A model generated the notes under the pieces. That model searched no databases, was not told where the DNA came from, and worked only from the letters and a program-made list of their open reading frames with translations. From the NCBI GenBank assembly GCA_030148645.1, contig JASBTB010000014.1:1-64000 (forward strand): a stretch of DNA of 64,000 nucleotides, read 5' to 3'. Of the stretch, positions 1-64,000 are shown piece by piece. Positions within the stretch are counted from its first letter, which is position 1, and every line of letters starts with the position of its first letter. Position numbers and translations under genes: made by a program. The DNA is from Demequina sp. (GTDB lineage Bacteria; Actinomycetota; Actinomycetes; Actinomycetales; Demequinaceae).

Positions 1-48
1 TAGAGTAGCGGAGCCCGAGGGCAAGTGGTTAGCGCCCGTGTGGCGTAG

Positions 49-122
49 CGGGGTGTAGCGCAGTTTGGTAGCGCATCTGCTTTGGGAGCAGAGGGTCGCA
101 GGTTCAAATCCTGTCACCCCGA
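49..122 (+). tRNA. tRNA-Pro (TGG anticodon)
   Basis: Cloverleaf readable: acceptor CGGGGTG/CACCCCG, anticodon stem TCTGC/GCAGA with loop TTTGGGA (TGG), T-arm GGTTCAAATCC. Confidence 0.93.
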
Positions 123-151
123 CGAAGACAGTGGCCGACGAAGAGAGGTTC

Positions 152-838
152 ATGAGGCGCCGCGCAAGCGGTGCCGAGCGAGCACCCCGACAAACACCGT
201 GGAGCGCCATGCCGGGTTCGAACCTCAGTGATGGAAGCACCAACCCCGTCTCACCACCCTGGCGCCGCGCCGTCATGGTGGTCGCGCTCCTCAATCTCGC
301 CTACTTCGTCGTCGAGTTCGCTGTGGCCCGTGCCATCGGGTCCGTGTCCCTCGTGGCCGACAGCGTCGACTTCTTGGAAGACGGTGCCCTCAACCTGCTG
401 ATCTTCTTCGCGGCGGTGTGGTCGGTGCGGCGCCGGGCACGAGTGGGGCACATGCTCGCTGTGGTCATCCTGGTTCCCGCGGTCGCCACCATCTGGATCG
501 CCATCATCAAGGTGGCCAATCCGTCAACGCCGAGCGTGGTGGCGCTGTCTGTCACGGCATTCGGTGCCCTACTGGTCAACCTGGCGTGCGCCGCGATCGT
601 GATGCGCCACCGCCACGTGGGCGGGTCGCTGAGCAAGGCGGCGTGGCTGTCCGCGAGGAACGACGTGCTTGCCAACGTGGCCATTCTTGTCACGGCCGCA
701 GTGACGCTCCAATGGTCGTCCGGATGGCCCGACATTGTGGTCGGCCTGGGCGTCGGCGCGGTCAACGCCGACGCCGGTGTGAAGGTGTGGCGCGCAGCGT
801 CCACAGAGCGCCTCGCTGCGCGCTCCGCCCAGCCGTAG
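152..838 (+). CDS. Cation-efflux (CDF)-like membrane protein
   Basis: Multi-TM protein with NLAYFVVEFAVARAIGSVSLVADSVDFLEDG typical of CDF N-terminal TMs; GAGAGG upstream of ATG 152; the track start at 65 overlaps the tRNA. Confidence 0.65.
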   Translation: MRRRASGAERAPRQTPWSAMPGSNLSDGSTNPVSPPWRRAVMVVALLNLAYFVVEFAVARAIGSVSLVADSVDFLEDGALNLLIFFAAVWSVRRRARVGHMLAVVILVPAVATIWIAIIKVANPSTPSVVALSVTAFGALLVNLACAAIVMRHRHVGGSLSKAAWLSARNDVLANVAILVTAAVTLQWSSGWPDIVVGLGVGAVNADAGVKVWRAASTERLAARSAQP

Positions 839-887
839 TCGTACGTCGGCCCGGGGCGCCGAATCGGCAAGCGCCTATCCTGGAACC

Positions 888-1622
888 ATGACCTCCTCGA
901 TATCTGCACCTGTTCCCGTGGTCGAACCCGCTTCTCAGGCGGAGCTTTCCGCCGTGCATTCGGAGATCTTGGTGCCGTCGTTTCCCGCGTACGAATTAAT
1001 GGGTCTGGAGCGACTGACCGCCGAGGTCGAGCATGGAGACACCTCGGTCCGCATCATTCGCGACGATGACGGCCAGCTGGCTGGCTGTGCGATCGGGACC
1101 TGGTACGAAGAGGCCAGGGTGTTGCTGCTGGACTATCTCGCATTGCGGCCCGGAGCTCGCGGTGGCGGGCTCGGTGGCACCCTCCTGAACTCGAGCGTGG
1201 CGGCATGGTCGCAGCAGTACGACCCGTGCATCGTGCTGGCAGAAGTCGAGCACCCCGACCACCATGACGCCCACCCTCAGCACGGCGACCCCCAGGCGCG
1301 CCTACGTTTCTACGCCCGCGAGGGTGCCCGCCTCCTGCCGTTGCCGTACTTCACTCCCGGCGTCGGGGAGGGCAAGCCTCGCGTCGGCGGCATGATGCTC
1401 GCCGTTTTGCACGCCCACCCAGACCTGTTGGGGGACCACGACGAGGAGATCTCATCGGAGCCGATCGCCACCGTGCTGCACCTTCAGGGACAGGACCGCC
1501 AGGAGACGGACGATGCGCGCGCCGACCTCATCGCCGAGGCAACCCGGCGTCCCACGCTGCCGCTGCTACGAGCTGACCGCGTGGGCGACGTGCCCATCGG
1601 CGTGCCCGACGAGGACGACTGA
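888..1622 (+). CDS. GNAT-family N-acetyltransferase-like protein
   Basis: LLDYLALRPGARGGGLGGTLL resembles the GNAT acetyl-CoA binding motif. Confidence 0.6.
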   Translation: MTSSISAPVPVVEPASQAELSAVHSEILVPSFPAYELMGLERLTAEVEHGDTSVRIIRDDDGQLAGCAIGTWYEEARVLLLDYLALRPGARGGGLGGTLLNSSVAAWSQQYDPCIVLAEVEHPDHHDAHPQHGDPQARLRFYAREGARLLPLPYFTPGVGEGKPRVGGMMLAVLHAHPDLLGDHDEEISSEPIATVLHLQGQDRQETDDARADLIAEATRRPTLPLLRADRVGDVPIGVPDEDD

Positions 1623-1820
1623 GCGGACGGCGCGCGGTCGCAGCCCAAAGCGGGGCTACGTCCCGACCGGCATCGTGCGCGACACTGACAAGCCGCAGCC
1701 AAGCGGCCGGATTCGCGCGATTGGGGTCGAGGCGGCTGAGCCAGTACGATGAGGGGGTTGCCCGAAGGCAGGAATGGCCCGCACACGCTCGGGCCCCACC
1801 CCACACATCAGGAGAAGTCT

Positions 1821-3149
1821 GTGACCAGCGCCCTCGAGAAGATCGACTCCACGACCGTGAAGATCACGGTGACACTGACGCAGGAGGAAGTCGCTCCGGC
1901 AATGAAGCACGCCTTCGAGCACATCGGCCGCGAGGTGACGATCCCGGGATTCCGCAAGGGAAAGGTGCCCGCCAAGATATTGGAACAACGCGTCGGCAAG
2001 GGCGCCGTCATTGAGCACGCAGTCAATGAAGGCGTGCCCGGTTGGTACGCCGCGGCCGTCGACGAACAGTCGGTGCGACCCTACGGCCAGCCCGAGATTG
2101 AAGTGACCAAGCTGCCCGGCATCGTCGAAGGCGATGAGGGCATCGAGTTTGTCGCCACTGTCGAGGTGCGGCCCGAAATCACGCTGCCAGCCCCCGGCGA
2201 TCTGGTGATCGAGGTGGCACCCATCGAGGTCAGCGAAGAGGACGTTCAGGAACGCATGACCGCGCTACGGGAGCGCTTTGGCACCCTCACGCCCGCCGAC
2301 CGTGCGGCCGAGGACGGCGACTTCGTGACGCTCGACCTCGACGCGCAGATTGGCGGCGAATCGGTGGATGCCGTCCAGGGAACGTCGTACCAGGTAGGGA
2401 CCGGCACGATGATCGAGGGTCTTGACGACGCCGTCACTGGCCTGTCGGCAGGCGAGTCGACCACGTTCGAGGGCCCTTTGGCCGCTGGCGAATTCGCGGG
2501 CGAGACCGCCTCGATTACCGTCACGGTCACCGCCGTGAAGACGCGCGAACTTCCCGAAGCGAACGATGACTTCGCTCAGTTGGCCTCCGAATTCGACACC
2601 ATCGACGAGTTGAAGGCCGACTTGCGCGAGCAAGCGGCCCGAATCAAGACCAACAACCAGGCCATGCAGGCGCGCGAGCAACTACTCCAGGTGCTGATGG
2701 AGAAGGTGGGCGAGTTTGCCCTGCCGAGCAAGAGTGTCGAAGCCGAGGTGCACCACCACCTTGAGAACGAAGACCGACTCGAGGACGACGACCACCGCGC
2801 CGAGGTGACCGCACGCACCCAGGAGGGTCTGCGCACCCGGATGCTGCTCGACCAACTGGCAGAAGACCTCGGCATCGATGTCCAGGAGAACGAACTGGTC
2901 GACTACCTGGTCAACGCCTCGCGCCAATACGGCACGGACCCCGGTACTTTCATTCAGCAGGTTCAGCAGTCGGGCCAAATCCCCGCCATCGTCGCCGACG
3001 TCGCACGTTCCAAGGCCACCGCCTACGCGCTGCGCCGTGCGATTGTCCGGGACAGCAACGGCAACGCGGTAGACCTGCGCGGCGTCATCGGTGGCCTTGA
3101 GGACGAGGTCGACGCCGTACCGGCCGCCGAGGAGTCGGAAGTTCAGTAG
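1821..3149 (+). CDS. tig: Trigger factor
   Basis: GFRKGKVPAKILEQRVGKGAV and EFAELASEFDT-type motifs; directly upstream of clpP1/clpP2/clpX. Confidence 0.95.
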   Translation: MTSALEKIDSTTVKITVTLTQEEVAPAMKHAFEHIGREVTIPGFRKGKVPAKILEQRVGKGAVIEHAVNEGVPGWYAAAVDEQSVRPYGQPEIEVTKLPGIVEGDEGIEFVATVEVRPEITLPAPGDLVIEVAPIEVSEEDVQERMTALRERFGTLTPADRAAEDGDFVTLDLDAQIGGESVDAVQGTSYQVGTGTMIEGLDDAVTGLSAGESTTFEGPLAAGEFAGETASITVTVTAVKTRELPEANDDFAQLASEFDTIDELKADLREQAARIKTNNQAMQAREQLLQVLMEKVGEFALPSKSVEAEVHHHLENEDRLEDDDHRAEVTARTQEGLRTRMLLDQLAEDLGIDVQENELVDYLVNASRQYGTDPGTFIQQVQQSGQIPAIVADVARSKATAYALRRAIVRDSNGNAVDLRGVIGGLEDEVDAVPAAEESEVQ

Positions 3150-3298
3150 CGTTGCACGCCCCCTGCGGCAGCCGCATTTTGCTCTGAACGAATCCATGCG
3201 GGGCGACGTTCACCCCGTAGCGAAACGAGGTGTAAAACGGCATGTCCGGGGCCTTCGCTCGCGTTAGTGTCGAGGCAATGTCCACAAGGAGGCACCAC

Positions 3299-3913
3299 GT
3301 GAACGAGATCACCGCGCGAGCCGATGTCGGCGGTATGGGCTTGAACGACTCGATCTTCAACCGGCTGCTGCGAGAGCGCATCATCTGGCTGGGCGACGAG
3401 GTTCGCGACGACAACTCGAATGCCATCTGCGCGCAGATGATGCTGCTGGCCGCAGAAGACCCCGACAAGGACATCTACCTGTACATCAACAGTCCCGGCG
3501 GCTCGATTACCGCAGGCATGGCGATCTACGACACGATGCAGTACATCAAGCCCGACGTCGCCACGGTTGCCATCGGCATGGCGGCGTCGATGGGACAGTT
3601 CCTTCTCGCTTCGGGGGCGCCGGGCAAACGCTACGCCACGCCGCACGCCCGCGTCATGATGCATCAGCCGTCCGGTGGCATCTACGGCACCGCCACGGAC
3701 GTGCGCATCAATGCGGAACTCATCATGCACATGAAGAAGTTGCTGGCGGAACTCACCGCGGAGCAGACGGGCAAGACGGTCGAGCAGATCAATAAGGACG
3801 CCGACCACGACCGCTGGTTCACGGCGCCGGAGGCGCTTGAGTACGGATTCGTCGACAAGGTCATCAAGAGCGCCGCTGAGGCGGGCGACAAGTCCCAGGG
3901 AGGCAAGGCGTGA
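3299..3913 (+). CDS. clpP1: ATP-dependent Clp protease proteolytic subunit 1
   Basis: [52 protein letters not shown] precedes GTG 3299. Confidence 0.95.
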
Positions 3914-4653
3914 GCGACGACTACAGGGCCCTGGAGGCCGCTTCGCGGACCGCGGGCAGCTTGCACCGCATGAGGCACTACGCCGGGGGAAACGGCGGGC
4001 GCGCTCCCGAGGCGCCCAGCGCGCGCTACATCCTGCCGCAGTTCGAGGAACGCACCTCGTACGGCACCAAGATTCGCGACCCCTACTCGAAACTCTTCGA
4101 GGACCGCATCGTGTTCCTTGGTGTCCAGATCGATGACACATCGGCCGACGACATCATGGCGCAGTTGCTTGTGCTTGAGTCTCAGGACCCCGAGCGGGAC
4201 ATCACCATCTATATCAACTCGCCCGGCGGATCGCAGACGGCACTGACGGCCATCTACGACACGATGCAGTACATCAAACCGCAGATCCAAACCGTGTGCC
4301 TGGGCCAGGCGGCATCCGCCGCTGCGGTGTTGCTCGCAGCCGGTTCGCCCGGGAAGCGACTCGCGTTACCCAACGCTCGCGTGCTCATCCACCAGCCGCG
4401 ACTTGAGGGCGGATCGCGCGCGCAGGCCTCGGACATCGAGATTTACGCGGAGGAGATTCTGCGGATGCGCGAATGGCTTGAGGCCACCCTTGCTCATCAC
4501 ACGGGCCAGACGGCCGAAAAGGTACGTGACGACATTGAACGCGACACGTTCCTGAGTGCTCAACAGGCGAAGGACTACGGCCTGGTCGACCAGGTGCTCC
4601 TGTCCCGCAAGGGTGCGGCGGACCTGCCGCCAGCGACGCCGCCCGCCGCTTGA
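3910..4653 (+). CDS. clpP2: ATP-dependent Clp protease proteolytic subunit 2
   Basis: ClpP motifs ([35 protein letters not shown]); overlaps clpP1 stop (GTGA). Confidence 0.95.
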
Positions 4654-4724
4654 CGGCGAGTCGGCGCGCGCCGCGACCGGAGCGCGGCTAGCCTGGATCG
4701 AAGGCCCCAGGGAAGGAGCGCTGC

Positions 4725-6011
4725 ATGACTCGGCCCACGGATAGTGGTGACCTGCTCAAGTGCACCTTCTGCGGAAAGACGCAGAAGCAGGTACGCAAAC
4801 TCATCGCGGGCGGTGCCGTGTACATCTGCGACGAGTGCGTCGGGCTGTGCAACGAGATCCTCGATGAGGAGTTTGCCGAGGCTGCGGAGGCCGAGCTCAC
4901 CGAACTTCCGAAACCGCGTGAGATCTTCGACTTCCTCGGCGAGTATGTGGTGGGTCAGGAACCTGCGAAGCGGGCGCTCGCGGTGGCGGTGTACAACCAC
5001 TACAAGCGGGTGCGAGCGGGCGAGACCAAGGGCGCCAGTGGCATCGAGATTGCCAAGTCCAACGTCCTGTTCATCGGCCCCACCGGTACGGGCAAGACGT
5101 ACCTGGCGCAGACTCTCGCCAAGATGCTGAACGTGCCCTTCGCCATCGCCGATGCGACGGCGCTCACCGAGGCGGGATACGTGGGCGAGGATGTCGAGAA
5201 CATCCTGTTGAAGTTGCTGCAGGCCGCGGACTACGACGTCGACAAGGCTCAACGCGGGATCATCTACATCGACGAGATCGACAAGGTCTCTCGCAAGGCG
5301 GAAAACCCCTCCATCACTCGCGACGTGTCGGGCGAGGGAGTCCAGCAGGCGTTGCTCAAGATTCTCGAAGGTACGACCGCGGCCGTACCGCCGCAAGGCG
5401 GGCGCAAGCACCCCCATCAAGAGTTCATTCAGATCGACACGACGGACGTGCTCTTCATTCTCGGTGGCGCCTTCGCCGGGCTTGAGGAGATCATTTCGGC
5501 GCGCGTGGGTCGCAAGGGAATCGGCTTCGGTTCGCAACTCAAGGAGGCGGACAACTCGGATCTGTTCGCCCAGGCGACCCCGGCGGACCTGCACAAGTTC
5601 GGGTTGATCCCGGAATTCATCGGCCGTATGCCCGTGATTGCGACCGTGTCGCCGTTGGACGTGGAGTCCATGGTGTCGATCCTGACCGAGCCCCGCAACG
5701 CGCTGGTCAAGCAGTATCAGCGGATGTTCGAGATCGACGGCATCGAACTGGACTTCGATGAGGGCGCGGTGCGCGCGATTGCGGAACAGGCGCTCGCCCG
5801 CGGTGCCGGTGCACGCGGTTTGCGAGCCATTCTCGAAGAGGTACTCCAAGACACCATGTTCGAGGTTCCCGGCCGCACCGATGTCGCACGGGTGAGCGTG
5901 ACTCGTGATGTGGTGCTCGAACGCGTCAAGCCGGCGCTCCATCCGCGAGTGCGGGACGCGGGCGAGCCGCAGACCGCCTACGCGGCTCGCCAGGACGAGG
6001 GCGCTGCGTAA
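4725..6011 (+). CDS. clpX: ATP-dependent Clp protease ATP-binding subunit ClpX
   Basis: Zinc-binding N-domain (CTFCGKTQ...CDECVGLC), Walker [17 protein letters not shown]. Confidence 0.97.
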
Positions 6012-6115
6012 GCTTTCAGGGCGCCCGCCGATGCCGGGTGCGCCGTCAACCGTGGCCACTTGGGTGCAACCTTTTTTGAGGCGCACGCCATCCGGAGTGA
6101 GCCGCCGTGTACCGA

Positions 6116-8863
6116 TCAGGACGGCGCGAGCACCACGTTCTCTGTGCGCACCACGGTCGGGTCGAGAATCGCCGAACTGGAGCCGTCCTCGTGGCCCAGG
6201 CCGTCAACGCTCGGGTCGAGCGCCGTCACGGCGTCGATTACCTGCAGGCTACGCACGCGCCCGGCCGCCACGATGTCGGGTTTGGCCGCGTTGACATGGG
6301 CCACCTGGGCTTCCGGTATGAGGAGGTCGACCGACAGGATCTCGGTGCGCTGGGTTACCTTCGCGTCGGACTTGATCTTTCGTAGCGCGCTGACGGCGGC
6401 ACTCGCTGCGACAAGCACCATAGGGTCGGAGCCGTCGGCCACAGTCCGTGCGCGATCGGCAGCGGGCCACGACGCGCGGTGAATCGAGCCCTCGTTGAAC
6501 CACGACCACACCTCCTCCGTGGCGAACGGCAACACAGGCGCAAACAACCGCAGAAAAGTGTCGAGGGCAAGGGTGAGAGCGGCACGCGCCGACGCGGCCT
6601 GAGGGGAGCACGGAACGAAAGGATCGATCGGCTCCCCGAGCGCCGCGCCGTCGTATGCCCGGTTCTTGACCAGTTCGACGTAATCGTCGCAGAACGTCCA
6701 AAAGTACTGTTCGGTGGCTTCGAGGGCGCGGGTGTGGTCGTAAGCCTCCAGGGCAGCCGTGGCGGCCTCGACGACGAGGGCGACGCCCGCGAGCATTCCC
6801 TTGTCGAGCGGCTCCGTGATGGGAGCCGACGTCACGTGCGCGGTGGCCGCGACGCCGCCCTCCAGGGAGTCGGCGGCGGCCGTCGCGATGCCCGTGGCGC
6901 CCAAGACGAACTTCGAGACGTTGAGCATCTTCGTGGCGAGGCGGCGCCCGATCTTCATCTGCCCCTCGTCGAAGGCGGCGTCGCTGCCCAAGCGCGCGGA
7001 CGCCGCCCAGTAGCGCACCGCGTCGGAACCGTGGGTCTCCAGCAAGCCCATCGGCGTCACCACGTTGCCCTTGGACTTGGACATCTTCTTGCGATCGGGG
7101 TCGAGAATCCACCCGGAGATTGCCGCATGCTTCCACGGCAACACCCCGTGCTCAAGGTGCGAGCGCACTACGGAGGAGAACAGCCAGGTGCGGATGATGT
7201 CCTGACCCTGTGGGCGCAGGTCCATGGGGAAGGTCTTGGAGAACAGTTCGGGGTCGTCGCGCCAGCCGCACACGATTTGCGGGGTGAGGGACGACGTCGC
7301 CCAGGTGTCCATGATGTCCGTCTCACCGATGAAGCCCCCAGGCACGCCGCGTTGGTCCTCTGTGAATCCGGGCGCTGCGTCGGACGACGGGTCCACCGGC
7401 AACTGGTCCTCAGAAGGGGCGATGGGCGTCTCCCACATGGGGTTTGCCTCGGCGTCGAGGCGGTACCACAGCGGTATCGGCACGCCGAAGAAGCGTTGGC
7501 GGGAGATCAGCCAGTCGCCAGTGAGCCCATTGACCCAGTTTTCGTAGCGTTTACGCATGTGTGACGGCACAAAGTCGAGTTCCTCGCCATGCGCCACCAA
7601 CTGCGCGCGCAGCGACGTGTCCTTGCCGCCGTTGGCGATGTACCACTGCCGCGACGTGACGATCTCCAGCGGCTTGTCGCCCTTTTCGTAGAACTTCACA
7701 GGGTGGGTGATGGTCGTGGGCTCGCCGTCGATGACGCCGGCCTCTCCCAGCATGTCGACGATGCGTTGTTGGGCGGAGAAGACCGTCTTGCCCGCGAGTT
7801 GCGCGTAGGCGTTGCGTCCCTCGGGCGAATCGATCGCGTCGGGAGCATCGGCGAGGATGCGGCCGTCGCGTCCGAGGATGGCGCGCGTTGGCAGACTCAA
7901 TTCGCGCCACCAGATCACGTCCGTGACATCGCCGAACGTGCAGATCATGGCAAGGCCCGAGCCTTTGTCCGGTGAGGCCAGACGGTGAGCAACAATGGGG
8001 ACTTCCACGCCGAACAGTGGTGTGCGTGCGTGTCTGCCGAATAGCGGCTGGTATCGCGGGTCGTCGGGGTGTGCCACGAGCGCGACGCAGGCGGGTAGGA
8101 GTTCGGGTCGCGTGGTCTCGATGTAGAGGGACTCATAGGAGCCGGTGGCCTCTTCGAGGTCTGCCGCGGGCTCGAACGCCAGGCGGTGATACGCGCCAGG
8201 GCGCTCGCGGTCCTCCAACTCGGCCTGGGCTACAGCGGTGCGGAATGTCACGTCCCACAGCGTCGGCGCCTCCGACTGGTACGCCTCTGCGCGGGCGAGA
8301 GAACGCAGGAAGGCCTGTTGGGCGACGGCCTGAACGCGGGGCTCGATGGTCTGATAGGTGAGCGACCAGTCCACGGACAGGCCCAGGTGGCGCCACAGCG
8401 ACTCGAAGTGTTTCTCGTCCTGCGCGGTCAACCGTTCGCACAACTCGACGAAGTTGCGGCGCGAGATCGGCACCTGGTCGGCGGCCTTGATGGACTTGCC
8501 CTCGCCACCGACGTGGGGAGGCTCAAAACCCTCCGCGTAGGGCAACGTCGGGTCGCATCGCACGCCAAAATAGTTCTGCACGCGACGTTCGGTGGGTAGC
8601 CCGTTATCGTCCCATCCCATCGGGTAGAAGACCTCGCGCCCGCACATTCGCTTGTAGCGGGCGATCACGTCGGTGTGGGTGTACGAGAAGACGTGGCCCA
8701 CGTGAAGCGAACCCGACACGGTGGGCGGGGGAGTGTCGATCGAGTAGACCTCATCCCGCGTCTTGGTGCGATCAAATGTGTAGACCCCGTCGACCGCCCA
8801 CACGTCGTTCCAGCGGTCTTCGAGACCGTCCACGGTGGCTTTGTGAGGGATACGAGACGTCAT
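6116..8863 (-). CDS. valS: Valyl-tRNA synthetase
   Basis: Class I signatures: PPTVSGSLHVGHVF, KMSKSKGN, GRDGRILADAPD editing-domain region. Confidence 0.93.
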   Translation of the reverse strand: MTSRIPHKATVDGLEDRWNDVWAVDGVYTFDRTKTRDEVYSIDTPPPTVSGSLHVGHVFSYTHTDVIARYKRMCGREVFYPMGWDDNGLPTERRVQNYFGVRCDPTLPYAEGFEPPHVGGEGKSIKAADQVPISRRNFVELCERLTAQDEKHFESLWRHLGLSVDWSLTYQTIEPRVQAVAQQAFLRSLARAEAYQSEAPTLWDVTFRTAVAQAELEDRERPGAYHRLAFEPAADLEEATGSYESLYIETTRPELLPACVALVAHPDDPRYQPLFGRHARTPLFGVEVPIVAHRLASPDKGSGLAMICTFGDVTDVIWWRELSLPTRAILGRDGRILADAPDAIDSPEGRNAYAQLAGKTVFSAQQRIVDMLGEAGVIDGEPTTITHPVKFYEKGDKPLEIVTSRQWYIANGGKDTSLRAQLVAHGEELDFVPSHMRKRYENWVNGLTGDWLISRQRFFGVPIPLWYRLDAEANPMWETPIAPSEDQLPVDPSSDAAPGFTEDQRGVPGGFIGETDIMDTWATSSLTPQIVCGWRDDPELFSKTFPMDLRPQGQDIIRTWLFSSVVRSHLEHGVLPWKHAAISGWILDPDRKKMSKSKGNVVTPMGLLETHGSDAVRYWAASARLGSDAAFDEGQMKIGRRLATKMLNVSKFVLGATGIATAAADSLEGGVAATAHVTSAPITEPLDKGMLAGVALVVEAATAALEAYDHTRALEATEQYFWTFCDDYVELVKNRAYDGAALGEPIDPFVPCSPQAASARAALTLALDTFLRLFAPVLPFATEEVWSWFNEGSIHRASWPAADRARTVADGSDPMVLVAASAAVSALRKIKSDAKVTQRTEILSVDLLIPEAQVAHVNAAKPDIVAAGRVRSLQVIDAVTALDPSVDGLGHEDGSSSAILDPTVVRTENVVLAPS

Positions 8864-8956
8864 GGGGGTCATTCTTTCAGACGGGGACGCTGTCGAAGCA
8901 CTTCCTGCCCGGGGCACGCACGAGCGCTTTGCACCGGTTTGTTACTCTTCGGTTTC

Positions 8957-9373
8957 ATGAGCCAGGCGAAGATGCGTGCCGACTTCTTGAGGTCGTTGGA
9001 AGAGTTGGACGGGACGGTGGGCGGTGATCTGCCCGAAATGTTGCGCGAGATGGTGCGCTTGCGGTGTTCGCACATCAACGGTTGTTCCTATAGCGTGCGG
9101 CTCCATTCGGACAGTCTCGCGGTGCGGGGTGCGCGGGTGGACCTGATCAGCGCCCTGGCGCGCCCGGTGAAACTCATGCGGGCGGACCTCGTGTCCGGTG
9201 CGGAGGCCGCGGCGCTACGCTTCGCCGAGATTCTGACTGACTACCCACGCGGACTGGAGTTGGAGGCGCGCGATGACGCGGCGAAGTACTTCACTCCTAA
9301 GCAGTTGGGTTCGATCGTCGAGGTGGTCGCGGTGGTCAATGCGTGGAACAGGGTGACGCGCGGGTCTGAGTGA
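8957..9373 (+). CDS. Carboxymuconolactone decarboxylase / AhpD-like protein
   Basis: REMVRLRCSHINGCSYSVRLHSD resembles the CMD ...C..H motif region. Confidence 0.75.
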   Translation: MSQAKMRADFLRSLEELDGTVGGDLPEMLREMVRLRCSHINGCSYSVRLHSDSLAVRGARVDLISALARPVKLMRADLVSGAEAAALRFAEILTDYPRGLELEARDDAAKYFTPKQLGSIVEVVAVVNAWNRVTRGSE

Positions 9374-9480
9374 TCGCCGGCGCCGGGCCTGTGTGCCGGG
9401 CTCTTTGGCCGGGCTAGGCGTTGTGGCCACTGAAGCCCGGCGTCGCGGTCGCGCCGTGCGGTGTCCCCCGCCCGAGCACA

Positions 9481-10842
9481 CTAGACCGGGTCGCGACGCA
9501 GCGGTTGCGTCATGCAATGGGCGCCACCGCGCCCGCGGCCCAACTCTGAGCCCACGATCTCTAACACCTCGATCCCGGCGGCCCGCAGTCGGGCGTTGGT
9601 GTGGGTGTTGCGGTCATAGGCGACCACCACGCCGGGCTCGAGCGCCAGCACGTTGTTGCCCGAATCCCACTGCTGACGCTCCGACGCGTAGAGGTCGCCG
9701 CCGGTGGCGATGATGTGGAGCGAGTCCAACTGCATGGCCTCGGCCACCACGTCGACAAAGGGCGCTCGCTCGTGGGTGACCTCCAGCATGGAGGGGGCAT
9801 CGGCGGGCCGCAGCGAGTACGTCTCGATCCCGTCGACGATGCCGGGGAACACCGTGGCGACGTCCCTGTCTGCCAGTGTGAACACGGTGTCGAGGTGCAT
9901 GGCCGCACGTAACCTGGGCAGTTTCGCGACGATGACACGCTGCGCGGCGCTGGCGGCGAAGAGTTCGAAGGCCACTTGCGTGATGGCCTGACGCGATGAG
10001 CGCTCTGACATGCCGATCAGGACGATGCCGTGACCGATGGGCATCACGTCTCCGCCTTCGAGAGTAGCCAAACCATGATCCAATTCCGGGTCTCCCCACC
10101 AGAACTGGACCGGGTACGCGTCGGTGTCCGGCTCATCGTCCGGCAAGGCGGGCCCGTCGATCGCCGGGCCGAAGCCCGGGAGGAACTGTGCCCTGGGGTC
10201 GGCCGCATTGAACTGGGGGTGGAACGAGTAGATCGCCTTCATGATGAGCGTCTCTGCGTGGCGTGCGGGCCAGAACAGCGGATTGAGCGTGACCCCTTGG
10301 TAGATCCAGGAAGTGGTGTCCCGGGTGTACAGCGTGTTGGGAAGCGGTGGCATCAGGTAGTCCCGCATGCCTGACTCTTCACGCACCAACTGCAGGGTGG
10401 GTGGGCAGAAGTCGCGCGGCAGATCGGTCAGGGACAGGCCGCCCACGATGTATCGAGACAGGACGTCTGGCGCGAGTTCGTTGAGGAAGGCGCGTAGTTC
10501 GGTTGCCAGACCCAGGCCAACCTCGTCGGTGGTGAGTTTGCGATCGAGCAGCCACGCGCGGGCCGCGGGGATGGCCATGGTCTGCGTGAGAAGGCGGTGC
10601 AACTCGAGCACCTCGATATCGTGCTCTTCCATGAGGGTGACAAATGCTTCGTGGTCGCGCCGGGCGTTGTCGACCCACATGACGTCGTCGAAAAGGAGAT
10701 CGTGGCAGTTGGAGGGAGTCAGCCGGTTGTGGGCGAGCCCCGGAGAGCACACCAGGACCGAGCGCAGGCGGCCCACCTCGGAGTAGACGCCATAGGGCTC
10801 GGCGACGGTCGGTGGAGCGGTGGCTCGAGGAGCATCAGGCAT
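9481..10842 (-). CDS. arcA: Arginine deiminase
   Basis: [68 protein letters not shown]. Confidence 0.96.
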
Positions 10843-10902
10843 GTCGCCTCCTTGTCAGACGAAACTATCAGGGCCACGGGCCTGCCCAGGTGTTGGGCGG
10901 TG

Positions 10903-12660
10903 TCACTCGCTCAGTTGGTCGATCAATGATTTGTGCTCAACGAGGCGCGTCTCGATGAAGTCGCCGAGTACGCGGGTTTTGGCCTCGCTCCACCCGGGGG
11001 GCTGCGTCAATGCGGCCCAGGACGTCAGATTCGCGCGAACCGAGTACACGTGCCCGTATCCCTCGGGTACCGACTGGGCGGCAAGCAGGTCGAGGAGGGT
11101 TTGCCACATCGTCACGACGGGGAACCAGGTCATGCGGTCGGACACGTCCGGGGCGCGCTGGCCGTCCTTGAGCCATGCGGGCTCGGTCCATGCGAGGTTT
11201 GGATCGAAGAACACCACGGGATCGGAACCGTACTGGAGGTAGATCAACCGTGTGGGACCCCACGGCCCCGCGGGGGTGTCGAGGCCGCCCTGTTCGGTGG
11301 CGAAGCGAACGGTCCGGCCGTCGGACACGACGGGCTGCCACGGCGGCGTGCCCTCCTGCCGTGCGGCCTCAAGTTCGCGGTGCAATGGATTGACGAACGG
11401 TGGACCCACCATGAGTGCGCCGTCGATGGACTCGTTGAGAATGTCGATGTTGCCCAATACCGCTTCGACGCCGAGTGAGCCCAGGGACAGCCCGTACAGG
11501 TACAGCGCGGGCCTTCCATTCTCGGGAAGTTGCGACCAGTAGTCGTAGATGGTGCGAAACACCGTCGTCGAGGTCTGCTTGACGGCTTCCTGGTCGGCCA
11601 ACAGCGAGATCCAACTGGGCAGATACGAGTACTGCACCCCCGCGACTGCGGTGTTGCCGTTCCACAGGTATTCGACAGGGTGGACGCCTCTGGAGTCGAG
11701 CCACCCCGTGCCCGTGGTGGTGGCAATCACGAGCACGTCCCGGTCGAACGCGCCTGTGCGTTGCAGTTCTTCGAGCAGCAAGTCAGCGCGGTCCTGAAGG
11801 GTTTGCGCCGAGCGCAGGCCCACATAGACGCGGATGGGCTCCAGCGCTCCACCTCCCGAGACGGCATTGAGTTCGTCGACCGTGGGCGCCGTCGACACGA
11901 AGGCTCTACCCTGGCGACCCATGCTCTCCCACGCCACAGCGGAGTCGGGGCTTCCCGACCTGGTGGGGACCTGGGGTTGCACGACTCCGGGTTTGTCGCC
12001 ACGATCCGCGGCGGAGAAGACTGCGTTTGCCGCGGTGAAGAAACCCCTGACCAGAAGACCGGAGACCACGAGCCACAGGAGCAGTAGCAGAGCGGTGGTC
12101 GCCAGGGTGACGGCCAACCTGCGAGGAAGATAGCGGTCCAGCCAGTTGTCGACCGTCCGGAAAAGCAAGCGCAGCGCACGGCTGACCACGACCACGACGA
12201 CCGCAACGGCGAGCGCCACACCCACCACGGCTGGCCACACGTCGGGCCTGAGCTCGGGCATCCCAAAGGATTGTCGGATCTCGTTTTGCCAACCGACAAA
12301 CTGCCACACCGCCCCGGCGAGCGTCAGCGCGGCTGCCAGGGAGGCGGAGGCGCCCACGATGAGCCGGGCGCGACGCCTCAGCGTGGGGATTCCCAAGAAC
12401 CGCCACAGGGCATGACCCGATGTGCCCGCGCCATAACACACCATGAACGTCACTCCGGACGCGAGCCCCTGGACGATGGCGCCGCGCGGCAGCAGGGAGG
12501 GCAGCAGTGAGACGGAGGTGAAGAAGGCGGCGACAATGAGGCCGACGTTGTCGAACCGCACAGCGAACACACCAGGAGGCGTGCGGCGCGTGGCCGAGTG
12601 GATGTGGGGGCGATGGCGTTGGCGCGCCGGTGCTGCGGTTGCTGTGTCGCCCAGCGTCAC
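10903..12660 (-). CDS. Integral-membrane alpha/beta-hydrolase family protein
   Basis: N-terminal TM segments and YLYGLSLGSLGVE nucleophile-elbow-like motif; DSAVAWESMGRQGRAFVS region typical of the actinobacterial family. Confidence 0.75.
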   Translation of the reverse strand: MTLGDTATAAPARQRHRPHIHSATRRTPPGVFAVRFDNVGLIVAAFFTSVSLLPSLLPRGAIVQGLASGVTFMVCYGAGTSGHALWRFLGIPTLRRRARLIVGASASLAAALTLAGAVWQFVGWQNEIRQSFGMPELRPDVWPAVVGVALAVAVVVVVVSRALRLLFRTVDNWLDRYLPRRLAVTLATTALLLLLWLVVSGLLVRGFFTAANAVFSAADRGDKPGVVQPQVPTRSGSPDSAVAWESMGRQGRAFVSTAPTVDELNAVSGGGALEPIRVYVGLRSAQTLQDRADLLLEELQRTGAFDRDVLVIATTTGTGWLDSRGVHPVEYLWNGNTAVAGVQYSYLPSWISLLADQEAVKQTSTTVFRTIYDYWSQLPENGRPALYLYGLSLGSLGVEAVLGNIDILNESIDGALMVGPPFVNPLHRELEAARQEGTPPWQPVVSDGRTVRFATEQGGLDTPAGPWGPTRLIYLQYGSDPVVFFDPNLAWTEPAWLKDGQRAPDVSDRMTWFPVVTMWQTLLDLLAAQSVPEGYGHVYSVRANLTSWAALTQPPGWSEAKTRVLGDFIETRLVEHKSLIDQLSE

Positions 12661-12913
12661 GCGCCCTCCTTCGCCTCGTACACCTGACCTTACGCGCGTC
12701 GACGCGGGATGCGGGCCACCGTGCGAACAAGTCTGCGACGGGAGTGTAGGCCGTGTGTGTCCGCAAGGCCACGTGGGCTAAGTCCAGACGCAGGGCCTAG
12801 GCCCGGCTCTGCGCACCGGTGGCATACACCCGCGCGCGGCGAGGAGTTGCCCCTAGCGCTCGGCCAGGCAGAGGCAGCGGGAACGGTCGGGTCGGCCCCG
12901 GAAAAGTTGCCCG

Positions 12914-13087
12914 CTAACGCGGGAAGAGGCGCCTCAGGAGCGACGGTGCGGACTCTGGCGTCGTGCCGGGCGCGTGGCCCTGGCAGCGTTGCGTCTGAGG
13001 CACTCCGGCGAGGACCTGTTCGACGTGGTTGCCGCAGCCAGTCCAGGTGACCTTGCCGCAGATGGGGCAGGTGGCGGGGGAGCACAT
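12914..13087 (-). CDS. Small Cys-rich (CPICGK...GCGNHV) protein
   Basis: MCSPATCPICGKVTWTGCGNHVEQVLAGVPQTQRCQGH; compact Cys/His pattern. Confidence 0.6.
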   Translation of the reverse strand: MCSPATCPICGKVTWTGCGNHVEQVLAGVPQTQRCQGHAPGTTPESAPSLLRRLFPR

Positions 13088-13127
13088 AGCGCAGCCTTTC
13101 TGAAGACGTTGTGGGGACAAGTCTAGC

Positions 13128-13143
13128 ATACCCTATGGGGTAT
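13128..13143. promoter_or_regulatory. CsoR/CstR-like operator palindrome
   Basis: ATACCCTATGGGGTAT (ATACCC-N4-GGGTAT) between divergent ORFs. Confidence 0.5.
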
Positions 13144-13273
13144 ACGGAGACTGAACGTCAGGCCGTTTCCATCCAGGCGCCGCGCTGTGTGTGACATCTT
13201 TCACATTGAGCGCCGCGTCACGAATCGCGTACCCGCCCGTCTCACCATGCAGCGAAACGAAAATGGAGACACC

Positions 13274-14083
13274 ATGTGGGAACGGATAGACAGGTCGACG
13301 CGACCGGCGCGCGAGTTCGCACAAGCCCATGATCTTGCGTACCTCGGCTGCGTCCCTCTCGAAGCGGCTCACGCCCTCGACGCACTGCCCCTGGCAGGAC
13401 TCCCGGTACGCCACCGCGTCAGCGGTCAATGGCGCGGACGCTCCATCCAGCGCTTCGAGGCGGGTTGCTACACCGTCGAGCAGATGACCATGCCCCGACC
13501 CCTGCCCACAGTCCACGTCATCCCCGCGGCTCTCGCGCCGGGGACGCTGGCCGTCGAAGGCCGTGGCACCACCACAGGCGACCCCGACTTCGATCGCCGC
13601 TGGTGCGTCACGACAGACAATGAACGCGTCGCCGCTGAACTGCTCAGTCCCGGCATGCGCGAGGCGTTCATGCACCCTGCCGCTCAGGGTCGGGCGGTGA
13701 CGTTCCACGGGGAGTACGTGTCATCGTGGGCCGACGACAGCGGGTCGTGGGGCACCGCGCGTGTGCGGCTCGAATTCCTGGCCGTCGTGGTGGGGCGCAT
13801 CGCACCGCACATCTGGAAGCGATTCGACCTGTCCGACCCCTGCCCGGTTGACGCCGATGCCGTATGGCTTCCTGCCCCAGAACAACCGGAGGTGGCGCAA
13901 TGGGCCGTCGCGCCGATGCCGGAAGCGGTAGGCGCCCCACCCCGCGCCGATCTGTCGGACACCGGCGAGTTCGACGTGGCCCTGCTCAGTGCGGAACTCG
14001 ACGGCACCACCTTCATCCCCGAGCCCGAGCCCGCGTCGGGCGCAGATCAGGGCTCCTGGCTCATCGCGCCTGCCTTTCGCTAA
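13274..14083 (+). CDS. Hypothetical protein
   Basis: Long ORF with few competitors; no family recognised; start uncertain (track start 13187). Confidence 0.55.
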   Translation: MWERIDRSTRPAREFAQAHDLAYLGCVPLEAAHALDALPLAGLPVRHRVSGQWRGRSIQRFEAGCYTVEQMTMPRPLPTVHVIPAALAPGTLAVEGRGTTTGDPDFDRRWCVTTDNERVAAELLSPGMREAFMHPAAQGRAVTFHGEYVSSWADDSGSWGTARVRLEFLAVVVGRIAPHIWKRFDLSDPCPVDADAVWLPAPEQPEVAQWAVAPMPEAVGAPPRADLSDTGEFDVALLSAELDGTTFIPEPEPASGADQGSWLIAPAFR

Positions 14084-14156
14084 GCCACCGTCTGCGCGCG
14101 CCGCGCTGCCGCTGGCGCAACACGGAGGCGCCCGCTTGCCTTGCGCGCACCACGTG

Positions 14157-14759
14157 TCAGAGCCGTTGCCAATTGCGATCGGGTTCGCGATGCGGGATCG
14201 CGTCGAGCCATTCCAGGACGCGTTCCTCGAAGAGATCGGCCGCGTCGGCGTCGTAGTCGGCGCACGAGGGGTCAACGAACATGTGGCGTTTGCCGGGGTA
14301 GCGGTGCACGTGCGTCCTGGAGGCGTGGAGGAGCAGCGGTGTCACGTCGGAGGCCGGAACCCAGTCATCGGGGTCGGCCACGTGGATGCTGAGCCGTACG
14401 TCGTGCCGCCACTCGCCTCCGATCTCTTCGGGCGGTATGGCTCCGCCCATGAGAATGCAGTGCCGGATGCGACGCCATTCTTGGGCAAGTAGTTGGGCGG
14501 GAAACGTGCCCAAAGAGAACCCCATGACCGTGTCGGCCGTCGGGTGATGAAGGGCTGTGCGACGGGCAATATCCTCGATGGCATCGTGGCCGATGCGGCC
14601 CGCGTGCGCGAGTCCTTCGTCGAGGTGAGTAAAGACTTTGCCACCGAACATGTCGGGCGCGTGCACCGTGTGGCCTGCCGCGCTAAGGCGCTCGACCAAC
14701 AAGCGCAGTCCCTCCGTAAGGCCCTGCGCGTGATGGAAGAGCAAGATCTCGGCCACCAC
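14157..14759 (-). CDS. Dienelactone hydrolase family protein
   Basis: EILLFHHAQGLT...VHAPDMFGGKVF, MGFSLGTFPAQLLA, YPGKRHMFVD. Confidence 0.85.
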   Translation of the reverse strand: MVAEILLFHHAQGLTEGLRLLVERLSAAGHTVHAPDMFGGKVFTHLDEGLAHAGRIGHDAIEDIARRTALHHPTADTVMGFSLGTFPAQLLAQEWRRIRHCILMGGAIPPEEIGGEWRHDVRLSIHVADPDDWVPASDVTPLLLHASRTHVHRYPGKRHMFVDPSCADYDADAADLFEERVLEWLDAIPHREPDRNWQRL

Positions 14760-15121
14760 TCCAGTGTGCGCCTCGAAACGCAGATGCGCGACCCTTGGGC
14801 GGGTGAGTCGCGGCGGTGGGGGCCTCGCTAGCCAAGAACCATGGCACCGATCGCGACGGGCCGTGAGCCCGCGTCGTGCCCGCGCAACACCAGCGTGATC
14901 GCCGCCGACGTCGACGCCTCACTCGCCGCGCCTATCCGCGAGGCGGTCCTTGGTGGGCCACCGCCGCACCGCCGCACCGCCGCCTCGGCCCCTGTGCGGG
15001 CGAATTGAGTCGGTCGTACGAAAGTGTCGAGATGTGAACATTGTTTATTATCAATGGTGAATATGAATGGAAATTCACAAGGAGCACCATTGGCTTGCCG
15101 CACTTCTCTACAATAGAGATT

Positions 15122-15655
15122 GTGGGTAACGTCCAAAGGCAAGTGCTCTTGCATCCGGTCAGGATGCGCGTGGTGCTTGCGCTGGGTTCGAAGGACCTCA
15201 CCACCAAGCAGGTGCGAGCGAAGATGCCCGATGTCGCCCAGGCGTCGCTCTACCGTGCGATCGCCCGCCTCGTCGACGCCGGGATCATTGCTGTCGTCGA
15301 GCGCCGTCAACGCGGCGGAGCGATGGAGCGTGTGTATCGAGTCGTCAATGCGCCCGACGTGGGGCACGTCGCGGCCACCACGCACGGTTTTGTCGCCGCC
15401 GCAGACACGCTTGCCAGAGCGCTGTCGGTCGATGCGGCGCAATGGGCCGCCAGTCCCCGATGGCAACCGCACCAGGCCCACCTGCGGCGGGAGGTTCTGC
15501 ATCTGAGCACGGAACAGTTTGCACGGTTCACGACTCGTGTGGACAAGGGTTTGGACGAAGCGACCGCTGACGACAGGCCCCACGACGCCACCGCAGTGAT
15601 TGTCACGATCGCGGCAATCCCGGCATCGGCGGACGTGCCTACGTGCGGGGACTAG
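15122..15655 (+). CDS. ArsR-like winged-HTH transcriptional regulator
   Basis: QVLLHPVRMRVVLALGSKDLTTKQVRAKMPDVAQASLYRAIARLVDAGIIAVVERR; start GTG 15122 preferred over track start. Confidence 0.75.
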   Translation: MGNVQRQVLLHPVRMRVVLALGSKDLTTKQVRAKMPDVAQASLYRAIARLVDAGIIAVVERRQRGGAMERVYRVVNAPDVGHVAATTHGFVAAADTLARALSVDAAQWAASPRWQPHQAHLRREVLHLSTEQFARFTTRVDKGLDEATADDRPHDATAVIVTIAAIPASADVPTCGD

Positions 15656-15737
15656 GGCGTGTCGACGCGCGGGAACCGCGTGGGTGTGGTCACGGGAATA
15701 CGCGCCAGCTCGTGCCGGGGTCAAGGACGGCCCGGGC

Positions 15738-17159
15738 TCAGCGGCGCAGGTGGCGGTTGCGATAGCGAAGCGACCTGCGCGCCCGTGCCGCGCCCTGCGT
15801 GAAGGCGACTGCGCGGCCGCGTGGCCTCAGCGCCGTCGGCCCGGTACGCCGCACCCACGCCTCACGACGCTGCCTCAACGCGAATCGCGCCTGGACGGCC
15901 ACTCGCAGTCGCCGCGGAACCCGCAGTCGCCTCAGCATGGCTGTATCCACGGTGGTGGTGATGGCTCCTGCGGCGATCGTCATGGCCAGCGAAACCAACG
16001 GTAGCGCCCTCATGCTCCAGGTTGCCACGATCGTCGCGCCGATGACGGGACCGGCCGCTGCACCAAAATTCACTGCGACCGAATACATGCTCGCGCCCAC
16101 GTCAGTACGCCAGGGCGTGTGTCGCATGGCCCAATTCAGCAATGCCGCCAACAGTGCGGCCCACCCCGCGGCCTGCAGCAGCTGTGCGGCGATCGCGGAC
16201 CAGGTGGTCGCCAGGGCGAGCAGCGCCCAGGCCGCAATGAGCGATGCGAGGCCCACGCGCACCGCGTGAACGACGTTGCGCGCAAGCAGCCGGGTGACGG
16301 CCAGTGTGGTCGCCACCGCCACGATGCCGCCCAGGGCGAAGAGCCCGGGAATGCTCACCACACTCAGGCCCGCCTCGCGGGTGTAGAACGGCACGATGTA
16401 GGTCCAACTGACGCTCATGCCGACGGTGGCGGTGAAGGCCACGGCGAGGACCTTGGCAAACATGCGACGCGACGGAAGGTCGCCGCGCGTATGTGGCGTG
16501 CGACCGGTCCGCGCATGGCGATGGTCACTGGGCAACGCCACGGCCAGAGCGACCGTCAGGAGTGCTCCCATCACGGCCAGGCCCCAATACGGGGCCTGCC
16601 AGCCAATGGTGGTGCCCGCGAGCGTGATGACGGGGGTTCCCACGACGCCAGCTGCGGCCGCGCCGACCATGACGCGAGTCACGGTACGAGCGCGCAGATG
16701 AGGTGCAAAGAGACTCGCTGCAGTCGGGGCGACGACCGCCCAGAACAGCGCATGTGCGGCCGCGGAGACGATGCGCCCACCCGCCAACTGGATGAGGCTT
16801 TGCGAGGCGGCGGCAACACCGACGCCCACCGTCCACACGCCCAGTGTGAGGGACAGGGTGAGGCGTTTGCTGGCTCGCGAGGTCAGCAGAGTCAGGGGCG
16901 TCGAGGCGATGACGACCGTGAGCGCGAAGACCGTGACCACCAGACCGATCGACGCCACGGGCACGGCAAGTCCCCTGGAAATCGACTGACTGAGCGCCAC
17001 GATCGAGGCCTCGTTAGCACCAGTCGCGAAGGCAGCGGTGGCCAGGATCGCCAACGCGACGTTCGCGCGCCGCGGGGTCAGTGCAAGCGCCTCGAAGGAC
17101 CTGGTGCCCGCATCCGCGTTATCGACAACCACGGAACTGGTGCTCGCAACGATCGGCAT
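15738..17159 (-). CDS. MFS transporter
   Basis: Approximately 12 hydrophobic segments, LTLLTSRASKRLTLSL-type loop; start uncertain (upstream extension in the track is probably not real). Confidence 0.8.
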   Translation of the reverse strand: MPIVASTSSVVVDNADAGTRSFEALALTPRRANVALAILATAAFATGANEASIVALSQSISRGLAVPVASIGLVVTVFALTVVIASTPLTLLTSRASKRLTLSLTLGVWTVGVGVAAASQSLIQLAGGRIVSAAAHALFWAVVAPTAASLFAPHLRARTVTRVMVGAAAAGVVGTPVITLAGTTIGWQAPYWGLAVMGALLTVALAVALPSDHRHARTGRTPHTRGDLPSRRMFAKVLAVAFTATVGMSVSWTYIVPFYTREAGLSVVSIPGLFALGGIVAVATTLAVTRLLARNVVHAVRVGLASLIAAWALLALATTWSAIAAQLLQAAGWAALLAALLNWAMRHTPWRTDVGASMYSVAVNFGAAAGPVIGATIVATWSMRALPLVSLAMTIAAGAITTTVDTAMLRRLRVPRRLRVAVQARFALRQRREAWVRRTGPTALRPRGRAVAFTQGAARARRSLRYRNRHLRR

Positions 17160-17609
17160 CGATGCGGTCGTGACGTCGTCTTGGGGTTCGGCGTCGGCGC
17201 GGGATGACGCGTCACAGGCCTCCGGGTCGGACACCTCAGGCAGTTCTCGTGTCGGGTCCGGATCGTCGTAGACAGTCCGTTCGAGGGTGGCGGGCAAGCG
17301 TGTACTCCCAAGCGTGGCGGGGCGGAAGGAAAATGACCGAGCGGCCCGCTCGCGTGGAGCAGCCCGTTCGGGCGCGTCGTCGCGCGAGGAATCGATAGTA
17401 CGACCCTCGGGGCTCAACGAATGACGCCCGGGATCGCTTCCCTGAACTGGCGACGATGGCCCGGAGCGCACAAACTCGTCGCTTTGACGATCGCCACGCA
17501 CCGCTGTGGCGCGCGTAGCGTGGCCGCCCCGATCGTGACGAGCACGGCCGGGGCCCACTGTGAGCGCCGTGCTGCAGCGAGGTTGCCCAAGCAATGGTTG
17601 ACTCGCTCC

Positions 17610-18128
17610 ATGAAGATCGTTTCCGGGCCAGAAGTGGTGCAGCGGCGGGAGGTTGCGTACATCGCGTTCAGGGATCGTGTGCCTTTCAAGGCTCTTGCGG
17701 TGTATGCGGCCTCCATGCGTGCGGAACTGGCGCGGTGGCTCCAGGCTCACCCCGTCGCACCAGCCGGTCCCCAGTTCTTGCGGCTGCACGTGATCGACCT
17801 GTCCGACCGGGCGACGGTGTCGGTGGGAGTCGCGGTGGCGAGCACCGACGCGGCCCTCGTGTCGGCCGAGTCCGACCCCGACGCGCGTGTCGTGGCGGAC
17901 GCGATTCCTGCGGGGCGCTACGCCACCCTCACCTACGTGAACCACGGACTCAAGGCGAACCGAGTGCTGACCGACTGGTGTGCCGCGCAGGGACTCGAGA
18001 TCGAACGGCTCAGGGACGACACGGGCAACACGTTCACGGCCCGGTTGGAGACTTACTTGACGGACCCTGCCCGCGAGCCTCGAGTGTCGCGACGCCACGT
18101 CCGGCTCGATTTCAAACTCGCCGAGTGA
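17610..18128 (+). CDS. GyrI-like / effector-binding domain protein
   Basis: AIPAGRYATLTYVNHGLKANRVLTDWCAAQGLE, typical GyrI-like region. Confidence 0.7.
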   Translation: MKIVSGPEVVQRREVAYIAFRDRVPFKALAVYAASMRAELARWLQAHPVAPAGPQFLRLHVIDLSDRATVSVGVAVASTDAALVSAESDPDARVVADAIPAGRYATLTYVNHGLKANRVLTDWCAAQGLEIERLRDDTGNTFTARLETYLTDPAREPRVSRRHVRLDFKLAE

Positions 18129-18137
18129 CCCCGGACG

Positions 18138-19313
18138 CTACGAGGACACGCTCAGGCGCACGATCCGGTCGTCGCTGGCGCGGACGTCCCCTCGCCCGTC
18201 GGTGTTGCTGGTGATCACGTACAGCGCGCCGTCGGGGCCGACGGCGACATCGCGGATGCGTCCGAGTCCGTCCACGAGGACTTGGGGGTTGCCCAGGCCT
18301 TGCGCCGTGAGCGGGACTCGCCACACCCGCTCACCGCGCAGGGCCGCCACGTAGAGGGCCTCGCGCGTGACGGACATCCCCGAGGGCGACGCCTCGGCGG
18401 TAGCCCATTCGATCACGGGGTACGTCAGGCCGTCCACGGTCTGCCCCAACTGCGTGCCAGGTGGTGCGCCGTCGCGGGCCTCGCCAACGGGCCAGCCGTA
18501 GTTGCGACCCGGCTGGATGAGGTTGATCTCGTCGGTAGAGTTCTGGCCAAACTCGGAGGCGTACATGCGCCCGTCCGCGGCCCAGCCCATGCCCTGCACG
18601 TTGCGGTGGCCGAAAGTCCACACGCGGGTGTCGAAGGGGTTGCCTGGCGCGGCCCGCCCGTCCGCGGCGGATCCCTCGGCCACGACGCGCAGGATCTTGC
18701 CTGCGAGAGAACCCTTGTCTTGAGCCAGATCGCCGTTTCCTGCGTCGCCGGTGGAGACGTAGAGGTAGCCGTCGGGGCCAAAGGCCAGCCTCCCCCCGTC
18801 GTGATTGCGCGCCTTGGGAATGCCATCGAGCACGATCGTGGGTGCGCTCAGGGAGTTGCCGGTGAGCGACATGCGCAACACCGCGTTGCCGTCCGGGCGG
18901 CTCTGGTAGGCGTACAGCAGGGAGGGGTCCTCGGGGTGCAATGCCAGGCCCAACAACCCCGCCTCGCCTTGTGGGTCGTTCGCCGAGGCGATGTCTTGCG
19001 CTCCGGGTCCCGTCAGGGCAGTGGAGGAACCGTCGGGTGCGATGCGTTGGATGCGACCCGCATCGCGCTCGCTGACGAGCATGTCCCCGTCGGGGGTGAA
19101 GGCGATGGACCAGGGCACGTCGAGGCCGGTGGCGACGTCCCGCCGGTTCGTCACGCTTACCGGCGAACCTTCCCCGATGGTCTGGGGCGCGTCGCTGTGG
19201 GGTGTGGGCGTGGCACGGTCCGCACCGGGGGTGGGGGAGCAGGCCGCGATGATGGCGAAGACGCCGACCAGGGCGAGCGGTCCTCTGGCGCGTCGTGGGT
19301 CGTAGGCGCTCAT
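18138..19313 (-). CDS. PQQ-dependent sugar (sorbosone/glucose) dehydrogenase-like lipoprotein
   Basis: Lipobox-like IIAACS; LDVPWSIAFTPDGDMLVSERDAGRI, HNVQGMGWAADGRMYASEFGQN-type motifs. Confidence 0.88.
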   Translation of the reverse strand: MSAYDPRRARGPLALVGVFAIIAACSPTPGADRATPTPHSDAPQTIGEGSPVSVTNRRDVATGLDVPWSIAFTPDGDMLVSERDAGRIQRIAPDGSSTALTGPGAQDIASANDPQGEAGLLGLALHPEDPSLLYAYQSRPDGNAVLRMSLTGNSLSAPTIVLDGIPKARNHDGGRLAFGPDGYLYVSTGDAGNGDLAQDKGSLAGKILRVVAEGSAADGRAAPGNPFDTRVWTFGHRNVQGMGWAADGRMYASEFGQNSTDEINLIQPGRNYGWPVGEARDGAPPGTQLGQTVDGLTYPVIEWATAEASPSGMSVTREALYVAALRGERVWRVPLTAQGLGNPQVLVDGLGRIRDVAVGPDGALYVITSNTDGRGDVRASDDRIVRLSVSS

Positions 19314-19436
19314 GCTGGATCCTCATCGCCGTGGTCGGTGGCCATCGTTGGGGTGCAACGTCTCCCGCGGGCAAGACCTTCCGCGCACGTGCGCGGATGC
19401 GCAGACGTGACAGACGCCGCGGTGCAGGAGTCGCGC

Positions 19437-19715
19437 TAGAATGCTCCCAACAGCGTCGACCCGGCCATCACCGGCGAGCTTGCGGAAGAAACCCTGCGCC
19501 GCGTCGTGGGGGAGTAGAACCGGACGGGCAGCCCGTCACAGCGGCGTCCTCGTGTGAGCGAGGGCATGAGCGGTTCGTTGTCCCGCCACGGGACAGTGGG
19601 CAAGCGAGGTGGTACCGCGCGGCGCTCGCCAGGGAACACATCCCCTGCGGGCGAGGCGTCCTCGCACGAATTGACCTGATGCCCGTACCGCCAACGCCTG
19701 TTGCACCGAAGGAAT
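19437..19715 (+). ncRNA. T-box leader upstream of ileS (Ile-type, probably translational)
   Basis: Canonical T-box AGGTGGTACCGCG at 19607-19619; candidate specifier ATC at 19467-19469 within GGCCATCACCGGCGAGCTTGCGGAAGAA; directly upstream of ileS. Confidence 0.88.
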
Positions 19716-19719
19716 CTCT

Positions 19720-22700
19720 GTGAGCGACGCCCGCTACCCGTTGCATCGTCCCACCGGACAGATTGTTCCGTCCCCCAGTTTTCCCCTGCTGGAGGAGGAC
19801 GTCCTGGCGTATTGGAAGAGCGATGGCACGTTTCAGGCGTCGATCGACAACCGGCACGAGGCGCAAGAGTTTGTCTTCTACGATGGCCCGCCGTTTGCCA
19901 ACGGGCTACCGCACTACGGCCATCTCCTGACCGGCTACGCCAAGGACGTCGTCCCACGCTTTGAGACGATGCGGGGCAAGAGGGTCGAACGCCGCTTCGG
20001 TTGGGATACCCATGGGCTTCCGGCCGAACTCGAGGCCGAGCGAATCCTCGGCATCACCGACAAGTCGCAGATTGACGAGATGGGCATTGCCGCGTTCAAC
20101 AAGGCGTGCCGCGACTCGGTGCTGAAGTACACCGACGAGTGGGAGGCCTACGTCACGCGTCAGGCTCGCTGGGTGGACTTCGAGAACGACTACAAGACGC
20201 TCGACGTCACGTTCATGGAGTCCGTGATCTGGGGCTTCAAGCAGTTGTACGACAAGGGCCTCGCGTACGAGGGCTACCGCGTGCTGCCGTATTGCTGGCG
20301 CGACGAGACGCCGCTGTCCAACCATGAGTTGCGCATGGACGAAGACGTGTACGCCGACCGCCAAGACCCCGCGCTCACGGTGCTCCTGCCGCTGGTCGAC
20401 GCGCCCGGCGATCTTGCTGGCGCATCGGTGCTTGTGTGGACGACGACGCCGTGGACGCTGCCGTCCAACCTGGCCGCAGCAGTGGGGCCAGACATCGACT
20501 ACTCGGTGGTGGTGGCCTCGGAAGGCCCGTTCGCGGGCCGCACCCTCGTGTTGGCGACCGGTCGCGTGGCCGCCTACGCCCGCGAACTCGGGGCCGATGT
20601 CGAGGTGGTGGCGACGGTCAAGGGCCCCGACCTCGTGGGCCTACGCTACGACCCGCCGTTCGGCTACTTCGCGGGCCACCCCCACGCGCACCGGATTGTC
20701 TCGGCCGACTTCGTGACGACGCAGGACGGCACGGGTATCGTGCACCTTGCCCCCGCCTTTGGAGAGGATGACATGGCGGTGTGCGCCCAGGTGGGCATCG
20801 AACCCGTCATCCCGATCGACTCCAAGGGACGCTTCACCAGTGAAGTAACGGACTATGTAGACCAGCAGGTGTTCGACGCGAACGCGAACATCATCCGGGA
20901 CCTCAAGGCCGCGGGCAAAGTGCTGCGCCATGAGACTTACAATCACAGCTACCCGCATTGCTGGCGTTGCCGCAACCCTCTGATCTACCGCGCGATCGGC
21001 TCCTGGTTCGTGCGCGTCACCGAGTTCCGCGACCGGATGGTCGAACTCAACCAGCAGATCACCTGGGTGCCGGAGCACATCAAGGACGGCCAATTCGGCC
21101 ACTGGCTCGCGGGCGCGCGAGATTGGTCCATCAGCCGCAACCGCTACTGGGGCACGCCCATCCCGGTCTGGGTGAGCGACGACCCGGAGCACCCACGCAT
21201 CGACGTGTATGGCTCCCTCGACGAGATCGAACGAGACTTTGGCCGATTGCCGCTGAACGAGGCCGGCGAGCCGGACCTGCATCGTCCGTACATTGATGAC
21301 CTCACGCGCCCCAATCCCGACGACCCCACCGGTGCCTCGACGATGCGCCGCATCTGCGACGTGCTGGACGTGTGGTTCGACTCCGGCTCGATGCCGTTCG
21401 CACAGGTGCACTACCCGTTCGAGAATCAGGAGTGGTTCGACAGCCACTACCCCGGCGACTTCATCGTCGAGTACATCGGCCAGACCCGCGGCTGGTTCTA
21501 CACGCTGCACGCGCTCGCCACCGCGATCTTCGACCGCCCCAGCTTCAAGACGTGTGTGAGCCACGGCGTCGTGCTGGGAAGCGACGGCCGCAAGATGTCC
21601 AAATCCCTGCGCAACTACCCGGACGTCAACGAGGTGTTCCACCGCGACGGCTCGGACGCGATGCGCTGGTTCCTCATGTCCTCGCCCATCCTGCGCGGCG
21701 GCAACTTGATCGTGACCGAGGAAGGCATCCGCGAGGGCGTGCGCCAGGTGATGCTGCCCCTGTGGAGCACGTACTACTTCTTCACCCTGTACGCGGGAGC
21801 CGCCAACGGCGGCGCTGGCGTGCTCGGCAAGGCCGTGGACGACGCGCGGGTCGCCTCGCTTCCCGTCATGGACCGCTACGTGCTGGCCAAGACGGCCGAA
21901 CTGGTGCGAACCGTCACGGAGCAGATGGAGGCGTTTGACGTTCCGGGCGCCTCCGAAGCGCTTGCGCAGTACATGGACCTGCTCACAAATTGGTACGTGC
22001 GCACCCAGCGCGACCGGTTCTGGGACGAGGACGCCGACGCGTTCGACACCCTCTACACGGTGCTCGAGACCGTGACGCGCTTGGCGGCGCCGCTGCTGCC
22101 GCTCACCACAGAAGAGATCTGGCGCGGGCTCACCGGCGGGCGGTCGGTTCACCTCACCGACTACGCGGTGGTGTCCGAGGCATGGGTGGACCACAGCCTT
22201 GGTGCAGCGATGGACCAGGTGCGCGAGGTCGTGTCCGTCGCCCACGCCGTGCGCAAGAAGGCGCAGATTCGGGTGCGCCAACCGCTCGCGGCGCTCGACG
22301 TGGCGGTGGGCTCCCCGGAGGAGTTGGCAACCTACGCCGACCTCATCGCCGCCGAACTCAACATCAAGGACGTGCGCCTGCTGACCGTCGATGAGTTCAC
22401 GGCCGCAAACCTCGTCGAGCGGCGCCTTACCGTCAACGCCCGCGCGGCCGGCCCGCGCATCGGCAAATCCGTTCAGGACGCCATCAAGGGTTCCAAGACG
22501 GGCGACTGGTCCGAGGCCGACGGCGTGGTCACGTCCGGCGGCGTCGTCCTCGAGGCGCCCGAGTACGAGCTCGCCACCGTCATCGGTGGTCAGACGGACG
22601 ACGCCGTGGCGGCGGCGGTGCTACCCTCCGGCGGCTTCGTGGCGCTCGACACGGCGCTCACCCCGGAATTGGAAGGCGAGGGCTATGCGCGCGACCTGAT

Positions 22701-22890
22701 CCGCTCGATCCAGGACACGCGCAAGGCGGCGGGTCTCCATGTGGGCGACCGCATCGCGCTGACGCTCACGGTGCCCGAAGATCGGGTTGCCGCTGTGGAA
22801 AGACACCGCGACCTCATCGCGGCAGAGGTGCTGGCCACGGTGTGCGAGGTGTCGGCTGGCGAGGAGGCGATCGTGGTGGCGCGCACGTAA
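19720..22890 (+). CDS. ileS: Isoleucyl-tRNA synthetase
   Basis: [26 protein letters not shown], class I aaRS; preceded by T-box. Confidence 0.96.
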
Positions 22891-23188
22891 TGGACCACAT
22901 GATCTTTCGCGGTGTCGGTGCAGCGCTGCCCGTCGTTTCGCGCCACTTCCGCGTTCGTACCGGTCTCAACGCACGGTGGGGCGGCTCAGGGCGACAGTGG
23001 GCCGGCGTGAGGCACCATGCCGGTCGCTGCACATCTCCGACACCTGTGCACGAGGGGTCTATGCTCATGCGTCTACGTTCCCTACCCTCATCGTCACGGG
23101 CGCAGGTGTCGCGGGCCGGATCGCACGGACCGGATTGCGGCGGCGGGGCACAGGGCGCGCGCTGCGACCACGACTGAAAGGAGTCCTC

Positions 23189-24139
23189 GTGAATCCCCAT
23201 CCGCGTCGCCACAGCGCAGCGCCGTCCACGCCGGTCACGTACCCGACGCTTGAGGAGGTGGTGGGTGCCACACCCCTGGTGCGCTTGCAACGGCTCGCGC
23301 CAGCCAATGGGAGCGTCGTCTTGGCAAAACTCGAGGGCAATAATCCCGCGGGATCCGTCAAGGACAGACCCGCCTTTGGCATGCTGGCCGACGCAGAGCA
23401 GACCGGAAGGCTGCGACCGGGTGGAACGCTGGTGGAGGCGACGTCGGGCAACACCGGGATCGCCTTGGCCGCGGCGGCCGCGGCCAAGGACTATCGCATG
23501 GTCCTCGTCATGCCTGCCGGGTCGTCGCGCGAGCGGCTCGGGGCCATGCGCGCCTACGGGGCCGAGGTGATCGAGACGCCGCGCGAACTTGGCATGGAGC
23601 ACGCCAGGGATGTTGCGCAGCAGTACGCGGCGGACCACGCAGCGTTGCGCCTCGACCAATTCGCGAACCCCGCGAACCCCGCCTCGCACTACGCCACGAC
23701 AGGCGTCGAGATCTGGGAGCAGACGCGCGCAACCGTGACCCACGTGGTCAGCGCGATGGGCACCACGGGTACAATCACGGGCGTGTCTCGGGTACTCAAA
23801 GAGAGATCCGACACCGTCGCAGTGGTGGGCGTTCAACCCGAAGAGGGTTCGCAAATCCCCGGCATCCGAGCGTGGTCCCGCGAGTACCTTCCCTCGATTT
23901 ACGACCCGACGCACATCGACGAGATTCGCCGAGTGAGCGCCGCCCGCGCCACGGAAATGACGCGCTCCCTCGCCGCGCGGGAGGGGCTTCTCGTGGGGAT
24001 GAGTACCGGCGGGGCTGCAGCCATCGCACTCGATTTGGCTGGCGAGTTTCCCGGATCCACCGTCGTCTTCATCGCATGCGATCGGGGTGACCGCTACCTG
24101 TCGACGTCACTTTTCGACGACGCGGGGCCGACCACGTAG
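23189..24139 (+). CDS. Cysteine synthase (PLP-dependent)
   Basis: LEGNNPAGSVKDRPAFGM, EATSGNTGIALAAAAA, GTTGTITGVSRVLKE; AAAGGAG precedes GTG. Confidence 0.92.
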   Translation: MNPHPRRHSAAPSTPVTYPTLEEVVGATPLVRLQRLAPANGSVVLAKLEGNNPAGSVKDRPAFGMLADAEQTGRLRPGGTLVEATSGNTGIALAAAAAAKDYRMVLVMPAGSSRERLGAMRAYGAEVIETPRELGMEHARDVAQQYAADHAALRLDQFANPANPASHYATTGVEIWEQTRATVTHVVSAMGTTGTITGVSRVLKERSDTVAVVGVQPEEGSQIPGIRAWSREYLPSIYDPTHIDEIRRVSAARATEMTRSLAAREGLLVGMSTGGAAAIALDLAGEFPGSTVVFIACDRGDRYLSTSLFDDAGPTT

Positions 24140-24277
24140 TCGCCGTGGGCTTCCTACTGGGGTGTGGTCGCCCAGGCCTAGCGTGCGACGGTGCACGCGG
24201 CACGGGTCACGACGCGGCGTCGATGCTACTCGTCGCAGCGTTACCGTGACCCGGTGGCGCATGGGAGAGTAGTGACC

Positions 24278-25672
24278 ATGAGCGAAGCCGAACTCGGCGG
24301 CCTCGGCCTCGAACAGGCCGAGCGCGAAATCTACGCCCAGATTCTGTCCCGTAACCCGGAACACGACTTCGAGCCCACCCTCGAGCGTGTTCTTGAGGCA
24401 TGCACCCTGCTGGGCGACCCCCAGCATGCTTACAAGGTCGTTCATCTGACAGGCACCAATGGCAAGACCTCGACGGCGCGGATGACGGAGTCGCTCGTGC
24501 GCGCGCACGGGCTGCGCACCGGGCTATTCACGTCACCGCACCTCAGTTCGGTGCGCGAACGCATCGCGATCGATGGCGAACCGATCAGCCAAGAGGCCTT
24601 CGTGCGCTTGTGGTCGGAGGTGGCCCCGTTCATCCGGATCGTCGACGCGCGATCCGCAGATGCGGGCGGCCCACGCATGAGTTTCTTCGAGGTGTTGACG
24701 GTGCTCGCCTTCGCGGCCTTTGCCGACGCCCCGGTGGACGTCGCCGTGATCGAGGTGGGCATGGGCGGAATCTGGGACGCCACCAACGTCGCCGACGCCG
24801 ACGTTGCGGTCATCGGGCCCATCGCGCTCGACCATGAACGGTGGTTGGGTGCCTCGCTGGCAGAGATCGCGGCCGAGAAGGCTGGCATTGTGAAGCCGAA
24901 CTCGGTGGCAGTCGTCGCGGAGCAGGCGCACGTTGCGATGGAAATCGTCGCGGCCACGCTGCCGCAAGCGCGCGCCGTGATCCGCGAGGGCGAGGATCTT
25001 GAGGTGGTGGACCGCGCCGCCGCGGTCGGCGGGCAACTGCTGACCGTGCGCACCCCGGCCGCGACGTACGAGGGAGTGTACGTGCCGCTCCTTGGCGCTC
25101 ACCAGGCGCGCAACGCCAGCATGGCGCTCGCCGCAGTAGAGGCGCTGCTGGCAGACGGAGGCGAGTTGCAGTCGCTCGCGGGGGACACTGTCGAGGCCGG
25201 ATTCGCCGCCGTGACGTCGCCTGGCCGACTCGAGATTGTGCGCACCTCGCCCACGATTGTGGTGGACGCCGCGCACAATCCACACGGCATCGGCGCGCTT
25301 GTCGAGGCCATGGAAGAGTCATTCGCCTTCTCCACCCTCGTGGGGGTGGTGGCCGTGCTCGACGACAAGGACGCCGACGGAATCCTTGCGGGCCTCGATT
25401 CGCTCCTGGACAGCGTGGTCGTGACCAGGTCGAGTTCCCCACGGGCCATCGATCCCGAGGAACTTGCGCGCGTGGCCGCGACGCACTTTGGCGAGCACCG
25501 CGTGGTGACTGCCGCCGACGTGCCGAGCGCGCTCGACGCCGCTGTGCAGCGAGCGGAGCGCGACGACGACATGGGCGGGGGAGTCCTGGTGGTGGGCTCG
25601 ATCACCTTGGTGGCCGACGCCAGAGTGCTGTTGGGCGTGGACTCGTTGCCGCGCCACGGTGCGCGCTCATGA
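24278..25672 (+). CDS. folC: Folylpolyglutamate synthase / dihydrofolate synthase
   Basis: VVHLTGTNGKTSTARMTESLVRAHGLRTGLFTSPHLSSVRERI; VVDAAHNPHG. Confidence 0.94.
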   Translation: MSEAELGGLGLEQAEREIYAQILSRNPEHDFEPTLERVLEACTLLGDPQHAYKVVHLTGTNGKTSTARMTESLVRAHGLRTGLFTSPHLSSVRERIAIDGEPISQEAFVRLWSEVAPFIRIVDARSADAGGPRMSFFEVLTVLAFAAFADAPVDVAVIEVGMGGIWDATNVADADVAVIGPIALDHERWLGASLAEIAAEKAGIVKPNSVAVVAEQAHVAMEIVAATLPQARAVIREGEDLEVVDRAAAVGGQLLTVRTPAATYEGVYVPLLGAHQARNASMALAAVEALLADGGELQSLAGDTVEAGFAAVTSPGRLEIVRTSPTIVVDAAHNPHGIGALVEAMEESFAFSTLVGVVAVLDDKDADGILAGLDSLLDSVVVTRSSSPRAIDPEELARVAATHFGEHRVVTAADVPSALDAAVQRAERDDDMGGGVLVVGSITLVADARVLLGVDSLPRHGARS

Positions 25673-26076
25673 CCCACGGCGAGGTGCCCCGTAGGCAGCG
25701 ACCGGCACTTGTGGTCTTCACGCAGACCACACTGCTACTTGAGTCGCTCGCGACCTTCTTCGCTATGCTCGTCACGTGGGGCCTTGGTCGCGCAAGCGTG
25801 GTCGATGTGTCCACCGGGGCGGTATGGGTGGCCGGATCTGCGCTCGCCGCCGCCTTCGCCTTCGCCTCGGGTCGAGCCAACACACGATGGGGCCGGATTC
25901 TGGGTTGGGTCCTGCATATCCCCCTCGTCGCGGGAGGGCTGTGGGTACCCGCGATCGCGTTCGTGGGCCTCATGTTCTTAGGGCTCTATGCGCTCGGCGT
26001 GCGGCTCGGTGCGCGGATCGACAAGGAACGGGCCCAGCACGCCGCTGGCGACGGCGTGCAGGGAGGAACGACGTGA
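25669..26076 (+). CDS. DUF4233-type membrane protein
   Basis: Small TM protein overlapping the folC stop; conserved actinobacterial folC neighbour. Confidence 0.7.
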   Translation: MTHGEVPRRQRPALVVFTQTTLLLESLATFFAMLVTWGLGRASVVDVSTGAVWVAGSALAAAFAFASGRANTRWGRILGWVLHIPLVAGGLWVPAIAFVGLMFLGLYALGVRLGARIDKERAQHAAGDGVQGGTT

Positions 26077-26552
26077 GCGGCTTTCTCGCTCGCATGGCAG
26101 TGGCGTTTGCTGTCGCCGCTGTGGGGCTCAGCATGGTCTTCTACTCGTTTGAGCGCCTGTCGTTGATCCAATTGGCCCACACCCTTGACCAAGGTGACGG
26201 CCGCTCTCCCGCTACCGTGCAGATGTCCCTGTTCGTCGGCCTGGCGCTCCTCAACCTTGCCGCGTTCTTCGCACTGTTTCAGTGGGCGCACTTCTTAAGA
26301 GAATTCCCCAGGACTCCGCAGGCGCCCGTGTGGCTCCTGGTCGGGTTGCTCTTGCTCGGCGGAGGTGCCATGGTGTGGGCCCTGGCCACACATGCTAGTT
26401 GGTTGCGTACGCTGGACGAGGCGCCGCTGAGCGTTCACTGGGGCTACATCGTCTGGCAAGTGGTGGCCGCCATGCTGGTACTCATGCCGCTCGTGTTGTT
26501 GGGCGCGCGATGGTCGCCCGGCTACAAGCACCAGCCGAACCCAGCGCTGTAG
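26073..26552 (+). CDS. Hypothetical membrane protein
   Basis: Four hydrophobic segments; GTGA overlap with upstream gene. Confidence 0.55.
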   Translation: MSGFLARMAVAFAVAAVGLSMVFYSFERLSLIQLAHTLDQGDGRSPATVQMSLFVGLALLNLAAFFALFQWAHFLREFPRTPQAPVWLLVGLLLLGGGAMVWALATHASWLRTLDEAPLSVHWGYIVWQVVAAMLVLMPLVLLGARWSPGYKHQPNPAL

Positions 26553-26570
26553 GCGCGGACTCGCCGGAAG

Positions 26571-27122
26571 TCAGACGGTGAGCGCCGCGTGGACCTCGTA
26601 GTCCGCCAGCACATCGCGACCGGGCAATGCGGTGATCTCCATGAGGAAGGCGAAAGATACCGACGCGGCTCCCGCTCGGGTCAACAGGTCGGCGACCGCG
26701 CCAGCGGTGCCTCCCGTGGCCAACACGTCATCGATCACGAGGACTCGTTTGCCGTCGATCCCGTCGGGATTGAAAGTGAGTTCAGATGTGCCATACTCGA
26801 TCGTCGCGTCGGCCTCAAGCAACTCTCCTGGCAGTTTGCCCTTTTTGCGCACCATCGTGAGACCCACGCCCAGATCCTGCGCAATCACGGGCGCAAAGAT
26901 AAATCCGCGCGCATCACCACCCGCGACGAGGTCGACGCCCTCGCCGGATGGTGGGGTCAGGGCGTCGCATGCGGCGCGGAAACGCTCGGGGCTCGCCAGG
27001 ATTGGCGCGATGTCGTAGAAAAGGATGCCCTCCACCGGAAAGTCGGGGTACATGGCGAAATCGTCGAGCGTGATTATGGAGCCATCCTGGCCGAGCCGGG
27101 AACCCGTTAGGCTCGCGTGCAT
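26571..27122 (-). CDS. apt: Adenine phosphoribosyltransferase
   Basis: YPDFPVEGILFYDIAPIL, GGDARGFIFAPVIAQDLGVGLTMVRKKGKLPGE, VLVIDDVLATGGTAGAV. Confidence 0.94.
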   Translation of the reverse strand: MHASLTGSRLGQDGSIITLDDFAMYPDFPVEGILFYDIAPILASPERFRAACDALTPPSGEGVDLVAGGDARGFIFAPVIAQDLGVGLTMVRKKGKLPGELLEADATIEYGTSELTFNPDGIDGKRVLVIDDVLATGGTAGAVADLLTRAGAASVSFAFLMEITALPGRDVLADYEVHAALTV

Positions 27123-27540
27123 GACAGAACGCACCCTGATTCTTGTGAAGCCTGACGGCGTGAAGCGCGGCCTGGCAGGGGAGATCCTGCGCCGCATCGA
27201 AGCGAAGGGCTACACGCTCGTTGCGGTCCACTTGCGCACGGCCACCGAGGATGTGCTGGCCAGGCACTACGCTGAGCACGTCGGTAAGCCGTTCTACGAG
27301 CCGCTCGTCGAATTCATGATGTCCGGACCGTCCCTCGCCGTCATCGCAGAAGGCGACCGTGTGATCGAAGGCTTCCGCGCGCTCGCGGGCCCCACGGACC
27401 CCACGACGGCGCCACCGGGGACGATTCGCGGGGACCTTGGCCGGCAGTGGCCGACCACGGTGTTGCAGAACCTGGTGCACGGGTCGGATAGTTCGGCAAG
27501 CGCCGAGTTTGAGATCGGTGTGTGGTTTCCTTCCCTGTAG
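27121..27540 (+). CDS. ndk: Nucleoside diphosphate kinase
   Basis: MTERTLILVKPDGVKRGLAGEILRRIEAKGY; GDLG... and HGSDSSASAEFEI active-site region. Confidence 0.97.
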   Translation: MTERTLILVKPDGVKRGLAGEILRRIEAKGYTLVAVHLRTATEDVLARHYAEHVGKPFYEPLVEFMMSGPSLAVIAEGDRVIEGFRALAGPTDPTTAPPGTIRGDLGRQWPTTVLQNLVHGSDSSASAEFEIGVWFPSL

Positions 27541-27625
27541 GGACGATGTCGGTGGCCGCGGGCCGCAGCGCACCGGCGCTGTGGCGGTCGTCACTGGTGC
27601 GGTCGCCCTTCACTAGGCTTAGCCC

Positions 27626-30600
27626 GTGCATCTGAAGACGCTGACGCTGAGGGGATTCAAGTCCTTTGCCTCGGCGACAACTCTGGAGTTCGAGACCGGC
27701 ATCACCTGCGTCGTGGGTCCCAACGGGTCCGGAAAATCCAACGTGGTGGACGCCCTCGCGTGGGTCATGGGCGAGCAGGGCGCGAAGACGCTGCGGGGCG
27801 CAAACATGGCCGACGTCATCTTCGCAGGCACATCGGGACGCCCGCCGTTGGGCCGCGCAGAGGTATCGCTGACCATCGACAACGCCGATGGTGCGCTGCC
27901 CATCGAGTACTCGGAGGTGACGATCACCCGCACCCTGTTCCGTTCGGGCGGCTCCGAGTACGCGATCAACGGATCGTCGTGCAGGCTGCTCGATATCCAG
28001 GATCTGCTGTCCGACTCCGGCCTGGGTCGGGAGATGCACGTGATCGTCGGCCAGGGGCAACTCGATGCCGTGTTGCGCGCCACCCCGGAGGAACGCAGAC
28101 ACTTCATCGAGGAGGCGGCTGGCATCCTCAAGCATCGGCGGCGCAAAGACAAAGCATTGCGCAAACTCGATGCGATGCAAGGCAATGTGACCCGCATTCA
28201 GGACCTCACGGCCGAGATTCGCCGCCAATTGGGGCCGCTGGGCAGGCAGGCCGAGGTGGCACGTCAGGCACAAACCATTCAATCTCGCGTGCGCGATGCC
28301 ACCGCGCGGCTGCTTGCCGACGACATCGCCACCCTGGCCGCGGCGATGGCCGAGGAACGGGCCGACGAGTCGGCCCTGGCGCAGCGCCGGGCTCAGGTGG
28401 AGCAGGCGCTCGCGCAGCACCGCAGCACCCTCGCGGAACTGGAGCGCGCGTCGGCCGAGGCGACGCCCGCGCTGACGCGCGCCAACGACACGTTCTACCG
28501 GCTGTCATCGATCCGCGAACGGCTACGAAACTTGGGTGAGCTCGCGCAGGAGCGGGTCCGGGTGCTCGGCTCGTCCACGGACTCGACGCCGCCCACTGAC
28601 CTGGTCGATCTCGCCGAGCAACTGGAGCGGGCGCACGCCGCACATGAGGAACTCGACGCGCAGGTGCGCGACGCCGCCGAGGCTCTCGACAGGGCACAGG
28701 TCGCGCGCAGCGAGGCGGAGCGCACCGCCGAGACCTCCGAGCACCATCTCGCCACCTTGTTGCGTTCCGTGGCCGACCGTCGCGAGGGCGTCGCTCGGCT
28801 TGCGGGGGATGTGGCGGCGAGACGGTCGCGGATCGAAGCCATGGAGGCCGAGATCGGCCGCCTGCGAGAGGCCCAAGCGCACGCGGACAAGCGTGCCCAC
28901 GAGGCGACGACCGAGTTTCAGCGCCTGGAGACCACCGTCGCCGATGTCGAGCGCGGCGAGGAGGATCTCGACCTGGCGCATGAGGGCGCCGTGGAGGCGT
29001 GGGACGCCGCCAAGGAGCACCTGGAGGACGTGAAGCAGCGGCTGCGCGAGGCGCAGCGGCAACGGGACACGTGGTCGGCGAAGGTGGAGGCGCTCAGCCT
29101 GTCGCTCGTACGCAAGGACGGGCTAGGCGAACTCCTTGCGGCGGGTGTCAGATCCGTGCGGGGCACCGTCGCTTCTGTTATCGAAGTTACCGACGGCGCG
29201 CAGGACGCGATCGCGGCCGCGTTGGGGCCCCTCGCGGAGGCCGCCGCCGTCAATTCGGTCGGAGACGCGGTCGACGCGATCCGCTGGCTACGCGACGAGG
29301 ACGCCGGGCGTGCGCGTTTTGTGGTGGCGGATGCCGACGCCCCGGTGATCAACCCACGCATCGACTTGCCCGTAGGTGTGCAGTGGGCCTCCGAGTTCAT
29401 TTCGGGCTCGGATGCGTTTGCGACGACGGTGCGGTCCCTGGTGTCGGGCGTGGCGGTCGTGGAGGACCTCGCGGCCGCGCGTTCATTGGTGATGGCACAT
29501 CGGGATGTGGCGGCCGTGACAAGGCGTGGTGACCTGCTTGGCTCGCGTACCGCGTCCGGTGGCGCGGGGGGTGCCCCCAGCATCATGCACCTACAGGCCG
29601 CGTACGACGACGCCTGCGCTGGGCGCGATCGGGCGGCCCGCCTCATCGAGGAGGCACTGTTCGAGCAGCGCACGGCCGCGGAGGCCGAGGCTCAGGCACG
29701 GGAGGGGCACGATGCCACGCTCGGTCGGCTGAATGAGTCGGATGCCCGCATGGCCGCGGTTGCGGAGCAACTGGGCCACCTGTCCGCCACCGCGCGGTCG
29801 GCCCGCGCGGATGCGGCACGGCTTGCCTCGCAGGTGGAGCAGGCGAGCGCGCGCATCGCGCGCGACGAGGAGGAGCTTGCCGCCCTGGTGCAAAGGCTGG
29901 ACGCCGCGCAGGCCGAGCCCGAGCAGACTGAGGCGGACACGGCCGCCGCTCAGCGCCAACGCGATGCCGATGCGGCGGCGGCCCAGCAGGCGCGCGCCAA
30001 CGAGATGGAGGCGCGCCTCGCGCTGCGCACCGGTGAGGAGCGTTCACGAGCTCTGGTGGCCAGGGCGGAGAGCCTCGAGCGCACGGTGTCCGCGGAGCGG
30101 GACGCGCGGGCGAGGGCTCAGGAGGCCGCTCAGCGGCGGGAGCGCCAGGCGAAAGCGGCGCGCGAGGTCATTGCCGGGGTCCAGGCCACGATGCCGTACA
30201 TGGACACGGCCGTCGCGAAGGCGGACGACGCTCGCGCACAGGTTGAGGCCACCCGCGCGCAACGTACGGCGTCGCTTTCCGAGGTGCGCATCCAGGTCGA
30301 CCAACTCACTGGCGAGCACGCGCGGCTGACGGACGAGTCGCATCGCGACGAGGTGGCGCGCGCTCAGCAACAGGTACGCCTGGAGCAGTTGCAGGTGCGT
30401 GCCGTTGACGAGTTGGGTCTCGACCCGGAACAACTCGTCGCCGAGTTTGGTCCGCATCACGACGTGCCTGTTGTCAGCGACGCGGGTGACGAGGAGTTCG
30501 AGCCGTTTGTGCGCGAGGTCGTCGAGAAGCGGCTGCGTGCCGCGCAGCGTGCCATGGGGCAACTGGGACGCGTCAACCCCCTTGCGCTCGAGGAATTTGC

Positions 30601-31165
30601 GGCGCTGGAGGAGCGTCACAAGTTTCTTCAGGACCAGCTGGCCGACATCAAGTCCTCGCGCGAGGACCTCCTGGCCATCGTCACGGAGATCGATCAGCGG
30701 GTTGAGAAGATCTTCGGCGAGGCCTTCGCCGACACGGCCACACAGTTCGAGCGCATTTTTCCGCGGCTGTTCCCGGGCGGCGAAGGCAGACTCGTGCTCA
30801 CGGACCCGAAGAACATGCTGGAGACCGGCATCGAGGTGGAGGCGCGACCGGCTGGAAAGAAGGTCAAACGGCTCTCACTCCTGTCGGGTGGCGAACGCTC
30901 ACTCACGGCGGTGGCGTTGTTGGTGTCGATCTTCAAGGCACGCCCCAGCCCGTTCTACGTCATGGACGAGGTGGAGGCGGCCCTGGACGACACCAACCTG
31001 GGCCGCCTGCTGGGTATCTTCAGGGAACTTCGCGACGATTCCCAATTGATCATCATCACCCACCAGAAGCGCACGATGGAGGTCGCGGACGCGCTGTATG
31101 GCATCACGATGCGCGGCGACGGGGTCACCACCGTGGTCAGTCAGCGCATGGAGGCCCACTCGTAG
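27626..31165 (+). CDS. smc: Chromosome segregation protein SMC
   Basis: GFKSFASATTLEF, GPNGSGKSNVVDALAWVMGEQ, LLSGGERSLTAVALLVSIF, YVMDEVEAALDDTN. Confidence 0.97.
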   Translation: MHLKTLTLRGFKSFASATTLEFETGITCVVGPNGSGKSNVVDALAWVMGEQGAKTLRGANMADVIFAGTSGRPPLGRAEVSLTIDNADGALPIEYSEVTITRTLFRSGGSEYAINGSSCRLLDIQDLLSDSGLGREMHVIVGQGQLDAVLRATPEERRHFIEEAAGILKHRRRKDKALRKLDAMQGNVTRIQDLTAEIRRQLGPLGRQAEVARQAQTIQSRVRDATARLLADDIATLAAAMAEERADESALAQRRAQVEQALAQHRSTLAELERASAEATPALTRANDTFYRLSSIRERLRNLGELAQERVRVLGSSTDSTPPTDLVDLAEQLERAHAAHEELDAQVRDAAEALDRAQVARSEAERTAETSEHHLATLLRSVADRREGVARLAGDVAARRSRIEAMEAEIGRLREAQAHADKRAHEATTEFQRLETTVADVERGEEDLDLAHEGAVEAWDAAKEHLEDVKQRLREAQRQRDTWSAKVEALSLSLVRKDGLGELLAAGVRSVRGTVASVIEVTDGAQDAIAAALGPLAEAAAVNSVGDAVDAIRWLRDEDAGRARFVVADADAPVINPRIDLPVGVQWASEFISGSDAFATTVRSLVSGVAVVEDLAAARSLVMAHRDVAAVTRRGDLLGSRTASGGAGGAPSIMHLQAAYDDACAGRDRAARLIEEALFEQRTAAEAEAQAREGHDATLGRLNESDARMAAVAEQLGHLSATARSARADAARLASQVEQASARIARDEEELAALVQRLDAAQAEPEQTEADTAAAQRQRDADAAAAQQARANEMEARLALRTGEERSRALVARAESLERTVSAERDARARAQEAAQRRERQAKAAREVIAGVQATMPYMDTAVAKADDARAQVEATRAQRTASLSEVRIQVDQLTGEHARLTDESHRDEVARAQQQVRLEQLQVRAVDELGLDPEQLVAEFGPHHDVPVVSDAGDEEFEPFVREVVEKRLRAAQRAMGQLGRVNPLALEEFAALEERHKFLQDQLADIKSSREDLLAIVTEIDQRVEKIFGEAFADTATQFERIFPRLFPGGEGRLVLTDPKNMLETGIEVEARPAGKKVKRLSLLSGGERSLTAVALLVSIFKARPSPFYVMDEVEAALDDTNLGRLLGIFRELRDDSQLIIITHQKRTMEVADALYGITMRGDGVTTVVSQRMEAHS

Positions 31166-31291
31166 CGATCGGCGGGAACCTCGCCGTCCCCGATGCGTTG
31201 TACGTGGTGGACAGGTGGAGTGGGCCCGCGTGTCAGATCCTCTCAACGGCGAGGGTAGTATGTACCAAATGTTCGGTATGGAGGGTCGCCG

Positions 31292-31576
31292 ATGTTGAGT
31301 TCCATGTTCACCGTGATCGCCTGGGCCGTCGCCGTGTCGTTCCTCGCCTTCATCCTCGCGTTCTTCTCCGAGGGTCGGGGCGCGCATCTCATGCGCGTCG
31401 CGCTCGGCCTTGCGCCACGCAAGCGTGGGCTCGAAGCGTTCGAAACCGTGCCGCGCGACGAAGGCGATTGGCGACTGCTGTCCGTACTGGAGCAGCCGCA
31501 ACGCCAGTCCCGGCCAGCGCCGAACCTCTCGAATCGTGAGGACGATGCTGCGCGCCGCCCCGGCGCGCCCGTGTAG
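31292..31576 (+). CDS. Hypothetical small membrane protein
   Basis: One N-terminal TM segment; sits between smc and ftsY. Confidence 0.45.
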   Translation: MLSSMFTVIAWAVAVSFLAFILAFFSEGRGAHLMRVALGLAPRKRGLEAFETVPRDEGDWRLLSVLEQPQRQSRPAPNLSNREDDAARRPGAPV

Positions 31577-31609
31577 GTCTTCACTCCCTTCCTTTGGGAC
31601 ACTGAGGCC

Positions 31610-32740
31610 GTGGATGTCTCGTGGATACCTGGAAGCGCCGACGGCATCGTCGTCGGCATTGTCGCCCTCCTGGCCGTAGCGGGAGGCTGGTGGGGATGGC
31701 GGTCGCGCCGCCCCGGCCCCCCGGTGAACCGGCGTGGCGACGAAGCGACGGGTCAGACCGCGACCCTCGACCCCTCCGCAACCACGCCTGCCGCGGCGGA
31801 CACTGCGGTGGATGCGCTTGCCGAGGTCCCCGAAGACCCGGCGGCGCGGTTCGCACGCCGGAGTTCGCGCGTCGGCGGTGCGTTCGGCGCCCGCATTGCC
31901 TTGTTCTTCGGCCGTGGCGACTATGACGACTCCGCGTGGGATGAGTTGGAGGAGGCGCTGCTGACCGCCGACGTCGGAGCGACCATGACCGCGAAGATTC
32001 TCGTCGCGGTTCGTGCGCGCGTTCACGGGGGCCACTCCTCGCCGCGCGACGCGGTGCGCGAGGCGCTCATCGAGGCCATGGATCCCGACGCCGACCGGCG
32101 CCTCGACCTCGGCAGCCCCGGGTCGGGAGACCTGGCTCCCGTGCTGGTGGTGGGCGTCAACGGCGTCGGCAAAACCACCTCCGTCGGCAAACTCGCGCGA
32201 GTGCTGGTGGCCGACGGCTACTCGGTCCTGCTCGGTGCCGCAGACACGTTTCGCGCGGCCGCGGCCGACCAACTCGAGACGTGGGGTTCGCGCGTCGGCG
32301 TCGTCACGGTCCGAGCCGACAAGGATGGCGCGGACCCAGCGTCGGTTGCCTTCGAGGCAGCGCACGCCGCACAGGAACACAGTGTCGACGTGCTGCTCGT
32401 CGACACGGCCGGTCGCCTGCAGAATAAGGCGGGTCTCATGGATCAGCTCGGCAAGGTGGCCCGCGTGGTCGAAAAGGTCGCTCCCGTGCGCGAGGCGCTG
32501 CTGGTACTCGATGCCACCACCGGCCAAAACGGGTTGGTTCAGGCCCGCGTATTCGCCGAGGCCGTACCCCTGACGGGGGTGGTGCTCACCAAGATGGACG
32601 GCACGGCCAAGGGCGGAATCGTTCTTGCCGTCCAGAACTCGCTGGGCGTACCCGTGAAGTTCGTCGGCCTTGGCGAAGGAGTGGACGACCTGGCGCCGTT
32701 CGATGTCGAGGGCTTTGTCGACGGGCTTCTGGGTCCCTGA
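31610..32740 (+). CDS. ftsY: Signal recognition particle receptor FtsY
   Basis: VVGVNGVGKTTSVGKLARVLVADGYSVLLGAADTFRAAAADQLETW; DTAGRLQNKAGLMDQLGKV; TKMDGTAKGGI. Confidence 0.97.
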   Translation: MDVSWIPGSADGIVVGIVALLAVAGGWWGWRSRRPGPPVNRRGDEATGQTATLDPSATTPAAADTAVDALAEVPEDPAARFARRSSRVGGAFGARIALFFGRGDYDDSAWDELEEALLTADVGATMTAKILVAVRARVHGGHSSPRDAVREALIEAMDPDADRRLDLGSPGSGDLAPVLVVGVNGVGKTTSVGKLARVLVADGYSVLLGAADTFRAAAADQLETWGSRVGVVTVRADKDGADPASVAFEAAHAAQEHSVDVLLVDTAGRLQNKAGLMDQLGKVARVVEKVAPVREALLVLDATTGQNGLVQARVFAEAVPLTGVVLTKMDGTAKGGIVLAVQNSLGVPVKFVGLGEGVDDLAPFDVEGFVDGLLGP

Positions 32741-32894
32741 ACCACACGTCAACCCCGCAGACGCTGCGTTGTCATCCGCGCGTGAATCGGCGGGGTAGGG
32801 GGCGCCGCAGCAGCGCGCAATCGCGGCGACCTTGGTGAGGACGACCATCGCTACACGCTCGCCGCAACATGGCTTTTACCTACCCCGCCGTTTC

Positions 32895-32932
32895 GTAACG
32901 GTGCGGAAACGTGCGCGGCGTTCAGGGGAAAC
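32895..32932 (+). promoter_or_regulatory. Tandem GlnR box upstream of amt
   Basis: GTAAC-N6-GAAAC-N6-GGCGT-N6-GAAAC at 32895-32932, matching the actinobacterial a-b-a-b GlnR consensus (GTnAC-N6-GAAAC), second a-site degenerate. Confidence 0.75.
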
Positions 32933-32989
32933 CATGGTGCGCAAGGGTGGCACGTGACTGGCCACACGGCTGGTGAAAAGGAGACAAAC

Positions 32990-34566
<1,577 letters not shown>

Positions 34567-34580
34567 AGACCCACGTCACG

Positions 34581-36356
34581 ATGAGTCGTTCGGGCGGAGA
34601 CCGGGACGCCTCACGCGCGGAGGTCCCGCACCCCGCTGGGGTGCGGGACCTCAAGCGCGACAGGCACGAACTCGCCGTCGCATTGGCGGGCCAGCCAGGA
34701 CGCCAGCGCAGGCAGGCGCTCGGCGATCTGGTCCTCGCACGCCTGACCGAACACTTCCGTGCCGCGGCCGATGGTGTCGAGGGCATCGCGCTCGCCGCAG
34801 TCGGCAGCGTGGGACGCGCAGACGCGGGCCCCCATTCGGACCTTGACCTGGTGCTTCTCCACGATGGATCCCCGGCTGGCAAGGCGGTCGCGGCCGACGT
34901 TGCACAGCGCCTGTGGTATCCGATTTGGGATGCTGGCCTGCACCTGGACCACTCCACGCGGTCTCTCGCGGAGTGCCGTCACGTGGCCTCCAAGGACCTG
35001 GCGGCCGCCGCGGGCCTGCTGGACCTGCGCCACGTCGCCGGAGACGAGATGCTCGCGCTCCAGGCACGCTCGGCCATCCTCGCCGACTGGCGCTCCGCGG
35101 CGCGCAAGCGGCTGCCAGAACTGCTCGCGGCCTCGCGCGCACGGGCCGAACGCTGTGGTGAACTCGCCTATCTCATCGAGCCCAACATCAAGGAGTCACG
35201 CGGCGGTCTGCGCGACTACGTCAGCCTCACCGCGCTCGCGGCGACCTGGCTCACCGATCGTCCGCACGGCGCCGTCGACGAAGCCGCACAACACCTTCTC
35301 GACGTGCGCGACGCGCTCCACACGGCGTCGGGCAGGCCCGCCCAGATCGTCGGCCGACACGTGGCTGTGGACGTCGCCGACGCGCTCGGTATGGACGACA
35401 CGGACGAACTGCTCGCATCGATCGCCGACGCTGGCCGCACGATAGCGTTCGCAGTCGGCACCACCGAACGTGGCGCCCGCCGCTCGTTGGAGAAGTCCGG
35501 CGTGGGGTCGCGTGCCTTCCTGGCCAAACGTCTGCGTACCGCACCACGTCACGTCCACGTCGCCCAAGGTCTCATCGACGTGGACGGCGAACTGGCGCTA
35601 GCGCCGGGATACTCGGCTGAGGCCGACTCCGTCCTTCCCATGCGCGCTGCCGCCGCGGCAGCATCGGCGGGGCTCACCTTCACGCCGAGCCTTCTCGAGT
35701 CCTTCACGCGGTGCCCCGAGCCGGAACACCCCTGGCCACCTGAGGCGCTGGGCGCCTTCAGCGAACTTCTCCGCAAGGGTGACCACCTTGTGGATGTCTG
35801 GGAGACGCTCGACGTGGCAGGACAAATTGTCCGGTGGCTTCCCCAGTGGGCTGCGGTCAGAAACCGCCCCCAACGCAACCCCTTCCACGTCTATACGGTG
35901 GACCGCCACCAGATCGAAACGGTCGCACTCGCAGGCACACTGCGTAGGCAGGTGGTCGATCCGGATCTGCTGCTGTATGCGGCACTTTTCCACGACATCG
36001 GCAAGCAAGCAGGCGTCACGAATCACTCGAAGTTTGGCGCCGGGCTCATTCCCGGCATCGTCGCCCGTATGGGCCTGTCCGAGTCTCAAGGCAACGACAT
36101 CCACATTCTGGTGCGTGAACATCTCACGCTCGCCCACTTCGCCACCACCAAAGACGCGGCAGACCCCGCCGTGGCAACGGAACTCATCGGCAGGCTCGAC
36201 GGCCGGGCCGACCTTTTCGAGACGCTTCGTGCACTCACCGAGGCGGACGCCAAGGCGGCCAGTCCCAAAGCCTGGACGACGTGGCGCGAGCAACTCATCG
36301 ACACCCTCACCGCTCGCGTGCGCGCCACCTTCGCCCACGCACCGCAGGTAGGCTAG
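34581..36356 (+). CDS. glnD: Bifunctional PII uridylyl/adenylyl-transferase (GlnD)
   Basis: VGSVGRADAGPHSDLDLVLLHD nucleotidyltransferase motif; HDIGK HD domain; start uncertain. Confidence 0.9.
   Translation: MSRSGGDRDASRAEVPHPAGVRDLKRDRHELAVALAGQPGRQRRQALGDLVLARLTEHFRAAADGVEGIALAAVGSVGRADAGPHSDLDLVLLHDGSPAGKAVAADVAQRLWYPIWDAGLHLDHSTRSLAECRHVASKDLAAAAGLLDLRHVAGDEMLALQARSAILADWRSAARKRLPELLAASRARAERCGELAYLIEPNIKESRGGLRDYVSLTALAATWLTDRPHGAVDEAAQHLLDVRDALHTASGRPAQIVGRHVAVDVADALGMDDTDELLASIADAGRTIAFAVGTTERGARRSLEKSGVGSRAFLAKRLRTAPRHVHVAQGLIDVDGELALAPGYSAEADSVLPMRAAAAAASAGLTFTPSLLESFTRCPEPEHPWPPEALGAFSELLRKGDHLVDVWETLDVAGQIVRWLPQWAAVRNRPQRNPFHVYTVDRHQIETVALAGTLRRQVVDPDLLLYAALFHDIGKQAGVTNHSKFGAGLIPGIVARMGLSESQGNDIHILVREHLTLAHFATTKDAADPAVATELIGRLDGRADLFETLRALTEADAKAASPKAWTTWREQLIDTLTARVRATFAHAPQVG
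34620..34652. repeat. Perfect 15-bp inverted repeat with 3-nt loop at glnK/glnD junction
   Basis: GAGGTCCCGCACCCC-GCT-GGGGTGCGGGACCTC. Confidence 0.9.
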
Positions 36357-36385
36357 TCGACACCGTTTGCCCCGAAGGGAGAGCC

Positions 36386-37978
36386 GTGTTCGCCAGCCTG
36401 TCCGACCGACTGACAGCCACGTTCCGCACTCTTCGTGGCAAGGGACGGCTCACTGACGCCGATATCGATGGCACCGTCCTGGAGATCAGGCGTGCCCTAT
36501 TGGACGCCGACGTTGCCCTGCCAGCGGTGACCACGTTCACGGAGCGGATCCGGGCCCGTGCCGTCGGCGCCGAGGTCTCTCGGTCTCTCAACCCAGGCCA
36601 GCAGGTCGTCAAGATCGTGCACGAGGAACTCATCGAGATCCTCGGTGGGAGTGCCAGGCCGTTGCGCGTCGCCAAGACAGGGCCCACCGTCATCATGCTT
36701 GCGGGTCTTCAGGGCGCGGGCAAGACGACGTTTGCAGGCAAGTTGGCGTACCATCTCAAGGCTCTGGGTCACACGCCGCTTCTCGTGGCCGCAGACCTGC
36801 AGCGCCCCAACGCGGTGACGCAACTCGAAGTGGTGGCAGAGCGCGCTGGGGTGCCCGTGTTCGCTCCCGAGCCGGGCGTGACGCGCGAGGACGAAAAGGT
36901 GCGCGGCAACCCGGTGAAGGTGGCGGGCAACGCGATCAAGGAGGCGACCAGGCGGCAGCACTCCGTCGTGATCGTCGACACGGCCGGTCGGCTCGGCGTG
37001 GATCGCGAGTTGATGAAGCAGGCCAGCGACATCCGCAAGGCGATCGATCCCGACGAGGTCCTCTTTGTCATCGACGCGATGATCGGTCAAGACGCGGTCG
37101 CCACCGCCCAGGCCTTCCAGGCGGGTGTCGCGATGACGGGCGTGGTGCTCACCAAACTCGATGGCGATGCGCGTGGCGGTGCGGCGCTGTCGGTGCGCGA
37201 AGTCACCGGCGTCCCGATCCTCTATGCGTCGACGGGTGAGAAACTCGACGAGTTCGAGGTGTTCCATCCCGAGCGGATGGCGGGGCGCATTCTCGACATG
37301 GGCGACGTCTTGTCGCTCATCGAGAAGGCTGAGGCCACCTTCGACCAGGCCGAGGCACAGCGCATGGCCGACAAGATGTCCAAGGGCGAGGACTTCACCC
37401 TGACCGACTTCTTAAGCCAGATGCAGCAGCTCAAGAATATGGGCTCGATGAAGAAGATGCTGACGATGCTTCCCGGTATGGGGCAGATGCGCGATCAGAT
37501 CGACAATCTGGACGAGGCCGAGCTGACGCGCACCGAGGCCATCATCCAGTCGATGACACCTCTTGAACGCGACAATCCCAAGGTGCTCAACGGCTCGCGC
37601 CGATCCCGCATTGCCGCCGGATCGGGCACGTCGGTCGCACAGATCAACGCCCTGGTGAAGCGCTTTGAAGACGCGCAGCGGATGATGAAGGCCATGGCTG
37701 GGGGCGGGGGGATGCCCGGGCTGGGCGGCCTGCCCACGATGGCTCCGGGCGCGATGCCAGGCGGCAAGAAGTCCAAGGGCAAGCAGGCTCCGCAACGCAA
37801 GGTGAAGGGCAAGTCGGGCAACCCGGCTAAGCGTGCCGCCCAGGAACGCGCGCTGCGTGAGCACGGTGCGCCCGCTCCGGCATCGGGAAGCGCCTTTGGT
37901 CTGGGTCGCCCCACCTCCGACGAGCCGGAGTTTGATCCCTCGCAGCTTCCCAGCCTGGACAAGTACCTGCGCGGATGA
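36386..37978 (+). CDS. ffh: Signal recognition particle protein Ffh
   Basis: GLQGAGKTTFAGKLAYHLK, DTAGRLGVDRELMKQ, TKLDGDARGGAALSV, M-domain methionine-rich C-terminus. Confidence 0.97.
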   Translation: MFASLSDRLTATFRTLRGKGRLTDADIDGTVLEIRRALLDADVALPAVTTFTERIRARAVGAEVSRSLNPGQQVVKIVHEELIEILGGSARPLRVAKTGPTVIMLAGLQGAGKTTFAGKLAYHLKALGHTPLLVAADLQRPNAVTQLEVVAERAGVPVFAPEPGVTREDEKVRGNPVKVAGNAIKEATRRQHSVVIVDTAGRLGVDRELMKQASDIRKAIDPDEVLFVIDAMIGQDAVATAQAFQAGVAMTGVVLTKLDGDARGGAALSVREVTGVPILYASTGEKLDEFEVFHPERMAGRILDMGDVLSLIEKAEATFDQAEAQRMADKMSKGEDFTLTDFLSQMQQLKNMGSMKKMLTMLPGMGQMRDQIDNLDEAELTRTEAIIQSMTPLERDNPKVLNGSRRSRIAAGSGTSVAQINALVKRFEDAQRMMKAMAGGGGMPGLGGLPTMAPGAMPGGKKSKGKQAPQRKVKGKSGNPAKRAAQERALREHGAPAPASGSAFGLGRPTSDEPEFDPSQLPSLDKYLRG

Positions 37979-39060
37979 CGGCATACGAGTTGACGGGTCC
38001 GATCCTCGCCGCCGAGGACCGGACCGTCGGCAAGGCCTGGGTGGTGGGCGGACGTGTCACCTACGAACGGCCCCGGCACACCGACGTCACGCGGATCGGT
38101 GGCTGGGTGATTCCGGGGCTTGTCGACATGCATTGCCACCTGTCGGTTGGTCCCTCCGGTCCCGTGGATGGCGACCTGGTGCTCAAGCACGCACTGACCG
38201 AGCGCGACGCGGGAGTCCTCATGGTGAGGGACACGGGCTCAGCATCGTCACTGGAGGTGCTCGACGGTCGAAACGATGTTCCCAAGGTGTATCGCTCGGG
38301 TCGGTTCATCGCTCGTCCCAAGCGATACCTCAAGGGCTACGCCGTCGAGGTCGAACCCGACGAATTGGCGGCCGAGGCGGCCCGCCAGGCCAGGGCATCG
38401 GGTTCGTGGGTCAAGATCATCGCCGACTGGATCGACCGCGACCTTGGCGACGAGGCGGATCTCACGCCGCTGTGGTCGCCGACGCAACTCGCCGACGCGG
38501 TGGCTGCGGCCCATGCCGAGGGTGCCAGAGTGACCGCCCACACGTTCGCCACCGAGTCACTGGAGCCTCTGCTCGACGCCGATGTGGACTGTATCGAACA
38601 CGGCACGGGCATGACCGACAGCCACATGGCACGTGCGGCGGCGTCTGGAACGCCGGTGGTTCCCACGGTGCTCCAGATCGCCAATTTCGCGTCGTTTGCC
38701 GCGCTGGCCTCCGAGCGCTTCCCCCGGTTTGCCGAGCGGATGCGACGCATGTATGAGGCCAGGCACGAGCATGTCACCCGAATGTGGGAGGCGGGCATCA
38801 CACTTTTGACCGGCACGGATGCAGGCAGTTCCATCGCCCACGGTGACCTTGCGCGGGAGGCGGCCGAGATGGCGCGGTGCATCCCCGCGGTTGACGTCGT
38901 GGCGGGTGCCACCTGGCGGGCCAGGACCTTCCTTGGTGCCCCCGGGTTGGCGGAAGGGGAACCGGCCGACCTCGTGGTCCTGGCTCGCGACCCGCGCGAA
39001 GATATCGGCGTGCTCGCCGCTCCCACCGTTGTCATGCTCGACGGTGTCACCATAATCTGA
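37975..39060 (+). CDS. Amidohydrolase family protein
   Basis: VIPGLVDMHCHLS, VTAHTFATESLEPLLDADVDCIEHGTGM, LLTGTDAGSSIAHGDL. Confidence 0.88.
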   Translation: MTAYELTGPILAAEDRTVGKAWVVGGRVTYERPRHTDVTRIGGWVIPGLVDMHCHLSVGPSGPVDGDLVLKHALTERDAGVLMVRDTGSASSLEVLDGRNDVPKVYRSGRFIARPKRYLKGYAVEVEPDELAAEAARQARASGSWVKIIADWIDRDLGDEADLTPLWSPTQLADAVAAAHAEGARVTAHTFATESLEPLLDADVDCIEHGTGMTDSHMARAAASGTPVVPTVLQIANFASFAALASERFPRFAERMRRMYEARHEHVTRMWEAGITLLTGTDAGSSIAHGDLAREAAEMARCIPAVDVVAGATWRARTFLGAPGLAEGEPADLVVLARDPREDIGVLAAPTVVMLDGVTII

Positions 39061-39146
39061 GGCCCTTCTGAGGCACTTGTGAGAATGTGCCGCCACTGTG
39101 GACCTATCGCACCGCATCGGGCGGGGCCAGGCCTCAGGGAGAAATC

Positions 39147-39677
39147 GTGAAGCGCAATCGAGCGGCACTTGTCACCTCGGTGTCAACGGCCATGTTGGGT
39201 GCCGGGTGGGCGGCAGGCGTCGTCGGTACGGCGTTCGCGGCACAGGACCCCGCGTCGACCGCCACCCTGGGCGCAGCAGGCACGCAGTCGTCCTCCGTGG
39301 AAACGTCGACTGGAGCCTCGACGTTTCCAAGCGCCGCCCCGTCGGCTTCGGCGTCCGCGCCAGCGGCCGCCGCACCCTCGTCCGCGCCAGCGGCACCCAG
39401 CGGCACCTTTGACGGTGCGACCACCCAGACCCGCTATGGCAACTACCAGGTCGAGATCACGGTCGCGGCCGGCACGATCACCGACATCTCGATGTTGCAA
39501 AGCGGCAGTAGCGACGGGACGTCGCGACAGATCAGCGGATACGCCCTGCCACGGCTGATCAGCGCCGTGCTGCACAAGCAAACGGCGAATGTGGGTTACG
39601 TGTCCGGTGCGAGCTACACGACGCAAGGCTTTGAGACGTCGGTCCAGTCGGCGATGCAGGCGGCGGGTCTCGCGTGA
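39147..39677 (+). CDS. FMN-binding domain protein, exported
   Basis: Signal-like N-terminus, Ala/Ser/Pro linker, then YQVEITVAAGTITDISML...SGASYTTQGFETSVQSAM resembling the flavinylated FMN-binding motif. Confidence 0.85.
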   Translation: MKRNRAALVTSVSTAMLGAGWAAGVVGTAFAAQDPASTATLGAAGTQSSSVETSTGASTFPSAAPSASASAPAAAAPSSAPAAPSGTFDGATTQTRYGNYQVEITVAAGTITDISMLQSGSSDGTSRQISGYALPRLISAVLHKQTANVGYVSGASYTTQGFETSVQSAMQAAGLA

Positions 39678-41065
39678 GCGTCGACGTGCGCGTGCCCATC
39701 ACCGGGGACACTTTCGCTGACCGCGTCCGGACTGACTCGGCATGGCGGGACACCCTTGAGAGCATCTTCTGGCTTTCCGGCGTGGGGGCCGTGTCGCTCA
39801 TGCTTGCCACGGGTGCTCCCATCGGAAGTTTCGGCGACGCACTGACCACCATCGGCCGCGTCACGGGAATCGTCGCGGCGACCATGATGATGGTCCAGCT
39901 TCTGGTGATTGCCCGTGTGCCGTTCATCGAACGGCGCCTAGGCCATGACCGCGCCGCGGCGCTGCACGGCAGGTTGGGACGCATCGGCTTCATCGTGATC
40001 TTTGTCCACGTGGCCACGCTCGTCCTCGGCTATGCGGCACGCACCAACACGGGATGGTGGGACCAGGCGTGGGCGTTCGCCCTGCGATACGGCAACGAGA
40101 TGACCATCGCTGTGATCGGGTTCTGGCTGCTCATCGCGATCGTGGTGACGTCACTGGCCGCCGTGCGCACCAGGTGGAGGTATGAAAGATGGCACGCGGT
40201 TCATCTGCTCACCTATGTGACTGTCGCCATCAGCATTCCTCACCAGTTCGTGAACGGGACCACCTTCTCCGGGGTCGCCACGACGCCCACCGACACATTT
40301 GCCCGCTGGTACTGGGCCGCGCTGTGGACCGTCAGTGTCGGAGGGTTCCTGTTGTATCGGTGGCTACGCCCGCTGTGGCACCTGATGCGACACCAGATCA
40401 CGGTCACCAGGGTGGACAGCAATAGCGACGGCACCATCTCCGTGGAAATGACCGGCCGCGCGCTCCAGCGGATGAACCCGAAGGCCGGTCAGTTCTTCAT
40501 GTGGCGCTTCCTCGCTCCGGGCATGTGGACTGAGGCCCATCCGTTCTCGCTGTCCCGAGTGCCACGCGGAAATGCCCTCCGCATCACCGTCAAGCCGGTG
40601 GGTGACCACACGGCCGCCTTGGCACAGGTGCTTCCCGGCACCAAGGTGATGGCGGAGGGTCCCTTGGGGCGCTTCACCACGGAACACCGGCGAACTCACG
40701 GAGTCGTCTTGGCTGGCGCTGGCTCCGGCATCGCTCCCATCGTGGCCATCCTTGAGGAACTGGACTCCTCAGATCCGATCGTGGTCTTCTTGAGGGCCCG
40801 CAGCGCCTCGGAAATCCCGCACCTGGACGAGGTGAGGGAACTCGCCCACGAACGCGGGGCCACGTTGTACCTTCTCGAAGGTCGGCGGGGCGAGGGCTGG
40901 CGTCCTCAGGGCCTCACCGGTGCCATGACGGAGTTCGTGCCAAGGATCGCCGGGTCGGACATCTATGTGTGCGGCCCGGCCGCCTGGGCCGAGGCCGTGC
41001 TTGATGAGGCGCGCGCCTGTGGGGCGCCCCAAGAGCACCTCCACTACGAGCAGTTCGCCTGGTAG
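39674..41065 (+). CDS. Ferric-reductase-like transmembrane / FAD-NAD(P) oxidoreductase
   Basis: TM heme domain (HGRLGRIGFIVIFVHVATLVLGY, WHAVHLLTYVTVAISIPHQF), HPFSLSRVP FAD site, VLAGAGSGIAPIVAILEEL NAD site. Confidence 0.88.
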   Translation: MSVDVRVPITGDTFADRVRTDSAWRDTLESIFWLSGVGAVSLMLATGAPIGSFGDALTTIGRVTGIVAATMMMVQLLVIARVPFIERRLGHDRAAALHGRLGRIGFIVIFVHVATLVLGYAARTNTGWWDQAWAFALRYGNEMTIAVIGFWLLIAIVVTSLAAVRTRWRYERWHAVHLLTYVTVAISIPHQFVNGTTFSGVATTPTDTFARWYWAALWTVSVGGFLLYRWLRPLWHLMRHQITVTRVDSNSDGTISVEMTGRALQRMNPKAGQFFMWRFLAPGMWTEAHPFSLSRVPRGNALRITVKPVGDHTAALAQVLPGTKVMAEGPLGRFTTEHRRTHGVVLAGAGSGIAPIVAILEELDSSDPIVVFLRARSASEIPHLDEVRELAHERGATLYLLEGRRGEGWRPQGLTGAMTEFVPRIAGSDIYVCGPAAWAEAVLDEARACGAPQEHLHYEQFAW

Positions 41066-41172
41066 CGACCGTCTCGGGGGAATGGGAGCGCCGCGTCCCG
41101 CGTTGCGCACGACGGTAACGGCTCACGTGCAGCCTACGAAGCCATGCGAGATCACGCGAGGAAGGAACGTCG

Positions 41173-41451
41173 ATGAGGGCGAGCCTGGCGCTGAGCCCGG
41201 TTCGGATCGTGGTGCCTTCGCGGTGGTCCGACATGGCTTCCGTCGCAATCTGCGTGGTTGCCGCGATCGGTGTGGCTTTCTTCCTTCGTGGTGTGCTGGT
41301 ATCCCGGGTCAACGCTTGGGCCATGCCCACCATCGTGCACAGGGTGCCCAGGGTTCAACGCGCCGACGTCGAGTTCGTCTTGGGCGCCTCGATCACGTCA
41401 CCCGTGGCGGTTGAGTCCGTTGCTGGCAATGTGCACGAAGCGGCACGATAG
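41173..41451 (+). CDS. Hypothetical small membrane protein
   Basis: One TM segment (VAICVVAAIGVAFFLRGVLV); lies inside the flavin cassette. Confidence 0.35.
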   Translation: MRASLALSPVRIVVPSRWSDMASVAICVVAAIGVAFFLRGVLVSRVNAWAMPTIVHRVPRVQRADVEFVLGASITSPVAVESVAGNVHEAAR

Positions 41452-41599
41452 CGATGAGGGCGTCTCAGGAGGCGGCGATGGCGATCGGTGGTGTCAAGAT
41501 GGCGGCCGTGGTACCTGCGCGTGTGTCGCGACCGCGTCCCGGCGGGCACCACTCGAGGTCCGCACCCGCCCTTGTCAACGACGCTCAGGAGGCGAACTC

Positions 41600-42391
41600 G
41601 TGACGGCGGTGCCACCCTTCACATCGACCGTGACGGCCATGGGCATGCCGTTCGTCGTGCAGATGCAGATTCCAGCGTCCGTGACGGTGGCAACCGCCGC
41701 GGTGGAGCGTTTCCACGCCGAACTCACATGGGCCGACGAGGTCTTCTCCCTCTTCAAAGACGACTCCTACCTGTCCCGTCTCAACCGTGGCGAGATCTCA
41801 ATCGATGACTGCCCGGAGGAGATGTTCGAGATTCTGAACGCCTGCGAGTGGTATCGGGCTAAGACGTTGGGTGGCTTCGACGCGCGCCGCCCCGACCACC
41901 TCGATCCGAGCGGCATCGTCAAGGGGTGGGCGGTGGCGCGCGGCTCCGCAGCGCTCGATGCCATCGGTGCCGCATCCTGGATGATTGGCGCCAGTGGCGA
42001 TGTCCTGGTGTCCGGCGAGGGGCACGAGTGGCGCATCGGTATCGCCGACCCCCGGGTCGTCGGCGATCCGACCGGACGTGCCGTGGTGGATGTCGTGATG
42101 CTTGGTGGAAGGCTCAGGGCGCTGGCCACGTCGGGTGGCGCCAACAAAGGCTTACACATCTGGGATCCGGTGACAGGACAAGGCGCCGACCACTACCTCC
42201 AGGTCTCGGTGATGGCCGCCAACATGGTGGACGCCGATGCCTGGGCCACGGCGATCGCGGCGGGCGGCGAGAGGGTCCTGTCCGCCGCGCTCGATGCTGG
42301 CATGGAGGCGATGGCTATCACCGCCGAACGCGACGACGGGACCTATGGGGCGTATGCATCGTCGGGCTGGCCCTCGATCCTGCCCGCGTAG
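41600..42391 (+). CDS. apbE: FAD:protein FMN transferase (ApbE family)
   Basis: LDPSGIVKGWAVARGSAALDAIGAASWMIGASGDVLVSG; AGGAGG precedes GTG 41600. Confidence 0.87.
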   Translation: MTAVPPFTSTVTAMGMPFVVQMQIPASVTVATAAVERFHAELTWADEVFSLFKDDSYLSRLNRGEISIDDCPEEMFEILNACEWYRAKTLGGFDARRPDHLDPSGIVKGWAVARGSAALDAIGAASWMIGASGDVLVSGEGHEWRIGIADPRVVGDPTGRAVVDVVMLGGRLRALATSGGANKGLHIWDPVTGQGADHYLQVSVMAANMVDADAWATAIAAGGERVLSAALDAGMEAMAITAERDDGTYGAYASSGWPSILPA

Positions 42392-42545
42392 CGTTCGCGT
42401 AGCGTGCCCACCCTCTGGCATACTTGTCGGTTGGCGCTTGCGGCCCTCTACCCGCAGGTGACTATTCGTCTTGTCAGGCGTCCCGGTCTATTTCCCGGAC
42501 CGGTGCTGCCCGACTCACACCGAATCCTGAGGAGCAGTACCGAAA

Positions 42546-43127
42546 ATGGCAGCCAAGATCCGTCTCAAGCGCTTTGGCAAGAAGCGTGCACCGTACTACC
42601 GCGTCGTCGTCATGGACTCGCGTGCCAAGCGCGACGGCCGTGCGATCGAAGAGATCGGCAAGTACCACCCCACCGAGGAGCCCTCGGTCATTGTCATCGA
42701 CTCCGAGCGTGCGCAGTACTGGCTTTCGGTGGGCGCGCAGCCCTCCGATCAGGTCAGAGCGCTTCTGAAACTCACTGGCGACTGGGGGAAGTTCAAGGGC
42801 GACAAGGATGCGACGAGTACCGTCAAGGTAGCGCCGGGCAGGGTCAACGCCGAAGACGCCATCAAGGCGCACGCGGACGAGGCCGAGAAGCGCAAGGCCG
42901 CGAAGTCTGCCGCCAAGGAGGCCGAAGCGGCAGCCAAGGAGAAGGCCGCCAAGGAGGCCGAAGCGACAGCCAAGGCCGCCTCGAAGGCTGAGGCCGACGC
43001 CGTCGCCGACGAGTCCTCCGAGGTCCCCACCGACGAAGCCAATGACGGTGATGTCCAGATCGCCGAGGGCAACCCGAGCGAAGGCGACGACAAGGTCGAG
43101 GGCGCCAACGACGTGGAAGCGAAGTAG
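42546..43127 (+). CDS. rpsP: 30S ribosomal protein S16 with acidic/Ala-Lys C-terminal extension
   Basis: [42 protein letters not shown]; long [23 protein letters not shown] tail. Confidence 0.97.
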
Positions 43128-43130
43128 CGC

Positions 43131-43361
43131 ATGGTCCTCGAGGCCCTGGAGTTCCTGGTGCGTTCGATCGTCCGCAATCCGGAAGACGTACGTGTCACTG
43201 AGCGTGCGGGGCGTCGCGGAGTGACCCTGAATGTGGTGGTCCATCCGGACGATCTTCCGCGGGTCATCGGCCGTCACGGCCGCACGGCGAATTCGTTGCG
43301 CACCGTCGTCGATGCGGTCGCGCGTGACGAGGTCCGCGTCAACATCGTCGACGTCGCCTAA
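43131..43361 (+). CDS. khpA: KH-domain RNA-binding protein
   Basis: LEFLVRSIVRNPEDVRV...DDLPRVIGRHGRTANSLRTVV; follows rpsP. Confidence 0.93.
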   Translation: MVLEALEFLVRSIVRNPEDVRVTERAGRRGVTLNVVVHPDDLPRVIGRHGRTANSLRTVVDAVARDEVRVNIVDVA

Positions 43362-43379
43362 CGGTTACGTAGTGCGCGG

Positions 43380-43407
43380 GGCCCGGCCCCTTCCGAGGGA
43401 CCGGGCC
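43380..43407. terminator. GC-rich hairpin downstream of khpA
   Basis: GGCCCGGCCCCT-TCCG-AGGGACCGGGCC (one mismatch), followed by TTCCGCG. Confidence 0.6.
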
Positions 43408-43604
43408 TTCCGCGTGTCCGATGGTACGAACCGGGCGCCTTCCGGACGGTACGAACCGGATCCGTGCGCGCCACGCCGCGTGGCGCACCCTTTTGGCAAA
43501 GGGTGCTGGCGTGTCGGCGCGCAAATTGGTTCGGGGCGTCGGGGCGCGGCTGGGGAGGGCACGTAGCGTCCCGACCGCACCCGCAGCACCCTAGTCTTGA
43601 TCCC

Positions 43605-44135
43605 ATGAAGGTGACTGTCGCGCGCGTCGGCCGCGCCCATGGACTCAAGGGCGAGGTGTCGGTCGAACTGAGGACCGACATTCCCGAGCAGCGACTTCGG
43701 CCGGGCGCTGTGCTGGAGACTGAGCCAGCCGCAGCAGGCCCGCTCACGGTGATCTCCGCCCGGACCCAGTCTGGCCGCTGGTACGTGAGGCTTGAGGGGA
43801 TCGCAAGCCGCGAAGCCGCCGAGGCGGCCAGGGGCCTCGAGTTGATGGTCGAGGCGGACGAGGATGAAGAAGACGGCGCCTGGTACGTTCACCAACTGGT
43901 TGGGCTGCGTGCCGAGCGCCCGGACGGCACCCTGGTGGGCGACGTGGTGGACCTGATGGACATGCCCGCCCAGGATCTGCTAATTGTCCGCGAGCCGTCG
44001 GGGCGCCGCTCCATGATTCCGTTTGTCGAGGACTTCGTTCCGGAGGTCGATGTCGAGGGCGGCCGCGTCGTCGTGACCCCGCCCTTCGGGCTTCTTGGTG
44101 GTGAAGAGCAGGCGGACACTGGGGAGCCGCACTAG
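43605..44135 (+). CDS. rimM: Ribosome maturation factor RimM
   Basis: [49 protein letters not shown]. Confidence 0.95.
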
Positions 44136-44860
44136 TGCGTATCGACGTCGTCAGCATCTTCCCCGAATTCTTCTCGGTGTTGGATGTGTCCCTGCTGGGC
44201 AAGGCCCGCCAGGCCGAACTGGTGCAGGCGCACGTCCACGATTTGCGCCAGTGGGCTGACGTGAAGCCGGACGGCACGCCCGATGTGCACCGCGCCGTGG
44301 ACGACTCTCCCTTTGGGGGGGGAGCGGGAATGGTGATGAGGGCCGACGTCTGGGGCAGAGCGCTCGACGATGTGCTCCAACCCGGCGGGGTGCTGGTGAT
44401 CCCAAGTCCGGCAGGTAGTCCCTTCACCCAGGCGCTCGCGGCCGACCTTGCTCAGGCCGAGCAGATCGCCTTCGCTTGCGGACGCTACGAGGGCATCGAC
44501 GCCCGGGTGGCCGAGCACTACGAGGCAGCCGGTTTTCGCGTCGCGGAGTTGTCGCTTGGCGACTACGTGCTCAACGGCGGAGAAGTCGCGGCGGTGGCAA
44601 TGATCGAGGCCATCGCCAGGCTGATTCCAGGATTCATGGGCAATGCAGCCAGCGTCGTCGAGGAGAGTCACGCCGACGGTCTGCTGGAGTACCCGCCATA
44701 CACGAGGCCCGCTTCATGGCGGGGTCTCGAGGTGCCTCGCGTTCTCCTCAGTGGCCACCACGGCATGATCGCGCGGTGGCGTCGCGAGCAGCAGATGGCA
44801 CGCACGCGCCTGCGCCGTCCGGACCTGCTCGCCGACGATGACGACGGTGTGGCACAATAG
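44135..44860 (+). CDS. trmD: tRNA (guanine-N1)-methyltransferase
   Basis: [47 protein letters not shown]. Confidence 0.97.
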
Positions 44861-44987
44861 TGCGTCGGTGCGCGCGGAGTTGAACCTGCCACAGGGGGTT
44901 CAGCGGTTCCCGCGGCGTAACACCCTTTATCGAGTGCCGTAAGGCAAGAGATCGTGGATGACCTGTGGCAACTGCGAGGAGTCAGAC

Positions 44988-45335
44988 ATGCACAAGCTCG
45001 ACGGCGTCGACGCAAGCCAGCTTCGCGACGACATTCCGGCGTTCCGTGCCGGAGACACGCTCAAGGTCCACGTCAAGGTCGTCGAGGGCACCCGCGCTCG
45101 CGTCCAGGTGTTCCAGGGCATCGTGATCGCCCGCCAGGGTTCGGGCGTGGGCGAGACCTTTACGGTCCGCAAGGTCTCCTTCGGCGTGGGGGTGGAGCGC
45201 ATGTTCCCCCTGCACGCCCCGACCATCGACAAGATCGAGGTAGACCGGCGCGGCGACGTTCGCCGTGCCAAGCTCTACTATCTGCGCGGTTTGCGCGGTA
45301 AGGCTGCTCGCATCCGCGAGAAGCGCGAGAACTAG
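44988..45335 (+). CDS. rplS: 50S ribosomal protein L19
   Basis: [57 protein letters not shown]. Confidence 0.97.
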
Positions 45336-45397
45336 CCATTTCTCCGTCACACGTCGCGCCAGCGCAGAGGTCTGACCTCTCTGCCGGTCGCCGTGTC

Positions 45398-46036
45398 ATG
45401 GCGTGGCTGCGCGAGGTCCTTATCGTGTTGGGTAGCGCGCTCGTCTTGTCGCTGTTGCTCAAGACCTTCGTGTTTCAGTCGTTCTGGATCCCCTCGGGGT
45501 CGATGGAAAACACCCTTGAGGTGCGGGATCGCATTCTCGTGTCGTTGTGGCGTCCCGGTCCACTCGACCTGCGTCGCGGCGACATCGTCGTCTTCAAGGA
45601 CCCGGGCGGCTGGCTGAGCCCGCCGCCGCAGGTGGAACCCACCGGGCTTGCGAAGGGCTGGAGCACCTTCGCCACGTTCGTGGGGTTGCTGCCCCAGGAT
45701 GCTGGCCAGCATCTGGTGAAGCGAGTGATAGGCCTTCCCGGCGACACGGTCGCGTGCAACACTGCCGACGACGCGGTCATGGTCAATGGGGTCGAATTGG
45801 TCGAGAACTACGTCAAGCCCGGCACCTCGAGTTGCACCTACGGGTGGGAGGTCACCGTTCCGGAGGGCCGAATCTGGGTGCTGGGCGACAACCGCTCCAA
45901 CTCGGCCGACTCGCGTGCTCACCTAGGCGACCCCGGTGGGGGCATGGTCCCGATCGACAACGTGGTTGGTACGGCGTTCGTGACGGCATGGCCGCTTGAG
46001 CACTGGAAGACGTTCGGCAATCCCTACCCCGGCTAG
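45398..46036 (+). CDS. lepB: Signal peptidase I
   Basis: FWIPSGSMENTLEVRDRILVSL, LVKRVIGLPGDTV, WVLGDNRSNSADSRAH. Confidence 0.95.
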   Translation: MAWLREVLIVLGSALVLSLLLKTFVFQSFWIPSGSMENTLEVRDRILVSLWRPGPLDLRRGDIVVFKDPGGWLSPPPQVEPTGLAKGWSTFATFVGLLPQDAGQHLVKRVIGLPGDTVACNTADDAVMVNGVELVENYVKPGTSSCTYGWEVTVPEGRIWVLGDNRSNSADSRAHLGDPGGGMVPIDNVVGTAFVTAWPLEHWKTFGNPYPG

Positions 46037-46046
46037 GGTCGGGGCT

Positions 46047-46718
46047 ATGGCAGTGACTCTTATCCGCGAGTCTGCCCGGTGGGACGCGGGCGCGCGCCTC
46101 GTAGCGGGAATCGATGAGGTGGGCAGAGGTGCGCTGGCTGGCCCCGTGAGCGTGGGCGTGGCGGTACTCACGCGGTGCACCACGTGGCCCGCCGGGCTCG
46201 CGGACTCCAAGGAACTGAGCCCCACGGCGCGCGAGGCTATCGCAACGGCGATCCCGGATTTTGGTGTGGGCCGGGCGGTGGGTCATGCGAGCCCGGCAGA
46301 GATCGACGAGCGCGGCATCGTCGCCGCTCTGCGGCTGGCGGGGATGCGGGCCCTGGCCTCCCTGGCGGACGACGGCATCGTGCCCGATGCGATTCTGCTC
46401 GACGGTCGCCATGACTGGCTGACCCCACCCGCCGCCGACCTGTTCGCGGACGATGCCGATGCCACGGCCCTCGCGCCTGTCACCATGGTCGTCAAAGGCG
46501 ACCGGCTGTGCGCGTCGATTGCGGCCGCCTCGATCGTGGCCAAGGTGGAGCGCGACGCGCTGATGCGCGAGGCCCACGTGTCACACCCCGCTTACGGCTG
46601 GGAGGGCAACAAAGGCTACGGTTCCGCTGGGCACCTGGCGGCCCTGCGGGAGATCGGCCCGAGCCCCCTGCACCGGGTGTCGTGGAAGCTGCCCGAGCGG
46701 GTGGGGGCCGACAGCTAG
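46047..46718 (+). CDS. rnhB: Ribonuclease HII
   Basis: AGIDEVGRGALAGPVSVGVAVL, DSKELSPTARE, HPAYGWEGNKGYGSAGH. Confidence 0.95.
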   Translation: MAVTLIRESARWDAGARLVAGIDEVGRGALAGPVSVGVAVLTRCTTWPAGLADSKELSPTAREAIATAIPDFGVGRAVGHASPAEIDERGIVAALRLAGMRALASLADDGIVPDAILLDGRHDWLTPPAADLFADDADATALAPVTMVVKGDRLCASIAAASIVAKVERDALMREAHVSHPAYGWEGNKGYGSAGHLAALREIGPSPLHRVSWKLPERVGADS

Positions 46719-47497
46719 GCGTCGCCATCCCATCCGAGTCGACGTGTCACGGCCCGTACGGCGGCCGGCGGCAGTCCCGTGGGTCCTACGCCAAGGTGTT
46801 CCGCGGCGATGTCGAGCAGTGTTCGCGCGGCTGTCTCCGGCGACTGCGCGACCGCCTCGGCGATCTGTGCCGCGAGTTCTGGGTAGGCCCGTTCGACGCG
46901 TCGGAATCCGTCGAGGCGGTCAAGTGCTGCTGCCTCGTGCGACGCAAGGGTGGCACGAACGGCGCGTAGCAGTGCCGCGACGGCTTCGTTGCGAATGACG
47001 TTTCCGGCACTGACGCGCTCGCCGCGGCGCCACCGTCCGACTCCATGGAGGAGTTCGAAGAGGAAGACCGCAATGTCGCGGTCGGCGTCCGCTTCGTTCG
47101 CCGCAAACCGGCAGGAAGCGATCTCTGCCATGGTCTCCACTACGCCGCCACGGTCCAAGAGAACGAGATAGTCGTCGGCGACCCAGGTGCGCAGGCTTTC
47201 GAGAGTGGCGACACCCCACTCGACGAGGTGTCCGTTGCCGTAGACGGCCTTCCCGCCCCCGTGGTGCTCAACGGTCCGCAGGACAAGATCTTCAGGGTAG
47301 GGCAGCCAGGCGAGACCGTCGCGGAATACTGCTGTCGCTTCGGGCTTGGCGATGATGGCGATGTCGTGGTCCGACTACTCATCCACTCAAGAGGAGTCGG
47401 CCGTCGATCCCATGCCCACCACGCCCACCACGTCGCGTCGTGCCGACAACGTGGCGAGCACCCCCTGAAGCCACTCGTGGTGCTGTTCGGGTGTCAT
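46715..47497 (-). pseudogene. Nucleotidyltransferase-domain protein interrupted by two in-frame stops
   Basis: Minus-strand frame from ATG 47497: MTPEQHHEWLQGVLATLSARRDVVGVVGMGSTADSS*VDE*SDHDIAIIAKPEAT...LVLLDRGGVVETMAEIAS...; TGA at 47389-47387 and TAG at 47377-47375; ATGA overlap with GH31 stop. Confidence 0.8.
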
Positions 47498-49743
47498 GTC
47501 GCCGACGTGAACAGTGGGCCGAGCCTGTCCCAAGCAGACGCACGGACGTATACGGGCACCCTGTGGCGAGGCGTGTGAGTGGTGATGGTCTGTCCGCCCT
47601 CGACCGGCTCGCCCGTCCAGGCATCACGCCAGTCGCCGCGCGGCACGTACACGTCCCAGGACTCGCCTGGCGCGAGAACGGGGGCCACGAGCACGTCGTC
47701 GCCCAGCGTCCATTCGGGCGGCGCGGACCACACGGCCTGGTCGTCGGCATGGTCGAAGAACAGCGGGCGCATGAGTGGGCGCGAGGTGTCGACAGCCTTC
47801 TTCGCCTGCTCGGCGATGTAGGTCAGCAGCCGCTCGCGAAGAGCCACGATCTCCCGCACCTCGTCAATCACGGAGGCGTCGTCGGAGAGCTCAGCAATGT
47901 TCCACGGAGTGCGATCCCGCGAGGGAGTGCGGTGGTGGTTGAACTCCGAGTGGTATTGCATGATCGGCACAAACGCGCTCGCGGCGAAGGCGCGTACGTA
48001 GAGTTCGGCGTCGGGCACGGGCCCCGAGAAACCTGCGATGTCCCAACCCCAATAGACGATGCCCGATGCGGCGGCGTTGAGTCCCGCCCACATGGACCAG
48101 CGGAACGCGTCCCAGGTGGAGTTCTCGTCGCCTGCCCAGAACGCGCCGTGGGCCTGTGAGCCGGTGAATCCCGCACGCGAGAACGTTACCGGCGCTTTGC
48201 CGCATCGCCGCATGAGGTCGCCGTAGGCCTTCGCGTAGGCCACCGGGTTGAGGTTATTGGCCTCTGCGCCAGTGCGTCCGTCGCGATAGACCAGGTCGGA
48301 GCCCCACGCGTGTTCGCCGCCATCAGTCTTGAAGCCGTCCACGCCCATCTGCTCCACCAGGTAGCGGCGCTTCTGGGTCCACCACCGGGCCGCGTCGTCG
48401 TCAAGGAAGTTGGGCATGAGACTGAGGGGGAACCACCATCCGCGGTTGCGGTAGGGCCGCAGCGAACCGTCCGCGTGGCGCGTCCGGATGACGCGCCCCT
48501 CCCGGATCGCAGCATCGGCGTCGTGCCGGGTTTGACCCTTGGGGTGGGGCCGCATCTTGATCAGCGGGATCTGCCACAGCAACAGGCGCGTGTCCTGCGC
48601 GTGTAGCGAGTCCACCATCCCCTTGGGGTCGGGCCACGCGCCATCGGCAGGGTAGGTGAAGTCCTCCAGGCGCAAGGGACCGCCGTCTTCGCGGGGCTGG
48701 TACTGGGCGTCGCGCCATACCGTGAAGGTGCTTTCATCGCTCCAGGCTTCGATCACAATGGAGCCGACGGGGATCCCGTGCTGCGCATGCAATGCCGCTT
48801 GACGTTCCACCTCGGCCTGGGTGTTCCACTCGTTGCCGCTAGCCCACAGGCGCAGTACCCAGTCGGGAAGCTCCTTGGGGCGTCCGGCGTGCGCCAAGAA
48901 CGCGTCCAGCACCTGCGTGGGTGGGCCGCCAAAGGTGCGGACAGTCAGGGGCGTTGGTGCATCGGCGGGCGCGGCGGTTTCCGCTTCCACAGTGAGAAGG
49001 TTGGTAGCGGTCTCGCCGACGTCGAACCACACGCGCCGCGACGTGTCCACGTGAAATCCCCAGCCGGAGCCTCCCACCACGTGGGCAAACGGCATCGGCA
49101 TGTAGGTGCGGCGCATCGCGCCTTGGGACTTGTACTGTTCAAACACCACAGAGTCGAGGCTCGTGCCGCGGTGATCGAGGCGGTCGAAGCGCTCGCCAAA
49201 CCCGACGACGTGCTCCCCGTCGGCGAGGGGGAGCGAAAAGCGCACCGTTGCGACGTGGGTCGCGGTGCGCAGCGCCCGCACCGAACCGGAGACGACGCCG
49301 ACCGGGCCCTCTATCGCGACCAGCCCATCGGGCGCGTCTTCCCACCGTGCCACCTCGGCGTGAGAGATAGTGGTGAGGCGCGTGGTCTCGCCATCGGAGG
49401 CGCTGAGTCGGTACGACAGCGACACGGTGTCGGCGGCGACGTCGACAGTGGCCTCCCAGCCGCCCGACCTTCTGGCCACTTTGGCCTGGGCGGACGCGAG
49501 GTGGCCGCCATCGACCTGGTGGCCGCGCGCCAACCTCACGACCGGCGCGCAGCGCACGTCACGCGTGGAGCGGGAGCCGTCGGCGCGAGTCTCGGTCAGA
49601 TGGAGCATGACGGCGCGGACGTCGGCGGATGTGCGAGAGCCGATGCGCAGGCTCTCGCCCGCGATCGGTAGCACGGGCCAGCGTTGGTCGGTGTCGGCGG
49701 AGTACGGATGCCCCGAACCAAGGGGGCTGTGCTGGATCATCAT
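47494..49743 (-). CDS. Glycoside hydrolase family 31 (alpha-glucosidase/xylosidase-like)
   Basis: WVLRLWASGNEWNTQAEVE, MGVDGFKTDGGEHAW, FSRAGFTGSQAHGAFWAGDENSTWDAFRWSMWAGLNAAASGIVYWGWDIAGF. Confidence 0.93.
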   Translation of the reverse strand: MMIQHSPLGSGHPYSADTDQRWPVLPIAGESLRIGSRTSADVRAVMLHLTETRADGSRSTRDVRCAPVVRLARGHQVDGGHLASAQAKVARRSGGWEATVDVAADTVSLSYRLSASDGETTRLTTISHAEVARWEDAPDGLVAIEGPVGVVSGSVRALRTATHVATVRFSLPLADGEHVVGFGERFDRLDHRGTSLDSVVFEQYKSQGAMRRTYMPMPFAHVVGGSGWGFHVDTSRRVWFDVGETATNLLTVEAETAAPADAPTPLTVRTFGGPPTQVLDAFLAHAGRPKELPDWVLRLWASGNEWNTQAEVERQAALHAQHGIPVGSIVIEAWSDESTFTVWRDAQYQPREDGGPLRLEDFTYPADGAWPDPKGMVDSLHAQDTRLLLWQIPLIKMRPHPKGQTRHDADAAIREGRVIRTRHADGSLRPYRNRGWWFPLSLMPNFLDDDAARWWTQKRRYLVEQMGVDGFKTDGGEHAWGSDLVYRDGRTGAEANNLNPVAYAKAYGDLMRRCGKAPVTFSRAGFTGSQAHGAFWAGDENSTWDAFRWSMWAGLNAAASGIVYWGWDIAGFSGPVPDAELYVRAFAASAFVPIMQYHSEFNHHRTPSRDRTPWNIAELSDDASVIDEVREIVALRERLLTYIAEQAKKAVDTSRPLMRPLFFDHADDQAVWSAPPEWTLGDDVLVAPVLAPGESWDVYVPRGDWRDAWTGEPVEGGQTITTHTPRHRVPVYVRASAWDRLGPLFTSAT

Positions 49744-50846
49744 TGGTCGAGTTCCCTTCCGAGGCGGAGCACCATGGCGTGCGACCACAGCAGGGGTGTG
49801 GCAACCTCACCCCACTTGTCGATCCACTGGTGGCGGTGTTCGGGTGCCAGCAGGTGGCGGTCAACTTGTTCGGGAAGCTCGAGGGACGCGGTGGCCGTCG
49901 ACATCGCCCACGCGAGGTAATCGGCTGCGCGATCAGTGTCGCCGAGCGCGGCGCGCGCGAGGCCCGCGAAGCAGCTGAGCAGCGGCCACTGGCCGCCTCC
50001 GTAGAACGTGTCTGCGGCAAAGCGATGCATCCCGCCGTCCACGGCCAGTGCAGACTCGACCGCCTCGACGGTGGCTCGAGCGACCGGGTGGTCGGCGGGG
50101 ATGAAGCCGAGCGGTGCGATGAGGGCGGTGAGCGACGCGTCGACGGCCGTAGAGCCGACCCACTTGATGAGGTGGCCGTCGACCACCCCTTCCGTGAGGA
50201 CGACGCCGCGAATCGCAGCGGCGGTCGAGGCGGCGAGATGGGCGCGCGCCTGATCGAGCACGCCCATGCGGGACGCGGCCTCAAGACCGGCGCCGACGCA
50301 ACCGAGCGTCGACACGTGAATCTGTTCGTCGTGTTCCTCCCACCAGTCGAAGCAGGGGCGATCCCATGAGGAAACCAGGTAGTCGACTGTGAGGGCGACG
50401 GCGTCCGTGTAGGGGGAAAGGTCGACGCCGTGACGCGTCGCATGGGCGTCGAGCGCCCACAGCCAGGTGCCGAACCCGTCGAGTTGGAAGTCCCACCACT
50501 CGTCGCTGGCGCCGCGGTGACCGTCGAAGGTGAAGCGGGCGGGCAACATGTCGTGGTCGGCGAGCGGTTCACCCGCGCCTGCTGCCGCCACTGCCGCGCG
50601 AATGTCGTCGCGGTACAGGCGCACCACACGCGCGCACCACGCGAAGAAGGCGTCGACGGAGGCGACGTCGCCCGCCGCAGACATTCCGTCGGCGATGAAG
50701 GCGCCGTCGCGGAACCAACAGAATCCCTGATACGCGGGGAAGGTGGGGCTGGCCGGGTAGGCGCCCTCCGGGGTCTGGAGGGAGCGGATGAGGGCGCGGG
50801 AATGGTCGAGAAGGGCGCGATCGGGCAAGGATGCGACCGGGGTCAT
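49740..50846 (-). CDS. GH15-like glycosidase (glucoamylase/glucodextranase type)
   Basis: YPASPTFPAYQGFCWFRDGAFIADGMSAAGDV; ATGATG overlap with GH31 start. Confidence 0.78.
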   Translation of the reverse strand: MTPVASLPDRALLDHSRALIRSLQTPEGAYPASPTFPAYQGFCWFRDGAFIADGMSAAGDVASVDAFFAWCARVVRLYRDDIRAAVAAAGAGEPLADHDMLPARFTFDGHRGASDEWWDFQLDGFGTWLWALDAHATRHGVDLSPYTDAVALTVDYLVSSWDRPCFDWWEEHDEQIHVSTLGCVGAGLEAASRMGVLDQARAHLAASTAAAIRGVVLTEGVVDGHLIKWVGSTAVDASLTALIAPLGFIPADHPVARATVEAVESALAVDGGMHRFAADTFYGGGQWPLLSCFAGLARAALGDTDRAADYLAWAMSTATASLELPEQVDRHLLAPEHRHQWIDKWGEVATPLLWSHAMVLRLGRELDQ

Positions 50847-50882
50847 GAGGGTACTCGATTCTGGACGTCGGGGTAGGCTCGC

Positions 50883-50925
50883 AGGGCCCGGTGGCGGCGA
50901 ATTCTGGGCGCCGCCACCGGGCCCT
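50883..50925. terminator. Perfect 17-bp hairpin between substrate-binding protein and GH15 genes
   Basis: AGGGCCCGGTGGCGGCG-AATTCTGGG-CGCCGCCACCGGGCCCT; no T-tract on the minus strand. Confidence 0.7.
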
Positions 50926-50932
50926 CGTTGCG

Positions 50933-52204
50933 TCAGCCGAGGAGGTCGTTGATGCGTGAGGCGGCAGAGGCGATGGCGTCCTCCACCGACTTGCGACCTG
51001 CAGCTGCTTCCGTCAACTCGGCACCGACGATGTCCTGCATCTCGGCCTGGTTGTCGCCGATGACGGGTGGTAACGCAATGCCGTCGAGCGAGTCGAATAC
51101 GGCCTGACGATTGTCAGGCGCGCCCTGGTCGAGGTAGGTGGCCAGCAGCGCGTCGTCTGCGATGGCTGGGAGTTCCCAACCGGTGCTCAAACGTGTGTCC
51201 ACCATCACCTGAGAACTGGTGAGGTACTCGGCGAACTTCTGCGCCGCATCCGTGTTCGCCGAGTTCGCGGAGACGGCCACGGCGTTGGAGAACACGGCTG
51301 AAGCGTTGGTGGCATCGCCTGGTTCCACCGCGATGTCCCACGCGAAACTGCTGTCGGCGGCCGCGCCGAACATCCAGATGCCCGAGTGCCACATGGCAAG
51401 TTTGCCGTCGGCCCACAGGCTCGTGTCGAAGTCCGGGGTGCCGGCGCCCTGTTCGGCGGTGGGCATCGTCGACCCCGACTTGCCCACGAGCCACTGCGCA
51501 GCGGCAATACCCTCGGGCGAGTCGAACGCCACGGAGGTGCCGTCGTCGCTGAGGAACTGGCCGCCCGCCTGCACGAGTGCCTTGTAGAACTCGTAGTAGG
51601 AAATCGGCTGGTAGTCGCCCCACACTCCTGCGTCAGTGTCGGTCAACGCTTCGGCGGCCGCCTTCTCGTCAGCCCACGTCCACTCGGACGTCGGGTAGCC
51701 GATGCCTGCAGCATCGAAGAGGTCCTTGTTGAAAAACAGGACGACCGTCGAGAACGACGTCGGCAGCGCATAGGAGACGCCGTCGGTCTGGTATGCCGCG
51801 GCAATGTCGCCGCGGTACACCGAGGTGTCGACGCCCTCTAGGGCGGCGAAGGCGCCAGCCGACTGGTATGTCGGGTAGGTGGCGTACTCGATGTCGAACA
51901 CGTCGGCTGTGGTGCCAGCCGCCAGGTCGGTTTGGAGGGCGGTGAAGTAGTCGGCGTAGGGCAACGTCGTCACCTCGACGGTGATGCCGGGGTTGTCCGC
52001 CTCGAATGCAGAGACGATGGTGGCCAGGTTGTCTTCATTGCCGCCGTTCGAGATGAAGTTCGAATACGTGATGGTGACCGGCTCGGCTGAGCCGGAGGTG
52101 GCGTCCCCCGGTGATGCGGTGGGCTCGGCGCTCGACGAGCACGCAGTGAGCGCCAGTGCGAGGGCGGCGGCGATGCCGACCCCGGCGATTGCTGACTTTT
52201 TCAT
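50933..52204 (-). CDS. ABC transporter sugar-binding lipoprotein
   Basis: Lipobox ALTACSSS; extracellular solute-binding family 1 pattern (FEADNPGITVEVTTLPYADYFTALQTDLAAG). Confidence 0.93.
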   Translation of the reverse strand: MKKSAIAGVGIAAALALALTACSSSAEPTASPGDATSGSAEPVTITYSNFISNGGNEDNLATIVSAFEADNPGITVEVTTLPYADYFTALQTDLAAGTTADVFDIEYATYPTYQSAGAFAALEGVDTSVYRGDIAAAYQTDGVSYALPTSFSTVVLFFNKDLFDAAGIGYPTSEWTWADEKAAAEALTDTDAGVWGDYQPISYYEFYKALVQAGGQFLSDDGTSVAFDSPEGIAAAQWLVGKSGSTMPTAEQGAGTPDFDTSLWADGKLAMWHSGIWMFGAAADSSFAWDIAVEPGDATNASAVFSNAVAVSANSANTDAAQKFAEYLTSSQVMVDTRLSTGWELPAIADDALLATYLDQGAPDNRQAVFDSLDGIALPPVIGDNQAEMQDIVGAELTEAAAGRKSVEDAIASAASRINDLLG

Positions 52205-52237
52205 GGGATTTCCTTCGTTTTCTGGGTGGTGCCCGGG

Positions 52238-53053
52238 CTACTTGATTCCCGAGCCTGCTACGCCCTGAATGATGTACTTCTGGGCGAAGATGTAGAGGGC
52301 GAGCATGGGTATGATGCTCACCACGGAGCCGGCCATCATGACGTCCCATTGGGTGGTGAATTGCCCTTGGAGGGATGCCAGGGCGAGCGGCAAAGTCTTG
52401 AGTTCGTCGGAGCGCAGGATGACGAGCGGCCATAGGAACGCATTCCAACTGCTCATGAAGGCGAAGATGCCAAAGGTGGCCGTCGCAGGGCGGACGTTGG
52501 GCATGACGATCCGCGCGAACGTGTGGACATGGCTGGCGCCGTCCAACATGGCCGCCTCGTCGAGCTCGCGTGGCACCGTCGCCATCGCCTGGCGCAGCAG
52601 GAAGACGCCAAACGCGCTCGCCATCGATGGCAGCAGCACGCCGAGGTAGGAGTTCACTAGGCCAAGTGACTTCATCTGGTCGAACAGCGGCACCAGCAGC
52701 ACCTGCATCGGGATCATCATGGTCGCCAGGTACAGCGCGAACGCGGCACGCTTGCCCGGGAAATCGAAGCGACTGAACGCGTACGCAGCGAGTGCGGACG
52801 TGGTCACCTGGATAGCGGTCACAGCGATCGCGAGCCCCACCGAGTTGACCACGGAACGGCCGAAGCTGGTGGCGGAGAAGAGCGTGCGGTAGGCGTCAAG
52901 CGACGGTTCATCGGGGATGAGGTTCGGTGTCGCGGACAGGCCTGCACCAGATGTGACCGAGGTGATGACGGTCCACAGGAAGGGGAACACCATCGCCAGA
53001 GCGCCGACCGACAGGACGGACGCCAGGATCCATGAGCGCCTCGACCTAGGCAT
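52238..53053 (-). CDS. Carbohydrate ABC transporter permease (MalG-like)
   Basis: FLLRQAMATVPRELDEAAMLDGASHVHTFARIVMPNVRPA EAA loop. Confidence 0.94.
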   Translation of the reverse strand: MPRSRRSWILASVLSVGALAMVFPFLWTVITSVTSGAGLSATPNLIPDEPSLDAYRTLFSATSFGRSVVNSVGLAIAVTAIQVTTSALAAYAFSRFDFPGKRAAFALYLATMMIPMQVLLVPLFDQMKSLGLVNSYLGVLLPSMASAFGVFLLRQAMATVPRELDEAAMLDGASHVHTFARIVMPNVRPATATFGIFAFMSSWNAFLWPLVILRSDELKTLPLALASLQGQFTTQWDVMMAGSVVSIIPMLALYIFAQKYIIQGVAGSGIK

Positions 53054-54017
53054 AGTTCACCCACTTCCGTTCGCCGCGGATCTGGATCAGGGTGATCATG
53101 AGGATCACGGCGAACAGCAGCATCGACAGCGCGGACGCCATCCCAGCCTGGCCATACCGGAACGTCAGGTCGTACACACGCGCGACGACGACCTCGGACG
53201 AGCCGTTCGGTCCCCCTCCCGTCATCGCGTACACCTGGTCGAAGACCTGGAAGCCGTTGATGAGCGAGATGATCACCACAAAGAAGATTTGGGGCGACAG
53301 GAGCGGCAGCGTGACGGACCGCAGGCGGCTGAACCAGCCCACTCCATCGAGTGTGGCGGCCTCTTGAACGTCCGTGGGGATGGTCTGCAGTCCTGCGAGC
53401 AGGAGCACCATCACATAGCCGAGGTCTTTCCACGCCGACGCGAGGATGATCGACGGCATCGACCACGCGGGGTCCGTCCACCATCCGGGCCCGTCGATAC
53501 CGAAGTTCGCCAAGACGGTGTTGACGATGCCGACCGAAGGGTTGAGGAGCCAACGCCAGACGATCGCTACGGCGATCCACGAGGTGACGACGGGCAGGAA
53601 GTAGACGCCGCGAAGCAGGTTGCGGCCACGGAACGCACGGTTGAGTCCGAGGGCGAGCGTCAGGCCGCCGACGAAGGTCAGTGGAAGGGTGCCAGCGACG
53701 TAGTACAGCGTCTGACCGAACACCACGAGCGTGTCCGGGTCGGCGAAAAGGTCCCGATAGTTGCTGAGGCCGGTCCACCGCATAGGGCTGATGAGGTTCC
53801 ACGTGTGGAGGCTTGCCCAGGCTGCGCGGAACATCGGGACCACCACGAATGCGACCAAGGGTATGGCCGAGGGGGCAAGAAACAGGTACGCGATCGTTGC
53901 GGTCTTGGCGCGACGGGCTCGCGACGTCGGGCCAGGTCGACGCACGCGGCTCAGCGGCTTCGCCGGGTTTGGCGATACGGGGGCGGCTGCCGTGCCGACG
54001 GTGGCGCTGCGGTTCAC
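53046..54017 (-). CDS. Carbohydrate ABC transporter permease (MalF-like)
   Basis: LLAGLQTIPTDVQEAATLDGVGWFSRLRSVTLPLLSPQ EAA loop. Confidence 0.94.
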   Translation of the reverse strand: MNRSATVGTAAAPVSPNPAKPLSRVRRPGPTSRARRAKTATIAYLFLAPSAIPLVAFVVVPMFRAAWASLHTWNLISPMRWTGLSNYRDLFADPDTLVVFGQTLYYVAGTLPLTFVGGLTLALGLNRAFRGRNLLRGVYFLPVVTSWIAVAIVWRWLLNPSVGIVNTVLANFGIDGPGWWTDPAWSMPSIILASAWKDLGYVMVLLLAGLQTIPTDVQEAATLDGVGWFSRLRSVTLPLLSPQIFFVVIISLINGFQVFDQVYAMTGGGPNGSSEVVVARVYDLTFRYGQAGMASALSMLLFAVILMITLIQIRGERKWVNYA

Positions 54018-55225
54018 GACGGGTCACTTGCGGCGGAGTCGATGAGTCGCGCGCGCACGAGCCTTCCCTGCTCGCCCGACACGCCGTCGGCGTCAAACGG
54101 GGTGGACAGCACGAGAGAGGCTGCGCCTTGGGCCCAGCGGTCGTCTTGCCAGCCCTCGACCGCGACCTCGATGCCCCTTTTGCGGGACATGACGGACGCC
54201 CGCAGGGCAGGCTCGAAGCCCATGGACCAGTGCGTCCACGACTCGGCTCCCTCGCCGAGGATGACGATCAGTTCGGGATCGAGAGTATTGACGACGCCAG
54301 CGATGGCGCGTCCCAAGAGGTGTCCCGCCTCCGCGAAGATGCGCTGCGCGGCCTCGTTTGCGCCGCTGGCGACCGTGGCGAGGGCGGTGATGCCCGCGTC
54401 GGCGCCGATGACGCCTTCGCGGCGAGCCGTCTCGATGAGCGCCGACTGGCCGATGAGCGACTCAAGGCATCCGAGCGCGCCGCACTGGCAGCGCGGCCCG
54501 TTCTCCGCCACGGGGATGTGCCCGATCTCGCCGGCATTTCCCGAGTGGCCGCGTACCACGGCGCCGCCAGCCACGATGCCTGCGCCGATGCCGGTTCCGA
54601 TCGTGACCACCAGGAAGTTGTCGTGACCGCGCCCTGTTCCAAACAGCGACTCCGCGAGAGCCAGAGCGTTGACGTTGTTGTCGATGAGCACGGGCAGGCC
54701 GGTCGCTTTGCGCAGGGCAAGACCCAAGGGTAGTTGGCTCCAGCCGAGTTGGGTTGAGTCGACCACTCCCGCACTTTGCTCGAGGACGTTGCCGGGCAGT
54801 CCTACGCCGACTCCCAGGAGGTTCGTGTGAGTGGAGTTGGCGCAGAAGTCGCTCACGGTGTCGGTCAGTCGCGCGAGCGCCATGGTGTGTCCCGCATCGA
54901 ATGGTTCCGTCGCGGTGCGGGTCACGACCCCGCCGAGGCCCACTTCGACGAGCGTGAGGTGATCCGGTGCGACCTTGACGCCGATGGCGCCGAAACTGCC
55001 AGCCGTTAGACCGAGTAACTGGGCTGGGCGCCCGCCACGGGACGGGCTGTGCTCGAGTTCCGTGAGTAGGCCGTCGCCAAGAAGGTCCCTGGTCAACTTG
55101 GTGATGAGGGCGGGGGACAGTCCGAGACTGCGAGCCAGGTCGGCGCGCGAGGAGGCGCCATGCGCGCCGATATGCGCGAGGATGGCTGCCCGATTGGTGT
55201 CGGTGCGGACCGAAGAAATCGCCAC
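54014..55225 (-). CDS. ROK family transcriptional regulator
   Basis: N-terminal HTH, GIGAGIVAGGAVVRGHSGNAGEIGHIPVAENGPRCQCGALGCLESLIG ROK signature. Confidence 0.94.
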   Translation of the reverse strand: MAISSVRTDTNRAAILAHIGAHGASSRADLARSLGLSPALITKLTRDLLGDGLLTELEHSPSRGGRPAQLLGLTAGSFGAIGVKVAPDHLTLVEVGLGGVVTRTATEPFDAGHTMALARLTDTVSDFCANSTHTNLLGVGVGLPGNVLEQSAGVVDSTQLGWSQLPLGLALRKATGLPVLIDNNVNALALAESLFGTGRGHDNFLVVTIGTGIGAGIVAGGAVVRGHSGNAGEIGHIPVAENGPRCQCGALGCLESLIGQSALIETARREGVIGADAGITALATVASGANEAAQRIFAEAGHLLGRAIAGVVNTLDPELIVILGEGAESWTHWSMGFEPALRASVMSRKRGIEVAVEGWQDDRWAQGAASLVLSTPFDADGVSGEQGRLVRARLIDSAASDPS

Positions 55226-55243
55226 AGTCGAACTCCTTTATTT

Positions 55244-55268
55244 ACAACTAAAGAAAAACTACAACTAA
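55244..55268. promoter_or_regulatory. Direct-repeat operator candidate upstream of the ROK-led operon
   Basis: ACAACTAA at 55244-55251 and 55261-55268, in an AT-rich patch just upstream of the ROK start codon. Confidence 0.45.
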
Positions 55269-55328
55269 GTAGTAGGGCATGTCAATCGTGGCCCACTGCG
55301 GCGTCGCGGTGCCGCGTGGCGGCATGGC

Positions 55329-55673
55329 ATGAGTGATGATGGGGGGGTGAGCAGCGAAGACCTGGAGAACTACGAGACCGAGGCTGAACTGGCCCTGTAC
55401 CGCGAGTACAGGGACATTGTCGGGCTGTTCCGCTACGTGGTGGAGACCGAGCGGCGCTTCTACCTGGCGAACAAGGTGGATCTCCAGGTGCGCTCCGCTG
55501 GCGCCGACATCTACTTCGAAGTCACCATGGCCGATGCCTGGGTGTGGGACGTCTACCGTTCCGCGCGGCTGGTCAAGAACGTGCGGGTGCTGACATTCAA
55601 GGACGTCAACGTGGAAGAGCTCGACCACGACGACGCTATGCCCGACATGCGTCAGTTGCGTGGCGGGCGCTAA
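55329..55673 (+). CDS. DUF2469 family protein
   Basis: SSEDLENYETEAELALYREYRDIVGLFRYVVETERRFYLANKVDLQVR; known actinobacterial rnhB/yraN neighbour. Confidence 0.93.
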   Translation: MSDDGGVSSEDLENYETEAELALYREYRDIVGLFRYVVETERRFYLANKVDLQVRSAGADIYFEVTMADAWVWDVYRSARLVKNVRVLTFKDVNVEELDHDDAMPDMRQLRGGR

Positions 55674-55905
55674 AACTCGACAGCGGGCGCCTGCTCGGCC
55701 TGGCTCGGGTACACCGATGTGCGAGCGCGGCGTGTTGACGCCACCGTGACGCTCCCCAAGGTCGCGGCGACACCCCCACGAAGGCGCCGCCGCGTCGGAG
55801 ACTTGGTCGTACCCAGGTTGCCTGCGGCGGCGTCTTCCCCAGCCGTGCCTGCGTGCACCCGCAGTCGAGTCCGCAGCCCCGCCACGGTAGTGGGGGAGGT
55901 GGCAC

Positions 55906-56262
55906 ATGGCGGCGAAGGACGCGGTGGGACGATACGGGGAACGCGTGGTCGCGCAGCGGCTCACAACGCTCGGCTGGGAAGTGCTCGAACGCAACTGGCG
56001 ATGCGCCATCGGCGAACTCGACATCGTCGCGGTCGACCATGACTGCATCGTCGCGGTCGAGGTCAAGACCAGGCGCAGCGTGACCTACGGCTCTGCCCTC
56101 GAGGCGGTCACACCCGTCAAAGTCGCCCGGATCCGTAGGTTGCTCGCCGCGTGGTTGGCATCGCAAACTCGAACGTTCACCGAAATGCGCATCGACGTGG
56201 TCGGGGTCACGCTGCCCGCTGCCGGGGCCGCGCAGATTGAGCACGTGCGGGGCGCCGCATGA
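55906..56262 (+). CDS. YraN (UPF0102) family protein
   Basis: KDAVGRYGERVVAQRLTTLGWEVLERNWRCAIGELDIVAVDHDCIVAVEVKTR. Confidence 0.95.
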   Translation: MAAKDAVGRYGERVVAQRLTTLGWEVLERNWRCAIGELDIVAVDHDCIVAVEVKTRRSVTYGSALEAVTPVKVARIRRLLAAWLASQTRTFTEMRIDVVGVTLPAAGAAQIEHVRGAA

Positions 56263-57191
56263 TCGGCCGCACTCGGTCCGTGGCGCTGACCGGCGTGCGC
56301 GGCCACCTCATCGACGTGGAAGCACACCTCGCGGCATCGCTCCCGGCGTTCACCCTGGTGGGACTTCCCGATACCTCCCTTCACGAGGCACGCGACCGCG
56401 TCCGGGCCGCCGTGGCGTCGTCCAGTCTGGTGTGGCCGCAGCGGCGCATCACCGTCAACCTCTCGCCCGCTTCTTTACCCAAGTCGGGGTCGGTGACGGA
56501 CCTGGCGATCGCAGTGGCGGTGATGGCCGCCGCGGGAATGATCGCGCCAGCGTCCGCAGCGCGAGCGGTTCACCTGGGCGAACTTGGTCTCGACGGTCAG
56601 GTGCGCCCCGTGCGCGGCGTGCTGCCGTCCGTGGTGGCCGCCGTCGAGGCGGGTTGTCCCCAGGTCGTCGTTCCCCAGGCGAACGCCGACGAGGCGAGCC
56701 TGGTGCCCGGTGCGGCGGTCACCGCCGTGGATTCGCTCGCGCAACTCGCGGCCATGTACGGCAACGGCGATGCCCGTCCCACCGCCAGGGGCCCCGCCGC
56801 GATTCGACAGTCAGATGCGGCCGCCGAGCAGCCTGTAGCTGACATGGTGGATGTGCGCGGCCAGACGGAGCCCCGCTGGGCGCTAGAGGTGGCGGCTGCA
56901 GGAGGTCACCACCTGCTGATGGTCGGGCCGCCAGGGGCCGGGAAGACGATGCTTGCCTCGCGCCTGCCGGGGATCCTGCCCGACATGGATCCTGCCGACG
57001 CGCTGGCCGCGACCTCGATTCACTCCGTCGCCGGCACCCTGGATGCTTCGCAGGGATTGCTCACGCGCCCTCCGTTCGAGGCGCCCCACCACTCGGCCTC
57101 GTCTGCCGCAATCGTCGGGGGAGGTGCGCGGCTGGCCAGGCCGGGGGCCATATCGCGTGCGCACGGGGGCGTGCTGTTCCTCGATGATGCG
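56259..57191 (+). pseudogene. ComM/YifB (Mg-chelatase-like AAA) 5' fragment, interrupted by mobile element
   Basis: IGRTRSVALTGVRGHLIDVEAHLAASLPAFTLVGLPD, VGPPGAGKTMLASRLPGILPDMD, then similarity stops after AHGGVLFLDDA; the rest is not in this window. Confidence 0.92.
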
Positions 57192-57391
57192 GGAAAGTTG
57201 ATATTACCTGTACGCAACGCTCCACAGTTCACGATATACTTGAACCAAGGACGAAGCCCAGAGGGCAAGTCACACACCGTCAGAGGCGGTGGACAGCCGG
57301 CCAGACCGGCATGTGCCAGCGGCACAGTTCACAGCAACCGGCCCGCGCTATCAGCGCAGTTGGCCACGCCACCCCCTCTGGAGGTACCGCC

Positions 57392-58468
57392 ATGACGCGC
57401 GGAATCATGTCTGCATCGGATGTCCCCTCGACCACAATCGACGGCGAAGACATCAACACCATCTGGGCCGAATTCCAGGCCACGCTTGACCTCGCGAACG
57501 AGCACCGTTCTGCGATCGCCGAGCTCTTCACCTACACGACCACACTCGAGTCCGACCTCGTCGCTCAGATGAGCACTGAGGATGACTTCGAGGAAGCCTC
57601 AGAATTCGGTGTCCCGACCTCGATCAACCAGAACTTCGAGAAGCTGCGTATCGGCTTCCCGCTGAGCTGGTTCGACAAGGCCACCCGCTTCACGTGGAAG
57701 TTCCTCAGGGACGCCACCTCCGAGCAAGTGCGCACAGTCCACTCCCAGGCGCTCGAGGCTGACAACCGCCTCGTGTTCCGTGGCGTGATGAACGCGCTCC
57801 TCGGTGGCGTCTCCCGCCAGAACGAGAAGGGGACTGCGGTCTACCCGCTGTGGAACGCGGACTCCGTTGTGCCGCCAGCCTTCGCGGGCAACACGTTCGC
57901 GGGAACGCACACCCACTACCTGACCACCAATTCCGCCAACATCGACGGCGAGGACATCAAGGACCTCATCACGCACATCACCCACCACGGCTACGGGACC
58001 AACCCTGGCGAGCGTGTGATTGTGCTTGCCAACCCTGCACAGACCGAGGACATTCGCGGCTTGCGCGTCGCGGATGGGTCGCCCTTCGACTTCATCACGT
58101 CTGACGGTGCCCCGGCGTACCTCACGACTGAGTCGTTGGTCGGTGAGCGTCCTCCGTCGACGTTTGAGGGGCTCAAGGTCATCGGCAGCTTCGGAGATGC
58201 GTGGGTGGTCGAGGACCACTTCGTGCCGTCTGGCTACGTGATCGCGCTCGCGACCGCTGGGCGCAACTCGCCCAGCAACCCCCTCGCATTCCGCGAGCAC
58301 ATTCGACCTGAGTACTCGGGCCTGCGCCAGATCCCTGGATCGAACGCGCAGTACCCGCTCGCCCAGGCCTACTACTCGCGGGGTTTCGGGGTCGGCGTAC
58401 GCCACCGTGGAGCCGCGGCGGTGATGCAGGTGACTGTGAGCACCACGTACACGGCTCCGACCATCTAG
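57392..58468 (+). CDS. HK97-fold-type phage major capsid protein
   Basis: Overall MCP-like sequence incl. C-terminal AQAYYSRGFGVGVRHRGAAAVMQVTVSTTYTAP; RBS CTGGAGG upstream of ATG 57392. Confidence 0.75.
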   Translation: MTRGIMSASDVPSTTIDGEDINTIWAEFQATLDLANEHRSAIAELFTYTTTLESDLVAQMSTEDDFEEASEFGVPTSINQNFEKLRIGFPLSWFDKATRFTWKFLRDATSEQVRTVHSQALEADNRLVFRGVMNALLGGVSRQNEKGTAVYPLWNADSVVPPAFAGNTFAGTHTHYLTTNSANIDGEDIKDLITHITHHGYGTNPGERVIVLANPAQTEDIRGLRVADGSPFDFITSDGAPAYLTTESLVGERPPSTFEGLKVIGSFGDAWVVEDHFVPSGYVIALATAGRNSPSNPLAFREHIRPEYSGLRQIPGSNAQYPLAQAYYSRGFGVGVRHRGAAAVMQVTVSTTYTAPTI

Positions 58469-58559
58469 GACTCCGAGGGCGCCGAGCTTTGGTTGGGGTT
58501 CGGCGCCCTCGGTACATCTCAAACCAACCACCCAACCACCAACCAAGGAGAGTTCCATC

Positions 58560-59066
58560 ATGAGTGCAAGCCAGCAAGCAGATCAGGTATTAGCCGCAAT
58601 GGGCCACGCCCAGCGCCTCGCATGGGTCAACGCGATCCTCCACGAGGACGAGCGGATCAGTGAGGCCATCCTCAACTCATCCCGCGGTCAGGGAGTGGAC
58701 CCGCACGAAGTGACAGGACGTGCAGACCTCGTAGAGCTCGTGGTCGTGCGCGCCTTCGAGCCGACCATCGACCCAGAATCCGGGGCGGTCATTCCTGGAC
58801 CCACTGCCCACATGACCGACATGGTCACACCGGTCGATCAGGTCGTCATCCAGCCCATCGGGTGGTGCTTCAACCACTCAGTCTTTGACGCACTTCTCGC
58901 TGAAGACATCGAGGATGCCGAGTTTCAGCTGGTTCCGATCAAGACGCTCTGGGTGCCCTCGGGTGCAATCCTCGTGCAGTTCAGCCTGTGCCACTCCTGC
59001 GCTGATCGTCTTGAGGCTCAGTACGGCACGCTCGACTGGAGGCCGATCGGTCATGGCACGGTGTGA
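58560..59066 (+). CDS. Hypothetical protein, capsid-linked
   Basis: Good RBS (AAGGAGAG), overlaps next gene; no family recognised. Confidence 0.6.
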   Translation: MSASQQADQVLAAMGHAQRLAWVNAILHEDERISEAILNSSRGQGVDPHEVTGRADLVELVVVRAFEPTIDPESGAVIPGPTAHMTDMVTPVDQVVIQPIGWCFNHSVFDALLAEDIEDAEFQLVPIKTLWVPSGAILVQFSLCHSCADRLEAQYGTLDWRPIGHGTV

Positions 59067-59703
59067 GGAAACCGTATCGACACCGAACAGTCCCAACTTT
59101 GGGAAGCAGTGTCAACGACTCGCCATGCATGGAACGCAAAGGTGCTTCGTCCACAGTGACCGCACCAACCTGCCCGCGAAAGTAGAAATCGGCCGGATCG
59201 ATCGACCGCGGGTTCAGTGCTCCGCGACCAAGCGCAGCGGGGAGCGGTGTCGAAACTACGCGATTCATGGCTCGACCGTCTGCACGCGTCACGGAGGGAA
59301 TCTTCCCGGCGTGAAGAACGCGGCGAGGCAACGGCTGCTCAATCTGGTGAGTCCAGCACTCGCAGAGCTTCAACGCATCATCGACAGCTCTACGACATCT
59401 GATGCGGATCGGCTCAAGGCGATTCAGTTGGTGCTGGACCGCACGGGTTACCACGCACGGACTGAGCTCACGATTGATGCAGAACTCAAGCCGTGGGAGG
59501 CCCTGACTGGCGGTGAGATCGTTCGGGACCTTCCCGACGACCCGAACCTGCCAATCATTGATGCAGAGGTGGTTTATGACGACGACGAGCCCGAGGACGA
59601 TGGCACGCCTCGCGCGATCGAACAACTAGCCGACGTCTTGCCGATCTCGGCAGGGCCGAAGCGGTCCAAGTCGTCAGCTCAACCGCCGCTCCACCTGAGG
59701 TAG
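59053..59703 (+). CDS. Terminase-small-subunit-like / Cys-HGG phage protein
   Basis: CSATKRSGERCRNYAIHGSTVCTRHGGNLPGVKNAARQRLL, a motif often encoded next to actinophage terminases; helical remainder. Confidence 0.55.
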   Translation: MARCEETVSTPNSPNFGKQCQRLAMHGTQRCFVHSDRTNLPAKVEIGRIDRPRVQCSATKRSGERCRNYAIHGSTVCTRHGGNLPGVKNAARQRLLNLVSPALAELQRIIDSSTTSDADRLKAIQLVLDRTGYHARTELTIDAELKPWEALTGGEIVRDLPDDPNLPIIDAEVVYDDDEPEDDGTPRAIEQLADVLPISAGPKRSKSSAQPPLHLR

Positions 59704-59706
59704 CTA

Positions 59707-59744
59707 GCGACGCTGACGGGGACCGCCGGCCCCGTCAGCGTCGC
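59707..59744. terminator. Perfect 15-bp hairpin ending the capsid module
   Basis: GCGACGCTGACGGGG-ACCGCCGG-CCCCGTCAGCGTCGC followed by GCAGTTCTCTTT. Confidence 0.8.
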
Positions 59745-59760
59745 GCAGTTCTCTTTACAC

Positions 59761-59794
59761 ATTCTGTAGAGAATCTTGAACATCACGCTATAAT
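59761..59794 (+). promoter_or_regulatory. Promoter with palindromic operator for the replication module
   Basis: ATTCTGTAGAGAAT perfect palindrome (59761-59774) overlapping the expected -35 region of a consensus -10 TATAAT (59789-59794). Confidence 0.6.
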
Positions 59795-59994
59795 TTTCAT
59801 GTAAGTCAAATCACTCCCGCTCCCTGTGGGACCTAAGAGAAAGCAACCCGCCAGAATCAACCCCGACAGCGACCGGGGTCCCGCAAGGGAGAATGACCGC
59901 TCTTCGCAACGACAGGTTCGCGTTCGATGGACATCAGATGCCGGAGGCTCTTTGAGCCCCCACAGAGGCACGGCGGTGTCTGGAGAACCATCCA

Positions 59995-60276
59995 ATGTCG
60001 CGAACCCAGGCGCCAAGGCGCCCAAACAAGTACGGTGTCCAGCCGCTCCGTAAGGAACTAGCACGCCAGCGCTGGACTGTTGCCGCTGCCGCTCGACAGT
60101 TGGGCGTCGAGTATCCGCAGCTCTACAACACGGTCATCGGCCGCATCACGCCCACGATCCACCTCCGCAACGCGCTACCCACGCTGCTCGATGTGCCGCT
60201 GGAGAAGCTCTTCACGGTCGAGGCGCTCAAGGCCAGGCCACGGACGCAACGCGCTCGCCGTAAGGCTGGTGAGTGA
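59995..60276 (+). CDS. Small HTH (XRE-like) DNA-binding protein
   Basis: GVQPLRKELARQRWTVAAAARQLGVEYPQLYNTVIGRITPTIHLRNALPTLLDVPLEKLFT. Confidence 0.65.
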   Translation: MSRTQAPRRPNKYGVQPLRKELARQRWTVAAAARQLGVEYPQLYNTVIGRITPTIHLRNALPTLLDVPLEKLFTVEALKARPRTQRARRKAGE

Positions 60277-60424
60277 CGTGGCAAACACCGAGCAACCCGA
60301 GTGGTTGCGAGAGATGTACCGCGAGGCGGCACGAGAGGCGACCAAGGGCGTCGTTGTGCCTGACTCCGTCATCGACCGCGCATTCGCTTTCGTACGAGCA
60401 ACGGAGGCGCGCTGTGACGACTAG
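60269..60424 (+). CDS. Small hypothetical protein
   Basis: VSDVANTEQPEWLREMYREAAREATKGVVVPDSVIDRAFAFVRATEARCDD; overlaps both neighbours in operon style. Confidence 0.45.
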   Translation: MSDVANTEQPEWLREMYREAAREATKGVVVPDSVIDRAFAFVRATEARCDD

Positions 60425-62384
60425 CGAAAATGACGAGGCCCCCCGCACCGCGGAGGGCCTCACCAAGGGTGAACAAGCAGATTCAGACGTTTTCGATTAT
60501 GCACTGGAAATCGCCGTTGCGCGTGGCTGGAAATTGTTTCCTTGCCACTCGATTACGCGCGGCGAGTGCACGTGCTCGAAGGGTGCGGATTGCCCCCATG
60601 CTGGCAAGCACCCGCGGACACTCAACGGCGTGAAGGACGCGTCGGCCGATCAAGAGACCATCGCGATGTGGCGCGAGATCTACCCGGATGCCAACTGGGC
60701 TCTCGCGTGTGGTGCTGGTTCTGGGGTGATGGTCGTTGACGTTGACCGTCGTGGCGGCATCGACGGCTTCGACTCGCTCGACTTGCTTGCACTTGAGCGC
60801 GGGGGGCTGGAAGCACTCACGGGCGGTGGTGGACTGCACGTCTTCGTGGCGTATGAGGCAGGGTTCAAGAACCACAATCCCCTGCTGCCGGGCATCGACT
60901 TCAAGACAGACGGTGGCTACGTCATCCTGCCGCCGAGTCGTCACAAGAGCGGAAGCTCGTACCAGTGGCACACCCTCAATGAGCCAGTGTCCGTCTCTCC
61001 TGAGCTGCGCGGCTATCTCACACGGCCCAAGGAGCCGGCACTGTCGCGTCAAGGTGCGTCGCTCATGGACCCCGTCCCTGAGGGCGGCCGCAATGACGCC
61101 CTGATACGGAATCTCGGCATCTGGCGTCGAAAGCTCGATGATGACAGGCCAGCGGTAGAGCACCTTGCGTGGGGCTGGGGGAGAAGCGTCGGCCTGGATG
61201 ACCAGGAGATCGCTCGGACCATCGAAAGTGCCTGGCGCTTGCCTCACGTCGACCTGGCGATCTCGTGGCCTCTGGCGAGCCCTGAGGAAGTCGATCAGTT
61301 CGAGCGCATGGTTGGGGAGCGGCTGATAAGGCACCGCGTCGAACGCGAGGCGAAGCAGCGCTTCGAGATTGAGTCACGCCCTGAGGCTCCTGGCTTCGAC
61401 GTGGCAACGCTCGGTGAGGTGCTGGCTCGCGCTGATGAGTCAGCCTGGCGGATTGATCGGCTCATGCCGGCGGACGCCAGCACGCTCGTCGTCGCCCAGC
61501 ACAAGACAGGCAAGACGACGCTCATGCTCAACCTGGTGAGGTCACTTCTCACGGGGTCTGCATTCCTCGGTGAACTAGACGTTGACCCGGTGGAGCAGAA
61601 GGTGGCCATGCTCAATCACGAGGTGTCCGGTGGCCAGATCGCACAGTGGGCAGACGAGGCCGGCGTCCCTCATGACCGATTCCTGCTGGTCAACCTGAGA
61701 GACAGGCGCAACCCGTTCGCTCACGCTGACGATCGGGCAGCGCTCGCGGCTCACCTCCGTGACGCCGGTGTCGAGACGCTCATCGTGGACCCGTTCGGTC
61801 GTGCCTTCAGCGGTCAGAACCAGGACAGCGCGTCAGAGGTTGGCGCCTGGCTTGCGACGCTGGACGAGTTCGCTCGTGCTGACGTGGGCGCTCGTGACGT
61901 GATCCTGACCGCTCACGCTGGCTGGGAGGGGGAGCGCACTCGTGGCTCCACTGCCCTCAATGACTGGCCTGACGCGATCTGGACCATGACGAAGAACGAG
62001 CGCTCAGGGGAGCGCCACTTCAAGGCTGACGGTCGTGACGTGAGTCTCGACAAGTCTCCCCTTGAGTGGCACGAGGGACGGCAGCTGAAACTGCTTGACG
62101 CTGATGCTCGCCGCTCTCAAGCGGTGTTCGTGACGCAGACCCGCATGCAGCAAGAGATTCTTGCGGTCGTCAAGGAGTCGCCTGGCTGCTCTCGAAGGGG
62201 GATTGAGAAGTGCGTGGGTGGTAACTCTGCCCAACTCCGCCAGGCTATCGACTCCCTCGTGAAGCTCGGATGGATAGAAGACAAGGGCACGAAGGCTGGC
62301 TCTCAGTTCTTCGCTGTCGATCGTCCCACCGGATCAGAGGGAATCACTACCCCTACTGACCCTCCAAAGATGATGTACGGCTGA
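60414..62384 (+). CDS. Bifunctional DNA primase/polymerase (prim-pol) fused to RepA-like AAA ATPase
   Basis: N-term ALEIAVARGWKLFPC...HPRTLNGVKDAS...NWALACGAGSGVMVVDVDRRGG; C-term VVAQHKTGKTTLMLNLVRSLLTG Walker A and ETLIVDPFGRAF Walker B. Confidence 0.85.
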   Translation: MTTSENDEAPRTAEGLTKGEQADSDVFDYALEIAVARGWKLFPCHSITRGECTCSKGADCPHAGKHPRTLNGVKDASADQETIAMWREIYPDANWALACGAGSGVMVVDVDRRGGIDGFDSLDLLALERGGLEALTGGGGLHVFVAYEAGFKNHNPLLPGIDFKTDGGYVILPPSRHKSGSSYQWHTLNEPVSVSPELRGYLTRPKEPALSRQGASLMDPVPEGGRNDALIRNLGIWRRKLDDDRPAVEHLAWGWGRSVGLDDQEIARTIESAWRLPHVDLAISWPLASPEEVDQFERMVGERLIRHRVEREAKQRFEIESRPEAPGFDVATLGEVLARADESAWRIDRLMPADASTLVVAQHKTGKTTLMLNLVRSLLTGSAFLGELDVDPVEQKVAMLNHEVSGGQIAQWADEAGVPHDRFLLVNLRDRRNPFAHADDRAALAAHLRDAGVETLIVDPFGRAFSGQNQDSASEVGAWLATLDEFARADVGARDVILTAHAGWEGERTRGSTALNDWPDAIWTMTKNERSGERHFKADGRDVSLDKSPLEWHEGRQLKLLDADARRSQAVFVTQTRMQQEILAVVKESPGCSRRGIEKCVGGNSAQLRQAIDSLVKLGWIEDKGTKAGSQFFAVDRPTGSEGITTPTDPPKMMYG

Positions 62385-62386
62385 GT

Positions 62387-62497
62387 GCGTCCACCGCGTC
62401 CAAGGTGCGTCCAGGAGCCTTGGACGCAGGCTGCACGAAAGCGCGTCCACTGCGTCCACCCCCTTTAGGGGGGACGCAGGGACGCAGCGTGGGACGC
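62387..62497. repeat. Iteron-like cluster of GCGTCC(A) motifs, candidate replication origin
   Basis: GCGTCCA at 62387, 62396, 62407, 62443, 62452; inverted TGGACGC at 62421; inverted GGGACGC at 62471, 62479, 62491; CCCCC-TTTA-GGGGG between arms. Confidence 0.8.
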
Positions 62498-62512
62498 ACT
62501 TGGCTTGGTGGC

Positions 62513-62551
62513 GGGGGTTGGGGGTGTGACTGGTGGGGACCTGGGAGGGGG
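62513..62551 (+). other. G-run tract with G-quadruplex potential
   Basis: GGGGGTTGGGGGTGTGACTGGTGGGGACCTGGGAGGGGG. Confidence 0.5.
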
Positions 62552-62800
62552 TGTGAGCGTGGTCGGCTGGCTGGGGGTGACCTGCAGGGGTCAACGGGAC
62601 CTGCACGCATCCGCAGGTCGGCTCCGTTTCGCTGGCACACATCCAGGAGCCGCACGGTCTCCTGTGGGCTCACGGGAGGCTTCCAGAGGCTAGTTACCAG
62701 GGCCTGAGCGTTTCGTGAGTCCTGTGGAGCCCGTATGGCTCCGCAGCTACTCCTAGAGGATCGGTGTCATAACGGCCGAAATCGCGACACTGTTGATCGC

Positions 62801-63469
62801 ATGGAAGCGGTGATCTACCTGCGGGTATCAACACAGGGCCAAGCGGTCGATGGGTACGGCCTTGACGTCCAAGAGCAGGCATGTAGGGCATACAGCGAGT
62901 CGAGCGGGTTCAGCGTCGCCGAGGTGTTCAGGGACGAGGCGGTATCTGGCACGCTGCCTGCCCATGAGCGGCCTGGTCTGATGGATGCGCTCGGCATGTT
63001 GAAGGACGGGGACGCAGACGTGCTGATCGTTGCCCGCCTGGACCGGCTCGCGCGCCAGCTCACCACGCAGGAGGTCATCCTCGCCGAGGTGTGGAAGGAC
63101 GGTGCAGAGGTCCACACTGCTGAAAGCGGGAAGGTCTTCAGGGACGACCCAGACGACCCGATGCGAACTGCCATGCGCCAGATGGCCGGCGTCTTCGCCG
63201 AGTTGGACCGTGCCATGACGGTCAAGCGCCTGCGTGACGGTAGGCGCGCGAAGGAGGCAAAGGGTGGGAAGGCAAATGGAAGCTACCCGTATGGCTTCGC
63301 CAAGGAGGGACCGATCCCTGCTGAGCTGGAGGTCATGCGCGACGCCGCTGCCCAGAAACGTAAGGGACGCTCCTGGGAAGCGATCGCCGCAGACCTCAAC
63401 GCGCGTCAGATCACGCAGCGCAACGGGAAGCCGTGGACGCGGCAGAACCTCGCGAGGGTGATGAGGTAG
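62801..63469 (+). CDS. Short serine recombinase (resolvase catalytic + short recombinase domain)
   Basis: MEAVIYLRVSTQGQAVDGYGLDVQEQACRAYSESSGF, DVLIVARLDRLARQL, RSWEAIAADLNARQITQRNGKPWTRQNLARVMR then stop. Confidence 0.92.
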   Translation: MEAVIYLRVSTQGQAVDGYGLDVQEQACRAYSESSGFSVAEVFRDEAVSGTLPAHERPGLMDALGMLKDGDADVLIVARLDRLARQLTTQEVILAEVWKDGAEVHTAESGKVFRDDPDDPMRTAMRQMAGVFAELDRAMTVKRLRDGRRAKEAKGGKANGSYPYGFAKEGPIPAELEVMRDAAAQKRKGRSWEAIAADLNARQITQRNGKPWTRQNLARVMR

Positions 63470-63471
63470 TG

Positions 63472-63918
63472 CTAGACGGCGTCTGGGCGGATGTCCATCC
63501 CGCCTGCCTCCGCCTGAGTGAGGGAACCCGATCCGAGTTCGTTGCCCTCTGAGTCCTCGAAGACCCAACGAACCACGTGCGGTTCCTCGATGAGGGTGGC
63601 CATGTCTGCGACCATCCGGCCAGGAGCATTGGCGCGCAGGCGATCATCGAACGCCTGGTTGACCATACGAGGGTTGCCCCCGTCGATGCGGTTGTAGTCC
63701 CACCAGTCCAGCGTCTTGCGGAGTGCTGCGACCTGCTCCGGTGCGGGGTTGTCGAAGTCATCGTTGGCGAGCTTCAGCGCCAGCCGGCGGAGCCTCTCGG
63801 CGCTCGCGACCTGGAGTTCACCCGCTGGCGTGAAGTGGTGGGCACCGTTGAGGTGTGGCTGCATTGGCGCCTGTCGCATCTGGCCGTTGGCTGGTGCGTT
63901 GATGTCGTTCTCTTCCAT
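63472..63918 (-). CDS. Hypothetical element-encoded protein
   Basis: ORF with AGGAGGAAG RBS just upstream of ATG 63918; no family recognised. Confidence 0.5.
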   Translation of the reverse strand: MEENDINAPANGQMRQAPMQPHLNGAHHFTPAGELQVASAERLRRLALKLANDDFDNPAPEQVAALRKTLDWWDYNRIDGGNPRMVNQAFDDRLRANAPGRMVADMATLIEEPHVVRWVFEDSEGNELGSGSLTQAEAGGMDIRPDAV

Positions 63919-64000
63919 GTCTTCCTCCTACTACGTTGCGGAGCAGTGCCAGGAAGTGGCCGACGTCAGGTTCATTGGACAGCAAGAGACGCCGGCCAGG

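Follow-up and report, generated by a model that had tools for sequence, protein, structure and literature searches.

The question that this locus raises is what a single phage capsid gene is doing in a chromosomal island together with a replicase, recombinases and a small-terminase-like gene. The island lies near the end of the 64,000-nucleotide stretch of Demequina DNA that we analysed (the window), and a reading made from the letters alone (the sequence-only reading) had proposed that it is a phage satellite that supplies its own capsid subunit and packaging adaptor and takes the rest from a helper. Having followed this up, we think it probable that the element is a PICI-type integrated phage satellite whose own major capsid protein (MCP), probably with a partner protein, redirects or replaces the capsid assembly of its helper.

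Joining of the flanks shows the element to be 10,944 bp long (contig positions 57186-68129) and inserted in comM with a 2-bp GA core. The parent contig has 86,165 bases and the window stops inside the element, so the 6.8 kb first given as its size is the part before the cut and the real length is 10.9 kb. When the comM flanks are fused at the common GA, a single intact ComM frame results. In the genus's two closest genomes the gene is uninterrupted, as a 512-aa frame, and L097 has a contiguous empty site. The same codons of comM are the insertion site of elements in two other genomes (G043 and G176), and the flanking stretches covered there contain a serine integrase. Extension to the 3' comM fragment, which the sequence-only reading had proposed as a check, added only a restriction-modification-like pair and the large serine integrase, and its claim that other virion genes are missing therefore holds as far as the right end. 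Neither the ORFs nor Pfam revealed a TerL, portal, protease, scaffold or tail gene in the window part or in 64000-68129, and Pfam recognised no packaging ATPase or lysis gene in the element. On these searches we rejected an ordinary prophage. A plasmid version of the element was also considered and dropped, as there was no close plasmid match.

Table 1. Features of the element and its insertion site (contig and window numbering coincide; + and - give the strand)
Feature	Position	Strand	Basis or remark
Host comM, 5' part	56259..57187	+	Mg_chelatase/ChlI Pfam; broken after ...GVLFLDE
attL crossover GA	57186-57187		End of comM 5' part
Element, share within the window	57186..64000	.	Runs on to 68129, same contig
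Major capsid protein (MCP), HK97 type, satellite clade	57392..58468	+	phrog_3990 and PDB matches
Capsid-partner protein (proposed name), 168 aa	58560..59066	+	Family related to MCP-adjacent protein; no PHROG match
HGG zinc-finger small-terminase-like protein (TerS)	59053..59703	+	NF041373, phrog_10899, phrog_2538
Perfect 15-bp hairpin without T-run	59707-59744	+	3' of the MCP-partner-TerS gene block
Small HTH protein, candidate regulator	59995..60276	+	HTH_8 2.2e-4, slightly below cut-off
Primase-polymerase / RepA-like ATPase, predicted replication initiator	60414..62384	+	Prim-Pol 2.6e-29, AAA_25 2.3e-26, PriCT_1
GCGTCCA direct and inverted repeats	62384..62490	.	Cluster immediately 3' of the replicase
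Short serine recombinase, ~220 aa, resolvase/invertase size	62801..63469	+	Resolvase 1.7e-32
Hypothetical protein, 148 aa	63472..63918	-	No family match
HNH endonuclease-like ORF	64194-65417	+	Pfam HNH_2
C5 cytosine methyltransferase	65384-66442	-	Pfam DNA_methylase
Large serine integrase, 490 aa	66615-68087	-	Pfam Resolvase, Recombinase and Zn_ribbon_recom; comM 3' part comes next

Family and repeat searches recovered every feature that the sequence-only reading had listed: MCP, TerS-like protein, HTH protein, prim-pol/RepA, terminator, iterons and short serine recombinase. The capsid gene is of HK97 type by sequence, with matches to the 'major head protein' family phrog_3990 (E 2.5e-111) and to the solved phage capsids 8giu (E 4.5e-81) and 8saj (E 7e-79). 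The hairpin is probably a terminator and the GCGTCCA cluster probably holds the iterons of an origin; the 8-mer TGCGTCCA has four of its five copies in the 64-kb window within this cluster (raw count). In the test for a regulator of the Stl or AlpA type, one small HTH protein came just short of the Pfam cut-off. The start of the short recombinase given in Table 1 is inferred from homology, the ORF itself opening at 62735.

The TerS-like protein would be the packaging adaptor of the element, as its family matches suggest. It scores over the cut-off for NF041373 (HGG_STG, 2.7e-9) and matches phrog_10899 'terminase small subunit' (1.4e-6). Across 20 members of its family, phrog_3678 is matched by 19, phrog_10899 by 13 and phrog_2538 by 11, the last two both being labelled terminase small subunit. 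In five viral contigs that have the same MCP type (L103, L124, L128, L171 and L173), TerL is preceded by a match to the satellite TerS family, and gp4 of phage Onyinye matches phrog_10899 at 1.5e-26. The TerS alignment itself proved too variable for scanning.

To see how far the arrangement extends, the combination of MCP, TerS-like protein, prim-pol and short serine recombinase was searched for as had been proposed, and it recurs across actinobacterial elements. Relatives of the MCP occur in 5 of 395 genomes of the order, in 9 of 395 of the class and in 60 of 249 species sampled (about one in four) of a genus that we took as Mycobacterium from its PE proteins. The host of the window element is of another family and has no PE proteins. 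We compared 31 chromosomal neighbourhoods of related MCPs, 25 of them labelled by homology and six read gene by gene (the window, L008, L009, L013, L014 and L015). The recurrent parts are integrase, short serine recombinase, HGG-type TerS, primase/RepA, HTH protein, partner and MCP. The short recombinase is present in 20 and the TerS-like gene in 18 of the 25 labelled neighbourhoods, and these counts are lower bounds because some loci are contig fragments. Insertions are independent, in comM, in several tRNA genes and in a CpaF-like gene, and the integrases and replicases differ. Eleven att-bounded elements have a mean size of 12,374 bp (SD 680, range 10,944-13,137). The bound of L030 in this set is a 14-bp repeat, the 5.3-kb remnant L063 was left out, and the narrowness is judged on these eleven alone. 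The related phages listed have genomes of about 56-72 kb.

Other virion genes are missing from the relatives as well, at the sensitivity used. When four phages of the same MCP type supplied the query proteins, none of the 25 labelled neighbourhoods gave a match for TerL, portal, protease, scaffold, adaptor or tail. Run on 80 viral contigs that carry this MCP, the identical screen labelled every one as phage, which is a control of detection and not a frequency, as IMG/VR selects for viral genes. A Pfam scan of 88 non-core proteins from 13 elements found no virion function among the 25 of 31 families listed; a PHROG scan of non-core proteins, with 25 of 70 families listed, is weaker evidence. 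For L013 and L014 the absence comes from reading of their genes. Viral contigs searched with the single window MCP gave no match, and a search with the MCP alignment gave 127 relatives. The best 80 of these 127 are all phages, and thus there is no sign of satellite packaging in the viromes, given that IMG/VR selects viral hallmarks. A helper candidate was sought in the organism's own assembly (94% complete, 152 contigs) by two families, and neither a PF03354 TerL nor a PF04860 portal was found.

The protein encoded between the MCP and the TerS-like protein deserves separate attention. Its relatives adjoin the MCP in all seven aligned members outside Mycobacterium, and iterated profile searches found one relative per locus in 25 of the 31 neighbourhoods. 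Membership of this wider family, Mycobacterium included, is likely but not certain on sequence grounds, as the bridge to Mycobacterium consists of two first-round matches of ~2e-4 and some late members match part of the profile only. Partner and MCP occur in exactly the same five of 395 genomes of the order, the same five that also seeded the profile. The family gave no match in the phage stretches searched, and neither the window protein nor nine further members had a PHROG match. Its fold predicted from the single sequence was uninformative (pLDDT 36).

The capsid phylogeny sets most of these elements apart from phages. In a 50-row tree, 38 satellite MCPs lie together on the same side of a branch supported at 90/91. 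In a larger tree of 126 sequences, for which viral contigs supplied 77 more phage MCPs, 36 satellite MCPs are united in a single clade (SH-aLRT 100), and the 88 phage MCPs lie outside it. The closest phage MCPs among the matches listed are 38-43% identical to the window MCP, and with this identity and a separate clade we do not favour a recent capture of a phage capsid. The MCPs of L015 and L031 group with phages in the larger tree (support 79-92) and are, judged by this placement, a second, separate capsid origin; despite the differing MCP, both elements retain the same types of partner, TerS and short recombinase. Clade-specific deletions in the MCP were tried as a marker and dropped, as one of them occurs in phage Kurnik and in L100 too. 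A slight shortening near residue 247 is the only MCP difference that separates the examples shown, and the difference in N-terminal length depends partly on uncertain start calls. The MCP is under purifying selection, with dN/dS of 0.07-0.12 in six pairs, next to 0.18-0.26 for TerS and 0.11-0.22 for the recombinase (two pairs each). All these ratios are approximate because synonymous divergence is mostly about 1 or above.

Taken against known satellites, one part of the sequence-only reading stands and one does not. Own capsid subunit and packaging adaptor with the rest from a helper is well supported, there being an HK97-type capsid by sequence, and the search as far as the 3' comM part having brought no TerL, portal or tail. 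The statement that the element matches no satellite class was too strong, as lone capsid homologues are known in SaPIbov5 (Ccm, PMC6893505), in Gram-negative PICIs (PMC6092414, PMC10111431) and in Mycobacterium candidate PICIs (PMC10654092). Like the PICIs described in PMC6092414, the element is a discrete island with its own att site, a large serine integrase and empty sites in relatives. Its 10,944 bp, and the 10.9-13.1 kb of the eleven att-bounded elements, lie within the ~10-20 kb given there, and it has its own replication gene with a predicted origin, a repeat cluster by sequence, directly 3'. No TerL, portal or tail gene was found in it, but it has an MCP, as have SaPIbov5 and Gram-negative PICIs.

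SaPIbov5, a type 2 SaPI, is similar in having an integrase, a replication module and an MCP homologue. Its Ccm has a capsid fold, becomes part of small capsids (PMC6893505) and is required for the size redirection of its cos-phage helper (PMC6893505, PMC6092414). Capsid piracy by an MCP homologue is known from a few satellites, and a 2019 review regarded its mechanism as unsolved (PMC6893505). SaPIbov5 differs in host phylum and capsid lineage; here, moreover, the MCP recurs family-wide, usually beside a TerS-like gene and an orphan partner where these were screened. By gene content the element also resembles the Gram-negative PICIs EcCICFT073 and PmCI172 (PMC6092414, PMC10111431), which have an integrase, a regulator, a primase-replicase, an origin and often a lone capsid gene. 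An MCP is present in 21 of 29 reference PICIs. The capsid gene of EcCICFT073, from E. coli, differs in being dispensable: its deletion left interference intact, and the packaged DNA is phage-sized (PMC6092414), which means that possession of an MCP does not oblige a satellite to change capsid size. The cf-PICIs have portal, protease, connectors and TerL with TerS, whereas here there are only the MCP and the TerS-like gene. Like the window element, they and the Streptomyces satellites MulchRoom and MiniFlayer code for a capsid protein of their own and have packaging genes, but their set includes TerL, portal and other head genes that were not detected in the window element (PMC10690885).

Closely similar, too, are the published Mycobacterium candidate PICIs (PMC10654092). 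These are defined by an integrase and an MCP gene only, both of which the window element has, and their capsids are highly diverse; their integrases are of the tyrosine type at tRNA genes or of the serine type at other sites, with replication proteins and a terminase in some. Our Mycobacterium members fall under this definition, and there may be overlap between the two sets, but what we describe is one capsid lineage with a core of TerS, partner and short recombinase, att-bounded sizes and members outside Mycobacterium. The same source calls phiRv1 and phiRv2 of M. tuberculosis, also actinobacterial islands, PICI-like; we liken them by description and claim no capsid relation.

The satellite model that we prefer would work as follows. 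The large serine integrase would put the element into comM, and in the presence of a helper phage it would excise and replicate from the iterons with its own primase/RepA. The TerS-like protein would direct the helper's large terminase to satellite DNA, and the MCP, probably with the partner, would take the place of the helper MCP or assemble together with it, using the scaffold, protease and portal of the helper. The resulting particles would most likely have small heads fitting ~12 kb and helper tails. The short serine recombinase would probably resolve multimers, and the restriction-modification-like genes would be cargo that may also guard the host. This model is supported by the bounded 10.9-kb element with its intact empty site, by the lack of any virion-gene match in 25 neighbourhoods against 80 of 80 in the control, by the low dN/dS and separate clade of the MCP, by the occurrence of partner and MCP in the same five of 395 genomes, by element sizes of ~12.4 kb against about 56-72 kb in related phages, and by the precedent of SaPIbov5 Ccm (PMC6893505).

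The most serious alternative is that the MCP acts in interference only: it would be a dominant-negative subunit with a poisoning effect on the capsid assembly of the helper, and the satellite DNA would enter the helper's normal heads as multimers. We keep this reading because the capsid gene of EcCICFT073 is dispensable for interference and its DNA is of phage length (PMC6092414). That element also has a capsid homologue and is packaged at phage DNA length (PMC6092414, PMC10111431), a recombinase of resolvase size would suit multimers, and an anti-phage role fits the restriction-modification-like cargo. We consider it unlikely nonetheless: the MCP is nearly full length with a dN/dS of about 0.1 across divergent elements, as expected for a working subunit (poisoning is still compatible with this), the TerS-like protein and partner are its constant neighbours, and the sizes of the elements are narrow.

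Two further readings have much lower probability. A non-tailed shell made of MCP and partner, as in an autonomous mini-virus or gene-transfer particle, could draw on the constant company of these two proteins and on the missing PHROG match of the partner. It is highly improbable given that the searches of the window element recognised neither a packaging ATPase nor a portal or lysis gene, and that the TerS-like gene implies a terminase partner from outside. That the island is a degenerate prophage remnant with a capsid gene kept by chance is scarcely credible. A decayed member does exist (L063, att-bounded, with integrase, shortened recombinase and MCP), but the same gene set is found in independent insertions with differing integrases and replicases, the frames are open, dN/dS is low and the capsid clade is separate. 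Conservation of the gene set in many species also speaks against decay of a prophage.

Going beyond the satellite model itself, we offer a bolder picture, tentatively and as a possibility that we would not yet bet on. There may be a long-lived actinobacterial satellite lineage whose shell comes mostly or wholly from its own capsid clade, with the partner as a size-setting or scaffolding factor, while unrelated helpers would provide only portal, terminase motor and tail; L015 and L031 would then record a separate exchange of the capsid, the backbone being kept.

Satellites with a lone capsid gene, and islands with integrase and MCP in Mycobacterium, are already published (PMC10111431, PMC10654092). 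The family as defined here, with one capsid clade, recurrent TerS and partner, a short recombinase, a narrow size range and members beyond Mycobacterium, was not found in the open-licence PMC papers searched. A capsid homologue is the common marker of a widespread family, with its own phylogeny and an accompanying protein unmatched in the phage families searched. For prophage annotation this means that an MCP match is by itself no proof of a prophage. Laboratory M. smegmatis could serve for tests, and phages with a related MCP, for example Onyinye, Patience and Predator, have already been sequenced for it. What was a curiosity becomes a comparative system for asking which properties set the capsid protein of a satellite apart.

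Three elements, the window's among them, are inserted in the host gene comM, all at the same LFLDE codons. Putative cargo genes, a kinase of the related locus L009 and the methyltransferase/HNH pair of the window element, resemble anti-phage genes.

Coordinates of comM at the insertions, putative cargo and two further loci
Feature	Locus	Positions	Remark
comM	window element	56259-57187
comM	L008 element	8508-9430
comM	L013 element	8543-9490
PD-T4-6-like kinase	L009	18263-19342	anti-phage-like (predicted)
Methyltransferase with HNH gene	window contig (L002)	64194-66442 (L002 8194-10442)	anti-phage-like (predicted)
HK97 capsid gene	L003, contig C22	9553-10674	PF05065, 3e-23
att-bounded remnant	L063	7398-12758	5.3 kb

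The L063 remnant has kept only an integrase, a shortened recombinase, the MCP and a few small genes. The window's own genome holds another capsid gene (L003), unrelated to the window MCP, which sits at a contig end within a few kb of a GTP-cyclohydrolase-like gene and sugar-transport genes and is possibly a further satellite or a prophage remnant.

The Mycobacterium assembly G706 carries the satellite-family MCP on at least eight short contigs. The five compared (L021 and L023-L026) share 93-99.7% DNA identity and break off just beyond the MCP gene; the multiple contigs represent either amplified copies or an assembly effect.

At L015 and L031, a capsid of separate phage origin sits on the common satellite backbone, which suggests capsid exchange.
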